DNA of 64,000 nt, taken from Magnolia sinica. Lineage: Eukaryota; Streptophyta; Magnoliopsida; Magnoliales; Magnoliaceae. The notes beneath the pieces are model-generated. The model was given only the letters and a program-made list of their open reading frames with translations. It was not told where the DNA came from and searched no databases. Positions within the stretch are counted from its first letter, which is position 1, and each line of letters opens with the position of its first letter. Below, piece after piece: positions 1 through 64,000 of the stretch. Location of the stretch: positions 83,294,862-83,358,861 of the forward strand of contig NC_080584.1 of NCBI RefSeq assembly GCF_029962835.1, in the 5' to 3' direction. The position numbers and the translations under genes are program-made.

Positions 1-230
1 AGCTACTTAAGCCTTCGTAACTTATCTTGGTCTCTACTTATCCAACAAATAAGTTTGTTTCATAAACAACATACTTATCAACCAAAAAGTAGAAAAGTTT
101 GTTTGGTTTATAACAACACAAGTAATTTTAAATTTTAATTTTTTTAATCTCTCTCATTTTTCTCTTTTCTTCCATTTTTATAAATACATTTCATTAAAAT
201 CTCTTCCAATTTTTACTTATCTATCTGGGG
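1..230. other. AT-rich intergenic DNA, nothing recognised
   Basis: No convincing reading frame or repeat end is seen in this AT-rich stretch next to the minisatellite. Confidence 0.5.
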
Positions 231-239
231 TCCAATATT

Positions 240-1525
240 AAGATCCCCCTTCTATCATGTGGGGCCAAACTTTGATGTGAACTGTTCATCATGTTGGGTC
301 CACCTTTGTCATATCTTCAATGTGAACTGTCCATCATGTGGGGTTTATCTTTAATATAGACCATCCACCTTGTAATGCCCACCTTCCATGTGGGCTATCC
401 ATCGTATGGGGCCACCTTGGATGTGGGTTGCCCTTCATGTCAGACGTTGGATGTGGATCATCCATCATGCGAGGCCCACCTTTAATGTGGATCGTCTAGC
501 ATGCAGGGCCCAACTTCATAGTCTCCATCATGCTCAGCCACCTTGGATGTAGGCCATTCATCATAAGGAGCTGACCTTAGATGAGGACCGTCCATTACGT
601 GGGGCCCACCTTGATGTTGGACATCCATCATGTGAGGCCCACCGTCAATGTCAGTTGTCCATCATGTGTGGCCCACCTTTAAGGAACATGACCATCATTT
701 GGAGCCCACCTTTGATGTGAATTGTCCATCGTGTGGGCCTCCCTTCGTAGTGGGTTGTCTATCATGCATGACGGACCCGCCTTGGATGCAAATCATTCAT
801 CTTTAGGAGTTGACTTTTGATGTGGACCATCCATTATGTGAGGCCCACCTTGATGTGGGTCATCCATCCTGTGGGGCCCACCTGCCCATCATGTGGAACC
901 AATCTTTGATGTGGACCGTCCATCATGTAGGCCCCACCTTTGATGTGGATCGTCCATCATACAGTGCCCACCTTTGATGTGGATCGTCCATCATATAGTG
1001 CCCACTTTAGATGTGGGTCATCACCATTTGGGGCTGACCTTTGATGTGGACCATCAATCATGTGGGCCCACCTTGATGTGGACCATCCATCACGCGGGCC
1101 CACCTTGATGTGGATTATCCATTATGTGGGGCCCACCTTCAAAGTGGGCTAGGCCCGCTTTGGATGTGGGCCGTTCATCATTAGGGGCTGACCTTTGATG
1201 TGGACCATCCATTATGTGAGCCCACCTTGATGTGGGTCATCCATCATGTGGATTCCACCTTTGATGTGGGTTGTCAATAATGTAGGCTCCACCTTTGAAA
1301 TGTGGGTTGTCTATCATATGGGCCACTTTGGAATATGGACCATTCATTATTAGGGGCCGACCTTTAATGTGGATTGTCCATTATATGAGCCCACCTTGAT
1401 GTGGGTCATCCATCATGTGGGCCCATCTTTGATGAGGACCATCCATCGCATGGGCCCCACCTTTAATGTGGACAATCCATCATGCAGGGCTACCTTTGAT
1501 ATGGACCGTCCATCACATCGGGACA
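240..1525. repeat. Degenerate GGGCCCACC minisatellite
   Basis: The phrase CCATCATGTGGGGCCCACC followed by TTTGATGTGGACCGT recurs with many substitutions about every 34-45 bases, roughly 30 times. Short reading frames inside it are products of the repetition. The motif is the same GGGCCCACC/GTCCATC vocabulary found in the foldback transposons further along, so the array may have grown from one of their arms (inference). Confidence 0.85.
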
Positions 1526-1624
1526 TGAGCAAGAGAAGGAAGGAGAGAGAGAGAGTTATAAAGTAAGAAGTTAAAAGCAAGACATTTTTACTTACCGCTA
1601 CAAGTTTAATCTAATAAGCTACTT

Positions 1625-2740
1625 TTACAAAGGTCTTTGTTTCAATAAAGCTACCTCATTAATCCATATAATTATCATTCCACTATCTTCTGTAATGGTT
1701 GTCATGACAGCAAATGGGTGGGCAGCTTGAGTGGGCCCCATCGTAATGTTTATGTAAAATCCACCCCAACCACCAGGTGCATCACCCCATGTTAGGCCAA
1801 TGGCCCAAATACCATTTCCATCTTTGATCCAAGTGGACCACATGATTGGAAATGGTGTGTGAGGCAACACTTGCCCTCCAAACCGTTTCCATTAGTGTGG
1901 CCCACATGAATTACTGATGGGTATGATTTTTGGGCCACAACTCTAAATTTTTATTTGATATCTAATGGTTGGAGTGGATTTCATATACCTATCACAGTGT
2001 GCCCTCTAAAAATCAAGGGTGGAAATCTCTCTCCCAATTGTTTCCTTCGGTATGGCCCACTAGAATCACACGTCAGCCTAATGTTATCTCATCTCCTAAT
2101 ATAAGGCTAGATATGTAATGGTCTGAGTGGATCTTACATAAGCATTAAGGTGGGCCCAGTCAAAATCAAGAGCAGCGTAAATAATCTCTGTAAAGTTGGA
2201 GAAGGACACTAGGACTTGATTTTTGGTTAAGCCCGTGCAAAATCCTAAGCAACTCGGACTGACTTGTGATTTAGGTGCACTACCCTAAAGAAAAAAGTTA
2301 GAAGAGATCCACCCTTACTTTTACAGGGCCCACTATGATGATTGTATGAAATTCACTCCAATCATTAGACGACACACCAAAACTTATGCCTAGGGCCTAA
2401 AATTCAAGATCATCCATGATTTTGGTGGGCCATACCTAGGGAAATAGTTTGGAGGGCAATTGTTGCCCAGTGCACTATTTTCCATTTTCAATCATGTGGT
2501 ATAGATGGTGGGGGTGATTTTTACGCCCTTGGCGTGACATATCTAGTGGTCAGGGTGGATTTTACTTAAATATAAGGGTCAAGCCACCATGATGTATGAG
2601 TTTTATTCATATTGTTAATTGATTTTTTCATATTATCTTAGGGTATAATCCCAAAAATGAAGAAGATCTAAGACTCAAGTGGACCACACTACACATTAAA
2701 TTCCTACCATTAAAAATTTTTGGGAGCAGCAAAAGTTTTA
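1625..2740. repeat. Diverged transposon-derived DNA
   Basis: Scattered pieces such as GTGGGCCCCATCG, GTGGACCACA and GGTGGGCCATACC mark old fragments of GGGCCCACC-type elements. No gene is recognised and no element ends are clear. Confidence 0.45.
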
Positions 2741-2759
2741 ATCAGCAGTGATATTCATA

Positions 2760-3440
2760 TTTTCGTTTCATCTAGGTTTAGATGACCTTATGAACAGGTT
2801 GGATGGAAAATAAAAATCATGGTGCGACATAAGAAGATTTTAACAGTGGGCTTCCTTATCACTGCTGCTTCCTTTGGTGTGGTCCACTTGAGCTGTGGAT
2901 CTGCCTCATTTTTTTGGATTAAACCCTTAAATGATGTGGAAAAATAGATGAACAGTACAGATAAAACCATAAGCCTCAGAACCCTCGTTGTTCGGAGCTT
3001 GGGACAGGCGGGTGTAAGCACCGAATTCGCGTCCCTGCTTATGTGGAGAGATATACTTGTGCCAGTGGCTATGTGGGACCGGCAGGGATATTCGTGACAA
3101 ATCCACTCCGTCCATCTGTTTTAAAAGACCACAATAGGACCGGAATAAAAAAATAAAATCAGACAGATCCAAATCTCAGGTGGGCCATACCACACGAAAC
3201 AGTAGGGGATGAAGGTGTGGGGGTGACAGGAGTTTTGTATCTTGATGATATTCGTGTTTGCAATTTATCTGAGTGGTTATAACCCTGTGAACGGTTTGGA
3301 TGGCATGTAAATATCATGGTCAGCTCCAGGAAGGTTTCAACGGTGGACGTTTCCTTTCCCACTGTTTCGTGTAGTATGGCCCACCTGAGTTTTCGATCTG
3401 CCTGTTTTTTAGGCTCCTATCCTATTGTGGTCTTTTAAAA
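2760..3440. repeat. Foldback (MULE-like MITE) fragments
   Basis: Two incomplete copies of the foldback family lie here. Diagnostic phrases are GACCTTATGAACAGGTTGGA, TGTGGTCCACTTGAG, and the inverse GTGGGCCATACCACACGAAA. The ends are not clean. Confidence 0.6.
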
Positions 3441-3958
3441 CAGATGGACGGAGTGGATTTATCATAAATATCTCTGTGGCCCCACACAGCCCCGATCACA
3501 ATCATATCTCTGTGCCTGGGTAACAGCCAATCCGCTCCTCTACTTATGGGGTGCATCCAAAGACCCTCGAAATCAACCGTTTGGATCAGTGAAAAATGGG
3601 CCCCACTTATACAAACCCAAAGCTCAATTGGAACCGTACAAATATTCCGCGCGATCGTTGTATTATATCTCAAATTTCGAATTTTAGCATGGCATGCATG
3701 CTGTCTCCTGCCGCGGGCCCACCACATGAACCGGTCTGAGAAATCGGAGAGCGTACTGAGTAACGCAGTACGTTAAACTCTGTGGGGCCCACCATGAGAT
3801 ATGTGTCTTATCCACTCCGTCCATCCGTTTCACCATCCAATTTTAGATTATGAGCCAAAATTGGAAGGATATCCAAAGCTCAAGTGGACCACACCACAGG
3901 AAACAGTGTGAATTGATCATCTTCCATTGAAATCTTAACGGGACTCACAGAGGTTCGG

Positions 3959-4097
3959 GATGAAGGAAGCGGATTGGCTGGTGTACCACACACCAGCAAA
4001 CTAGCTGGTGTGGGTACATACATCATGGTGGGGCCTACAGAGCACCGAACACCAGCCACAGGGCTGGTGGCAGGGGGAGTAGCCAATCTGTTTCCGG
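3959..4097. mobile_element. Short foldback MITE, GGATTGGCT ends
   Basis: The left end reads GAAGCGGATTGGCTGG and the right end reads AGTAGCCAATCTGTTTCC, an imperfect terminal inverted repeat of about 20 bp. Only about 140 bp separates them, so this is an internally deleted relative of the 0.5-kb elements at 5,966, 33,083 and 34,064. Confidence 0.55.
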
Positions 4098-4629
4098 TTC
4101 AAAGGAGATCAAAGTTACATGGCCCACAATGATGTATTTATCATATCTACACCGTTCATCCATTTGAATAGATCATTTTAGATCTGATCCCAAAAATAAT
4201 TAATTTCCAAAGATCAAGTGGACCACACCACAAATAGCAGTGAGATAATGATTCTCACCATTAAAACATTACATGGATGAATATAAAAAACAAATATCAT
4301 ATTGATCCAATATTTCCGTGACCCCATAAGGGTTTCAATGGCCAGCATTCAATCCCCTACTGCTTTTTACAGTGTGGTCCACTTAATTTCTTGATCTGTC
4401 TTATTTTTCAGCTCAAGCCTTACGACGAGCTCAAAAGGTGGACGGACGGTTTGGATATAACTCATAACTCATGATGGGACCCACAGAACGACGAGCTCAA
4501 AAAGTGGACGGACGGTTTGGATATAACTCATAAGTCATGACTAAGGATGGGACCCACAAAACTCGGTCAACACACCAGCCACATCGGTGGTGTGTGGTAC
4601 ACTTGAGCTTTGGATGACAAATAAACGGA

Positions 4630-5162
4630 AACGGATTGGCTAATACCCTGCCACCAGCCAATGGCTGGTGTTGGGTGGTCTGTGAGCCTCACCATGATGT
4701 ATGTGTTTCATCCATTCCATCCATCTATTTTTATAGATCATTTTATGGTACTACACAAAAAATGAGGTATATCCTCATCTCAAGTGGACCACATTAGAGG
4801 AAACAGTGTTGAATGAACGTCGACCATTAAAAACTTTTTGGGGGCCATAAAAGTATTGGATCAAGCTGATCTTTGTTTCTTCCCTTCATCTGGGTCTTTA
4901 TGACCTAATCAACAGATTGGATGCCATATAAACAGTACAATGGGCCTTAAAAGGATTTAAATGATGAATATCCAATCACTACTGTATTCCTGTGGTGTGT
5001 TCCACATAAGAATTATATCCCTCTTATTTATAGGATGGAGCCCTAAAATGATCTTTAAAAATGGATGAACGGAATGGATGAAACGCATACATCATGGTAG
5101 GGCCCACAGACCACCGAACAACAGCCACGGGCTGGTGTCAGGGGGAGTAGCCAATCCGTTCA
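4630..5162. mobile_element. Foldback MITE, GGATTGGCT family
   Basis: Left end GGAAACGGATTGGCTA, right end GGGGGAGTAGCCAATCCGTT. The inside is a long imperfect palindrome: CATGATGTATGTGTTTCATCC near the left is mirrored by GGATGAAACGCATACATCATG near the right, and AAGTGGACCACATTAG is mirrored by the far arm. The target duplication is unclear because neighbouring repeats abut. Confidence 0.65.
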
Positions 5163-5429
5163 CTGTGGGCCTGGGAAGGTTTCCACGGTGGAAATCATTA
5201 TCCCCTCTTTTCCTGTGGTGGGGTCCACTTGAGCTATGGATATGCTTCAATTTTGGGCTCAACGCCTAAAATGAGCTGAAAAAACGGATGGACGGTGTGG
5301 ATAAGCCAGACACATTCACGGTGGGCCCAACAGACTTTACTCAGTACGACGAAGGGTACTGAGTTACTCAGTACGCAATCCGAGTGGGTCCCACGGTATG
5401 GTGACTGGCCTGCAGCCTTGAGAGAATAC

Positions 5430-5681
5430 CTGATCGCCGATCTTCCATCGGCTGACGTCTTTTCCGACGGATTCAACGGTTCCAGAGCACTCGAGGCCTG
5501 GATATGGGCTCGCTCCCTTCACAATCGGATACGATCCCTTTCGCTGCTCGGCATCGGCCCGGTTCAACGCGGTGGCCTCGACCTTTATCAGGACATCACC
5601 GTCTCCGATTCTAGGGTTTTCAACCTCTTCAATCTGGAGGACTTCCGGACCGCCGGGGCTTGTGATGACGATAGCCTTCAT
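5430..5681 (-). pseudogene. PIG3-type quinone oxidoreductase, orphan first coding exon
   Basis: The - strand frame starts MKAIVITSPGGPEVLQIEEV and runs 84 codons to GDQ, where CAG|GTATTC forms a good splice donor in phase 0. From family knowledge it matches the N-terminal GroES-like part of NAD(P)H:quinone oxidoreductases of the zinc-type alcohol dehydrogenase superfamily (plant proteins like At4g21580), with the TALNRAD and PYPGLECSGTVESVG signatures. These enzymes reduce quinones with NADPH; relatives usually have about 325 residues. The next exon should begin V-C-A-L-L with a GYAEK motif, but no such sequence is seen in the 5.3 kb downstream. A foldback element starts about 45 bp beyond the donor. 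The exon itself has no lesion, so this is either a live gene with a very long intron or a stranded fragment. Confidence 0.8.
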
Positions 5682-5895
5682 ATTTTCCGGCGGGATTGAC
5701 GGAAAACGAATGGTGGGATTGGTTTCGGAGGCCGGAATTCTCGCCTGAGAGGATCCCGGCGATCGGAATCTGGGAGGTTTGGGGAGGGGGTTTGACTTTT
5801 AAATGGGCGAAGAGTGAGGAGTGAGTAGGGAAATGGGGTTTGGAGACTGGTATATGGAAGTCGGAAGCGTAGTGCGTAGTGCGTGGAGTGCACAC
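5682..5895 (-). promoter_or_regulatory. Leader and likely promoter of the quinone oxidoreductase exon
   Basis: Between the ATG at 5,681 and the flanking foldback element at about 5,895 lie some 210 bp of non-repeat DNA. On the - strand it holds a TATA-like ATTTAAAAG near 5,797-5,805, followed by a C-rich stretch suited to a 5' leader. No core element is experimentally known. Confidence 0.4.
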
Positions 5896-5965
5896 CACCG
5901 ACTTCGGTGGTGGGTTGACGTCACCAAGCTTCGTGGGCCACCATGATGCATGGCTGGTGTACCAC

Positions 5966-6472
5966 GGGAACGGATTGGCTACTCCCCACTAGCCTGGTGG
6001 TCGGTGGTCGGTTCTCTGTGGGCCTCATCATGATGTATGTGTTTCATCCACACCGTTCATCCATTTTTACGGATCATTTTAGCAGTTGATGCAAAAAATT
6101 AGAGGGATATAAATCTCATGTGAACCACACAATAAGAAAACAATAGTGATTGGCCTCCAAAGGCCCACTATACTGTTTATTTGACATCCAATCTGTTGAT
6201 TAGGTCATATAGACCTAGATTATAGGGTAAAAACAAATATCAGCTTGATCCAAAACTTTTATAAGCCTTAAAAAGTTTTTAATGGTCCATGTTCATTCAA
6301 CACATATTCCTATAATGTGGTACAATTGAGATAGGGATATATCTCATTTTTTTCCCCATGCCCTAAAATTATCTATAAAAATAGATCGACACCATGGATA
6401 AAACACCTATATCATGGTGGGGCCCACCCATCAGCCATTGGCTGGTGGCAGGGGACTAGCCAATCCGTTTCC
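5966..6472. mobile_element. Foldback MITE with 9-bp target duplication
   Basis: The element begins GGGAACGGATTGGCTACTCC and ends with its inverse AGCCAATCCGTTTCC. It is flanked by the direct repeat GTGTACCAC (5,957-5,965 and 6,473-6,481). A 9-bp duplication is the mark of Mutator-like transposition. The 507-bp body is nearly all inverted repeat and carries no transposase. It sits inside an older related element whose ends contain the TGTACCAC phrase. Confidence 0.85.
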
Positions 6473-6482
6473 GTGTACCACG

Positions 6483-7450
6483 TACCACCAACCTGGCTAG
6501 TGTGTGTTGACGGCGGGGGATTGAACGTCTACCATTTAGACCCTCCCAGGGTCACAGAAATTTTGTATATGATATTTATTTTTCCTCTTCGTTTAGGTTT
6601 TACGTGAACTTATAAACAATTTGGGTGAAAAATAAATATTACAGTGGGTTCTACGAAACTTTCATCGGTGAAAATTATTACCCCTACTGTTATTTGTGGT
6701 GTGGTCTACTTAAGCTTGAATATGACTCATTTTTTGGATTAAGATCTAAAATGATTTCACTAAATATATAAACAGTGCAGATATGATAAATACATCATCA
6801 TGGAGGCCATGTAACTTTGATCCCCTTTCAGCTATTCATACAACTTCCGAGGTGTGGAGTGTTAGCGCTCATCTTCGCAAGACATGTACCACAGCTAGGT
6901 TGGTGGTGTGCCGTACACCAGTCAATCCGCTTCGGCATATGGAAGAAATCGGATTGTGTACTGAGTAACTCAGTATACTATTATGGTACTGAGTAAATTC
7001 AGTCAGGCCCACCTTGAATGTATGTGGTCTATCCACACCGTCCATCCATTTTTCCATCTAATTTAAAGGGTTGAACCCAAAATTGAAGTATGTCCAAAGA
7101 TTAAGTGGATCATACCACGGGAAACAGTGGGGATAATGATTTCCACTGTTGAAACCTTGTTAAGCCTTACGGTAATGTCTATTTGTCATCCAACCTGTTC
7201 ATAAGATCATACAGACATGGATGAAAGGAAAACACAAATATAATCTTGATCCAAAACTCAAGTGGGCCCCAAGAATTTTTCAACTATAAACATTTAATTC
7301 AACTGCTTCTTATGGTGTGGTCCATTTGAACATTTAACATGCTTAATTTTAAGGCTCAAGCCACAAAATCATCTGATAAATTGGATGGATGGAGCAGATA
7401 AAATACATAAATCATGCCACACCACGGACCTTAGTGGTGTGTTAACGTTA
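6483..7450. repeat. Older foldback elements, two adjoining copies
   Basis: One copy spans about 6,483-6,830 and another begins at about 6,943 with AATCGGATTGTGTACTGAGT and runs through CACACCGTCCATCCA (7,036) to the mirrored TTGGATGGATGGAGCAGAT (7,380). Both retain the mirrored GTGGATCATACCAC and TGTGGTCCATTTGA arms. The boundaries are approximate. Confidence 0.55.
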
Positions 7451-8395
7451 TTGAGTTCCAGCCCCTCCCTAACGTACGTGCCATTCTGCAATATCGTTTT
7501 AAGAGGTGGCTGCTTGTACCAAAATCTAATTAACCATTTTGATATTGCCACGTCACATGGTACGAGGGGTATTAAAAAAGCATGTACTGAAGATTTGGGG
7601 ATCACCTCATGCCTACAACACTGTTACCGGTATTTCAGTTCTCCATCCGTCGGGGTTTACAGTAGTTCCAGCCATGTTGATCCTAAAGCATGTTATTATT
7701 TTATCTATCATAAGTTATGGTCCATGAGGTATAATCGTTCACATAAAGGTGGCACGTGGCTGGGAAGTTGTTCTCTCGTCTCGTCTGGAAATCTAGAAAA
7801 CAAAAGCAAATGTAAGAAAAAGACCCTCCAAATCCAAAAAACACAATTATCCATCCAACATAGGTATGTGTATCTAGGTCTAGTTCTTCCCTACCTACAA
7901 GCAATGGACCCTTAACATAGATTTAAACTCGATTTGTTCCTGCACACTCGCCGGACCGATTTTAGGCCATAGTTAATAGTTGTAATTCCCTTCTATCTGC
8001 ACTTACATATCGGATCTGAAAGAATACCTTAGCTTAGGTATCCACTAGCCTACGCTCATATATTAGGTCGACCTTAATTGTAATTCTCGGCATTGTCTCT
8101 GCTTCGCTCATCATCACACTACTCTTGGAAGCACCATGCTGCTCTCAATTAGGTAGGCGATCCTGTTTTAGTGGTAAGATATTCATCTCTTTTCCCCTGC
8201 ATCCATCTCTTTTATTTTCTATTTCGACCATACAACTATTGTACCTTCAAAATTTTAAAACAAAAAAGAGTTCATTAAGAGGAAGAGCCCCAACCTCCAT
8301 CAATCGCTTGAGTAACGAATGCACAACAGTTGATTGAATGGACAAACGGTCAAGCCACGACTAGGGACTCACTCTATCTTGACGCCAGGGGTCGG
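7451..8395. other. Intergenic DNA, no gene recognised
   Basis: A + strand frame of 176 codons (7,385-7,915) crosses from a foldback arm into unique-looking DNA. It has no recognisable domain and no codon signal that I can see. I see no repeat ends here. Confidence 0.4.
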
Positions 8396-9225
8396 TGATG
8401 TCATGCCCCGAAATCCGGACACAGAGTATGCACCCTCAGATTCAAGTTTCAGTTCGTAACTCGTACACAAAGTGTACTAATTTAATTCCTTAATCAGTTT
8501 AATCAGAGATGATAATTATATTTAGTCTAAGTTCCACCATAATCTCAATCACACATACGTAACACTTAGTGTCACGCCCCAAAATCCGGGTACAGAGTGT
8601 GCACCCTCAGACCCGAGTTTTGGTTCGTAACTTATACACAAAGTATATCAACTTAATTCTTTAATCAGTTTAATCGCATGTGATATTTACATTCAATATA
8701 AAGTCCACCATAATCTCAATCACACATACAAAATACATAACACCAATCAACTAAGCATTTATAAATCTTAATAATCCTTAAAATAAAATAAACCTTAAAA
8801 TTATTCATTTATTATACCATTATACTATAATGATATTTATTCCATGCTAATATTGGTCCAAAGAAATAAAGCTAAATAATTCCTTAAAGTCGCAAAATAA
8901 ATACCAGTATGTATTATTCGTTAATTAAGTTGTGCTAACAAAATAAAACATATAATTAAAAATTTTCTAATGCAGCCACTTCATCCTCAGATAAGTATGG
9001 CCATGATTCAGGTGGGTCGTGTTCAGGTACAGTAGATCCTTCCGGTTCTTGCGCCACGTCATCTGCTAATGGCTCCTCTGTATGGTTTTTTCATCAATAA
9101 AAAAATATAAGCTGGCCAGGCTTAGTGATATAACCCAGCATGGTTCATAATCATAATAATTAAAATAATGCAAAAATACATGTACAAAGATATGAATGTA
9201 AAATGAGGTATGAATGCATCAGATG

Positions 9226-10826
9226 GGGTGATCGTCCATCTACTTAGGTTGGAGGTCGTCAACCCGCATCCACCCGTTGGGTAGGCTTCCACCTTTCGGT
9301 AGGCTTGGGCATAGCCCGCATCTGGTAACGCTCTACCAGGATCGGCATTTCTTCCAGGAGGGCCCCTAGGATCGACCATGCATTATGCAATGCAATGAAT
9401 GAGAGATGATAAATAAATGCATATTTTTCCTATTTGGCATAGTTGTCTCAATTAAAATATTCACATATAAATTTATCGTACAATCATCATATCAAAATAT
9501 TCAAACCAGTAAATAAATCAAATAATCACAATGATTTATTTTAATTTTAATGAATTATGAGACAAGTTGGGTCACTCACCTGAGTTTGGTAGTATTGACT
9601 CTGCAATGTAATTAGGTTGATTTGAAGGTCGGGGTCCTATCAATTATATCAACGGTATTATTATTCATATATTTGTATTCCATGGTGGGGCCCACCTTTG
9701 ATTAACATCCTAGTGGCCAGATCCAAAATAATTAAATAATTCAAATTTATATTCTATTTTTTTCTCCCTCATAAGATTTTAAAATTGAATGATAATTACT
9801 TGATCAGGGTGGTCCATCGAATGGTCAGATCATTCAGATTCTTAAGGTCTTGTCATGTTTTACCTCTATGCATTTGAGGAGTGGTGTGGATCTAACCAAA
9901 CATTCACCTATGGCCCATCTTGACCTTCTACGCCAAGTGATAGTAACACTTGCGCAAAATATCCAAGATTCCTTTATCAAACACTTCTACGTCTAACTAA
10001 TGTGACCCATCTGATGGTTAGACGATCATCCATCTGCTTGGGTTGGAGGTCGTCAACCCGCATCCACCTGTTGGGTAGGTTTCCACCTTTCGGTAGGCTT
10101 GGGCATAGCCCACATCTGGTAACACTCTATCAGAGTTGACATTTATTCCAAGAAGGGCCACTAGGATCGACTATACATTATGTAAATGCAATGAATGATT
10201 GATGATATGTAAATGCATATTTTTCATATTTGGTATAATTCTCTTCATCAGAATATTCACTTATGAATTTAGCGTACAATTATCATATCAAAATACTTAA
10301 ATCAGTAAATCAATCAAACAATCACAACGATTTATTTTAATTTTAATGAATTATGAGACAAGTTGGGTTACTCACTTAAGTCTGGTGGTATAGACTCTGT
10401 AGGGTAATTAGGTTGGTTTGAATTTCAAGATCCCATCAATTATATCAACAATATTATTATTCATATATTTTTATTACATGGTGGGGCCCATTTTTGATTA
10501 ACATCTTAGGTGGATTCAAAATAATCAAATAATTAAAATTTCTATTTTAAATTTGTATCTTTTACTTTCTTTTTAAGATCGTGAAATTGATTGAAAATTA
10601 TTTGATCGAGGTGGCCCATTGGATGATTAGATCATTCAAATTCTTGAGGTCTTGTCATGTTTTGCCTCTACACATTGGATGAATGGTGTGGATCTAACCA
10701 TACATATACCAATGGCCCATCTCGACCTTTTATGCCAAGTGATACCAACACTTGTGAAAAAAATCTAAGATTCTTTTATTAAACACTTCTAGATCTAACT
10801 AATGCGGCTCATCTGATGGTTAGATT
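9226..10826. repeat. Tandem duplication, unit about 800 bp
   Basis: The stretch from GTTGGAGGTCGTCAACCCGC through CATCTGATGGTTAG occurs twice in the same direction, starting at about 9,226 and 10,022. The copies differ by scattered substitutions and small gaps, so the duplication is not recent. Confidence 0.85.
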
Positions 10827-11263
10827 GATCTGAATATTAGAGCCCTTGTATATTTTGGCCTTAGGGATCATATGATCTGTACAGATATAATCTAATTCGA
10901 TCAGATTGCACTCATTAAATTTATTCGTACAATAATACTGAACAGATCTAAAATCATAAAGCATCACTTTGTTAAAATTATCTTTACACACCCATACAAT
11001 GATCATGTGGATGATCCACACCATCCATTACATAGATCAAGAAGAAATTAATAACATAGTAAAAATTAAAAAGATTTAATGATTAGAACTTACCTGATCG
11101 AGCCTTCTTAGAATCTTTTCTCTCTTTTTCTCTAGGGCTTCTTATTTTTTTTCTATTAAGAAGAATCCTCTCGTATCCATTTTTTAAAGAAACTTTTTTT
11201 ATTAAGATAGGATGAGCACATCCTCCCTTATCCTGAATTTTAATTATTTTTTTATGACATTTG

Positions 11264-11288
11264 ATATATATATATATATATATATATT
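11264..11288. repeat. (TA)n microsatellite
   Basis: About twelve TA repeats in an AT-rich context. Confidence 0.9.
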
Positions 11289-11455
11289 TCTTATTACTAC
11301 TTCAAGAATCAATCTCTAAACCTCTCTTTCAACTAAGAATATCTCTACCAACTCAACTATTAACTTATTCTTAATTTTTTATTTAAAAATAAAATCTTTA
11401 AATATTTAATTTAGTTTTTTTTTTTAATAATGTATCAAAATTTAGGGTTGTTACA

Positions 11456-12350
11456 GGTGGTCACAATTTGAATAAGATCTAATCAGTTTTAGCATGCCTG
11501 CAACTTTCGCATGTGTTCCGCGTGATCGAATTTGAGACCCAATATCATTTTGGCATGCCCAGTGGAACATGTGTGCAGTTGTCAATTGAAATTTATAACA
11601 AAATGAGTAGATAATTTACTCAAGTTAGTGAGGATATTGAGGAACATGATCTCTGACAAGCTCATGAGGCATTCACAATCTAGGTTGAACTAGAAGTCCC
11701 TAATCCTTCGCTTCCAACAATTGGGTTGGGGTTAAATCGGGTTGGATTGCATACAGAGGAATTTGGATTAGGCACCTCATATTGGAATTTGGGTTAGGTC
11801 CTCCTAAGGTTGGATTGGGTTGGGTTGGGGTTAACCCTTAACCCAATCCAATCCAACGCAAACCACCCACTCACCTAATTAGCACAACATGATAAGCTAA
11901 TCAGTCTCAAATTACCTAATTTTGTCAATCATCCCTCACAATTAGTCCTTTCTTGATTGCAATATATCTGTTGTTCATCAAATGGACCACACCCCCATGG
12001 ATTAAATGAAGGTGTATTAAACAGTGCCGAGGCTGAGAGAATATGTACAATAATGTTCAGCCGTTTAATTTGTAAAAAGTAAGCCCATTTTTCGTGATAG
12101 AACATCTACATGCCAAAAGTCACCATTAATGACCTAGCATCAAATATCCCCCTGATTTGAGTAACCCGGATGTGGAATATTTGCATTTAAATGTTTAAAT
12201 TGTCAGATCTCAAGTTTAATAAGTTGGACTTAAGCTAGGGTCTAATGAAAGGACATCTTTCAACCATTAATGTGTACATGACATCAAATCAACATCAAAC
12301 TAATTTACTGAGTTGACAACATAATGAGAACTACTTTGTGTAAAAATATA
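11456..12350. other. Intergenic DNA with small inverted GGGTTGG repeats
   Basis: Around 11,720-11,870 the run GGTTGGATTGGGTTGGG is followed by its rough inverse ACCCAATCCAATCCAACG, a short palindromic repeat. No gene is recognised in the rest. Confidence 0.4.
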
Positions 12351-12354
12351 TCAT

Positions 12355-14110
12355 GTTGACTTGTTGCAGTTCAATTAGATATGAGGCCACATGTGTTAAT
12401 AAACAACCCATATTTGGTCAAATGTGTATGATTAAGATAACGACAGGTGTTTCAGAGTCATACTTAACTCGAGTTCGATTGAATGCATGTAGCCTCAACA
12501 ACCATATCAGTCGTGGGATCATACCTATGGATGTTAGGGCTATCAATGGGCCGGCCCTAGGGTTAGCCTCAACCCAAAATTTGAACTGTTTTGGGCTGGG
12601 CCTACTTAAAATTTTGATTTTGGCATGCCCGAGCCCGGCCCATTGACAACCCTAATGGAGGTTGATTTGATTGTCAAGCCACCAATGTTGCATCGATCAG
12701 ACATTTGGAAAGGAGTGACTAGTCCTTCAGTGGAATTTTTTTAAAATTTTTATTTTACCTTGAGCCAATAACATTTCTTTTAATGGTGATCACAGTTATT
12801 AGGTTTCTCAGTAAAATAGTAATGGACAAATGTGATTAAAGTAAAGACACATGGCCTTTTTTTTTTTATTGATTTGTAAACTCATAATTATAATCAGTAA
12901 GAATATAAAGTAGAGAAAATAAAAGATAAAATACCTACAACTGTCCATATATACTAACAATCGAGGCATGTGGATAACATGATGTGACTCGTGTTAACTT
13001 TCAAGTACGAACTCAGTTGATTAGGGATCCAACGACAAAGGTTGTAGATATTTACATTACTCCTAAACGTACTGAAATGATGACGAATTAAATTATGCTA
13101 AACTATGAACTTACTACAGTAGGGCTGGATAAAAGTGGAGAAATTAAGGCTAAAACTAAAATAAACAATATTGCGAGGTTGTGTGTAATGGTGAGGGCCA
13201 AGAGCTCTTTGTTGAGTGTTGCTTATTTAGGCTTAGAGAGGCGGTGGCTAATTTGAGGTTTCATTTTTAATCCTTGAAGGTTATACGGCCGTATACCAGC
13301 CGGACTCGAATTCTTCATCGTGTGCCCTAAATTCTTTCTAATTCCAGATGAACCCATTTCTTAATCCTTCGTAGTCTTTGTGAAAGTTGTTTGTGCAATT
13401 CAATCAAACACGAGCCCACACGTGTTAACGAAGGCTCGTATTTGGTTTAGTTAGGATAGTGCATACGTGCTAGATTCATACTCAAATCGCGTTCAATTGA
13501 ACTTTGGTGACCCCAATGTTGAGATAGACCGATTAAGACCGAATTTATGGGATTAGTCGCCTTCGTCAACCAAATAATGTTACAACAATCAAGTGATTTT
13601 ATAGTGATGAGGGTTAATCTCTCTAAATGTGTACTTTTTACCTTGCATTAAGGACTTTTCTTCCAATAGTGATAGCAAGCTTTCTTTTCTCAATAGAACA
13701 ATGATGAATAGAAGATTTAAAACTAAAACCTAAAAAATATCAATTTTATTCATAAGTATTTGAAGCTCAGTACAATTAGCAGATGAACAAAATAAATAGA
13801 GAAGTAAACAAAAGACAAATACATGTGATCGCCTTTATAGAAAAACAATCGAGGTATATGGTCAACAGGATGTGACCGTGGTGTGATCTTCGTTGATCAA
13901 GGATTCGACGATGGTAGGTCATGGATATTTATGCTACTCCTGAGTGTATTATAACGATGGTAACCTAAACTCCGAATATTCTACAACATGGATGGGCAGA
14001 AGTTAAGGAACTAGAAACTAAGATAAGCAGCGTTGTCTTGTGTAAATTGATTGTGTTTGACGTGGCCTTGGAGCTCTTCATCACGTCCTTATATAGCTTT
14101 GGGAGGAAGC
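12355..14110. repeat. Diverged direct duplication, unit about 1 kb
   Basis: The first copy (about 12,355-13,260) and the second (about 13,385-14,110) share ordered phrases: GCAATTCAATYA...CACATGTGTTAA, ACAATCGAGGYATRTGG, GGATGTGAC, and GCTAAAACTAAAATAA/ACTAGAAACTAAGATAA. They are well diverged and carry no open frame. The first copy holds a later hAT MITE. Confidence 0.6.
12535..12654. mobile_element. hAT-type MITE, 120 bp
   Basis: Terminal inverted repeats TAGGGCTATCAATGGGCCGG and its inverse CCGGCCCATTGACAACCCTA bound the element. It is flanked by 8-bp direct repeats ATGGATGT and ATGGAGGT (seven of eight identical). An 8-bp duplication and TAGGG ends are typical of hAT elements. It has no coding capacity. 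Confidence 0.85.
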
Positions 14111-14237
14111 AAACCCCCACTGGGTTTCCTTGTTGGTCCATGATCCTCAACGATCATGGTGTGTAGTTGTTTTCTAATCATCTTAGCCTAGCCAAAAAGA
14201 TCTTCGCATATTATAGTATGAAACTATTTTTAGATCT

Positions 14238-14370
14238 GGGTCCTTACTCTTGCCCGGGCAGTAGACTCTTAGGAGTTTCAACTCCCGGTCAAGGGTTCGA
14301 GTACCCATAGGTGGTGAAATTCCACCAGCGTGAGTGTGTGGGGTGTGTGTGCGTGTGTAAAAGGAAAAAA
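14238..14370 (+). mobile_element. tRNA-derived SINE with perfect 17-bp target duplication
   Basis: The element has a degenerate A box near GGCAGTAGACTCTTAGGA and a B box GGTTCGAGTACCC, then a TGTGTGTGCGTG stretch and an A-rich tail. The direct repeat AAACTATTTTTAGATCT stands exactly on both sides (14,221-14,237 and 14,371-14,387). The intact duplication implies a fairly young insertion. A second copy with the same core lies at 48,891. Confidence 0.9.
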
Positions 14371-14389
14371 AAACTATTTTTAGATCTCC

Positions 14390-15925
14390 TTACTAGCATG
14401 ATTGCGGGGTTCTATGGACATTACAAGATCAGTCTCATTGGACCTGGATTCATCAATGTGTATTTGGTTTCTATCCACTCTGAGACAAATCTGCTTCTCG
14501 AACCTTCATAACTATCATGAGAGCACTGATCATCTCTAAGAGGATCTTCCATTTTGGCAGGATTGTATGAAATGGCATTGCCAAGCATATCTAGATTGTG
14601 ATAAGATCCCTATCTTGACGAGTCTTTATAAACTTTGTCAAGCAAGCTGTTTCGATCACACATGCCACTCATATTAAGGCTATGTGTCATTCGTTGTAGT
14701 GTCTTATTTGCATACCTGCGTATAGCTCTGTGTCATTCTACATTTGGCAAGTGACGTGACGCAAAAGGAAGTAGGGCAAAAGATATCCTTCATACGCAAG
14801 TAGGATTTTTTCCATCATTAAGTGTGTAGTGCTCATACATAGCAACATCTTATTGGTTTACGTAAATACTTCAAGATGGTTGTAAACAAGGCATCATCTC
14901 TGAGAAAATTTTCTTTTCAACATGATATTGTGAGATGGATTTATTGTGCATATCTTGGATCACAAGATCTCCACCATCAATGAGGCTTTATACAGCTTGT
15001 TGAGTACGTTGCTCAGTCACACACGCCAAAAGTGTGATGATTACATGTCCCGCTTTTCTCAATTATACATGTGTGTATGGTTCTAAGTCGTTCTGATTTT
15101 GACAGGCTATGTGTTACCAAAGGCAGTGGAGTCGAGAGATATTCTTGGATCATGAGTATATTTGTGTCCATCATTTATACACAGTGTCAACACATGACAA
15201 CTTTTCATTGAATTACACGAACTATGCCAAGATAGGTGTAAACATAACTCGTTATTTAGACCAAACTTGTATTTTGGTATTTATCAATGCCTACACATTA
15301 TTTTCACGGTCTCCCCATCTGATTAGCATATATGGTTGATTTCTTAAATACAAGATCCTTATGGTGGGGCCAACCTACTGGAAGGATTGGATAGCACATG
15401 CACTTAAAAATGTTGGAAGTTATCTGCTAGGTGGACCATACACTGTAGTCTACCTGGTTGGACTTGAGACCTCATTTATAAATAACATTATTTAATTATT
15501 AAATATCACGTCCGGTTAAGTAAAGACTCATTCGAGCCTACGAGTTAACCTGATCCAACTAGACATTGAATTCGAGTTGAGTTCTTAAGTTTTAAAACTA
15601 TCTTTCTGGCTTGGATTATATATATGGCACTTGCAACACGTAGAGAAAGGAAGGGAGAGAGAGTGAGAGATATGAGAGAGATCTTGCAAGGGAAATGGTG
15701 TGAACCAGACATAGAAAGAGGGTGCATTCTACATAAAGAGGAAGGAGGAATGGTGACTGAGGCATATACTTTTATGTTTTAAATTCCTTCCAATGTCCTT
15801 TTAAAATTCAAAATTCAAATACTTATTGCATTGGTAGAATTATTCAAATTTTTACTACGGATTATTAAAAAGATCCCCTGTTGTAATTGAGGATTTTGTG
15901 TCTTTTATAGTCCCATGTTTAACTC
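14390..15925. other. Intergenic DNA, no gene recognised
   Basis: Short frames have no family resemblance. A GGTGGGGCCAACC/GGTGGACCATACAC pair near 15,362-15,450 marks a decayed GGGCCCACC-type fragment. Confidence 0.4.

Positions 15926-15929
<4 letters not shown>

Positions 15930-15962
<33 letters not shown>
15930..15962. repeat. (CT)n microsatellite
   Basis: About sixteen CT repeats. Confidence 0.9.
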
Positions 15963-15966
<4 letters not shown>

Positions 15967-16143
15967 GGCAGTCTACCACTCTCCTCCCTCGTTAGGCACT
16001 CCAATACCCCCCTCTCCAAATCCCAACTTTCAAAAATACCATTGTACAAAAAATTCTGAAGTTTCCACCAGAATCTCCAGACTAGACTTTGCTGAATTAA
16101 CACCCACCTGGAAAGTCATTGCAAGATTATTATTAAATGAGGG

Positions 16144-16512
16144 ATTTTTATACTCTAGCCGCATATGACACTTGATATGCAAGCACTCAGAACTTATACA
16201 CAAGGCATGCGCATTAACTCAAAGTAAACCGACCAAATTGAAAGTTAGACCTGTAGAATAATCCTAACCTCTTCAGTGGACACTTATTTATTGAAATAAG
16301 ACCATTGGACATTTTTCACTCTTAACTGTCCAATAAATACCTACCAATCCAATAATAGGATAACTAAGTGTAAAAAAAATTTCAGGATGTATCTGAATTG
16401 GTACTGATAATCAGGACAGTTTAATTTGAATTACTTGTATTACACACATGCAATTTCTAAGTAATTTATAAGTGCCTGTGTATCATAGCACTCAGCCAGA
16501 GTATAAAAGTTT
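16144..16512. mobile_element. TIR element, TTTATACTCTRGC family
   Basis: The left end reads TTTTTATACTCTAGC and, about 30 bp in, ATGCAAGCACTCAGAA. The right end mirrors this with TTTCTAAGTAATTTATAAGTG followed by CCAGAGTATAAAAG. Relatives are at 30,813 and 31,706. No coding part is seen and the target duplication is not evident. Confidence 0.6.
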
Positions 16513-16929
16513 TTTCTTAGAATAAATAAACAAAAGAAAAAGGGAAATGGTTTTTGCTCCGCCAGGCTATGATGGTTCATACACATGCACTAAAAAATTG
16601 TAGATATTGTATAAATGTCACTCAAATCAAACCTTCATAAACGTGGACCCCACTCTGGATGGCTGATAAATGAACTGAAAATGATGTCCCAAGTGTTGGA
16701 TTGATGGGAATCCAATGGACGGTTGAAAGCAAAAAATGGGAATTAATCAGATGCTAGGATCTGCATATGAATCTGATTTTAAGGAAACGGCCTATATCTA
16801 CAGTATTCTAATTTGAGTTACATGGATGACACGGACAATTACCGAAAGTGTGTGTGTATGAGCTATCACAGTCTGTCGGAGTATCAAATTACTCCAGTGG
16901 ATCTGAGTAACCGCCGAACTTGGTGGATC

Positions 16930-17370
16930 CATGCCTGTGGGGCCCATCATGATGTATGTGTTTTATATTTACACCGTCCGTCCATTTTGCCGGATCATTT
17001 TAGGTTATTAACTTAAAAATGAAGTAGATCCAAATCTCAGATGGACCACACGGCAGGAAATAGTGATGATTGAAAGCCCACCATTAAAAATTTCTTGGGG
17101 GCCACAAGTTTTCGATCAAGCTGATATTTGTTTTTTCTTTTCATCCAGGTCAGTGTGAACTTATCAACAGGTTGGATGGCAACTAAACATTACGGTGGGC
17201 CCTAGGAAGCTTTTAATGGTGGGTGATCAATCATCATTGTTTCCAGTGAAGTGGTCCACCTGAGATTTAGATCTGCTTCATTTTTGATCTCAAGCCCTAA
17301 AATGAGGTGGAAAAATGAATGGACGGTGTGGATATGAGAAAATTACATCAAGGTGGGCCCCACAGTCAGG
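16930..17370. mobile_element. Foldback MITE, GGGCCCACC family
   Basis: Left arm TGGGGCCCATCATGATGTAT with CACCGTCCGTCCATTTTG is mirrored by AATGAATGGACGGTGTGG and ATCAAGGTGGGCCCCACA on the right. The inner arms GATGGACCACACGG and GAAGTGGTCCACCTGAG also pair. It lies about 0.6 kb upstream of the Root_cap gene. Confidence 0.7.
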
Positions 17371-17879
17371 AATCCCCTGAAGCAGCGTCCCTGGGCAGAT
17401 AGATTGAGGCTCTACAGGGATAGGCACCCCAATCCAAAATGTGGGACCCACTTCAATCTGTGGCATAGCCCCAAAATCAGATTGATTGGATGACCATATC
17501 TTCTAGTTATTGGATATCTTGTCAGTTTAACCACCCATTGTATGATCCCCATCAAGAAACTTAGAATGATCTAATTCCATAAAAAATTCCGGGTTCTGGC
17601 CCATCTGCAGTGGGGACCACTATTTGGACGGACTGGATTAAGATATATGCATGGACAAGATGTAGATTTTCTACATGCATGCGTATGGATCATCATGGTC
17701 CATGAGATCATGAAATGCCTCCTACCAAGTTGATAGTAATATAAATTCAACGACTCTATTTTTAAAACCAATCAGAATCCCAAAGCTCTGACTTCCATCC
17801 AAATGCTTAAAAAAATCCCACCAAAACCTAGTACCAGTGTCAAAGATCCAATGCAACAAAAACCCATGTTTTGGATTTG

Positions 17880-17887
17880 TATAAATA
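17880..17887 (+). promoter_or_regulatory. TATA box of the Root_cap gene
   Basis: TATAAATA stands 106 bp upstream of the ATG at 17,993, which would put the transcription start near 17,912-17,920 and leave a leader of about 75 bases. Confidence 0.6.
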
Positions 17888-17992
17888 GCAAGAGAAATCA
17901 AGCAAAAGAGGAATCAGTTTCCTTCTATGATTCTATCAGTTTGATTCTCTGACCTTCTTCTGAAGTTGGTGTCTGTTCATTTGAGGTAAGGG

Positions 17993-20217
17993 ATGAAGAT
18001 GAGCAGAGGATCTTCTTCTGCTATTCTTCTGCTGCTGTTCTTTGTTTCTGCTGCAGCTGCTGCGCCAGCAGCTTCTCTGCCACGGCAGAGTTTCACCTGC
18101 ACTCGAAAGAGCAGATGCTTCCTTAAGAAGATCAGGTGCCCGCCCGAGTGCCCGCTAGCCAAACCACTGGAACCGAAAGCTAAAGGCTGCTTTGTCGATT
18201 GCAATTCACCCAAATGCGAAGCTATCTGCAGAAGTAAGAATCTCCAATCAACCTTCTCTTAGCCTTTTGAAAACAATGCCGTTTTGTCGACAATTTGTAT
18301 ATGTGGGGCCCACTTGATCTGGTGGACCCCATCTTGGCAATGTGGGTCATTCCTTGATATCCCCTCTATCAGATGATCTTAGCCATTTATCACAACCATT
18401 AGTCTAGAGTTAACAGGGCTACATTCTTCTAGTGTGGATATGACAGGAGTGTCTCCTGTCCACCATGGCCCCATAGTGGGGCCCACCCAGATCAACAGTT
18501 TAGAAAGACCAGAAGAATTGTTTTCCTATGATCTGAGGTGACTGGGATCTTTCTCCATGCGCAGGATCCTGTACATGTGGGGCCCACGGTTCCATCGAGT
18601 GAAAACCTTTGTAGAATTTTGTTCTCTCCCGACCGTCTATTTGGAAGCACCATATCCTATGGTCGCGATCTTCTAATCTGGAAGATTTCGACAACCCCAT
18701 CCATGGTGGGGCTCATTCGGATCACCAAACCATGGGTCCTACACAGCATTATTCATTTATTACTGACCATACGTCTGTTGATAAGTGGGCTGATAATCCC
18801 TCCTGATTCTGTTCCTCTGGTTCAATCTGCCTGTGTGACATTCCTACTTTCAGGTTTGATTTTCAGATGGTTGCCACCATCCATCAATTTCAAGCAATAT
18901 CTCCACATTCGTTCTTTTTTCTCGGATACATGATCAGAACTTCATCTGGGTTTGAATCCTACTGAAAGGTCCACTCACTAATAGATGATCAGAACTTCAT
19001 CTGGGTTTGAATCCTACTGAAAGGTCCACTCACTAACAGATGATCAGAACTTCATATGGGTTTGAATCCTACTGAAAGGTCCACTCACTAACAGATGATC
19101 AGTACTTCACCTGGGTTTGAATCCTACTGAAAGGTCGACTAACAGATGATCAGAACTTCATCTGGGTTTGAATCCTACTGAAAGGCCCACTAACAGATTA
19201 TCAGAATTTCATCTGGGTTTGAATCCTACTAAAAGGTCCACTAGAGATTAGAAAACAAGATGTTTGTTTTCTCCCATTGAGGAGATCGGCAAATAAAGAA
19301 ATGGTTGATATATTCAAGATAATTACGTATTTACAGTCTCAATTCATCCCATTTCATCAGATCTGGGATGTGATATGATTCCGAAGGATGAACTAGATGA
19401 TGCTAAGAAAAGTCTTTTTGTTGCAGATCGCAAGCCAAACTGCAACAGTCCTGGGGCTGCTTGTTTCGATCCCCGCTTCATCGGCGGAGACGGCATTGTC
19501 TTCTACTTCCATGGCAGGAGCGACGAGCATTTCAGCCTAATCTCTGACACCAACCTCCAAATCAATGCCCGTTTCATCGGCCTCCGACCCACTGGTAGAT
19601 CCCGAGACTACACATGGATTCAAGCACTAGGAATCATGTTCGGTTCCCATAAATTCGCCCTGGAAGCCAAACGGACTGCAAGATGGAATGATGAGGTGGA
19701 CCATCTCCAGTTCTCTTACAACGAGAAGCTGTTGATTATACCCGAAAGCCATCTCTCCGAGTGGAAGTCTTCAGACGATATTCTGACGGTGGAGAGGACA
19801 GCAAGCAGAAACAGCGTCACCGTCACTCTTGCTGAAATTGTGGAGATTTCTATAAATGTGGTCCCAGTGACTGAGGAAGACGATCGGGTCCACAACTACC
19901 AGATACCATCTAATGACTGCTTTGCGCACTTAGAAGTGCAGTTCAGATTCTTTGGCCTTTCTTCGAAAGTTGACGGTGTTATAGGACGAACTTACAGGCT
20001 GGACTACGAGAACCCGGCGAAGCCAGGGGTGGCGATGCCGATGGTCGGCGGGGAAGATGAGCACAGGACTTCGGTGCTCCTCTCTTCAGACTGCAGATCT
20101 TGCATTTTCTCTCCTGCTGATGGTGCAGCAGGAGAGAACTCGACGGCAATGGATTTCGGGACATTGGATTGCACCAGCACTCTAGGCAATGGAAGTGGAA
20201 TAGTGTGCAGGAAATGA
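17993..20217 (+). CDS. Secreted LEA-related / Root_cap-domain protein, two exons
   Basis: The coding sequence joins 17,993-18,233 and 19,427-20,217. The donor is AGAA|GTAAGA and the acceptor TTTTTGTTGCAG|ATCG; together they give 343 residues. Residues 1-23 form a signal peptide (hydrophobic [15 protein letters not shown]), so the product should be secreted. Residues 35-90 are cysteine-rich ([34 protein letters not shown]), followed by [17 protein letters not shown]. The C-terminal part around 240-308, with [16 protein letters not shown] and GEDEHRTS, is the Root_cap domain. The order matches Arabidopsis At5g54370-type 'LEA-related' proteins in length and layout. The biochemical role of the family is unknown; expression in root cap and other cell-wall settings has been reported. 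The frame is intact. The 1.19-kb intron holds a 55-bp tandem repeat. The first ATG was chosen because it directly precedes the signal peptide; a second Met two codons on is possible. Confidence 0.92.
18931..19243. repeat. Intronic minisatellite, six copies of about 55 bp
   Basis: TGATCAGAACTTCATCTGGG begins copies at 18,931, 18,986, 19,041, 19,096, 19,147 and 19,198. The first three steps are 55 bp and the last two 51 bp, because a CACT is missing. It lies wholly within the Root_cap intron. Confidence 0.95.
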
Positions 20218-20219
20218 AT

Positions 20220-20872
20220 GGTGGAGAATTCATCCATCTAAATCTAATGAAAATATCGGAAATGTTCACTTTCATTCCAAGTACATCAACTGAAGAATAA
20301 GATTCCAAGTTTATCTTTGTTTCAACTACCATGTATCCGATAGCTATTGATTAGAAAATTAATGAAAATGTCTTAATTTCTAGTTCTATTCTATACTGTC
20401 AGAAATTAGCATTTGGATGCACCATGCATCACAATTGGCGGTTGTCGGGGCCTTACTCGCCAGGAAGGTATGATTTGCATTTGGGGTGGCTCGGAAAATT
20501 GAAGCCACAACGAGCATGCTTTTATTTTCCAGCTTTTTCTACCACAAATGTCATCGTTAATCAGAAACTCTTATGATCACTGTGAATTCTGGTCAATGGA
20601 TTCAGAACACATGCACATGCGAATCAACTAAACAAAACCCACCATCAATGCATGTAAACTTGATCTGCTCATTGGTCCTGGCATCGATGGTCATGATTGC
20701 ATATATCAGAAGATGAGATGGCTTTTGATCTCGCATTTCAGCGACCCTTCCCTCAGTTTCTCTACATGTGAAGGATGTGAAATTGGGTTTTCCGATTTCC
20801 CAAATCACCATGCATCGAATCGTGGAGTTTGTAACAACAAAAGCGTTCATCTGAATAGGTGAATCATGTTAC
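20220..20872. other. 3' flank of the Root_cap gene
   Basis: An AATAAG at about 20,296 and ATTAATGAAAAT at about 20,358 are possible weak polyadenylation signals. No gene is recognised in the rest. Confidence 0.35.
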
Positions 20873-21720
20873 CATTGTTGGTCCTTTGGAGCTCCAAACT
20901 CCTCTCTTGAATCTTCTACACTCCTCTTTGTTACAATCCCAAGGGTTTGACACATTCACTAGTCCTAAGGTTTTTGGCGTATTGGTTAGGTTAGGTTCTT
21001 AGCAATTGATATCAGAGCCAACACCACGCCCAGTGTTCGAGTCATAGAAGGGGTGACCTATGGAAAGGGCAACTTGGACCAGAGTGAAAGCCACCACGAT
21101 ATAGAAAGGGCTACCTAGATAACCAGAGTGCAGATGCATGGTAGTTGCACTCTGGTTGTCCAGGTAGCCCTCTCCACTCATGGTAGCTGCACTCTGGTTG
21201 TCTAAGTAGCCCTCTCCATGTTGCAGTGGCTTTCACTCTCGCCCAGGTTGCCCTTTCCACAGGTCACCCCTCACTCTAGTTGTCCAAGTAGCCCTCTCCA
21301 CTCATCGTAGCTGCACTTTGGTTGTCCAAGTAGCCCTCTCCACGTTGCGGCGGATTTTACTTTGGCCTAGGTTGCCCTTTCCACAGGTCGCTCCTTCCAT
21401 GACTCGAACACAAGATGTGGTGTTGGCTCTGATACCAATTGTTACGAACCTAACCAATACGACTAAAAGCCACATGATTGATGGAACATGTCAAACTAGG
21501 CTATTAAACCCTTGGGATCACAATACTCTCCCTTGATAGCACCAAAGAGAACAAATGCAAGAGTTGGAAAGGGATTGGGAACCAGGATCCAATCTTGTGG
21601 ATGAGGGATGAGAGTCCTCACCCATCACAAGTTTTCTCTCACCTCAATCTCTATACTCAGATAACACCACACCCACTAGGACTCCTTGTAAATGATAAAC
21701 AAGGATAGTGTTGCGGTCTC
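20873..21720. mobile_element. LTR-retrotransposon fossil, palindromic LTR/primer-site remnants
   Basis: Two pieces of the same LTR retrotransposon stand head to head. Left, an LTR end is followed by ATTGATATCAGAGCCA at 21,005; right, the inverse TGGCTCTGATACCAAT at 21,425 is followed by an inverted LTR start. TGGTATCAGAGCC is the initiator-Met tRNA primer-binding site typical of Copia elements. The space between holds repeated TGGTTGTCCAAGTAGCCCTC phrases, also partly inverted, with the centre near 21,140. It is a broken relic with no coding part. Confidence 0.75.
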
Positions 21721-22165
21721 AATCATGTTTACACAATCACCAATAGCGCATAACATTACATATAGAAGGGCCGATCTGATTTGATCAAAACCATTGATTG
21801 GCAATGGCGTGAAAAACAGAAGCCTAACGAGATCAGTTAATGCCTTTCAACTTGAGCATAGAAGGCGCATCGAAAGTCCTCTCAACTTTCTATTGCTTAT
21901 TCACTAATCCCATCAAAGAGACCATGCAACAAATGAACTCTCTGATTTCATGGGCTTACTCTTTGCTTTGGCTCTCAAATAATTGAGATTAGATGAGCTT
22001 TAAAGAACCAAGTTTGTTAAAAGTCCTAGACTACAAAATGGGCATGTGAGCGACTTTAGAGGAGTTCGACTCTGACACAGAAGGCCTGAAACATATCCCA
22101 TTTGTGTCGTGCCACTAACCTATCATGTGGCCCTTGGCATGCTGCATCTTCCAATCGCATCCTAG

Positions 22166-22454
22166 GTCAAAGTGAATTGAACTATAGATATTTCAGTCTA
22201 ATCAGGCGGAAAAATTAGTGGTGCATCTTGGGTGTTGCCAGGGTCGATTGAGATCTTGTTGAGAGCCTGGCACAGGAGAGGAGGGGGTTTGTTAGGGACT
22301 CACAGATGGAGAATAGCACCGTTGGCTTTTCTATGGTTGGTTTGGCTTGAAAGAAATATTCAGATTTCTAGAAATGAGAAGAACTTAGCTCTGAGAGTCC
22401 TCAGTTGGGTCTTACTTTGTATTTCAGAGTGGCTCTCTCTCTCTCTCTCTCTCT

Positions 22455-22489
<35 letters not shown>

Positions 22490-22495
22490 AAAAAA
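22166..22495 (+). mobile_element. 5'-truncated LINE with poly(A) tail
   Basis: The translated end ...APLAFLWLVWLERNIQISRN resembles the extreme C-terminus of plant L1 ORF2 (the 'FWxIWxERN' region after the zinc-binding domain). It is followed by a (CT)n tract and about 40 A residues (22,456-22,495). The direct repeat GCATCCTAG at 22,157-22,165 and 22,496-22,504 is the likely target duplication. The element is only 330 bp long and therefore inactive. Confidence 0.8.
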
Positions 22496-22504
22496 GCATC
22501 CTAG

Positions 22505-23450
22505 TACTCATATCAAGCAAGTAGCCCTCAAATTGCAGTTGCATTCATTTCAATTCCAATTCGAAGTAACATAATCATTATTTAGATTCGTGTCCTGAAC
22601 TATGAATGCTAAGAAAGCAAATCACGATTTGATTATCCATTACTAAGTAAAATTCATTTTGATAGTGATCCAAACAAGCCCCTAACATACATAGTACCCA
22701 AATTGAGGGTGAAGTGGCAATCCTACTTAAAACAGATGAGCATCTGTTTCTTTAAGTTTGTTTGGTGTGGGCCCAAAAATGTTGCACATGCTTCCAATGT
22801 GTTGGCACATGCTTCTGCTGTTTTGACGTAACTTTAGGTTTAGGTGGAAATCAAGTTCCTGCACGAAAGAATCCGACGGCTTCCTAACATAATCTCACCA
22901 AGTGGGTTGAGATTCACTAAGGTAAGAACAAAAATGAATAGCAGAACTACAACTAAACAAATGACAAAATCAAGTATAACCCAAACACCATACAATCTCT
23001 TTCTTATAGCCCTTAAAAGGAATTCAAATCACGATTTGATTATATCCTTGAAGACGTACAATTCATTTTGATAGAGCATCCAAACACTATACAAGCATTT
23101 ATCAAGAAACAATTCCATTGAAATTCTGGTAAAGAAACAAAGATGATAAGCTGCTCTTTATTTTCTTCAATCAGCTTATGAATAGAGAAGTATATAAATT
23201 TTCATAACCAGTACAACCCATATCTAGTAAATGCAAAGACTCCTAAAGGAGTTTGAACTCATGTTATTTCAAAGATAAGAGAACAGATAAATCCATCCAA
23301 GCGTGACTTCAACGCAAAATTCTATGGACTTTCCATCGCAATCAATGAAATTATATTACAAACCAGAACAAATCATCCAAATTTATATGACAGAGGAAAA
23401 TCATGATTCAAACCGACAAAATAGAAATTGAAAATACCTTCCATTTGAGC
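22505..23450. other. Intergenic DNA between LINE and receptor kinase
   Basis: A phrase with CAAATCACGATTTGATTAT and ATTCATTTTGATAG occurs at about 22,618-22,672 and again at 23,025-23,075, so it is a small dispersed repeat. The 3' untranslated region of the receptor kinase should lie at the right end. Confidence 0.4.
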
Positions 23451-23551
23451 AAAGATCGCAAACTTCCGCTCCCATGATTTAATCAAAGGAGACTTGGTCA
23501 GATGTGGGAACGGGACATCAATGTCCGGAATGAAGAATGCTAGGTTCTTTT

Positions 23552-26068
23552 TCACCTTCCTCGAGGATTCACCAGCTGCGAGAAGACTGCGCTGGTGGTC
23601 ACGTCTTCAGCATCATCATCGGTTCCTGAGTGCGCTACATCGATCATGTTTATGCTATTATCGAACGGTTGAAGCGGAATATCAGCAATATGATTTGTGC
23701 TGTTCTCATCAATGTCAGTGAGTGCGGAGGACGTCTCCTCAAGCTGGAGAGCGTACTCGAGATTCCACAGAACATCTCCCATAGTCGGCCGATCGACGCC
23801 TTGCTCCGCCAGGCATTTCTCAGCTGTTTCACCAAACTTCCTAAGGGATGCCGGACTTATCTTCCCCACCAAAGCTGGATCCATGATGTGGTCCAGCATA
23901 CCCTTCTTCTGCCAGGTCATTGCCCATTCTGCGATATTGACCTGCTCCCGCGGGAGAACGGGATTGAGGGCAGGCCGTGAGCAGAGGACTTCCATCAGAA
24001 CAACCCCGAAAGAGTAGACATCGGATTTCTCTGTCAGCTGTTGCCTTCGGAAGTACTCGGGATCTAGGTAGCCGAAGCTACCCTTGACAGCCGTGCTCAC
24101 ATGGGTCTGATCCAATGACGGGCCAGTCTTTGAGAGGCCAAAGTCTGCAACCTTAGCTACAAAGTTCTCATCCAAGAGAATGTTGGTGGTCTTCACGTCC
24201 CTGTGGATAATGCTCTGGGCTGCCCCAGTGTGAAGATAATGCAGCCCCCTTGCAGCTCCGATGCAAATTTCGAGCCGTTGTTTCCAAGAGAGTGATGGAA
24301 GTTCTGTACCGTAGAGATGGCTTCTCAGCGGCCCGTTCGCCATGTACTCGTAAACAAGAACCATCTCTGACCGCTCGTCGCAGTAGCCGATCAGAGAGAC
24401 CAAATGGCGATGGCGAAGCTTGGATAGCATCTCAATCTCGGTATGGAATTCGGCGAGTCCTTGCTCCGATCTGGGGTTCCCTCTCTTGATGGCCACATAT
24501 ATGCCGTCGTCGAGTGTCCCCTTGTAAACCTTACCGAACCCACCGACGCCAAGAAGCAGGCTCTCGTCGAACTTGTTGGTTGCGTCCATGATTTCCTGAA
24601 ACGTGAAGAGACGGCCGAGATTTGTGGAGGCCAAGGAGACGCAGCTTGCCGTCCCACTCTTCTGAGAGATTGTGGAACCTTTGGTCATGGTTTGGGAATT
24701 TCCATATAGAGGCAATGACAGCCATGGATGGCTGGGGTGAGTACTGGTCTTTGATTTCCGGGCCATGAAACACCACCAACACAGAGCCATAAATCCCATA
24801 GCAACTGCAGCTCCCACGACAGACCCGATTACAATTCCCGTCTTGCTCTTCTTGGAGCGTGATTTAAGAAGAAATCCATCGACAGGAGATGGCCCATCTA
24901 AGCTTCCCGCACCATTGCTGATTTTCATGATCTCCAATCCATTCAAAATTGCATTCGCGGTGTTGGCCATCACATCCGGGCCCACACTAACATACATTGT
25001 GCTAGAATTGGTCGAGGAATTGGATATGAAATCCTTGTAATATGGAACCGCCAAGCCGCCGGTCTTGCTAGAAAGATCCAAGCTCGCGATTGCAATGTCG
25101 GAATTGATATAGACATTGAAAACGAGATCATTCATGGCCATGCTGACTATATCGCAGAAGTGTAGGCGGACCAAGTAAACGAAGGATGGATCAACGGAGA
25201 AGACCCATGTGACATTGAAGTTCAAATTTGCAACGTTCGGATTTCCCATCGCCTCCGCAGTCGCGTAAACCAAATTCGGTGCCGTTTCGGCAGTCACTCC
25301 GGGAGGGTATTTTATCGTCCCTGGACTTGCAGACACATTCACGGCAGAGCTATTAACATGGAGGTACTTCACATCATTTTCCCAAGTTCTCCCAAGCGTA
25401 TCATTCTGAGGTGTAAGCAGTGGCCCTCCCATGTTCAACCGATAGATGGTCTCGAGAGCGACTTCAGAGAGGCCACTGAACGGAGTGGCCGGTGACAAAT
25501 CCAATGCCTGATCAGGAATCAAATAATCTGGGACTGAAACAACTTCAATTGCATTCACAAATGTTATGGAATTATTCGACGGCACGAAATTGATGGACAG
25601 CGAATCAGACGTCACATTGACAATATATTCCTTGAACAGATACGACTGATTCTGGTTCTTGAAGGTGAAGTTATTCAATAGGACGAAGTTTTCCGTGACG
25701 ACCGTGAGCGGAGCGGACCTCAGATCGTGGCCGGAATTGGGGAGAGGGTGGAAATAGAGGCGGACCCAATGCCGGCCCTTTTGCCGGATATCGAATTCAT
25801 AAGAAGACGGTTCGGTGAAAATCCGCAGTGACCGATAGATAGGAGATGGGGCACTGAAATCAGTGGCAGAGAAAACAGTATCTCCCTCACTTTTTAAGAG
25901 GAAGGAAGATTGGAATGAATCAGGAACAAAAGCCTGGCCTTGAAAGGAGACATTTTGTGAAGAGCCACAGGCAATTAGGAAACTGTCAACAGGATTGAAT
26001 GCAGCAGAAGAGCCATGAACAATGAAACCAAAGAACACAACAGCAATCACCAAACTCATCCTCATCAT
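23552..26068 (-). CDS. THE1: CrRLK1L receptor kinase, THESEUS1-like
   Basis: A single open frame encodes 838 residues; Arabidopsis THE1 has about 855. Residues 1-22 are a signal peptide. Residues 24-385 form the paired malectin-like ectodomain (FNPVDSFLIACGSS, RHWVRLYFHP, VPDYLIPDQALDLSP, YRLNMGGPLLTPQNDTLGR) with many N-glycosylation sites. Residues 411-434 are the membrane span. The kinase domain (about 490-770) has the glycine loop GVGGFGKV at 507-514, Lys528, HRD at 622-624 and DFG at 642-644, so it should be active. The tail TDDDAEDVTTSAVFSQLVNP is nearly identical to THE1. In Arabidopsis THE1 acts at the plasma membrane as a cell-wall-integrity sensor that restrains growth when cellulose is lacking, and binds RALF34. 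The match to THE1 is stronger than to FERONIA or HERK1 (from memory of those sequences). The coding part has no intron, as is usual for this family. Confidence 0.95.
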   Translation of the reverse strand: MMRMSLVIAVVFFGFIVHGSSAAFNPVDSFLIACGSSQNVSFQGQAFVPDSFQSSFLLKSEGDTVFSATDFSAPSPIYRSLRIFTEPSSYEFDIRQKGRHWVRLYFHPLPNSGHDLRSAPLTVVTENFVLLNNFTFKNQNQSYLFKEYIVNVTSDSLSINFVPSNNSITFVNAIEVVSVPDYLIPDQALDLSPATPFSGLSEVALETIYRLNMGGPLLTPQNDTLGRTWENDVKYLHVNSSAVNVSASPGTIKYPPGVTAETAPNLVYATAEAMGNPNVANLNFNVTWVFSVDPSFVYLVRLHFCDIVSMAMNDLVFNVYINSDIAIASLDLSSKTGGLAVPYYKDFISNSSTNSSTMYVSVGPDVMANTANAILNGLEIMKISNGAGSLDGPSPVDGFLLKSRSKKSKTGIVIGSVVGAAVAMGFMALCWWCFMARKSKTSTHPSHPWLSLPLYGNSQTMTKGSTISQKSGTASCVSLASTNLGRLFTFQEIMDATNKFDESLLLGVGGFGKVYKGTLDDGIYVAIKRGNPRSEQGLAEFHTEIEMLSKLRHRHLVSLIGYCDERSEMVLVYEYMANGPLRSHLYGTELPSLSWKQRLEICIGAARGLHYLHTGAAQSIIHRDVKTTNILLDENFVAKVADFGLSKTGPSLDQTHVSTAVKGSFGYLDPEYFRRQQLTEKSDVYSFGVVLMEVLCSRPALNPVLPREQVNIAEWAMTWQKKGMLDHIMDPALVGKISPASLRKFGETAEKCLAEQGVDRPTMGDVLWNLEYALQLEETSSALTDIDENSTNHIADIPLQPFDNSINMIDVAHSGTDDDAEDVTTSAVFSQLVNPRGR

Positions 26069-26071
26069 CTC

Positions 26072-26778
26072 CTACAATTCTAGAAACCCAAATCCTACAA
26101 AACCCAAATTCCAAAATAAATATATAAAAAAACCCAAATTCTCAGAAAAGATAAAAGGGAAGAGAAAACCAAGATCCCCAAATTCTCAGCTTCAAAAAAA
26201 AAAAAAAAATCTCAAGAACCCAAATCCTCAAATGCCAACTTCCCTAAACCCCAGAAAAATTTAATAAAAAATCCTACAAAAAAAAAAAAGTCTCAAAAAT
26301 GTTAATTCTCAAAATCCAGTCTTCAAAATCCAAAACGCTTAAAAACTCAGATTAATAAAAGGAAAGAAAAGAACAGAATTTTCAAGAACTATAGAATTCG
26401 AAGTTTCTAAAAAAACAATATCCAGAATCGCCAATGCTCAAAATCTCAGACCAAACAATGCAATTTCCAATCCTCCAAGATTTAGAAATAAGAAAAACCA
26501 ATTAAAAAAATACAGATATTTCCAGAACTGTAGAAACCAACAAAAATATAAATGAAGGAAGAACAAAGATCAGATCTTTTTCAGTAACCCATTCTCAAAA
26601 TCACATATCCTAAAATACCCACATGAAAAATTCAATTTCCAACCCCTATACTTCTAATCCAACAAGAACAAATTCAAAAAAAGAAAAAGAAAAACGAAAA
26701 GCTCGCTTGAACTGGAAAAACACACAAAGACACAGTTAAAACAAGAGCAAAATCAGATCTTTCTCAGCAATTCCATAC
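26072..26778 (-). other. Likely 5'-leader intron of the THE1-like gene
   Basis: On the - strand GGGAG|GTATGG at 26,778 is a donor and ATTGTAG|GAG at 26,072 an acceptor, only three bases before the ATG. The 707 bp between are strongly T-rich on the - strand, as plant introns are. Leader introns are known in CrRLK1L genes, but this one is a prediction. An alternative acceptor, TTTTTCCAG, lies near 26,712 but would leave an intron of only about 65 bp. Confidence 0.55.
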
Positions 26779-27015
26779 CTCCCTCTCTCTCTGTCTTCAG
26801 TCCAGAGTAGAAGATCACGAGCCCAATGCCAACAACAAATCTAATCCGTTGAATCTTCTCAGCAGCAGCTGAAGACAGCTCTTTCCAGCTAATCCAAAAT
26901 GGGCCCTGTCATTTTACAGAAGAGCAGATGGGACCCACGAAGAGGCGTTGAAATCCCATCATCAGCCGTTTCTAATCAGATCTTTCTCACTCTCGTTAAA
27001 ACAGCTGTTGGTTTT

Positions 27016-27036
27016 TTTTTATATTTTTATATTTTT
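27016..27036 (-). promoter_or_regulatory. TATA-like tract of the THE1-like gene
   Basis: The - strand reads ATATAAAAATATAAAAAA here. With a start about 30 bp on (near 26,985) the leader would be some 200 bases of exon plus the intron. It is the only such tract near the gene. Confidence 0.4.
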
Positions 27037-27139
27037 AAATTACAGAAACCGCCATGAAAGCTCTGTAACTGAGCTACGATTCTTCTTTTTTTTCTTTTTA
27101 CGCACGTCGCGTACGTACGTACCGTCGTTACTTTCCTAA

Positions 27140-28575
27140 ATGTGAGGTACACGAATTAACTTTCATCAAATCCACACCGTCCATCAGACGAATCAACCTT
27201 CATTTTTCCTTGATACCGAAAATCACATGGTTTCAATATCAGGTGGGCCAACCCTTAAAATTATACCCAAAATATTTAAATTAGTGTAGCATGGCCCCCT
27301 GAATTTCTGAATAATGTAATTTTTATGTAGTTATTTCATTCTGATTATTTATATCAGATGAATGGATTGGATGGGATAGAAAAAACACTGTGGGCTCTAA
27401 AGAGAACTAATGGTGGGCATCCCATCTCAAAAGTTTCGTACTGTTTGTGGCCCAAATAGATGTTTTATTTTATTTTTTAAAATTTTTTATTTAAAAATAA
27501 TGTATATTACCTGATGGACGGTTTGGATCTTATTAAATTTTCATCCACGTGTTCCCATTGCGCGAGGTACCTTTCACAAGTTACGCTCGCGCGGCTCTTT
27601 TTTCTATCTAATTTCTCGTTTTCTATTGAGAGAGCAGTAATCTGATAGTCTGCCGGAGCATGGTTTTTTTATGGTCATGCATCACCGGATATGAACAGGC
27701 AGAATGTGTGGTACTCAAATTGAACGGCCCAGATTGTATGAAAATACGTAAATGGCTTATATCCATAAAATCAGATTGATCATATGTCCCTAATATCTAA
27801 TTAATGGACACTAGTCTTTTGAATATGGATTGTAGATTTCTGTCCATTAAAACAGTGCATAGATGTCCATAAATCATAAGGTTTTATTTTTAATTTACGG
27901 TAGAAATATATTCATTCCCAAGATATGGACGGTTTATTTTACTTACATATATGACACGTGTACAATTTCTCTGTGCATGTGTATAGATTACCATACTCTT
28001 CCATAGCATCAATGTTTAATAAGATAGGGGAGCGGGGAAACGGTGGGTGGGACCCACTTTTACGCGGTTTCGTATACAGCCGTAGAGAGATTGTTCTAAC
28101 GGCGTGATGTGACGGCAGGATACCGAAGACGGCCACCATTTAGACGATTTCGGCGCGGAGGAGGAGAGTAAACTAACGGCGTTAATACCAGGGAGTTGAT
28201 CGGTACACTGGCGGAGTATGATAGTCTATAGACATGCACTCAACAACCATGCACTTATCATACACCCAATTCAAACTAAGCCGTCCAAATAGTGGGCCAG
28301 ATTATATGGGCGTGTCTCACATTAGGTGTATCTCTATGTTTCTTACCAGGCGTTTGATCTAACGGTCCTGATTTTCCGAGGTTCCAAATTGGTCACACGT
28401 GGGGCCCATCGTTGGATTGTCCAGATGATTGATCTGATAGGCAATCCATAATATTGGAAAATCCTAACCCTTCAATCTTGTGGTTTTTTTAATGGTTGGA
28501 TGTGAATGGTTGCTGTATCTTTTGTTATTGAGACAGGTCCCCTAAAGGCTTTGTAGGTTATGCCTAAAGTACAAA
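27140..28575. repeat. Decayed transposon DNA upstream of the THE1-like gene
   Basis: A foldback copy runs from CACACCGTCCATCAGA (27,175) to the mirrored CTGATGGACGGTTTGGAT (27,510). About 27,640-28,260 holds pieces resembling the TCTGCCAGAGTATCA family (TAGTCTGCCGGAGCATGG, GGCGGAGTATGATAG). No gene is recognised. Confidence 0.5.
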
Positions 28576-28584
28576 CAAGGCAAC

Positions 28585-28925
28585 GCGTGGGGCCCATCGT
28601 ATTGTATGAATGTCATCTAATCCATCCATCGTGTTCATCCTCTCATTTTCTATTTCTCTTATGAAAGTTTAGCTGATGAAAAACTCAAGTGGGCCACACT
28701 ACAGGGAACTGTAGGGCTAGGTATGCCAACCATTTAAAAAACCTTTTAGATCGCGTACAAGATCACTCTATCTTATATATGACATCCAATCCATTCGGAA
28801 GATTCATCTCCATCAGGATCAATGAAAAACGTCCGTTCTAATCTCAGGTGGGCCACGCCATGATTTTGGAGGTTTTAGGCTTGACTTTACATGGTGTGGT
28901 CCATTTGCCCTGAATTTTTTGGAGA
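28585..28925. repeat. Foldback MITE fragment, left part
   Basis: CGTGGGGCCCATCG and TCATCTAATCCATCCATCG open a foldback arm, with AAGTGGGCCACACTACAGGG and GGTGTGGTCCATTTG inside. It is cut by the TIR element that begins at about 28,927. A matching right-hand GGGCCCAC arm at 30,340-30,460 may be its continuation. Confidence 0.5.
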
Positions 28926-28926
28926 T

Positions 28927-30284
28927 AAAGGGTGTACATTGAGTTGAACTGAGTCGCCTTAGCCCGACTCACCTCAATTCGAACTCGGCTTGGCTCAAAT
29001 CTTGAGCTTAATTAGCCAGCTCAGCTCAACTCATTAACAGCTCGGGCTAGCCGAGTTTGAGCCAAGATTGAACTGAGTTCATCTATCTAATATATTCACA
29101 AACACCTGAATTATATCTTCAAAATCTTATTGGATTTAAGACTGCAATAATAATATATTTTTTATAATAAAAAAAAGATATTGGTTTCATATACATACAT
29201 TCCTTGCCCCTAGCCACACCTCATTGGGTCGTTACATCAAACATTTGGTAAGCAACATTAACATTTAAGTAATTGGGTTACCAAATTTGTTTAATTCAAG
29301 TTTGATTTGTGTTGATGCAAAAATCTAGTCCATCCTCTTTAGATCTTTGAGTACCTGTACAAGAAGAAGACAAAGGAGACCCTGCCTAGAGCAGGGGACC
29401 CTCCGATGCTAAAGTTAAGATAAGAATCTGGGTCTTATCATATTGAGGGGATTTGGGAGAGAGTTTTTACATACCTTTTCACCCTTCAAGTGTCTCTCAT
29501 TTATAAGAGAGGGATGATCCCGCTGCATGGGGATTCTCTCACTGATTTCTAGGAGATTTGATTTAACCGTAATCTTCTTACGGATGCTTCCGGATCCCGA
29601 GATCCTCAAGATCGAGAATCCTTTCCCGTGATTTTCATAATGGTATTTAAGCTTACACCGTTTCTTCCTCACTCGGCTCGGCCTTGACCAACTCAAGTAA
29701 CAGACAAGTCTCGATTGACTGCAAGGATAAAGCCTTCTGCCCCCTGTCAGACGGAACAGGATCGGCTTATGGCTAACGTTCTTCCTTAATCCGATACCCA
29801 ACACTGTAACCAGCCTCGTATAGGTCGGTTTTATGGTCGATCAGGTTGCTTTTAGCTTCAGGGCCTTAATCGACATCTTTAAAAATTGTTGCCGCGTTAA
29901 TCGAATCAACTTTATGTATCTTACTTTGTCTATGGCTCCTGATCCTTAAAGTCTTGGTCGGGATTCATTTCTCAAAAATCCGAGCTAAGTCTCTCTTCTA
30001 GGCATTATCTCGTACGTTGCCTTGGACTATCGGGCAATGTTGATAGAGTTAGTCCATTCCATAACTAGGTCTCCAAATTTGGTGTTTTTCCCTCAACAAT
30101 TTGAACTGGGTTCGATTTGAACCGAGTCAAGCTAGGCTATCTTGAATCGAGATCGAACTCATTTTCAAGCACAAAAAGCCAGCTCAACTTGTCTGGAACT
30201 CAACTACGAATAGAGTCGAATCGAGCTTTTTGAAGTCAAGTGGAGCGAGCTCACCGAGCTAGCTCGGTTCGTGTACACCTCTCA
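28927..30284. mobile_element. TIR element, AGGGGTGTACA family, split by a solo LTR
   Basis: The left end reads AAAGGGTGTACATTGAGTTG and the right end GAGCTAGCTCGGTTCGTGTA followed by CACCTCT, the inverse. The inside is rich in GAGCTCGGC/GAGTCGAG phrases, as in the copies at 45,193 and 48,262. Without the inserted LTR it would be about 560 bp. Its own target duplication is not clear. Confidence 0.7.
29310..30098. mobile_element. Solo LTR fossil, 789 bp
   Basis: The segment starts TGTTGATGCAAAAATC and ends TTTTTCCCTCAACA, with matching TGTTGA/TCAACA ends. It is flanked by the perfect 5-bp direct repeat ATTTG (29,305-29,309 and 30,099-30,103). No internal retroelement region remains, so it arose by recombination between two LTRs. 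The superfamily cannot be told from the LTR alone. The intact flank suggests moderate age, younger than the TIR element it sits in. Confidence 0.88.
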
Positions 30285-30299
30285 TATAAGTAGAACACG

Positions 30300-30812
30300 A
30301 TGAGGTGCACATGATGGACAGATGAGTTGCTGTAATGCATACATCACGGTGGTGTGGCCCACTTGAGTAGTAGATCGGGATGATTTATCCCTGAGAGCTA
30401 ACGTAGTGGGATGCACCTGATGGACGGAGTGGATGTCACGCACAGAGCACGGTAGGCCCCACAGAGCTCGGATGCTGTACCCCCGTCAGGAATATCGTGG
30501 ACTTGAAAAGGCAAAGGTAAGAAATAGAAAATAGTTAACGGTCTATTATCATGACGTAAGGTCCTGAAAATTATTATCTAAGTTTATTTAATAGATATGA
30601 TATTCAAAAAATGGACCATCAATGATACGATCTACTACATGGACGGTTCTGATTGATATATTTTCAAGCTACGTGTCATATGGTGAAACGGCTCAACCGT
30701 ATTCCTGTGCTACCTACTCTACTGTACCCTCTCCCACGTGGAAGTATCTCCGAGGAACAACCCATGTGCCAGCGCACGTCTGTGAGCTGTATTAGCTATT
30801 TGAGAAGAGATT
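30300..30812. other. Intergenic DNA with foldback remnants
   Basis: GTGGTGTGGCCCACTTGAG at about 30,350 and TGATGGACGGAGTGGATG at about 30,419 are foldback arm pieces. No gene is recognised in the rest. Confidence 0.4.
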
Positions 30813-31168
30813 TGATACTCTGCCAGACCATGATAGATGATGCGCAGGCACTTAGAAATTGCTTAGTTGGAGTACAGGAAATTGAAATTAAACCGTCAAT
30901 ATTATGGGTCCCATTTTAGATCGATAAATTAATGGTGTTTTTGTATTGCCTGACGATTTGATTTGTGAAGATTTTAAGGGACGGTTGAAATAGAAACAAT
31001 CCAACGGTCCTGATTCAACCAAACAAGTGTCCATGAATCAGATTTTGAAATTTTGACCTTCCGACAGTGAGTTCCTGTACTTCTGTCGGTTTCATTGAGC
31101 TAATTTATTCCACGTATGCAATTTCTGAGTGCCTGCGTATCAAGCCTCCTGCGCAGCCGGAGTATCAA
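30813..31168. mobile_element. TIR element, TTGATACTCYGSC family
   Basis: The left end TTGATACTCTGCCAG and, inwards, GCGCAGGCACTTAGAAATTG are mirrored on the right by CAATTTCTGAGTGCCTGCG and CCGGAGTATCAA. It is the same family as 16,144 and 31,706. No transposase and no clear target duplication. Confidence 0.65.
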
Positions 31169-31705
31169 GCGTCCTGCGAGGATTTTGAATGGCGAATCTT
31201 GCCGCCCGTGCTCTCCACCATGGGATGATCTAGACCGTTCAATGTGAATGTCCAGCTACAGATGGGCCACCAAAAAACCCCACTGATCATAGATTCTCAC
31301 GTGCCAATCAAAGGTGAGTTATACGTGCTTTCCGGACCGTCTTTCAAGATGTCCACCTCTGTATGGACGATCTTGATCTCTGATCAGTGAGATTTTTGAC
31401 ACATGGCCCAATTATGGTCTTAAAATCAATATGAACGGTTCGGATCATCACGTGGTGTCACATAAGTGGGGAAACATCTCAGATATATCTTACCGAGGAC
31501 AGGCGCACTATAACGACAGACCAACGCCATTTATTTCACTCACTGCACCGGCGGTACCGTTTAGACGGCCGTTATACTGACGTCAACTTTCGACCGGATG
31601 ACGCGGGAGCCGTGATGGAGTCACGAGAAATGGACCGAAGGACGGTATATTGTCTCGACGACCGTTACGTCTGACGTGGACAGCGACCGCGACGGAGAAC
31701 TATTT

Positions 31706-32058
31706 AATACTCCGGCTACGTGTACTCTTGATACACAGGATCATAGAAATGGCAAACGTGTGCTACGTTAGCTCAAATAGTGAAGATAATCTGCACATAT
31801 CTTTTCACATTTCTAAACTCTGATTCGTGGACACTTTTTTGTTGAAATAGGACCGTTGGATTTTTTCTTTTACAAAATGTTCAACAAATGTCTACTAATC
31901 TTAAATTAATATAATAAAAATAAGTCTAATGTTTTAATATATAATATATCCAAACTATTAAAAATAATCTGGACGTCTTATTTAAATTTATTTTACGCTA
32001 TATATGGAATTTCTAAGTGCATGTGTATCATCCATAACACTCTGCCAGAGTATCAAAA
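31706..32058. mobile_element. TIR element, ATACTCYGGC family
   Basis: Left AATACTCCGGC with CTTGATACACAGGATCATAG, right TTTCTAAGTGCATGTGTATC with GCCAGAGTAT. It is the third well-bounded member of this family in the window. Confidence 0.6.
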
Positions 32059-32059
32059 T

Positions 32060-33073
32060 TCTCTCTTTCTACAAACGGCGCTGTAAAGGCACATGGCCGC
32101 GAACCAACGACGTCGCTATCGACTTCCTTATTTTAGTGACTGATTAGTGCTATATCCAGACGCACACAACTTCAAGCGCTAGGAGAAAACGCACCACACG
32201 TACCAACATGTCCACATGTATAGAATCTTGTACGTTCATATGAAGTTTCCGATCTTTCTAGTATTTTTGAATCAACAATTCCTTTTATAATCATCCGATT
32301 CACATATATATTAAAATCTAATGTAGACCGTTGGTTTTGAGTTTCTGTGTTGAGATCCTTTTAAAATAATATTTTTTCTTGGGGGATGTTTTTTACCGTG
32401 GGACCATCCAATGAACGTCAAGGATCGTAAACTCGTGTGACAAAATCGCACATGCGGTGGTTTTATTAGCCGAGATTGTGGATGGGGTGGTGGACTCGCA
32501 CATGCGGTTGTTTTCTTAGAGAGTGGTGTATGCCTCGAGCCAGGCTGGGAAAAGCTAGCTTGACTTCTGCAGTGTCCCAGGGCCCCATCTGGACCGTCCA
32601 TCAAGCTACCCCCGTGAATGCAGCCGGACGGCCCGTTGAGAATTTTTTCCCACCGAAATGTCTTCGAGTAGTAGGCTGAGATCGTGCCTACAGCTTATGT
32701 GAGGGGAATGACTTTACTAGCATCAGATCCACACCGTCCATCTGGTACAATACCACTTCTATGGTTTTGATCGAAGGAATCGGGCTTATTCAACACTTAG
32801 GTAGGCCAAGATATAGGTAATTATCCCTAATACCTCAAAATTCCTTGTTTTGGCCCACCTGAGTTTTGGGAATAGCTTATTTATGGGGAATGTTTCATCA
32901 TGATGGGGCAAGTTAGATGAATGGATTGGATGAAATGTAGATACCAATGTGGGCCCGCAAAAAAACTAACGGTGGGCATAGCATCCCAACTGCTTCCTAT
33001 GGTGTGGATTTGACTTGGTGTTTGTTAGAAATCCACTATGTCCATCCATTTTGCCATCTTATGTTAGGAGCAG
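32060..33073. other. Intergenic DNA with a decayed foldback copy
   Basis: About 32,723-33,060 is a foldback relic (CACACCGTCCATCTGG to the mirrored CTATGTCCATCCATTTTG). The stretch 32,060-32,700 is GC-richer and has short unassigned frames only. Confidence 0.4.
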
Positions 33074-33082
33074 AAAAGGAGG

Positions 33083-33605
33083 GGAAACGGATTGGCTACT
33101 CCCCCTAACACCAGCTCCGTGGCTGGTGGTTGGTGCTCTGTGGGCCCCACCATGATGTATGTGTTTCATCCATACCATTATATATTTTTACAGATGATTT
33201 TATTTCTTGATCCAAAAAATGAGAGGGATATAAATCTCAGGTGGACCACACCACATGAAAACAATAGTGATTGGATATCAACCATTAAAATCCTCCTAAG
33301 GCCCACTATACTTAGTTTATTTAACATCCAATCTGTTGATTAGGTCATACAGGCCCAGATGAAGAGAAAAAACAAATATCAGCTTGATTCAAAACTTTTA
33401 TGGCTCCCAAAGTGTTTTTAATGGTCGACCCTCATTCAACACTGTTTCCTGTAACGTGTTCCACTTGAGATTTGGACATACCTCATTTTTAAAATGACAT
33501 GTAAAAACAGATGGATGGCATGGATGAAACACATACATCATGGTGTAGCCCACATAGCACCGACCGCCAGCCATTCGTGCCAGGGGGAGTAGCCAATCCG
33601 TTCCC
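33083..33605. mobile_element. Foldback MITE with perfect 9-bp target duplication
   Basis: It begins GGAAACGGATTGGCTACTCC and ends GGGGGAGTAGCCAATCCGTT followed by CCC. The direct repeat AAAAGGAGG stands on both sides (33,074-33,082 and 33,606-33,614). It is 523 bp long and nearly palindromic throughout, with no coding capacity. This copy defines the family best: Mutator-like, non-autonomous. Confidence 0.92.
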
Positions 33606-33614
33606 AAAAGGAGG

Positions 33615-33870
33615 TAGATCCAGTCAAGTGGGCCACAGTAAAAAGTGGGGAGGAAAATGCCTTTGATGTTTATATTCCATCCAAACCGTTCATAAGGTCA
33701 TTCCCACTTGGATGAAGTCATAACACAACCATCCAAAATTTCTGTCTGTGGCTCACTTGAGTTCTGGATTTTACTCGTTTTGGGCTCATGGCCTAGTACA
33801 AGCTGGAAAAAGATGGGCAGGTGGATTTTTCACAAATATCACGGTGGGCCCCACACGGACCTCCAAAAGT
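33615..33870. repeat. Foldback fragment
   Basis: CAAGTGGGCCACAG, CATTCCCACTTGGATGAAG and ATCACGGTGGGCCCCACA are parts of one foldback copy lacking its left end. Confidence 0.5.
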
Positions 33871-34063
33871 CAGGGTACAAGCTCACCAGCATCTGTCGCC
33901 CGATGGAGCCCACATGCACCACATGGGTGGGCCATCATGCTAAACATTTCGGTGAGAGGATGATCCTAGCTGTTGATTGGTGGCACTCCAATGAGAGGAT
34001 GAAGACCAGATGTCAACGGTCCACATTGCATTGATGGACGGTTGTCCTTTGAACTAATAAATA

Positions 34064-34605
34064 GGGAACGGATTGGCCACTCCCCCTGACACCAGCCAAT
34101 GGCTGGTGGTCGGTGCTATGTGGGCCCCACAATGATGTATGTGTTTCATCCATGCCATTCATCCGTTTTTATAGGTCATTTTACGGTATGAGTCCAAAAA
34201 TGGGGTATATCCAAATCTCAAGTGGACCACATTACAGGAAACAGTGTTGAATGAGGGTCGACCATTAAAAACATTTTGGGGGCCACGAAAGTTTTGGATC
34301 AAGCTGATATTTGTTTTTTCTCTTCATCTGGGCCTGCATGACCTAATCAACAGATTGGGTGTCAAATAAACAGTATAGTGGGCCTTAGGAGGATTTTAAT
34401 GGTTGATATCCAATAATTATTATTTTCATGTGGTGTGGTCCACCTGAGATTTATATCCCTCTATTTTTTGGGATCAAACAATAAAATGATATGTAAAAAT
34501 GGATGAACGGAATGGATGAAACACATACATCATGTTAGGGCCCACAGAGCACCGACCATCAGCCACGGAGCTGGTGTCAGGGGGAGAGTAGCCAATTCGT
34601 TTCCC
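34064..34605. mobile_element. Foldback MITE, GGATTGGCY family
   Basis: Ends GGGAACGGATTGGCCACTCC and GTAGCCAATTCGTTTCCC are inverted. Flanking direct repeats AATAAATA agree over eight bases (34,056-34,063 and 34,606-34,613). It is in the same orientation class as the element at 33,083, only 0.5 kb away. Confidence 0.85.
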
Positions 34606-34798
34606 AATAAATACAGAAAAATGCACTGGGAACATAAATGCCCACACGTGTGCCAGCTAGGCACAAGCTTGCAGGAACCTGGACGTCGATAGGTGGGTCC
34701 CACTTTAAATGTACCTTAGGGAGATAATCCAGCGGCTGCAATTATCAACTTGTGGAACGATGAAATGGACGGTTAGGAAATCGGTTCTGTACTTTACG

Positions 34799-34880
34799 TG
34801 CATGCTTTTCTCAGCTAATGAGTAGGCCAGCCTGTCAACAGCAGATTCGGTGAAGCCGGAGAAATACCACTTCTGTGTGG
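34799..34880 (-). other. Exon-like fragment, unassigned
   Basis: On the - strand an acceptor-like CACCACACAG at about 34,881 opens a frame KWYFSGFTESAVDRLAYSLA that runs into a donor-like CAC|GTAAAG. The residue mix is unlike the surrounding repeats. I do not recognise a family. It may be an exon of the gene whose promoter and first exon were amplified further right, or chance. Confidence 0.25.
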
Positions 34881-34884
34881 TGGT

Positions 34885-35305
34885 GACCGTGGGGCCCACC
34901 TTGATATATATTCTGTATATCCACGCCGTCCATCCGTTTTTTCAGCTCAATTTAGGACATGAATGCCAAAAACAAAGTAGATCAAAATGTCAGGTGGACC
35001 ACACCAGATGAAACAGCGGGGAGTGAATGGAAACCCTAAAAAATCCCTTGTGGATCCTGCTGATATTTGTAATTTCCCTTAATTGAGGTCTGTGTGACAT
35101 TATCAACAGGTTGGATGGGAAATAAACACTACGGTGGGCCCTAGGAAGTTTTTAATGGTGTCTGTTCAATCAAAACTGTTTCCTATGGTGTGGTCGACCT
35201 GAGATTTGGATCTTCTTTATTTTGTGGGATATATAATAAAATGATCTGTAAAAATGGATGGATGGCTTGGATATACAACAAATATATCAATATAGGCCCC
35301 ACCGT
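34885..35305. mobile_element. Foldback MITE, GTGACNGTGGGGCC ends
   Basis: GTGACCGTGGGGCCCACCTT with TGATATAT at the left is mirrored by ATATATCAATATAGGCCCCA and CCGTCACGAC at the right. The inner arms GGTGGACCACACCAG and TGTGGTCGACCTGAG pair. Confidence 0.65.
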
Positions 35306-35324
35306 CACGACCTCACCAAAGTCG

Positions 35325-35405
35325 TGTTTTACATGCCCCACCGAATCCACTTTCCAGCCCGTCTTCGTACTTCAGCTGGACCGCAGCTTGAGGTTGTAAT
35401 ATTAC
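35325..35405 (-). other. Exon-like fragment after a splice acceptor
   Basis: On the - strand CTTTTATTCCAG is followed by about 70 bases open in two frames (one reads ILQPQAAVQLKYEDGLESGF) and then a donor-like CAT|GTAAAA. A diverged second copy lies at about 35,745-35,840, just before the first array unit. It lies downstream of the array's first-exon donors in the same strand, so it could be the ancestral second exon; the phases do not settle this. Confidence 0.3.
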
Positions 35406-35745
35406 TGGAATAAAAGGTTGACCCGACCCACTGTAAGTCTCGAGAGGTGCTTTTGAGAAGTTGAAATGACCTAAATGCCCTTACCTGTCTGTTTTTTCCA
35501 CACCCAGCTGGTAAAGAGTAGAATAGTGGGGCCCACCTGATGTACGTTGGACATTTGATGATTGGACCAAACGAAAAAATAGGACGCGGATTGACTGGAG
35601 ACACGGTTTGCCTGAAAGGTCCCATGGTCGGAAAATGTGGGGCCCACAAGGATGCTTACGACAAATCCACACCGTCCATCAGTTTCCCAAGACCGTTTTA
35701 GTATATGAGTTCAAAAATCAGGTAGATCCAAAACTTAGGCGGCCT
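35400..35745. repeat. Left copy of the direct repeat flanking the array
   Basis: The stretch with GGTTGACCCGACCCACTG, GAAATGACCTAAATGCCCTT, CACACCCAGCTGGT and GGACGCGGATTG recurs in the same order at 43,585-43,945, on the far side of the tandem array. Confidence 0.85.
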
Positions 35746-36104
35746 CACCAAAGTTGGTATTTAGATCGCCCCCACCGAATTCACTTTCCAGCCGGTCTTC
35801 GCTCTACAGCTCGACCGCAGCTTGAGGTTGTAATCTTACATGAAAGAGTCCAGGTCCTTTGTTTGCGTCCAAGCAAGCAAAATTGTGGTTGTTGCAATCT
35901 AATTGGACCATACTATTACACACTGCATTGCTGATTGCCACGGATCAATGATAATATAGGAAAGTAAGAAAGACATGCTTGACGCAAATAAAAGATCATT
36001 ACTGAAAAAAAAAGAAAAAGAAAAAAGAAAAAAAGAAAGAAGAGAGCTTCCGATTGGGCTAGGATTTATTAAAAAGGAAAAAAAGGAGAGAAATCCAGAC
36101 TTAC

Positions 36105-36470
36105 TTGGGTTTCAACGGTGCTCGATCAGCATTGGATTGAAAGCTACTTGCAGTTGCATGTGATTTCTCTATTTCTTCTCTGTTTTCTTCTTTCTCTTCC
36201 GCATTCTCTCCCGTTTCCTCTATGCTTTCTTCTTTCTCTTCTCCTTCTCTCCCGTCTTGAAACTAGAATCCTTCTCCTCCTCCTTCTTTTCCATCTTGAA
36301 ACTAGAATCCTTCTTCTCCTTCTCCCCCATTTTGAAACTAGAATCATTATCCTCTTCCTTATCCCCAATTCTGAAACTCGACTCGTTACGATCGAATTGA
36401 GCCGAGTTCTCAACTCGCTCTCCTACTTTCGGAAACACGAATCGTTTTACTCTCGACTCGAAACTCACTC
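36105..36470 (-). other. Array unit 1, first-exon-like frame
   Basis: The donor here reads CCAA|GTAAG. The frame contains MGEKEKKDSSFKMEKKEEEK but shifts before the donor, so it could not give the same product as its siblings. The TATA-like tract is at 36,544-36,552. Confidence 0.4.
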
Positions 36471-37127
36471 TACTTCTCCTTCTCCAAAAAACTCGAATCG
36501 TTTTTTTCTCGACTCGTTAAAAATCGTATTGAATTAGAAAGACTTTTAAATAGAACATCTCAAGTAAGTTACCATTTAAGCGGGAATACTCGTATGATTT
36601 TGAAACCTCCTTTCTTTCTAGACACGTGCCGATATTTTAAATATACTGTCTCAAGTTAGTTATTTTGAGCGGGAATATTCACACGCTAATCAATAGGTTG
36701 GTTTTGATCCAACCGTTGAGATAAATCTTGATTTTTATCTAACTGGTCCAAATTAATTATAATTATAGCTTTAATTTTTCGATTTTGAAACTTCCAGATA
36801 TTATCAGGAATTATGTGCACAAAACTAAGGCATATCAAATGCTAAAGTGGACCACACCCAATAATAAGCTTGGTTGCATTAAATGCATAATGCCTTAAAC
36901 GCTAAGAATCATCTGTGATGTGGTCCATTTCAGCGTTGAGTATTCCTAATATTTGCGTACATAGCTTAAAGTGATCAGAGAAAAGGGATAGACGGCATGG
37001 ATAAACAGATACATGAAGGTGGGCCCGCCCACGGAACTGCCCGTTCGGGGCTAGAGACGGGCAGGGTAGGACGCAACCCAGACCAGCTTTCGATTGGGCT
37101 TGTTTCAATTTTTTTTAAAAAGATTCT

Positions 37128-37287
37128 GAATCCTCTGTTTGCGTCAAAGCAGAAAAATTGTACGGTTGTTGTAATCTAATTGGACTGTATTATTACACAC
37201 TGTATTTAATACCGCATTGCTGAATGCCACAGACCAATGATGATACAGGAAAGCAGGAAAGTAATGCTTGACGTAAACAGAGGATCC
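37128..37287. mobile_element. GGATCCTCTGTTTG MITE, array copy
   Basis: The left end GAATCCTCTGTTTGCGTCAA is mirrored by TTGACGTAAACAGAGGATCC at the right, about 160 bp apart. The same element stands at 35,850, 38,363, 39,629, 40,811, 42,127, 43,417, 59,635 and 60,871, and inverted at 61,131-61,287. Because it sits at the same place in every unit, it inserted before the amplification. Confidence 0.8.
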
Positions 37288-37381
37288 TTACTCACACAAA
37301 AGAAAAGGAAAAAAAGGGAGAGAGCTTTCGAATGGGATAAGATCTATTAGAAAGAAAAAAGGGAGAGAAATTCGAACTTAC

Positions 37382-37611
37382 CTGGGTTTCAACAATACTC
37401 GATCAACACTAGATTGAAAGCTACTTGTAGTTGCAGGAGATCTCTCTATTTCCTCTCTTCTTTCTTCTTTCTTTTCCTCCTTCTCCCTCGTTTCCTCTCT
37501 GCTTTCTTCTTTCTCTTCCTCCTTCTCCCCCGTCTTGAAACTAGAATCCTTCTCCTCTTCATTCTCCCCCGTCTTGAAACTAGAATCATTCTCCTCTTCC
37601 TTATCCCCCAT
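37382..37611 (-). other. Array unit 2, best-preserved first-exon-like frame
   Basis: An ATG at 37,611 opens 76 codons that reach the donor CCCAG|GTAAGT at 37,382 in phase 2. The product begins MGDKEEENDSSFKTGE, repeats a 13-14-residue DSSFKTGEKEEEK motif, passes through a Glu/Arg/Lys-rich stretch and ends SSFQSSVDRVLLKP. It is highly charged and probably disordered or coiled. I do not recognise a family. A TATA-like tract lies at about 37,779-37,786, 170 bp upstream of the ATG. No downstream exon is proven. Confidence 0.45.
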
Positions 37612-38604
37612 TCTGAAATGACTCGTTAATATCGTATTGAGTCAAGTTCTTCACTCGCTCTCCTACTCTTGGAAGCACGAATCGTTCTACTTTCGACTCG
37701 AAACTTACTCTACTCCTCCAGAAAACTCAAATCGTTCTTTTCTCGACTCGTTAAAGATCGTATCGAGTCAGAAAGGCTTTTAAATAGACCATCTCAAGTT
37801 ACTTACCATTTAAGCGGAAATACTTGCACAATTTTAAAACCTCGTTTCTTTCTAGACACATGTCGAGATTTTAAATATACCGTCTCAAGTTAGTAATTTT
37901 GAGCGGGAATATTTGCACGCTAATCAGTAGGTTGGTTTTGATCCGACCGTTGAGATAAATCTTATTTTTATCTAACCGGTCCAGATTAATTATAATTATA
38001 GCGAGAATTTTTCGATTTTGAAACCTCCAGACATTATAGGGAATTATGTGCACAAAACTGAGGCAAATCCAACGCTAAAAGTGGACCACACCTAATAATA
38101 AGCTTGGTTGCATTAAATGCACAAAGCATTAAACGCCAAGAATCATCTGTGGTGTGGTCCATTTCAGCGTTTTGTATTCGTAATATTTGTGTACATAGCT
38201 TAAAATGATCAGAGAAAAGGGATGGATGGCATGGATAAACAGATACATGAAGGTGGGCCCGCCCACGGAATTGCCTGTTCGGGGTTAGAGACAGGTAGGG
38301 TAGGACGCAACCCAGACTAGCTTCCGATTGGGCTTGTATCAATTTTTTTTAAAAAAAAGTTTGAATCCTCTGTTTGCATCAAAGCAGAAAAATCGTGGTT
38401 TTTGCAATCTAATTGGACCATATTATTACACTCTGCATTTAATACTACATTACTGAATGCCACGGACCAATGATAATACAGGAAAGTAGGAAAGTCATGC
38501 TTGATGCAAACAAAGGATCATTACTCATAAAAAAAAAAGGAGGAAAGCTTCCAATTGGGCTAAGATCTATTAGAAAGAAAAAATGGAGAGAAATCCGGAC
38601 TTAC

Positions 38605-38840
38605 CTAGGTTTCAACAGTACTCGATCAGCACTGGATTGAAAGCTACTTGCAGTTGCAGGAGATCTCTCTATTTCCTCTCTGCTTTCTTCTTTCTCTTCC
38701 TCCTTCTCCCTCGTCTTGAAACTAGAATACTTTTCCTCCTCCTTCTCTCCCGTCTTGAAACTAGAATCCTTCTCCTCCTCCTTCTCCCCCGTCTTGAAAC
38801 TAGAATCCTTCTCCTCCTCCTTATCTCCAATTTTGAAACT
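38605..38840 (-). other. Array unit 3, first-exon-like frame lacking the ATG
   Basis: The unit keeps three DSSFKTGEKEEEK repeats and the donor CCTAG|GTAAGT, but the codon at the start position of its siblings reads ATT in place of ATG. The TATA-like tract is at about 39,006-39,013. Confidence 0.4.
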
Positions 38841-39869
38841 CGACTCGTTAAAATCGTATTAAGTTGAGTTCTCGACTCCCTCTCCTACTCTCGGAAACAT
38901 GAATTGTTCTACTTTCATCTCGAAACTCATTATACTCCTCATTCTCCCGAAAACTCGAATCGTTCTTTTCTCGACTCGTCAAGGTCATATTGAGTCAGAA
39001 AACCTTTTAAATAGACCATCTCAAGTTAGTTACCATTTAAGCGGGAATACTTACATGATTTTGAAACCTCATTTCTTTCTAGACACATGCCGAGATTTTA
39101 AATATACCATCTCAAGTTACTTATTTTGAGCGGGAATATTCGCACGCTGATCAGTAGGTTGGTTTTGATCCAACCGTCGAGATAAATCTTGATTTTTTTT
39201 ATCTAACCAGCCCAAATTAATTGTAATTATGGCAGGAATTTTTCGATTTTGAAACCTCCAGACATTATTGGGAATTATGTGCACAAAACTAAGGCAGATC
39301 CAATGCTAAAGTGGATCACACCTAATAATAAGCTTGGTTGCATTAAATGCACAAAGCATTAAACGCCAAGAATCATCTGTGGTGTGGTCCATTTTGGCGT
39401 TGAGTATTCGTAATATTTGTGTATATAGCTTAAAATGATTGGAGAAAAGGGATGGACGACATGGATAAACAGATACCTGAATGTGCCCCCCCCGAATTGC
39501 CCATTCGTGGCTAGAGATGGGCAGAGTAGGGCGCAATCGGCGTCTTCCACCTAGACCAACTACCGATTGAGCTTGTATCAATTAGAATTTAAAAAAGAAA
39601 AAAAAAAGAAAAAAGAAAAAAAAAGTACGAATCCTCTGTTTGCGTTAAAGCAGGAAAATTGTGGTTGTTGTAATCTAATTAGAACGTATTATTACACACT
39701 GCATTTAATATTGCATTGCTGACTGCCACGGACCAATGACGATAAAGGAAAGCAGGAAAGTCATGCTTGACCCAAACAGAGGATCCTTACTCCAAAAAAA
39801 AAAGGGAGAGAGCTTCCGATTGGACTAGGATCTATTAGAAAGAAAAAAGGGAGAGAAATCCGGGCTTAC

Positions 39870-40069
39870 CTGGGTTTCAACAGTACTCGATCAACATTGG
39901 ATTGAAAGCTACTTACAGTTGTAGGTGATCTCTCTATCTCGTCTCTGCTTTCTTCTTTCTCTTCCTCCTTCTCCCCCGTCTTCAAACTAGAATCCTTCTC
40001 CTCCTCCTCCTCCCCTATCTTGAAACTAGAATCCTTCTCCTCCTCCTTATCCCTCATTCTAAAACTCAA
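39870..40069 (-). other. Array unit 4, first-exon-like frame
   Basis: A frame from 40,069 reads MSFRMRDKEEEKDSSFKIGE and continues to the donor at 39,870 through SSFQSNVDRVLLKP, in the same phase as unit 2. It has fewer charged repeats than unit 2. TATA-like tract at about 40,226-40,233. Confidence 0.45.
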
Positions 40070-41049
40070 ATCGTCAAGATCGTATTAAGTCGAGTTCTTG
40101 ACTAGTTTTCCTACTCTCGAAAACATGAATCGTTCTACTTTCGACTCGAAACTCACTTTACTCCTCCAGAAAACATGAATCGTTATTTTCTCGACTTATT
40201 AAAGATCGTATTGAGTCAAAAAGGCTTTTAAATAGACCATCTCAAGTTAGTTACCATTTAAGCGGGAATACTCGCACGATTCTGAAACCTCCTTTCTTTC
40301 TAGACACGTGCTAAGATTTTAAATATACCGTCTCAAGTTAGTTATTTTGAGCGGGAATATTCGCGCGCTGATCAGTAGGTTGATTTTGATCCAACCGCCA
40401 AGATAAATCTTGATTTTTACCTAACCGGTCTAGATTAATTATAATTATGACGAGAATTTTCGATTTTCAAACCTCTAGACATTATCGGAAATTATGTGCA
40501 CAAAACTAAGGCAAATCCAATGCTAAAGTGGAACACACCCAATAATAAGCTTGGTTGCATTAAATGCACAAAGCATTAGTGGTCCATTTCGGCGTTGAGT
40601 ATTGCTAATATTTGTGTACATAACTTAAAATGATCGGAGAAAAGGTATGGACGGCATGGATAAACAGATACATGAAGGTGAGCCCGCCCACGGAATTGCC
40701 CGTTCGGGGCTAGAGACGGGCAGGGTAGGACGCAATCGGCATCGTCCACCCAGACTAGCTTTCGATTGGGCTTTTATCAATTGGAAATTTTTTTTTAAAA
40801 AAAGAAGTCTGGATCCTCTGTTTGCGTTAAAGCAAGAAAATCATGGCTATTGTAATCTGATTGGACCGTATTATTGCACACTGCATTTAATATTGTATTG
40901 TTGACTGCCACAGACCAATGACGATATAGGAAAGCAGGAAAGTCATGCTTGACGCAAACAGAGGATCCTTACTCATAAAAAAAGGCAGAGAGCTTCCAAT
41001 TGGGTTAGGATCTATTAGAAAGAAAAAAGGGAAAGAAAATCGGGCTTAC

Positions 41050-41478
41050 CTGGGATTCAACAGTACTCAATCAGCACTGGATTGAAAGCTACTTGCAGTT
41101 GCAGGAGATCTCTCTATTTCCTCTCTTCTTTCTTCTTTCTCTTCCTCCTTCTCCCCTGGTTCCTCTATGCTTTCTTCTTTCTCTTCCTCCTTCTCCCGCT
41201 GTTTCCTCTCTGCTTTCTTCTTTCTCTTCCTCCTTCTCCCCTGTCCTGAAACTAGAATCCTTCTCCTCCTCCTTCTCCCGTGTCTTGAAACTATAATCCT
41301 TCTCCCCCGTCTTCAAACATGAATCCTTCTCATCCTCCTTATCCCCCATTCTAAAACTCGACTCGTTAAGATCGTATTGAGTCAAGTTCTCGACTCGCTC
41401 TCCTACTTTCGGAAACACGAATCGTTCTACTTTCGACTCGAAACTCACTCTACTCCTTCTCCTGGAAACATGAATCAT
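41050..41478 (-). other. Array unit 5, first-exon-like frame
   Basis: A long - strand frame starts at 41,478 (MIHVSRRRSRVSFESKVERF) and includes MGDKEDEKDSC and DYSFKTREKEEEK, but ends at 41,089 in NREISCNCK, a different frame from that of units 2 and 4, before the donor at 41,050. The Glu/Arg-rich part is expanded. Confidence 0.4.
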
Positions 41479-42368
41479 TCTTTTCTTGACTCGTTAAAAA
41501 TCGTATTGAGTCAGAAAGTCTTTTAAATAGACCATCTCAAGTTAGTTACCATTTAAGCGGGAATACTTGCACGATTTAAAACCTCCTTTCTTTCTAGACA
41601 CATGTCGAGATTTTAAATATACCGTCTCAAGTTAGTTATTTTGAGTGGGAATATTCGCACGCTGATCAGTAGGTCGGTTTTGATCCAACCGTCAAGATAA
41701 ATCTTGAATTTTATTTAACTAGTCTAGATTAATTATAATTATGGCGGGAATTTTTCGATTTTGAAACCTCCAGACATTATCGGGAATTATGTGCACAAAA
41801 CTGAGGTAGATCCAACGTTAAAGTGGACCACACCCAATAATAAGCTTGGTTGCATTAAATGCACAAAGCATTAAATGCCAAGAATCATTTGTGGTGTGGT
41901 CCATTTCGGCGTTGAGTATTCATAATATTTGTGTACATAGCTTAAAATGATCAGAGAAAAGGGATGGACGACATGGATAAATAGAAACATGAAGGTGGGC
42001 CCACCCACGGAATTGCCCGTTCGGGGCTAGAGACGGATAGGGTAGGACGCAATCGGCATCCTCCAACCAGACCAGCTTCCGATTGGGCTTGTATCAATTA
42101 GAAATTATTTTTTTGAAAAAAAGTTTGGATCCTCCGTTTGTGTCAAAGCAGGAAAATCGTGGTTGTTGCAATCTAATTGGACCGTATTATTACACACTGC
42201 ATTTAATTAATACTGCATTACTAACTGCCACGGACCAATGACGATATAGGAAAGCAGGAAAGTCATGCTTAATGCAAACAGAGGATCCTTACTCACAAAA
42301 AAAGGAGAGAGCTTCCGAATAGGCTAGGATCTATTAGAAAGAAAAAAAGGAGAGAAATCCGAGCTTAC

Positions 42369-42649
42369 CTGGGACTCAACGGTACTCAATCAGCACTAGA
42401 TTGAAAGTTACCTGCAGTTGAAGGAAATGTCTATATTTCCTCTCTGCTTTCTTCTTTCTATTCCTCCTTCTCTTCCGTTTCCTCTCTGCTTTCTTCTTTC
42501 TCTTCCTCCTTCTCCCCCGTCCCGAAACTGGAATCCTTCTCCTCCTCATTCTCCCTCATCTTGAAACTTGAATCCTTCTCCTCCTCCTTCTCACCCGTCT
42601 TCAAAATAGAATCCTTCTCCTCCTCCTTATCCCCTATTCTAAAACTCAA
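42369..42649 (-). other. Array unit 6, first-exon-like frame
   Basis: The frame from 42,649 reads MSFRIGDKEEEKDSILKTGE and carries three charged repeats, but closes at 42,458 before the donor at 42,369. TATA-like tract at about 42,812-42,820. Confidence 0.4.
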
Positions 42650-43584
42650 CTCGTAAAGATCTTATTGAGTTAAGTTCTCGACTCACTCTCCTACTCTCGG
42701 AAACACAAATCGTTTTACTTTCGACTCAAAACTCACTCTAATCCTCATTCTCACAGAAATATGAATTGTTCTTTTCTCAACTTGTTAAAGATCGTATTAA
42801 GTCAGAAAGACTTTTAAATAGACCATCTCAAGTTAGTTACCATTTAAGCGGGAATACTCGCACGATTTTAAAGCCTCCTTTCTTTTTAGACATATCGAGA
42901 TTTTAAATATACCGTCTCAAGTTAGTTATTTTGAGTGGGAATATTCGCATGCTGATTAGTAGGTCGGTTTTGATCCAACCATCGAGATAAATCTTGAATT
43001 TTATCTAACCAGTCCAAAGTAATTATAATTATGATGGAAATTTTCTGATTTTGAAACCTCTAGACATTATCGGGAATTATGTGCACAAAACTGAGGCAGA
43101 TCCAACGCTAAAGTGGACCACACCCAATAATAAGCTCGGTTGCATTAAATGCACAAAGCATTAAACGCCAAGAATCATTTGTGGTGTGGTCCATTTCAGC
43201 ATTGAGTATTCATAATATTTGTGTACATAGCTTAAAATGATTAGAGAAAAGGGATGGACGGCATGGATAAACAGATACATGAAGGTGGGCCCGCCCACGA
43301 AACTGCCCGTTCGAGGCTAGAGACGGGGAGGGTAGGACGCAATTGGCGTCCTCCATGCAGACCAACTTCCGATTGGGCTTGTATCAATTAGAATTTTTTT
43401 TTAAAAAAAAGAGTCTGGATCCTCTGTTTGTATCAAAGCAGGAAAATCGTGGTTGTTGCAATCTAATTGGACCGTATTATTACACACTGCATTTAATACT
43501 GCATTGCTGATTGCTACGGACCAATGACGATATAGGAAAGCAGGTAAGTCATACTTGACGTAAATTGAGGTTCCTTACTTTACA

Positions 43585-43945
43585 GGAAAATAGGTTGACC
43601 CGACTCACTAAAAGTCTTGAGTGGTGCTTTTGAGAGGTTGAAATGACCTAAATGCCCTTACTTATCTTTTTTTTTTTTTGCCACACCCAGCTGGTGAAGT
43701 GTAGAATAGTGGGGCCCACCTGATGTGTGTTTGACATTTGATGATTGGACCAAACAAAAAAGAGGACGCGGATTGCCTGGAGACATGGCTTGCCTATGTC
43801 CCCTTGCTGCACCAAAGGTTTTGTGGTCGGAAGATGTGGGGCCCACAAGGATGCCTATGACAAATCCACACCGTCCATCCATTTCCTAAGACCATTCTAT
43901 TATAGGAGTCTAAAAATTAGGTAGGTCTAAAACTTAGGTGGGCCA
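43585..43945. repeat. Right copy of the direct repeat flanking the array
   Basis: Matches 35,400-35,745 in order and direction (GGTTGACCCGACTCACTA, GAAATGACCTAAATGCCCTT, CACACCCAGCTGGTGAAG). The right part is itself the start of a foldback copy. Confidence 0.85.
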
Positions 43946-45170
43946 CACCATACGAAACAGGGAGATTGAATGCTCACCATTGGAAACTGTGGGAGCCATA
44001 AAAGTTTTGTATACCGATGATATTTGTAACTACAATTAGAGGTAGGCATCGAGTCGAGTCGGACAGGATTTTTTCAAGTACCTAACTTGAACTCGATCCG
44101 ATCCGAGACCGAGTCCAGTAGGGCTGACTCGATCCAATCCGATTTCTTGCTGGCCTGACCTGAACCGAGTTCGACTCAGTTAGGAAACCAAGTCAGATTG
44201 AGTTGGGTATGATTTAAATCGAGTCTTCTGTTTTATTTTATTTTATTGAAATTTTTAAAAAAATGAAAAAAATTTAAAAAAATTGTAAAAGAAAAAGAAA
44301 TTAAGGATAACTTTCTTAAGTTATTAAATAACTAATTTTACATATATTTAAAATATATTTGAGAGAAATAAAATCAATTAAAAGCAATTAAAATATATAT
44401 GCATATATTCAATTAAATAACAAGTGCTTGAATCTTTATTTTTCAACATCCAAGAGAGAGAATGTAGGGGAGAGAGAGAGGGAGACCGGCCTGGAGTCGG
44501 ATCAAGATGGGTTGATATACAAGAAGCACGATCGAGCTCGAAAATACACAGAAAAATAAATAATAAAAAAATAAATGGAACCTACCTGATGAATGGAGGA
44601 GGATAAACGGTGAAGATGGGTTGTTGGGCTGCTGAGTGGCCTGGATTCGGATCAAGATTGGTGCAGCGCTAGGTACGGTTAGGGATTTAGGGTTTGGGTA
44701 GAAACGAAGGTTTTTTTTTTTTTTTTTTTAAAGTAAAAAGATACTTTATAGTACTAGAATCTGGATTAGATCGGATCGGATTCCAGATCAAATTGGATCT
44801 GATCGGATTGGCTACTGACCCGAACTCGACTCGTTTTGTGGTCGGATCTGAGTGGATCTACTTGATCCGACCCGACCCTAGCTTTCGGTTCAAGTTGAAT
44901 CAGATCCGACTAGTTTGATCGAGTTGGATCCGACGAGTCGGGTCAGATCCTGCCCACCTCAAACTACGTTTTATCTGATTGGTAATGACCTTATGAACAT
45001 CATCATGGTATGCTTTAGAAAGGTTTCAACGGTGGACATTTCTGTTCTAATTGCTCTGCGTGGCTTTGGCCACTTGGGTTTTGATTCTGCTTGATTTTTG
45101 GAATTCTGTCATACTGTGGTCTTGCCAAATTGAAGAATGAAGTGGATTTGTCTATAGTTTAGGACCACCG
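43705..45170. repeat. Foldback MITE copy split by a TIR element
   Basis: The left half (GTGGGGCCCACAAGGATG, CACACCGTCCATCCATTTCC) reaches TATTTGTAACTAC, where the element 44,038-44,961 intervenes; the right half resumes with GGTAATGACCTTATGAACAT and continues to about 45,170. Confidence 0.65.
44038..44961. mobile_element. TIR element with GAGGTRGGCA ends
   Basis: Left AGAGGTAGGCATCGAGTCGA, right TCGGGTCAGATCCTGCCCAC followed by CTC, inverted at their tips. Flanks AACTACAATT and AACTACGTTT agree at eight of ten bases. The inside is rich in GATCCGA and GAGTCGG phrases plus a long T tract. It looks like a cousin of the AGGGGTGTACA family, with a similar 10-bp target duplication. Confidence 0.65.
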
Positions 45171-45192
45171 GAACCCAAGGGCACAAGTAAGT

Positions 45193-45810
45193 AAAGTTGT
45201 ACATGAGTCGATCCGAGTCGAGCTTGGCATAGCTCAGCTCAGTTCTAGCTCAGCTCAGTTCGGCCAATAGCAAACCCCAGCTCGAACTCGGCTTGGCTTA
45301 GTCTTCGAGACTATTTTGCAAGCTCGGCTCTGTTCAATCAGCAGCTCGAGCCGAGTTTGAGCCCATACGGAATTTTATCAAACACCTGGAACGCATCTTA
45401 AATTTCTCATTGAATGAAAAACAGTAACGTCATTTCACACGTATTTCATCAAACACTCGGCATGCAGCAACAAAATCAAACAAAATCAAACACCCAACAA
45501 GTAGCATTAAAAGAAAACACCTAGCAAAGTAGCATTAAAATCAAACACCCAGCATATCCATTCTTTCCTTGCCAACACTTCGTTGAGTCATTTCATCAAA
45601 CACTTGGTGAGCAACATCCATATCAAAATAATTGAGTTACCAATCTAATTTGACTCAAGTCAGTTCGATCCAAGTCGAGTTGAGCTCGAGCAAACTCGAA
45701 CTCGGCTCAAAATTTTTTCAAGCCCCAAAAACCAACTCAACTCGGTCTGAATCTAACTTCAAGTTGAATTGAGCGAGCTAACCGAGCTAACTTGACTTGT
45801 GTACAACTCT
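45193..45810. mobile_element. TIR element with perfect 10-bp target duplication
   Basis: Ends AAAGTTGTACATGAGTCG and TTGACTTGTGTACAACTCT are inverted. The direct repeat ACAAGTAAGT stands at 45,183-45,192 and 45,811-45,820. The 618-bp body contains CAGCTCGGC/GAGCTCG phrases and an A-rich middle (CAAACACCCAACAAGTAGC repeated). No transposase is encoded. Confidence 0.85.
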
Positions 45811-45849
45811 ACAAGTAAGTCAGGTCCATTGTAGGGAGACTGAGACGGG

Positions 45850-46285
45850 ACTATGTGGGGGCTATCGTAACGTGTGTTTGATAGAGCATGATGGGAAAAA
45901 TGAAGCTGATCCAAAGCTTAAGTGTACCATACCACATGACCCGTAACGTATGTATTTCATAGATCATGATGCTAACAATGAAGTAGATTCAAAGCTCAAG
46001 TGGACCACCTCACATGAAAGTCACGATTAAATGCATACCATTGAAAACTTCCGGGAGTCACAAGAAAGTTTTGGGTCTTTGTAATCTTATAAACATGTTA
46101 AATGGCAAATAAACATCATGGTGGGCCCTACAAAGGTTACAATGGTGGGTGTCATTATCTCTGTTCTCTCCTATGGTGTGGTCCACTTAAGCTTTGGATA
46201 TGATTCAATTTTTGGCTCATGACTTAAAATAATTTAGCAAAACTAATGGAAGGTGTGGATAAAACACATCACAGTTGACTATATA
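45850..46285. repeat. Foldback MITE remnant
   Basis: AAGTGGACCACCTCACATGA and TGTGGTCCACTTAAG pair as inner arms, with AACATGTTAAATGGC and CATGGTGGGCCCTAC between. The outer ends are decayed. Confidence 0.55.
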
Positions 46286-48261
46286 GAGTCAAGTAACCTG
46301 ACAATGGGCGTCCAATAAAGATCAAGCGAATGAAATCAGCAAATGTACTACACATGAAATTAACTTTTTGGCTGTCATACATTGTTTTTAAGAGTGCGGC
46401 CTACCTAATGATGGGATCAGATCGGAGCTTTGGTTATTACCATCATCATCTGCAATGGTTTTGCTGAACCAGTTAAATCTTACACATGCACCACTTTGAG
46501 CCCTAGAGCATAACGAGGAAATGAAAAAGATAAACTAAAAAATAAAATAAAATAAAATAAAAGCAAAAACAAAAAATGAATTTTGAGTTATTTTTTTTAA
46601 AAAAAAATACCCTTATAATTTTGGTTTCTATAGTATTTATAATTATTCCAAGAAACGAAGTGGGCTAGCTTATTTTAACATAGCATATTTTTTAAAAGGT
46701 AAAAGAAAATTTTTATTACCAACCAAAGCAAGATAGGTTTAAAAAAAGTTGCAAGAAATGCAAGAGATGCATCCAACACCTACACCCACATTTAGAGAAA
46801 ATAAAATAAAATAATAGAATGCCTATCAATGATGTAAGCTTTAAGTGTAAAAAATGTGTACGAATAATATTAAAAATGATGGTTCACACCAAAATGCACT
46901 GATTATAGCATTCGGCTCATTAATACTCTCCTTCTTGTGTGGTTTAGATTTTGGGTTATTTTAATGCATAAAAAAAAAAAAAAAAAACCCTTGTAATTTT
47001 GGTTTCTATAGTATTTATAATTACCCCAAAAAATGAAGTGGGCTATCATATTTTAATATAGTATAAATTTTTTTAAGGTAAAAGATTTTTTTTTTATTAT
47101 GAAGTGATATAGGTTTAAAAAAAGTTGCAAGAAATGCAAGAGATGCATCCAACACCTACAGCTAAATTTAGAGAAAAAAATAAAATAATAGAACGCCTAT
47201 CAAGGAAAACGAAAAGGAAAAAGATGTAAGCTTTAAGAGTAAATAGTATTAACAATAATGGTGGCTCATTAATACTCTCCTTAACAATGATGGTTCACAC
47301 CAAAATGCATTAATTATAGCATTTGGCTCATTAATACTCTGCTTCTTGTGTGGTTTAGATTAACATCGATAGGTCCTAATGATTAGGACCATTGACTTCT
47401 TAGTTTCATGTGATACACAAGTCCCAAGTAATCTTGTCAAACATTTCCTATCACAATTTATTACGGAGCTTGTTCATACAATGTGAGGGCCATTGGATCA
47501 ATGATCTAGTCCATCGAATAGTAGAACCTACTTATACAAGCTTACATATCATGATCACATACATTAAAAACATATAATTTCCCTAATTACATAAGTCCCA
47601 TTTGGTTATTACCAAATTAAGTTTTTTTTTGATGAAAATAATTTAACACATGCACTACTTGAGCCCTATAATATTTGGACAAAAAATATAAACAAAAAAG
47701 TTAATTTTGAGTCATTTCGAGGTTGAAAATGCCATAGTAATTTTGGTTTCTGCAGTATCTACAATTATCCATAAAAAACAAATTAAGTGGGCCAGCTTAT
47801 TTTAATATATAAGTATAATTTTTTGAAAGGAAAAAGATTTATTTATTTTTTATATTACTAATTGAAGTGAGATATAAGTTAAAAAGAAGATATAAGAAAT
47901 ACGAGAGAATCATCTAACACCCACGCCCAAAGCTAGAGATAAAACAAAATAGTAGGACGCCTTCTAAACTAAAGAATAAGGGAAAAGATGTCAGCTTTAA
48001 AAGTAAAATATTGTATACGAATAATATTAATAAAGATGGTTCACGCCAGAATGCATTGATTATAGCATTCCGCTCAGTAATACTCTTTCGGTTGTGTGGT
48101 TTAGATTAACATCGAATGGTCGTAATGATTATGACCATCGACTTCTTAATTTAATGTAATCCATTGAAGTTCAAGTATATATGCTTGTCAAATGCTCCCT
48201 GTTACAATTTTATTTTATTATTATTATTTTGTTTTAAACGCACAATCTTATACACACACCT

Positions 48262-48763
48262 AGGGGTGTACATCGAGTTCAACCGAGTCGAGCTGGCCTC
48301 AGCTCGACTCGGCCCGGCCACTGGCTGACCTCAGCTCGGCTCGGTTCGGTCGGCCAAGTTCGCCATTGAGGCATTTCCACAAACATCTGAACTGCAACTT
48401 CAAAATCTTACTGTTTTATAAACAAAGGTAATGGTTTTACAGATGTTTTATCAAACACTTTCTAAGTAACATAAAAACCAAGAAAAACAAAGAGAAAAAG
48501 GCTATTTGTTTTATGTACATACCTTCCTTACCACCAGTCACATTTCATTGAGTCATTTTGTCAAGCAGTTGGTGAGCAACATCAATGGCAAAGTAATTGA
48601 GTTACCGAACTGGTTCGATCCGAGCCGAGCTGAGCTGGGGCCTGATCGAACTCATTTTCGAGCTAAAAAATCAGCTTGAACTCAGCTTCGAACCGAGTCG
48701 AATTGAGCTTTTCAAGTCGAGTCTAGCGAGCTAACCGAGCTAGCTCGGTTCGTGTACACCCCT
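48262..48763. mobile_element. TIR element, AGGGGTGTACA family, perfect 10-bp target duplication
   Basis: Starts AGGGGTGTACATCGAG and ends GGTTCGTGTACACCCCT. The direct repeat ACACACACCT lies at 48,252-48,261 and 48,764-48,773. It is 502 bp long and carries no coding part. Confidence 0.88.
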
Positions 48764-48890
48764 ACACACACCTCACATGGGCACTCGAAACCATGACCTT
48801 AGCGATGAAATGGACTGCCTACCATTGAGAGGCTTGGGTTGCATCCTAGATAGAATATTTGAACCAACGACTAAAATGAAGTGAATCCGG

Positions 48891-49047
48891 GTTCTTATCC
48901 CTACCTCAGTGGTGGATTCTCAGGAATTTCAACACGAGGTATAGGGTTCAATACCCATAGGTGGTGAAATCCCACTACGGCCTGAGTGTGGTTGTGCATG
49001 TGTTTAAGGGGGGTGCGTGTGTCAAAAAACAAAAACAAAAATAAAAA
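48891..49047 (+). mobile_element. tRNA-derived SINE with 12-bp target duplication
   Basis: It shares the core CCCATAGGTGGTGAAAT with the SINE at 14,238, a B box GGTTCAATACCC, a TGTG-rich stretch and an A-rich tail. The repeat AAGTGAATCCGG stands at 48,879-48,890 and 49,048-49,059. Confidence 0.85.
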
Positions 49048-49825
49048 AAGTGAATCCGGCTCTTTACCAACTATGGTAAATAAAATTTTCTACCCGTTGG
49101 GATTCATCATGGAGCATGTCCATCCAATCTAAGGCCCATCATATCAATGATCTAGTCCATTAAATAGTAGATCCCACTTGTACAAACTTACACATCATGG
49201 TGCCATGCATTGAAAACTTATAATTTCTTTAATTATATAAGTTCTTATCACCAAAGTTCTGTTCTGATGAAACATTTTAAACGCTTATGTCTAACTAAGG
49301 GCAATTTAAATAGGCTTTTTATTGTACCGACAGATGTTGGTTATCCTCTTTGAACAAGCCTATGTAGCTTGTGTATGTGATAGGACATTAGCACATGATG
49401 ATAAGCAAGCACACATATATTAATATTGATGCATGTATCATTTGATGGTTACTTGAAGATGCACGGTAGCACATGTCAGCCGGTGAAATATGTGACATTT
49501 GTAAATATAAGTATTGTCACATGTGCCACATAAGCTCACCTGTTGCAATGTCACACATGTGTCATGCATGCTACATAAAATGTAGCTACTCCATGTATTT
49601 TATAGAAAACGAGTTAAAAACTAGGTTATGTAAATCCACAATCATGGCTAATTTTCTGAACTACCTTACCAAATAAGTGTCACTGTTTGAAAAATGATTG
49701 TGGACAACTAATGGATATATGTTTTGTCTAGACAAGACAGAACTAAAGTGACCCTTATTTATTATTATTATTATTTTTCCAATCTACTATACATAAGAAT
49801 GTTAATAACCATTTGGCTTTGAGTC

Positions 49826-49918
49826 TTAATGCATAGCTCAATGGTAGATGCACCGCGTTTCAATGTTGAAGTCATAAGTTTAAGTGCCCATATGGAGCGT
49901 GGGTGGGTGTGTAAAAAA
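49826..49918 (+). mobile_element. Diverged SINE-like fragment
   Basis: TAGCTCAATGGTAGATGCAC resembles an A box and AAGTTTAAGTGCCCATATGG a decayed B box, followed by GTGGGTGGGTGTGTAAAAAA. No clear target duplication is visible. Confidence 0.5.
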
Positions 49919-49919
49919 C

Positions 49920-51340
49920 ATTAAAAGGTGTTAAGAAACATTCAATCTTGTGTAGGTGTGAATGGGCTTTGCAGGCCCATCTGGCTGCTTTGGCTAATCT
50001 TGGGCCCAAAATTAGATCCTGTTTGTTAACTAGGCTAGGTTTGGTCTGCTCTAAGAGCCCATTGCCCAGCCCATTTAAGGTTACAAAAATCAAAGCCCAT
50101 TCTTGTTGCATGACATGCATTGTGAGGAAAACCCAATAAAAAGCTTGAATGTTGCACAAGTGGAGAGCTGTACTTGGGCGTGGGTCTTTTGTTTTGGCCC
50201 ATCTTGGCTTGGGTTGGGCTCATCCCTAGGTTTTATTATGTGAGCCGGGCTTGGACTGATATAAGCCTGCTGGATCAATGGTCCTGATCATTCATTAGTG
50301 AAGATACTAGTGACGGGCCCACGTAAGTGGTTTGTAGCAATTTAATTTTTATGAAGATTGGTAATCATCTTATGTAGGTGTGGTTAGAACATTCAAGTAT
50401 AAGTCAAATAATCATGGGCCCCACAAATTTGCATCAATATCGTGAAATCTAGACCATCCATTCAGCAAATCCAGCACGGGATGGACGTGTGTGAACTCGA
50501 CAATCATGCAGTTGCGAAGGTCACTTGGACCTTCCAAGTTGGGGGAAGAGTAGGAGTTTCTTTAGCAAGTGGTGGAGAATTGGATCAGAATTTTTTATTG
50601 TTATTTTTAGCACTGAGTTGTTGTGAGAAAAATCAATGGTGAAGATGCATGATTCGAAGGAGTCTGACATCCAGATTATAGAGAGATGTGATTGGCATGG
50701 GGTATAAAGAAAAATGGGGAGAGTTTCTTTGAAGACTTACGCTATTAGTTAATACTGAAAAATCGATACAAAGCAAAAGAAAGTAAAAAAAAAAACAATA
50801 GTTATCCAATGATACTTACCACAGTAGCTATTGAAACATGGATTTTAATTTTGAGTTCTTACTTGGATAGAAACTTAAAATTACAGGTTCAGCACATTAC
50901 TCACCTAATTTCCAGTGCTAAGAATTCAAATTATGAAAGTGATTGGCACAGGATCAATGGAAAACTATCGCATTAAAGGAAAACACTTCCTTTACCGTTG
51001 TTTGGCATTGAATCAATGATTTCTAAACATGGCCTTAGTTATTGAAGGATGAAGAGATGAGAGACTTTTAAGACCTTTGATGCATGCTAAGTGATGTCCT
51101 TCTCCTGTCCTAAACGGCAGATATTGGATTCTGGAAATGTAAGATGCTGAAAATAGACTGATTTGATATCACCACTTAATTAGAATTAGCAAAAAAGCAA
51201 TATCCCCATGCATAATATGGATTCCAAACAATCATAATCTACATGTGAATTGAGTTGAATTACTTATCCAACTGATTCATTTGGATTGACATGAAGGCCC
51301 AACTTCATTGCATTGCCAGAGAATCTATGTTGTATACTTA
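49920..51340. other. Intergenic DNA, no gene recognised
   Basis: About 49,960-50,270 has GGGCCCA/GGCCCATT-type phrases from an old repeat. The rest shows only short unassigned frames. Confidence 0.35.
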
Positions 51341-51673
51341 AAACAGGTTGATAAATCATAACGCAGTAGCGCATGGCCATACCCAACAAATGTATGATGT
51401 GCAAAAGAAACAAAGACAACGGCCCCCACTTGCTCCTCCATTGTTAGATTGCTTCAGTTGCCTGAAATTTCTGTTGGAATTCAAAATGGCATCATCTTCA
51501 ACTTCTCCGCTGGAGGAACACTTTCTTAATTGGAACAACAATTCCATAGAACGTTGCCCCTTTTGCAATACGTTGGGTGTTCTGCAAGGAAAGGAATAAC
51601 AGAATCTTCATGGATGTCCAGATTTCCTCAGAGGCACTGCAACATAAAAGGGATGATCATCTCGAATGAGCGT

Positions 51674-51783
51674 CTTCGTCTTCGCTATCTCAAAATTTCA
51701 TAGGAATATTAGCTTCAGAGATTGAGGGCTTCGTCTTCGCTATCTCAAAATTTCACAGGAATATTAGCTTCAGAGAGTGAGGG
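51674..51783. repeat. Two tandem copies of a 55-bp unit
   Basis: CTTCGTCTTCGCTATCTCAA starts copies at 51,674 and 51,729, nearly identical. Confidence 0.85.
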
Positions 51784-51870
51784 CAAATGACCCAACATAG
51801 GCAGGTTAACCACTTTGTTTAACTGGGCAGGTTTTTAATCCTTCTTTGGACTTTTGCATATCCGCCTCAA

Positions 51871-52122
51871 CGAGTCTTTGGATCTTTTCTCCGGCTCCAT
51901 CACATGTCCTCGTTTTAATACAATTGATATCAATGAATCTCTGGGTCTTTTCTCCAGCTCTATCACACGTCCTCTTTTTAATACAATCGATATCAATGAA
52001 TCTCTGGGTCTTTTCTCCAGCTCTATCACACGTCCTCTTTTTAATACAATCGATATCAACGAGTCTCTGGGTCTTTTCTCTGGCTCAATTACACGTCCTC
52101 TTTTTAATACAATGGATATCAG
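51871..52122. repeat. Four tandem copies of a 63-bp unit, open on both strands
   Basis: Copies start at 51,871, 51,934, 51,997 and 52,060. Because 63 is divisible by three, frames of 117-138 codons stay open on both strands: the + frame repeats ESLGLFSSSITRPLFNTIDI and the - frame repeats SLISIVLKRGRVIELEKRPR. I recognise neither product, and nearby frames show no exon structure. Confidence 0.9.
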
Positions 52123-52129
52123 TTGCACA

Positions 52130-54140
52130 AAAAAGGGAAAATGCATCCCTTGCACTAGCATCAACATGGTTTTCACATTTTCAAGCACTGCAAAAGGATT
52201 GGAGCCTCTTTCTTGTTTTGAAGGTAAGCTAAGGTTTCTGAAAGTGGGGAAGGATCTACCCTTCTATTAACAGATAATAATATCATGCCCTCTAGCAGAC
52301 ACAAGAGCCCCATGGTGGATGGGCCATAGCCCCAAAAATTGCTCGTATGAGATCAAAACCTTACTACTGCAGCAGTACTGAGGATTCCAGGATTAATGGT
52401 GGACAGCTGAAACAAATCGATGATCAATGTTCCACATACGAGCAGGAAGCCCTCCAATTGGGTGACCAGAGTTGTGGGACCGGTGTCATATTGGCGTGGT
52501 TCCGCCATGATCGGGCCTACTAGAGTGACAGTCCGGACCTCAAAGGCATGCCATGCCACCCATGGTGGGATGGAGTGCATGACTACCACTACCTGAGAAG
52601 AAAAAACTAGTGTACATGTTTAGCACTGGAATCTTATTTTCTTAAAAATCATTTAAGAAGGGCCAAACAGGAAAGCGCAAAATTATTCTTGAAGTAAAAA
52701 AAAAAAAAAAAACATTGTCTAAAAATTCTCCAATGTGTTCGACCCTATGGCAACAGATTCTTCCTATGAAGAGGAGAAATCTTCAATGAAATGTTGAGCC
52801 CGCAAGAGTTTCCTGGGTCTACTCTGTCATTATGGTAAAAAAGAAAACACACTTTTGGAGGTTTTTCTTAAGCCCCAAAGAAGAACAAAAACAAACTGCA
52901 GATCCCATGCACTCTCCTTTTAATGATGGCCCTTTGCCTCAGCTTTTTGGTGGGACTTTGCCTTCGCCTGACAAAAGCAAACAAGAAAAGTGAGTGCCTG
53001 TTTATGGAGTAGAAACAGATTTTTGCTTCATTGAGGAAAAAAAAAAGAATTAAAAGAATGTGATTTTCAAAATGATTCTGTATAAGTAAATGATTTTTTT
53101 CATAAAGGATGGCTACTGCATAGCAACTTTGAATACGAACAGATCTATGAATTAGATCACGAAATGAAAGGCGCAGACAAAGATGGGCCATCAGAGGTGG
53201 CTTGAGGTGGTTGTAGCCTATGTTTACCTGATTACAGGTACAAGTATTGAGTATGAGAAGGGTCAGGTATAGCAGATTCTTAAAATCAGATCTCAGGATA
53301 TGGATATTCCAAAGAATGGTTATTGTTCATAGCTATAATGACTATAATCATGTTAAAATGCTTGCCTAACAATATCAAAAATTGATTTTGGTGCACAACT
53401 GGTACTGTTTGCTATAATTCAAAAAAAAAAAAAAGTAAAAAATCTCTGGAGTTCAGCACCCTACTAGATTTGGATTTTGAGTCTTCACGAAGAGCAACCC
53501 TAATCCTAACCCTAACCTGAGTATCCAGCTCGGATACTCCAATTTTTTCCCCAGTCGAAACTCGAGTTCAAGCTAACAAATTTTATTTTTTTTTCCATAT
53601 ATATAACTAAGAGTAATGATCAGAATCCTGAATTTTGAAAACAAAACAAAAAATTTAAAAAAAAACGAAAGGCAGTTGTGGCTCATTTCCCAAATCTTAG
53701 TTGCTTCTACCCAAGGTGCTGATCTGCTTCGAAATAATTTTCCAGCTCCTGATTACTAGCATTTCACACTCATACTGAAATTTGAGAACAGCCGCTTTGC
53801 TTCTTCCACTCGCACATTATGCAACTATGATCCAAAATGCTATATATACATTTCTCATACGCAGAACTAGGGTTCATAATCTGTAGCAGGTATGGTACTT
53901 GCTACAAGCCAACTCACCCATCTCATTTCCTAAGAAGCACCTCCAGACAACCCTACCCTAAGAAGCACCTCTAGACAACCCTACCCATGTCCTTTACTAA
54001 GATGCCCCTCATACCCATTGGTCCCAGATTCGCATGGGAGCATCTGTCAATAGCTCACAGACGACCACTGAAGAAGCTCCCCAAAATGGCTTAACTCGCC
54101 CTTTTCATGCCCCTCGTCTAATGGTGAATGAAATCACTAA
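52130..54140. other. Intergenic DNA, no gene recognised
   Basis: It contains short A tracts at about 52,697 and 53,420, and about three units of AACCCTAA at 53,497-53,517, too few to call a telomere-like array. No family resemblance is seen. Confidence 0.35.
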
Positions 54141-54149
54141 TTCCTAAAA

Positions 54150-54700
54150 GTTAAGACCCCAGAATTCCTTTGAACAAAGGGCATTATGAACAAGCATGGC
54201 TCAAATTTTCTCAATAACCATGAACAGTATCCCTTCGCCTCTAAAGATTTTGTATTTCTTTCAAGCCAAACGATCCAAAAAATGGTAAAGGGAAAAATCC
54301 TCCAAACAATTTACCTCTTAACCCAAAAGAGACGGGTGGTCATGAGACAAACAATCCAACACCCCTTGCAGCATCACCCAATTGACATGTAGATTTTAAG
54401 AAAGTACCCCCAAATGCTTTCAACCATATTGCAATGGAAAGAAAGATGGTCAATAGTTTCTTCATCATTCAAACACAACCACGCGTGAGCTAAATGATTC
54501 CCATGATTTTTTAAGGGCTCATGTAAGAATGTTGTCGACCACTTCAACCCGACAAAACCCCACAAAACGCATGATTCTAAGAGGAGCACCCAAACCTTAA
54601 ATTTGGAGACGAGGTCACTGTCTGATACTGTGCTTGAAGAGACTTGACCAAGAAGCTCCCATTGAGTTCCCCTCTTCCAACACGAATCACCTACCACTTG
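54150..54700 (-). mobile_element. LINE ORF2 fragment: zinc-binding and C-terminal part
   Basis: On the - strand LNDEETIDHLSFHCNMVESI is the zinc-binding region that follows LINE reverse transcriptase. After frame changes the text FTIFWIVWLERNTKSLEAKG follows towards 54,200, the usual C-terminal motif. It is broken and has no start. Confidence 0.75.
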
Positions 54701-56047
54701 AGGAACAGAGTTGGAAATAATTGAAAAGTGAGTAGCAATCGATTGGATTTCTTCATCCCAATTTCTCCAAAAAATGAATGTTCTATATTACCCTCAATTC
54801 TTTCAACAGACTATCCCAGTTGCCCATCATAATCCTGTTAAAGGAGGCATTTGAACAGACTAGGGAAAGCAGTAACCACTCCTTGCCTATCCACAGATCT
54901 TCCGAGGATCTAACCAGTAACCTTTCAGTGCTACTCTTAATGAAAACCATTTGGTCATCAAGTTACAAATTCCTGTTGAAATTTTGTATACTTAATCACC
55001 CAAAGTCCTTTCTAATCATTAATTAATGAATTAATTCGTGTTATTTTCGACAATACTACTGCTTCCCTAAAAGTTCAACTGTTCCTTTGCTTTCATAATC
55101 CAATAAACTGGAATTGGCTTTCTAGAGAATTGCCTTCTCATAAAATTGGCCTCCCAACCATGCTTCAAACAACAGTGGGTTGCTCTCTCAACAGATCCTA
55201 AGTGACTGATCACTCAGGACTATTTTGTTACAAACAACAAACTGGAGACAAAGGAACTTGCTTCGCCAAATAAACAGTAAAATCTGATTTTATTTTATTG
55301 AAGCGTAACGAATTTAATTTATTAACAAGTTGAATGACACCAGTCAAGCAGCAAAGAATACAACCCCATCAAACTTACAATATACATCGAAGGTAGAAAA
55401 GAAAAACAAACCCCCTTTACAACCCCAACCACAACCCAAATTACAATCCCAACATAGATCTCAATTCCTTTGCATTTACATTTTTCATCCCTGATGCCCA
55501 ATCCATAACATCCCTCTTAGAAAGCCACACCTTTTCTTTGCATGGTCCTTGCTTGTTTAGGAAGCATCGCCCATTTCGCTCCCTCCATATGTTCCAAAAC
55601 ACTGCTAACAACAAAAGCTCCCATATTTCTCCCTTTTCCTTCGGAAGATGGGTGTCATGCCAGGCCCAGAACACATCGAAAACCGACCAGGGTGTCGCCC
55701 ATATGATGCCAAAGGATGTTAAGAAGGTGATTCAGACTCGTCACGCAAAGGCGTAATGGATGAATAGATGATCTACTGATTCTGCTTGGTTCATGCACGA
55801 GACATATTTGGGAGAATCAGACCTCTTTCGAAGATTGTCTATAGTTAAGATACAATTGCATCCAATCAGCCAAGCAAAGGATGCAACCTTCGGGGCTACC
55901 CCATAGCAAAGGATGCCCGCTTCTCCCTCTTCATATGTCTTTGAACCTCGTTCCAACTCAACAATTGGAATCTCTTCTTATCCTCTGCTCCTTGCTACAA
56001 GAAGTCCCGCCTCAATTTTTCAAGCCTTGAGAGCACTAAAGCCGGAC
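54401..56047. repeat. Segmental duplication, copy A (partner at 61,695-63,308)
   Basis: It starts AAAGTACCCCCAAATGCTT and ends CAAGCCTTGAGAGCACTAAA. The partner at 61,695-63,308 has the same order with roughly one difference in ten to fifteen bases and several deletions. Two LINE pieces are carried along. Confidence 0.9.
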
Positions 56048-56231
56048 ATTTGAATAACGACATGAAGTACAGAAGAAGATTTGACAAAGCCGCTTTGATG
56101 ATTTTAGTCAATACACATGGTTTCATCCTTTGAAGCATAAATAAATTTTCTTCTTTGTCATACAAGCTCTCATCGGATGGTTGAAAATCAACTTGTATGA
56201 CGCATGGCAATGCAGGTGAGTTTTTTTCCAC
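55441..56231 (-). mobile_element. 5'-truncated LINE, reverse transcriptase end to C-terminus
   Basis: In order on the - strand: ALSNLLLYFMSLFKCPALVL (end of the reverse transcriptase, 56,231-55,995), APKVASFAWLIGCNCILTID with AESVDHLFIH (zinc-binding domain, 55,956-55,741), and LLLAVFWNIWRERNGRCFLN (C-terminus, 55,674-55,441). The frames are broken between these parts. Typical of plant L1-type LINEs. Confidence 0.82.
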
Positions 56232-56239
56232 AGCCTTTT

Positions 56240-56790
56240 ATTTCATCCATCTGCCCATGGTGACGTTTTCTTCCACAGCCTTTTCATCTCATTTATCTGC
56301 TCATGGGAGTCACAGGATGTCTCCTGTATTGTTGCATGAAGTGTTAAAGCGTAGCAGCAACAAATTCAGGTGAGGGAGTGAGGAAGCACTTGTTTCAAGT
56401 GTTAGCATGCATAAACATCTAGGAAGTGAGACTGGGAGTATGAGTCGAAAGCATGATTTGAAGGGGTAGTGGCAATGGGTTAGTGGTTTGTGCCTCATAC
56501 TCAACAAAATAGGATTGTTGCCCAAGCATCAACAAAGTGCAGAGATAAGGTTGACCTTTTGCATAGTAACGTCCTTTTTTTTTTTTCCTTTGGTTGAAGC
56601 CTTCTCCCCACGACCACTTTCCTCATCAATCATCTTCCTACCCTTAATGATTGTCCCTAGAGTGTTCTTTTTTGTCAACTTGCTGATTATTTCTTGTAAT
56701 TACAGTCTTGGCGTGTCCCTGCTTACCTAATCTCACCTCCTTTCCATAGAACCCCAATTGATCCCAAGTTTCTTCCTTGTGTTTTTCTTA
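56240..56790. other. Intergenic DNA, no gene recognised
   Basis: No convincing domain or repeat end. Confidence 0.35.
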
Positions 56791-56794
56791 GGTT

Positions 56795-56935
56795 TGGTAT
56801 CTCAAAGGTTATCGCTATCTTCATCCACAAACTGGGCAAGTGCTTATCTCACGTCAGGCTGTGTTTGACGAAACTTACTTTCCTGATGCTAATGGTCACT
56901 CTACTCTTCCACCTCACAGGGAGCAACAAGTTTAG
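56795..56935 (+). mobile_element. Copia pol fossil, region between integrase and reverse transcriptase
   Basis: The + strand frame carries GYRYLHPQTGQVLISRQAVF, the conserved 'GYRCLxPxTGRxxxSRHVxF' phrase of Ty1/Copia polyproteins. It is a short broken remnant. A second remnant of the same strand and family lies at 58,620. Confidence 0.8.
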
Positions 56936-57429
56936 TTACATTGTTTCTCTCCCGTCTCTAACGTCATTATCTCTTCTTCCTCCACTTCAGGAGCATAACC
57001 TCCTACAACCTTCATAACCCATGGAGATTCTTCTTGCGTCCTCCGAAAGGAACCTAGTAACAGTAACTGCCAGTGTAATGCCCAGCACACTGGCTGATAC
57101 AAAATGAGCTATATCAGCCAAGCAGCCCTATAACAGCCAAATTTTTTACAGAAAAATAAAAAATAAAAAATTTGAAAAAAACAAAGGTGAGAATTCCAAA
57201 TATGTATTCTTTCTTGTTTTGCATCTGCATTTGATGGCGTAATGGACCATTATTTAGTAAGAGAATGTTGTCTCGGGCTGCGTGAGTACAAAGTAACCCA
57301 ACTTACTCTGAAAGTCTTCTATTTAATATTCCAAATATATAATATCAAGAATAGTCTACATATATAATATCAATACACTAAAGATTGTAAGTCCACATAT
57401 GAGTCATGATGAGCTAATGAACACTGTCA

Positions 57430-58235
57430 CCCATTTTGAGTACACTTGAACGGCCCAAAATTCGTGTGATCTGTGGGATTCATATGACTATCGCATATCC
57501 CTAATCATTATACCCATTAAGAAATTTGATGGAAAAAAATAATAATAATCGGATTAGTGCCAAGCCATTTTGAGTACACTTGAACAGCCTAAACTTTGTG
57601 CAATCCATGGGATTCATCCCACTAGTGCACATCATTACGCATCATTTCCCTCAAGAAATTTGAGGAAAAATAAAAATAAATTTAGATTACCATTCATCTC
57701 AAAAATAGAAAATACCCAAAAAATGAAAATTGCTCAAAATCCCTTTTTAATCCATTATACTACAAATAAGTTATTCATGCATCAATGTAAGCATCAATGC
57801 AGGACACATTGAGAAAACTTTAAAAAGAAAAAGAAAATCATTGAAATTTTGAAAAACAATTAACTCTAAAAAAATGATGCAAATATATTCCCAAATTGAA
57901 CACAAATCTAGCAATATTTTATCACTTTGGTCATAATCATGTTGCATCAACACACATACAACAAGAAAATAAAAAATACCCAAAAATGAAAAATGCTCAA
58001 AATCCCTTTTCTAATACATTATAATAAAAATAAGTTATTTATGCATCAATGCAGGAAACATTGAGAAAACTTAAAAAAGAAAAAGAAAATCATTGAAATT
58101 TTGGAAAACAATTAACTCTTAAAAATAAAAATAAAAAAATGATGCAAATATGCCCAAATCGAACACAAATCTAGCAATATTTTGCCACTTTGGTCATATC
58201 ATGTTGCATCGACACACATACAGCAAGAAAATCAA
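57430..58235. repeat. AT-rich tandem duplications
   Basis: A unit of about 265 bp (AATACCCAAAAAATGAAAAT ... CACACATACAACAAGAAAAT) occurs twice in tandem at about 57,701 and 57,967. Just before it, a phrase with CATTTTGAGTACACTTGAAC occurs at 57,432 and 57,568. No coding part. Confidence 0.85.
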
Positions 58236-58619
58236 AACCATGGATTTTTTTACCTCGTTTTATTTTCCCCAAAACTAGCTTCGAGCTTCGATTTGTCAAT
58301 TCGAGCTCAAATCTTGTGTTTTGACCTTGCAATAATCCCGCATCACTCAAAAATGAGAAGAAAAATTAAAAAAAAGAAGAAGAGTAGAACAGCCCTCTTA
58401 AGGCTTAAATGCATGTATCAAAAGTGCCATTTTTTATAACAGGTAGTTTCGACCCCTTGTAACAATGGTTGTTGTTACTATTATATATCAGCCGAAACGT
58501 AACCATTTTTTCACACCTAGGTCCTTCATCTTATCCCAACCTCTAAAGGTATATCATCATCAGTAGTAATCGCCTTCTCCCTCCCCCACCTACCATCCCT
58601 CTCTCTTCCCCACCTTCAC

Positions 58620-58965
58620 TTCATTCATCCATGCCAACTCACTTGTGTACTCGTCAGGCATTGTCATCTCTTCCGCTTATTCATCTCATTGCTCCGCTTG
58701 CTCAAACTAAGGCCCATTATGAGACCAAAGTTCAAACCTTTTACCCACATTGCTACCTCTATGAGACTATGCCTCCTCATCGGCATCAAGCAATGATGAA
58801 GATGTCTACTCTCTATGCCAACAGAACTTTGACTCTTGTCCCCAAACATCACAATATGAATGTTGTCGGTAATCATTAGGTCTATCGAATTAAGTATCAT
58901 GTCGATGGTCCAAGTGAAGGCTACAAAGCTCATCTTGCGGCCAATAAGTATAAACAACATTAGTG
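58620..58965 (+). mobile_element. Copia pol fossil, start of reverse transcriptase
   Basis: RTLTLVPKHHNMNVVGNH matches the 'TWxLVPxPxxxNVVGxKW' start of Copia reverse transcriptase, with further similarity towards 58,965. It is a broken remnant in the same orientation as the piece at 56,795; AT-rich tandem DNA separates them and is probably a later insertion or expansion. Confidence 0.75.
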
Positions 58966-58969
58966 TTTT

Positions 58970-59405
58970 AAACAGCTTATGCTACATAGAATAGCTTAGC
59001 TTTCAACCTGCGTAGCTCATGAAAATAGCCTAAGTCGTGCATAGCCTACGCTACACACTACATAGCTTACACCACAAATTATTTTTCATTAAAACATTAA
59101 GATCAATTATTTTCAATGCTTTGTTAGATTTTCATTTTCTAGTAAAAATTAGTTAATGTTTTGGTTGATTAGTAAAATAATATAAGTAATGATATTAAAT
59201 CATCTATTGCAATTCCTTTATCTATAAACTTAATCTTTGCCCTATTTTCCTATTATTTTAGCCTGTGTTTGGTTGCACTTGCACCAAATATTGATGATAT
59301 TATCAATATTTGGTGCAACCTTAATTAAGAATATGGAAGTAGCATGTAGCTACGCCTCATGCTTCAAAGGGGTGAACACCACGTTACATGCTATGTCTTG
59401 AATCT
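58970..59405. other. Intergenic DNA, no gene recognised
   Basis: GCATAGCCTACGCTACACAC and similar short repeats occur near 58,978-59,085. Nothing else is recognised. Confidence 0.35.
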
Positions 59406-59410
59406 TGATT

Positions 59411-61070
59411 TCAGCGTTGAGTATTCTTAATATTTGTGTACATAGCTTAAAATGATTGGAGAAAAGGGATGGATGGCATGGATAAATAGATACATGAAGG
59501 TGGGCCCGACCACAGAACTGCCCGTTTGGGGCTAGAGACGGGCAGGGTAGGACGCAATCGGCGTCCTCTACCCAGACCAGCTTCCGAATGGGATTGTATC
59601 AATTAGATATTATTTTTTTCAAAAAAAAGAGTTGGGATCCTCTGTTTGCGTCAAAGCAGAAAAATTGTGGTTGTTGCAATCTAATTGGACCGTATTATTA
59701 CACACTACATTTAATACTGCATTGCTGACTGCCAAGGACCAATGACGATGAAGGAAAGCAGGAAAGTCATGCTTGACACAAACAAAGGATCCTTACTCAA
59801 AAAAAAAGAAGGGAGAGAAGGGGGAAAGAAATTTGGGCTTACCTGGGATTCAAAAGTACTCGATCAGCACTGGATTGAAAGCTACTTGCAGTTGCAGGAG
59901 ATCTCTCTATTTCCTCACTGCTTTCTTCTTTCTCTTCCTCCTCCCCTGTCTTGAAACTAGAATCATTCTCCTCCTCCTCCCACGTCTTGAAACTAGAATC
60001 CTTCTCCTCTCCTTGTCCCCCGTCTTGAAACTAGAATCTTTCTCCTCCTTCTCTCCCGTCTTGAAACTAGAATCATTCTTCTCCTCCTTATCCCCCATTC
60101 TAAAACTCGACTCGTTAAGATCGTATTAAATCAAGTTTTTAACTCGCTCTTCTACTCTCGGAAACACGAATTGTTCTACTTTCAACTCGAAACTCACTCC
60201 TCCTCCCAAAAACACGAATCGTTCTTTTCTCGACTCGTTAAAGATCTTATTGAGTTAGAAAGGCTTTTAAATAGACCATCTCAAGTTAGTTACCATTTAA
60301 GCGGGAATACTCGTACGATTTTGAAACCTCCTTTCTTTCTAGACACGTACCGAGATTTTAAATATATCATCTCAAGTTAGTTATTTTGAGCGGCAATATT
60401 CGCACGCTGATCAGTAGGTCGGTTTTGATCCAATCGCCGAGATAAATCTTGATTTTTATCAAACCGGTCCAGATTAATTATAATTATGGCGGGAATTTTC
60501 CAATTTCAGAACCTCCAGACATTATCAGGAATTATGTGCACAAAACTGAGGCAGATCCACCGCTACAGTGGACTACACCGAATAATAAGCTTGATTGCAT
60601 TAAATGCACAAAGCATTAAACGCCAAGAATCATCTGTGGTGTGGTCCATTTTAGCGTCGAGTATTCCTAATATTTGTGTACATAGCTTAAAATGATCGGA
60701 GAAAAGGGATGGCCGGCGTGGATAAACAGATACATGAAGGTGGGCCCGCCCACAGAACTGCCCGTTTGGGGCTAGAGACGGGCAGGGTAGGACGCAATCG
60801 GCGTCCTCCACCCAAACCAGCTTTCGAGATTGGGGTTGTATTAATTAGAAATTAAAAAGAAAAAAAGTTTGGATCCTCCGTTTCTGTCAAAGCAGGAAAA
60901 TCGTAGTTGTTGCAATCTAATTAGACCGTATTATTACACACTACATTTAATATTGCATTGTTGATTGCCATGGACCAATGATGATATAAGAAAGCTGCTT
61001 GATGTAAACAAAGGATCCTTACTCAAAAAAGAAAAAAGAAAAGGAGAGAGCTTCCGATTGGGCTAGGATC
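59411..61070 (-). repeat. Second part-array of the ~1.25-kb unit
   Basis: It starts inside a unit (TTCAGCGTTGAGTATTCTTA), passes MITEs at 59,635-59,792 and 60,871-61,018 (1,236 bp apart), and stops at a palindrome centred on about 61,071. One complete unit plus parts of two are present, about 16 kb from the main array and in the same orientation. Confidence 0.88.
59843..60098 (-). other. Part-array first-exon-like frame
   Basis: The frame from 60,098 starts MGDKEEKNDSSFKTGEKEEK and repeats DSSFKTG, but leaves the donor phase before 59,843. TATA-like tract at about 60,266-60,273. Confidence 0.4.
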
Positions 61071-61072
61071 TA

Positions 61073-61694
61073 ATCCTAGCCCAATTGGAAGCTCTCTCCC
61101 TTTTCTTTTTTTTTCTTTTTTTTGAGTAATGATCCTCTGTTTGCGTCAAGCATGACTTTTCTGCTTTCCTATATCGTCATTGGTCCGTGGCAGTTAGCAA
61201 TGCAGTATTAAATGCAGTGTGTAATAATACGGTCCAATTAGATTGCAACAGCCACAATTTTCCTTCTTTGACGTGAATAGAGGATCCAGACTCCTTTTTT
61301 TTTTTTTTTTTTTTATAAAGTCTTTCTGAATCAATACGATCTTTAACGAGTCGAGAAAAGAACGATTCGTGTATCTTGGAGAAGGAGGAATAGAGTGACT
61401 TTCAAGTTGAAAGTAGAACGATTCGTGTTTCCGAGAGTAGGAGTGCGAGTCGTGAACTAAACTCAATACGATCTTAACAAGTCGAGTTTTAGAATGGGGG
61501 ATAAGGAGGAGGAGAAGGATTCTAGTTTCAAGATGGGGGAGAAAGAGAGGGATTCTAGTTTCAAGACGGGAGAGGAGGAGGAGGAGAATGATTCTAGTTT
61601 CAAGACGGGAGAGAAGGGGGGAGAAGGGGGAGGAGAAGGATTCTAATTTCAAGACGGGAGAAAAGGATGGGGAGAATGATTCTAGTTTCAAGAA
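61073..61694 (+). repeat. Inverted copy of the array unit, head to head with the part-array
   Basis: ATCCTAGCCCAATTGGAAGC mirrors GCTTCCGATTGGGCTAGGAT just to the left. The MITE follows inverted (61,131-61,287), then the GACTCG-type leader and ATGGGGGATAAGGAGGAG at about 61,496 on the + strand with DSSFK repeats. Between the MITE and the leader, the donor and exon end are missing. The copy is joined directly to segmental duplication copy B. Confidence 0.85.
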
Positions 61695-63308
61695 AGTACC
61701 CCCAAATGCTTCCAACCATATTGCAATGGAAAGAAAGATGGTCAATAGTTTCTTCATCATTCATACACAAGCATGTGTGAGCTAAATGATTCCCATGATT
61801 TTTTACGGGCTCACGTAAGAATTTTGTCAACCACATCAACCCAACAAAACTCCACAAAACGCATCATTCTAAGAGGAACAAGAGCACCAAAACCTGAAAT
61901 TGGAGACAAGATCACTGCCTGATACTGTGCTTGAAGAGACTTGACCAAGAAGCTCCTATTGAGTTCCCCTTCCAACACAAATCACCTACCACTTGAGGAA
62001 CAGAGTTGGAAATAATTGAAAGGCGAGTAGCAATCAATTGGATTTCTTCCTCCCAATTTCTCCAAAAAATGAATGTTCTGTACTACCCTCAATTCTTTCA
62101 ACAGACTATCCCAGTTGCCTATCATAATCCTGTTAGAGGAGGCATTTCAACAGACTACGGAAAGCAGTTACCACTCCTTGCCTATCCACAGATCTTCCAA
62201 GGATCTAACAAGTAACCTCCCAGTGCTACTCTTACATGAACACCATTTGGTCATCAAGTTACAAATTCCGGTTGAAATTTTGTACACTAAATCACCCAAA
62301 TTCATTTCTAATCATTAATCAATGAATTAATTCATTTTATCTTCTACAATACTGCTTCTTCCCTAAAAGTTCAACTGTTCCTTTCCTTTCATAATCCAAT
62401 AAACTGGAATCGGCTTTCCAGAGAATTGCCTTATCATGAAATTGGCCTCCCTACCATCCTTCAAACAACACTACAACAGTGAGTTGCTCTCTCAACAGAT
62501 GCAAAGTGACTGATCACTCAGGACTATTTTGTTACAGACACAAACTGGAGACAAAGGAACTTGCTTCGCCGAATAAATAGTACAATCTGATTTTATTTCA
62601 TTTTATTTTATTGAAGCGTAATGAATTTAATTTATTAACAAGTTGAATGACACCAGTCAAGCAGCAAATAATACGACCCCATCAAACTTACAATATACAT
62701 CGAAGGTAGAAAATAAAAACAAACCCCCTTTACAATCCCAACATAGATATCAATTCCTTTGGATTTACATTTTTCATCCCTGATGCCCAAACCATAAAAT
62801 CCCTCTTAGAAAACCATGCCCTTTCTTCCCATGGTCCTTGCTTGTTTAGGAAGCATCGCCGATTTTGCTCCCTCCGTATGTTCCAACACACTGCTAACAA
62901 CACAAGCTGCCATATTTCTCGCTTTTCCTTTGGAAGATGGGTGTCATGCCAGGCCCAAAACATATCGAAAACCGACTAGGGCATCACCCATATGTTGCCA
63001 AAGGATGTTAAGAAGGTGATTCGCTCTCGTTGCGCAAAAGGCGTATGGATGAATAGATGATCTACCAATTCTGCTTCGTTCATGCACATGAGACATATTT
63101 GGGAGAATCAGACCTCTTTCGAAGATTGTCTATAGTTAAGATACGATTACATCGAACAAGCCAAGCAAAGGATGCCCGCTTCTCCCTCTTCGTATGTCTT
63201 CAAACCCCGTTCCAACTCAACACTTGAAGTCTGTTCATTTCCTCTGCCCCTTGCGACAAGAAGTCCTGCCTCAAATTTTCAAGCCTTGAGAGCACTGAAG
63301 CCAGACAG
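61695..63308. repeat. Segmental duplication, copy B (partner at 54,401-56,047)
   Basis: Same order of LINE-derived sequence as copy A: MNDEETIDHLSFHCNMVG near 61,780 and LLAVCWNIRREQNRRCFLNK at 62,963-62,730, both on the - strand. Deletions have removed part of the zinc-binding region. Confidence 0.9.
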
Positions 63309-63309
63309 T

Positions 63310-64000
63310 TTCTTTGTAGGTGACAGGACCAGTTCCAATCACTAGTATTAGACTAGTGGCTGTCAGGACCAGTTCCCAAGGTCTTTGTTTCTTTGTAGGT
63401 GACAGTTTTACAGCTGTTGCAGCTCCAAATATAAGGAAATCACAAGCCAGTTAGCCCATTGATTTCCCATCGCATCAAATATATATTAGAGCAAATTCTG
63501 CACTTGGGAATTGAGGTTGTTCTCTTCTTCCTTTCTCTCTCTTCTTCTTCTTTTTTTCTCTTTTGGCCAAACTCTAAACCTGCTAAACCCTAGCCTTGGT
63601 ACTTTCCCCCATTCCAAAACCCTATATGCTAGCTGCCACCCCCTGCATCCCAAAGACCCTAGCTGCCACCTCAAACTTATAGAAACACTAGCAACCACCC
63701 TCTATTGCCCTAAATCTTACCACCCAATCCAAAACACTTAGGACCCATTTGGATGTAGCAAAAGCTTTGGCCACATAGTTGTCCAAGATAGCCTGTCAGG
63801 ACATTGTCCTGCTTGTTTGCAAACATCCTGGAATAGAGAAGGATTATATGCATATGTAAACTAGCAAATGCATGCTGATTTTAGATTGATGGTGGCACAT
63901 TCGGGCGCACCTAAAGATTGATGGTGGTGGAACATTTGGCTCATGTGGGGTGCTTGATGATGGACGATGGCACATGTAAACCATATATGTGTACATTGAA
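63310..64000. other. Intergenic DNA, no gene recognised
   Basis: TTTCTTTGTAGGTGACAG occurs at 63,310 and 63,389, a small direct repeat. No gene is recognised. Confidence 0.35.

What the first reader, a model, noticed from the sequence alone, without database searches (positions are those of the whole stretch)
35850..43575. Tandem amplification of a promoter plus first exon, without the rest of the gene
Seen: six units of 1.18-1.32 kb, each with a TATA-like TATTTAAAAG, a leader, a Lys/Glu-rich frame starting MGDKEEE in the better copies, and a splice donor AG|GTAAG at the same place. The frame and the donor agree in phase in units 2 and 4. No unit contains a later exon. Repeated donor-bearing first exons could act as alternative starts for one downstream gene, as a source of exon-only transcripts, or as a dead by-product of unequal exchange. 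I recognise no protein family for the exon.
Basis: partly seen in the sequence, partly recalled or inferred. Interest (0 to 1): 0.85.

Follow-up and report, generated by a model that had tools for sequence, protein, structure and literature searches.

The report
Promoter-exon array inside a composite transposon
Six tandem copies of a promoter and probable first exon sit between short mobile elements, look like the inside of one large composite transposon insertion, and have decayed like silenced DNA instead of serving as alternative gene starts.

Summary
In detail: six direct units of 1.18-1.32 kb, read on the minus strand, each with TCTATTTAAAAG, a leader, a Lys/Glu-rich frame and a GTAAG donor. 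Every unit begins with a MITE-like element (170-bp consensus, terminal inverted repeats 24/26) and a seventh copy closes the array, so it is MITE-(spacer-MITE)x6, 35846-43580. Only the two outermost ends touch foreign DNA, and there TACATGAAA / TACAGGAAA flank it (8/9; other lengths 3-12 match in at most 4 positions). A duplicate of the flank 430 bp upstream lacks the insert. This is the signature of one Mutator-type (9-bp) insertion. A second, rearranged cluster lies at 59408-61693. Units are 86-91% identical and near star-like. C-to-T type changes hit CG (15.0%) and CHG (15.6%) sites more than CHH (5.6%), as expected of silenced plant transposons. The exon shows no purifying selection by nonsynonymous/synonymous counts. 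Frames are broken in units 1, 5, 6 and b1; unit 3 lost its ATG. Best reading: a promoter plus first-exon fragment trapped between MITEs, multiplied in tandem, moved as a macrotransposon, then silenced. Parent gene unidentified. All 12 WTTCCCGC (E2F-like) sites of the window lie in the units.

The parts
35837..35845 (.). left copy of the 9-bp target-site duplication, TACATGAAA
   Evidence: 8 of 9 match to the right copy, other lengths 3-12 give at most 4 matches
35846..43580 (.). whole composite insertion, MITE-(spacer-MITE)x6, 7735 bp
43581..43589 (.). right copy of the 9-bp target-site duplication, TACAGGAAA
35308..35750 (+). duplicate of the flanking sequence without the insert (related empty site)
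   Evidence: left flank matches 84 of 100, right flank 305 of 373 positions, meeting at the insertion point
35846..36004 (+). MITE copy A1 (outer left), with a 12-bp internal deletion
43411..43580 (+). MITE copy A7 (outer right), closes the array
35847..37112 (-). unit 1 as aligned: TATA 36554, frame broken, ATG lost, donor AAGTAAG at 36106
37113..38346 (-). unit 2: TATA 37788, open frame 37611-37378 (MGDKEEE), donor CAGGTAAG 37384
38347..39612 (-). unit 3: TATA 39015, open frame but ATG lost, donor AGGTAAG at 38606
39613..40794 (-). unit 4: TATA 40236, open frame 40057-39866 (MRDKEEE), donor CAGGTAAG 39872
40795..42110 (-). unit 5: TATA 41531, ATG present, frame shifted, donor CAGGTAAG 41052
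42111..43400 (-). unit 6: TATA 42822, ATG lost, stops in frame, donor CAGGTAAG 42371
59408..61693 (-). second cluster: partial unit, full unit b1 (59619-60852), partial unit, then an inverted copy with its promoter deleted

Best explanation
A MITE of Mutator type (A, 170-bp consensus) came to lie beside a fragment S holding a host promoter, a probable first exon and the start of its intron. Duplication gave A-S-A. The outermost inverted repeats of such a composite were used as the ends of one large transposon (macrotransposon). The A-S unit was multiplied in tandem within a short time, either before insertion (for example on a circle) or by rapid exchange in place, and the block stands at this site with a 9-bp duplication. 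It was then silenced by DNA methylation and has decayed without selection. Shown: tandem structure, MITE at each unit border, outer 9-bp duplication, paralogous empty site, CG/CHG decay pattern, no excess of synonymous changes in the exon. Inferred: Mutator superfamily, order of events, host-gene origin of S, methylation as the cause of the decay pattern.
For: TIRs match in 24 of 26 positions of the consensus MITE; ten copies aligned, internal ones flanked by A-rich tracts, only the two outer flanks of the array differ. Outer flanks match 8/9 at exactly 9 bp; random 9-mer pairs from the surrounding DNA reach this with frequency 0.0003. A duplicate of the flank lacks the insert. Near-star relations: terminal branches 4.4-7.3%, and unit b1 of the second cluster is 86.6-88.8% identical to array units, against 86.0-90.6% among these. 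C>T/G>A changes at CG 111/740, CHG 96/617, CHH 132/2347 cells; CG and CHG each differ from CHH with p below 1e-13, and both exceed CHH in each of six parts of the unit. Exon nonsynonymous observed/expected 44/44.5, synonymous 13/15.8, stops 4/3.5. Macrotransposons that carry up to about 100 kb between Ac/Ds ends are mentioned in PMC3260210 (passage).
Against: No transposase gene seen, no second insertion of this composite with its own duplication, and no genome to search. TIRs of 26 bp are short against the 50-200 bp called typical of MULEs in PMC3276141 (passage). The star is not perfect: residual 0.0045 against 0.0031 +/- 0.0006 in star simulations, a fraction 0.018 of 1000 as large, and distance rises with separation in the array (rho 0.54, nominal p 0.036, pairs not independent), so some later exchange is likely. 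Third codon positions carry more changes than expected (28 against 19.3; first 14 against 22.6, second 19 against 21.9), a coding-like tilt, although the changes are not preferentially synonymous. No unmethylated control region was analysed for the decay pattern. The second cluster has no recognised duplication and irregular ends. The exon matched no family.
Confidence: 0.72

Rival explanations
1. Tandemly arrayed TRIM or other LTR retroelement: the 170-bp repeat is a short LTR and the 1.1-kb spacer its internal region, giving L7I6.
For: The same architecture L-(I-L)n bounded by one target duplication is reported as common for TRIMs and LTR elements in plants (PMC4717578 and PMC11899658, passages).
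Against: The repeat has 24/26 inverted termini GAGT...ACTC rather than TG...CA; the duplication is 9 bp, and at 5 bp only 2 of 5 match; the best match to a recalled initiator-tRNA primer site is 9 of 12 in units 2, 3 and 6 (in 3 and 6 at the same place, inside the 170-bp repeat and not beside it) and 8 of 12 in the others.
Confidence: 0.08
2. Alternative promoters and first exons that splice to a downstream gene on the minus strand, for example the malectin-like receptor kinase at 23555-26071.
For: TATA unchanged in 7 of 7 units and GTAAG present in 7 of 7; the kinase ORF is on the same strand; third codon positions change more than expected.
Against: No shortage of nonsynonymous changes in the exon, broken frames in units 1, 5 and 6, silenced-type decay, about 10 kb to the kinase, and no acceptor exon recognised.
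Confidence: 0.05
3. Local unequal crossing-over of a promoter-exon block at its native gene, with MITEs only as passengers.
For: Slight excess similarity of near units.
Against: The flanks are continuous with a duplicate that lacks the array, and its borders sit at MITE ends with a 9-bp duplication; a second cluster exists elsewhere.
Confidence: 0.07
4. S is not a host-gene piece but the 5' end of an autonomous relative of the transposon itself.
For: No known family matched by the exon; promoter and exon occur only together with the MITE in this window.
Against: S lies between complete MITEs, not inside their inverted repeats, and contains part of another repeat of this genome.
Confidence: 0.08

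Closest known systems
Macrotransposons (Ac/Ds pairs of maize)
   Same: Two elements of one family act as outer ends and move the DNA between them; seen as one passage in PMC3260210
   Different: Here the ends look Mutator-type, the ends are MITEs, and the interior is a regular tandem array
Pack-MULE elements
   Same: Mutator-type ends, 9-bp duplication, gene-like fragment inside (PMC13317346 and PMC3276141, passages)
   Different: Cargo lies between complete MITEs rather than between the two inverted repeats of one element, and is repeated six times
Tandem CMITE arrays of corals
   Same: Full-size MITEs in tandem, one example with gaps between them (PMC2872659, passages)
   Different: piggyBac-type TTAA elements of about 100 bp; no promoter-exon spacer in the passages seen
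Tandemly arrayed TRIMs and LTR elements
   Same: Repeat-(interior-repeat)n with one outer target duplication (PMC4717578, PMC11899658, passages)
   Different: 4-6 bp duplications and direct LTR ends; here 9 bp and inverted ends
E2F-site amplification by transposons in Brassicaceae
   Same: MITEs, MULE-type among them, multiply E2F motifs (PMC12595863, passage)
   Different: Here the motifs lie in the carried promoter, not in the MITE, and binding is untested

Membership tests
Mutator-like (MULE) MITE | 9-bp (to 10-bp) target-site duplication | tested here: met
   8/9 at 9 bp, at most 4 matches at other lengths 3-12
Mutator-like (MULE) MITE | terminal inverted repeats | tested here: met
   24 of 26 in the consensus, starting GAGT
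Mutator-like (MULE) MITE | TIR of 50-200 bp as in typical MULEs | tested here: not met
   26 bp; typical range from a PMC3276141 passage. I therefore claim only Mutator-type by its duplication, not a typical MULE
Mutator-like (MULE) MITE | relationship to a MULE transposase | not testable with these tools
   no genome held; of the 20 window ORFs of 120 aa or more 10 were scanned and none is a transposase
Pack-MULE | identified host-gene fragment inside one element's TIRs | tested here: not met
   cargo lies between complete MITEs and the parent gene was not found
Macrotransposon | outermost ends of two elements bound by one target duplication | tested here: met
   with paralogous empty site
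Macrotransposon | movement as a unit observed | not testable with these tools
   needs a second haplotype or species
Tandemly arrayed TRIM / LTR element | TG..CA direct terminal repeats, 4-6 bp duplication, primer-binding site beside the LTR | tested here: not met
Protein-coding first exon in use | purifying selection on the frame | tested here: not met
   nonsynonymous 44 observed/44.5 expected, synonymous 13/15.8, stops 4/3.5 in 46 codons; third positions do carry more changes than expected, 28/19.3
E2F-regulated promoter | in vivo core TCCCGCC upstream of TATA | tested here: inconclusive
   core present in units 5 and b1 only; 2 further sites elsewhere in the window. Looser WTTCCCGC: 12 of 12 window sites inside units. 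Core from a PMC5464667 passage

The most novel reading that the evidence does not exclude
A MITE-bounded macrotransposon that tandemly multiplies a cell-cycle (E2F-type) promoter with its first exon and splice donor. On landing beside a gene it would add several S-phase promoters and donor-bearing exons at once, or act as a sink for E2F proteins, before methylation shut it down. The family would be a plant mechanism for moving whole promoter batteries.
Probability: 0.13. Interest if true: 0.7.

Novelty: new variant of a known kind. Interest (0 to 1): 0.42.

Why it matters
Plant transposons are known to carry gene fragments (PMC13317346, passages). Here a regular six-fold battery of promoter, exon and donor appears to have moved as one block between MITE ends. 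If the family is widespread and was once expressed, it would show how regulatory DNA can be multiplied and dispersed in one step. The near-star divergence with a methylation-like decay pattern also offers a test of how such arrays form and die.

Tried and rejected
Parent gene: Pfam on three exon ORFs (units 2, 4, 5) gave only sub-threshold matches, best YL1 at E 0.017 and 15.7 bits against a cut-off of 29.2; solved-structure search of unit 2's exon gave none; a text search for the exon's first residues found no paper. Related DNA: one exact-pattern scan each of viral and prokaryote genome contigs and a distant search of plasmids found nothing, as expected for plant nuclear DNA. RNA families at gathering score and tRNAs: none in the window. 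LTR/TRIM reading rejected on termini, duplication length and primer site. A perfect-star burst is not kept: star simulations reach the observed misfit in a fraction 0.018 of 1000. Selection on the exon not supported by nonsynonymous/synonymous counts, with the third-position tilt told above. The open frame itself is somewhat more than composition gives: dinucleotide shuffles of unit 2's exon are open in frame 1 in 1.6% and in any frame in 4.2% of 5000, and most internal minisatellite periods are multiples of three (39, 42, 75, 27, 66, 36, 33; but also 43 in unit 5 and 74 and 49 in the second cluster), so a coding ancestor remains likely. TATA conservation in 7 of 7 was considered as a sign of use but is weak at this divergence. 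Genome-wide copy number, expression and species name could not be obtained; the plant looks like a magnoliid only by recalled resemblance of its GGGCCCACC repeats.
Full report
Observation. The window at 35.8-43.6 kb holds six direct units at spacings of 1.18-1.32 kb, 86.0-90.6% identical to each other. Read on the minus strand, each has TCTATTTAAAAG (identical in 6 of 6 units and in unit b1), 179-187 bases from there to the start-codon position in six of the seven (in unit 3 the motif search landed on a later repeat), a Lys/Glu-rich frame with minisatellites of mostly 39 and 42 bp, and a donor, AGGTAAG in units 2-6 and b1 and AAGTAAG in unit 1. An ATG-to-donor open frame exists only in units 2 and 4; unit 3 is open without ATG; units 1, 5, 6 and b1 are broken. 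The frame's stop codon TAA lies inside the donor, so agreement of frame and donor is weak evidence of splicing.

What borders the units. Each unit starts with an element (170-bp consensus) whose ends are inverted repeats, 24 of 26 positions. Ten copies were aligned: seven in this array, three in the second cluster. A seventh copy closes the array, so the structure is MITE-(spacer-MITE)x6. Internal copies are flanked by A-rich tracts; only the left side of the first and the right side of the last touch other DNA. There, 35837-35845 TACATGAAA and 43581-43589 TACAGGAAA match in 8 of 9 positions, while the other lengths from 3 to 12 give at most 4 matches. Random 9-mer pairs from the surrounding DNA reach 8/9 with frequency 0.0003.

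Empty site. The flanks are continuous with a duplicate at 35308-35750 that has no insert: the left flank matches it in 84 of 100 and the right flank in 305 of 373 positions, meeting at the insertion point. Thus the 7735-bp block 35846-43580 is an insertion. A 9-bp duplication with GAG-type inverted ends fits the Mutator superfamily (PMC3276141 passages), though the inverted repeats are short and no transposase was seen.

Second cluster. At 59408-61693 lie a partial unit, a full unit (b1), a further partial unit and an inverted copy that lost its promoter. The repeat is therefore not confined to one place. Its genome-wide number is unknown because no genome is held.

Age and fate. Distances among the seven units fit a near-star with branches of 4.4-7.3%, and b1 is no further from array units than they are from one another. 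The fit is not perfect: a fraction 0.018 of 1000 star simulations is as bad, and near units are slightly more alike, so limited later exchange or short internal branches exist. Against the majority consensus, C>T or G>A changes are found in 111 of 740 CG cells, 96 of 617 CHG cells and 132 of 2347 CHH cells; other changes at these sites number 12, 18 and 62; changes of any kind are found in 90 of 2527 A and 78 of 2364 T cells. CG and CHG exceed CHH in each of six parts of the unit. Raised CG and CHG decay is what established knowledge expects of methylated plant transposons; I ran no unmethylated control region. The consensus has CpG observed/expected 0.93, so the ancestor was not yet depleted. 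In 46 exon codons (11 at the start, 35 at the end, gapped cells skipped), 44 nonsynonymous, 13 synonymous and 4 stop changes compare with 44.5, 15.8 and 3.5 expected from the units' own non-exon rates; by codon position 14, 19 and 28 compare with 22.6, 21.9 and 19.3. The third-position excess is coding-like, but the changes are not preferentially synonymous. The repeat-rich middle of the exon was left out because it does not align reliably.

Promoter content. WTTCCCGC occurs 12 times in the window against 2.6 expected, and 12 of 12 lie in the units, upstream of the TATA; as the units are copies these are not independent. For the looser WTTSSCSS the consensus has three in 266 bp upstream of the TATA (reached by 0.2% of 1000 shuffles), two of them in an internal duplication. 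The in vivo E2F core TCCCGCC, named in PMC5464667 (passages), is present in units 5 and b1 only. E2F control of the parent promoter is a lead, not a result. Transposon-borne multiplication of E2F motifs is known in Brassicaceae (PMC12595863 and PMC13317346, passages).

Mechanism. I take the block to be a macrotransposon: the outer ends of two MITEs used as the ends of one transposon, with a multiplied promoter-exon segment between MITEs. Ac/Ds macrotransposons of up to about 100 kb are mentioned in PMC3260210 (passage), tandem MITE arrays exist in corals (PMC2872659 passages), and LTR elements form look-alike arrays (PMC4717578, PMC11899658 passages). In ten text searches of an open-access library I saw no title or abstract that combines these features; several listings were cut (for instance 20 of 150 and 12 of 44), and of nine papers I saw passages only. 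Whether the tandem growth preceded insertion or followed it cannot be told here.

Verdict. The feature is real and its form is unusual, but it most likely is a dead, silenced mobile composite and not a set of alternative first exons.

Noticed in passing
window 23555-26071 (-): Single 839-aa frame with Malectin_like and kinase domains (receptor kinase of the CrRLK1L type, name recalled).
   Followed up: partly
window 19309-20214 (+): 302-aa frame with a Root_cap domain; residues 8-46 show a sub-threshold Ycf2 match.
   Followed up: no
window 34120-35300 and elsewhere: A GGGCCCACC-ended repeat of about 0.4 kb; part of it lies inside each spacer upstream of the promoter, and that part matches 18 stretches outside the two clusters.
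   Followed up: partly
window 451-1518: Diverged minisatellite of about 33-34 bp built on GTGGACCATCCATCATG..GGGCCCACC.
   Followed up: no
window about 61072: Fold-back junction where the second cluster turns into an inverted copy.
   Followed up: no
internal MITEs of the array, both sides: A sequence of about 33 bp (AGCTTCCGATTGGGCT...ATTAGAAA) stands on both sides of the internal MITEs in direct orientation, in two variants that keep to their side, so it seems to predate the amplification; the copy behind the MITE is missing in b1. Origin unexplained.
   Followed up: no
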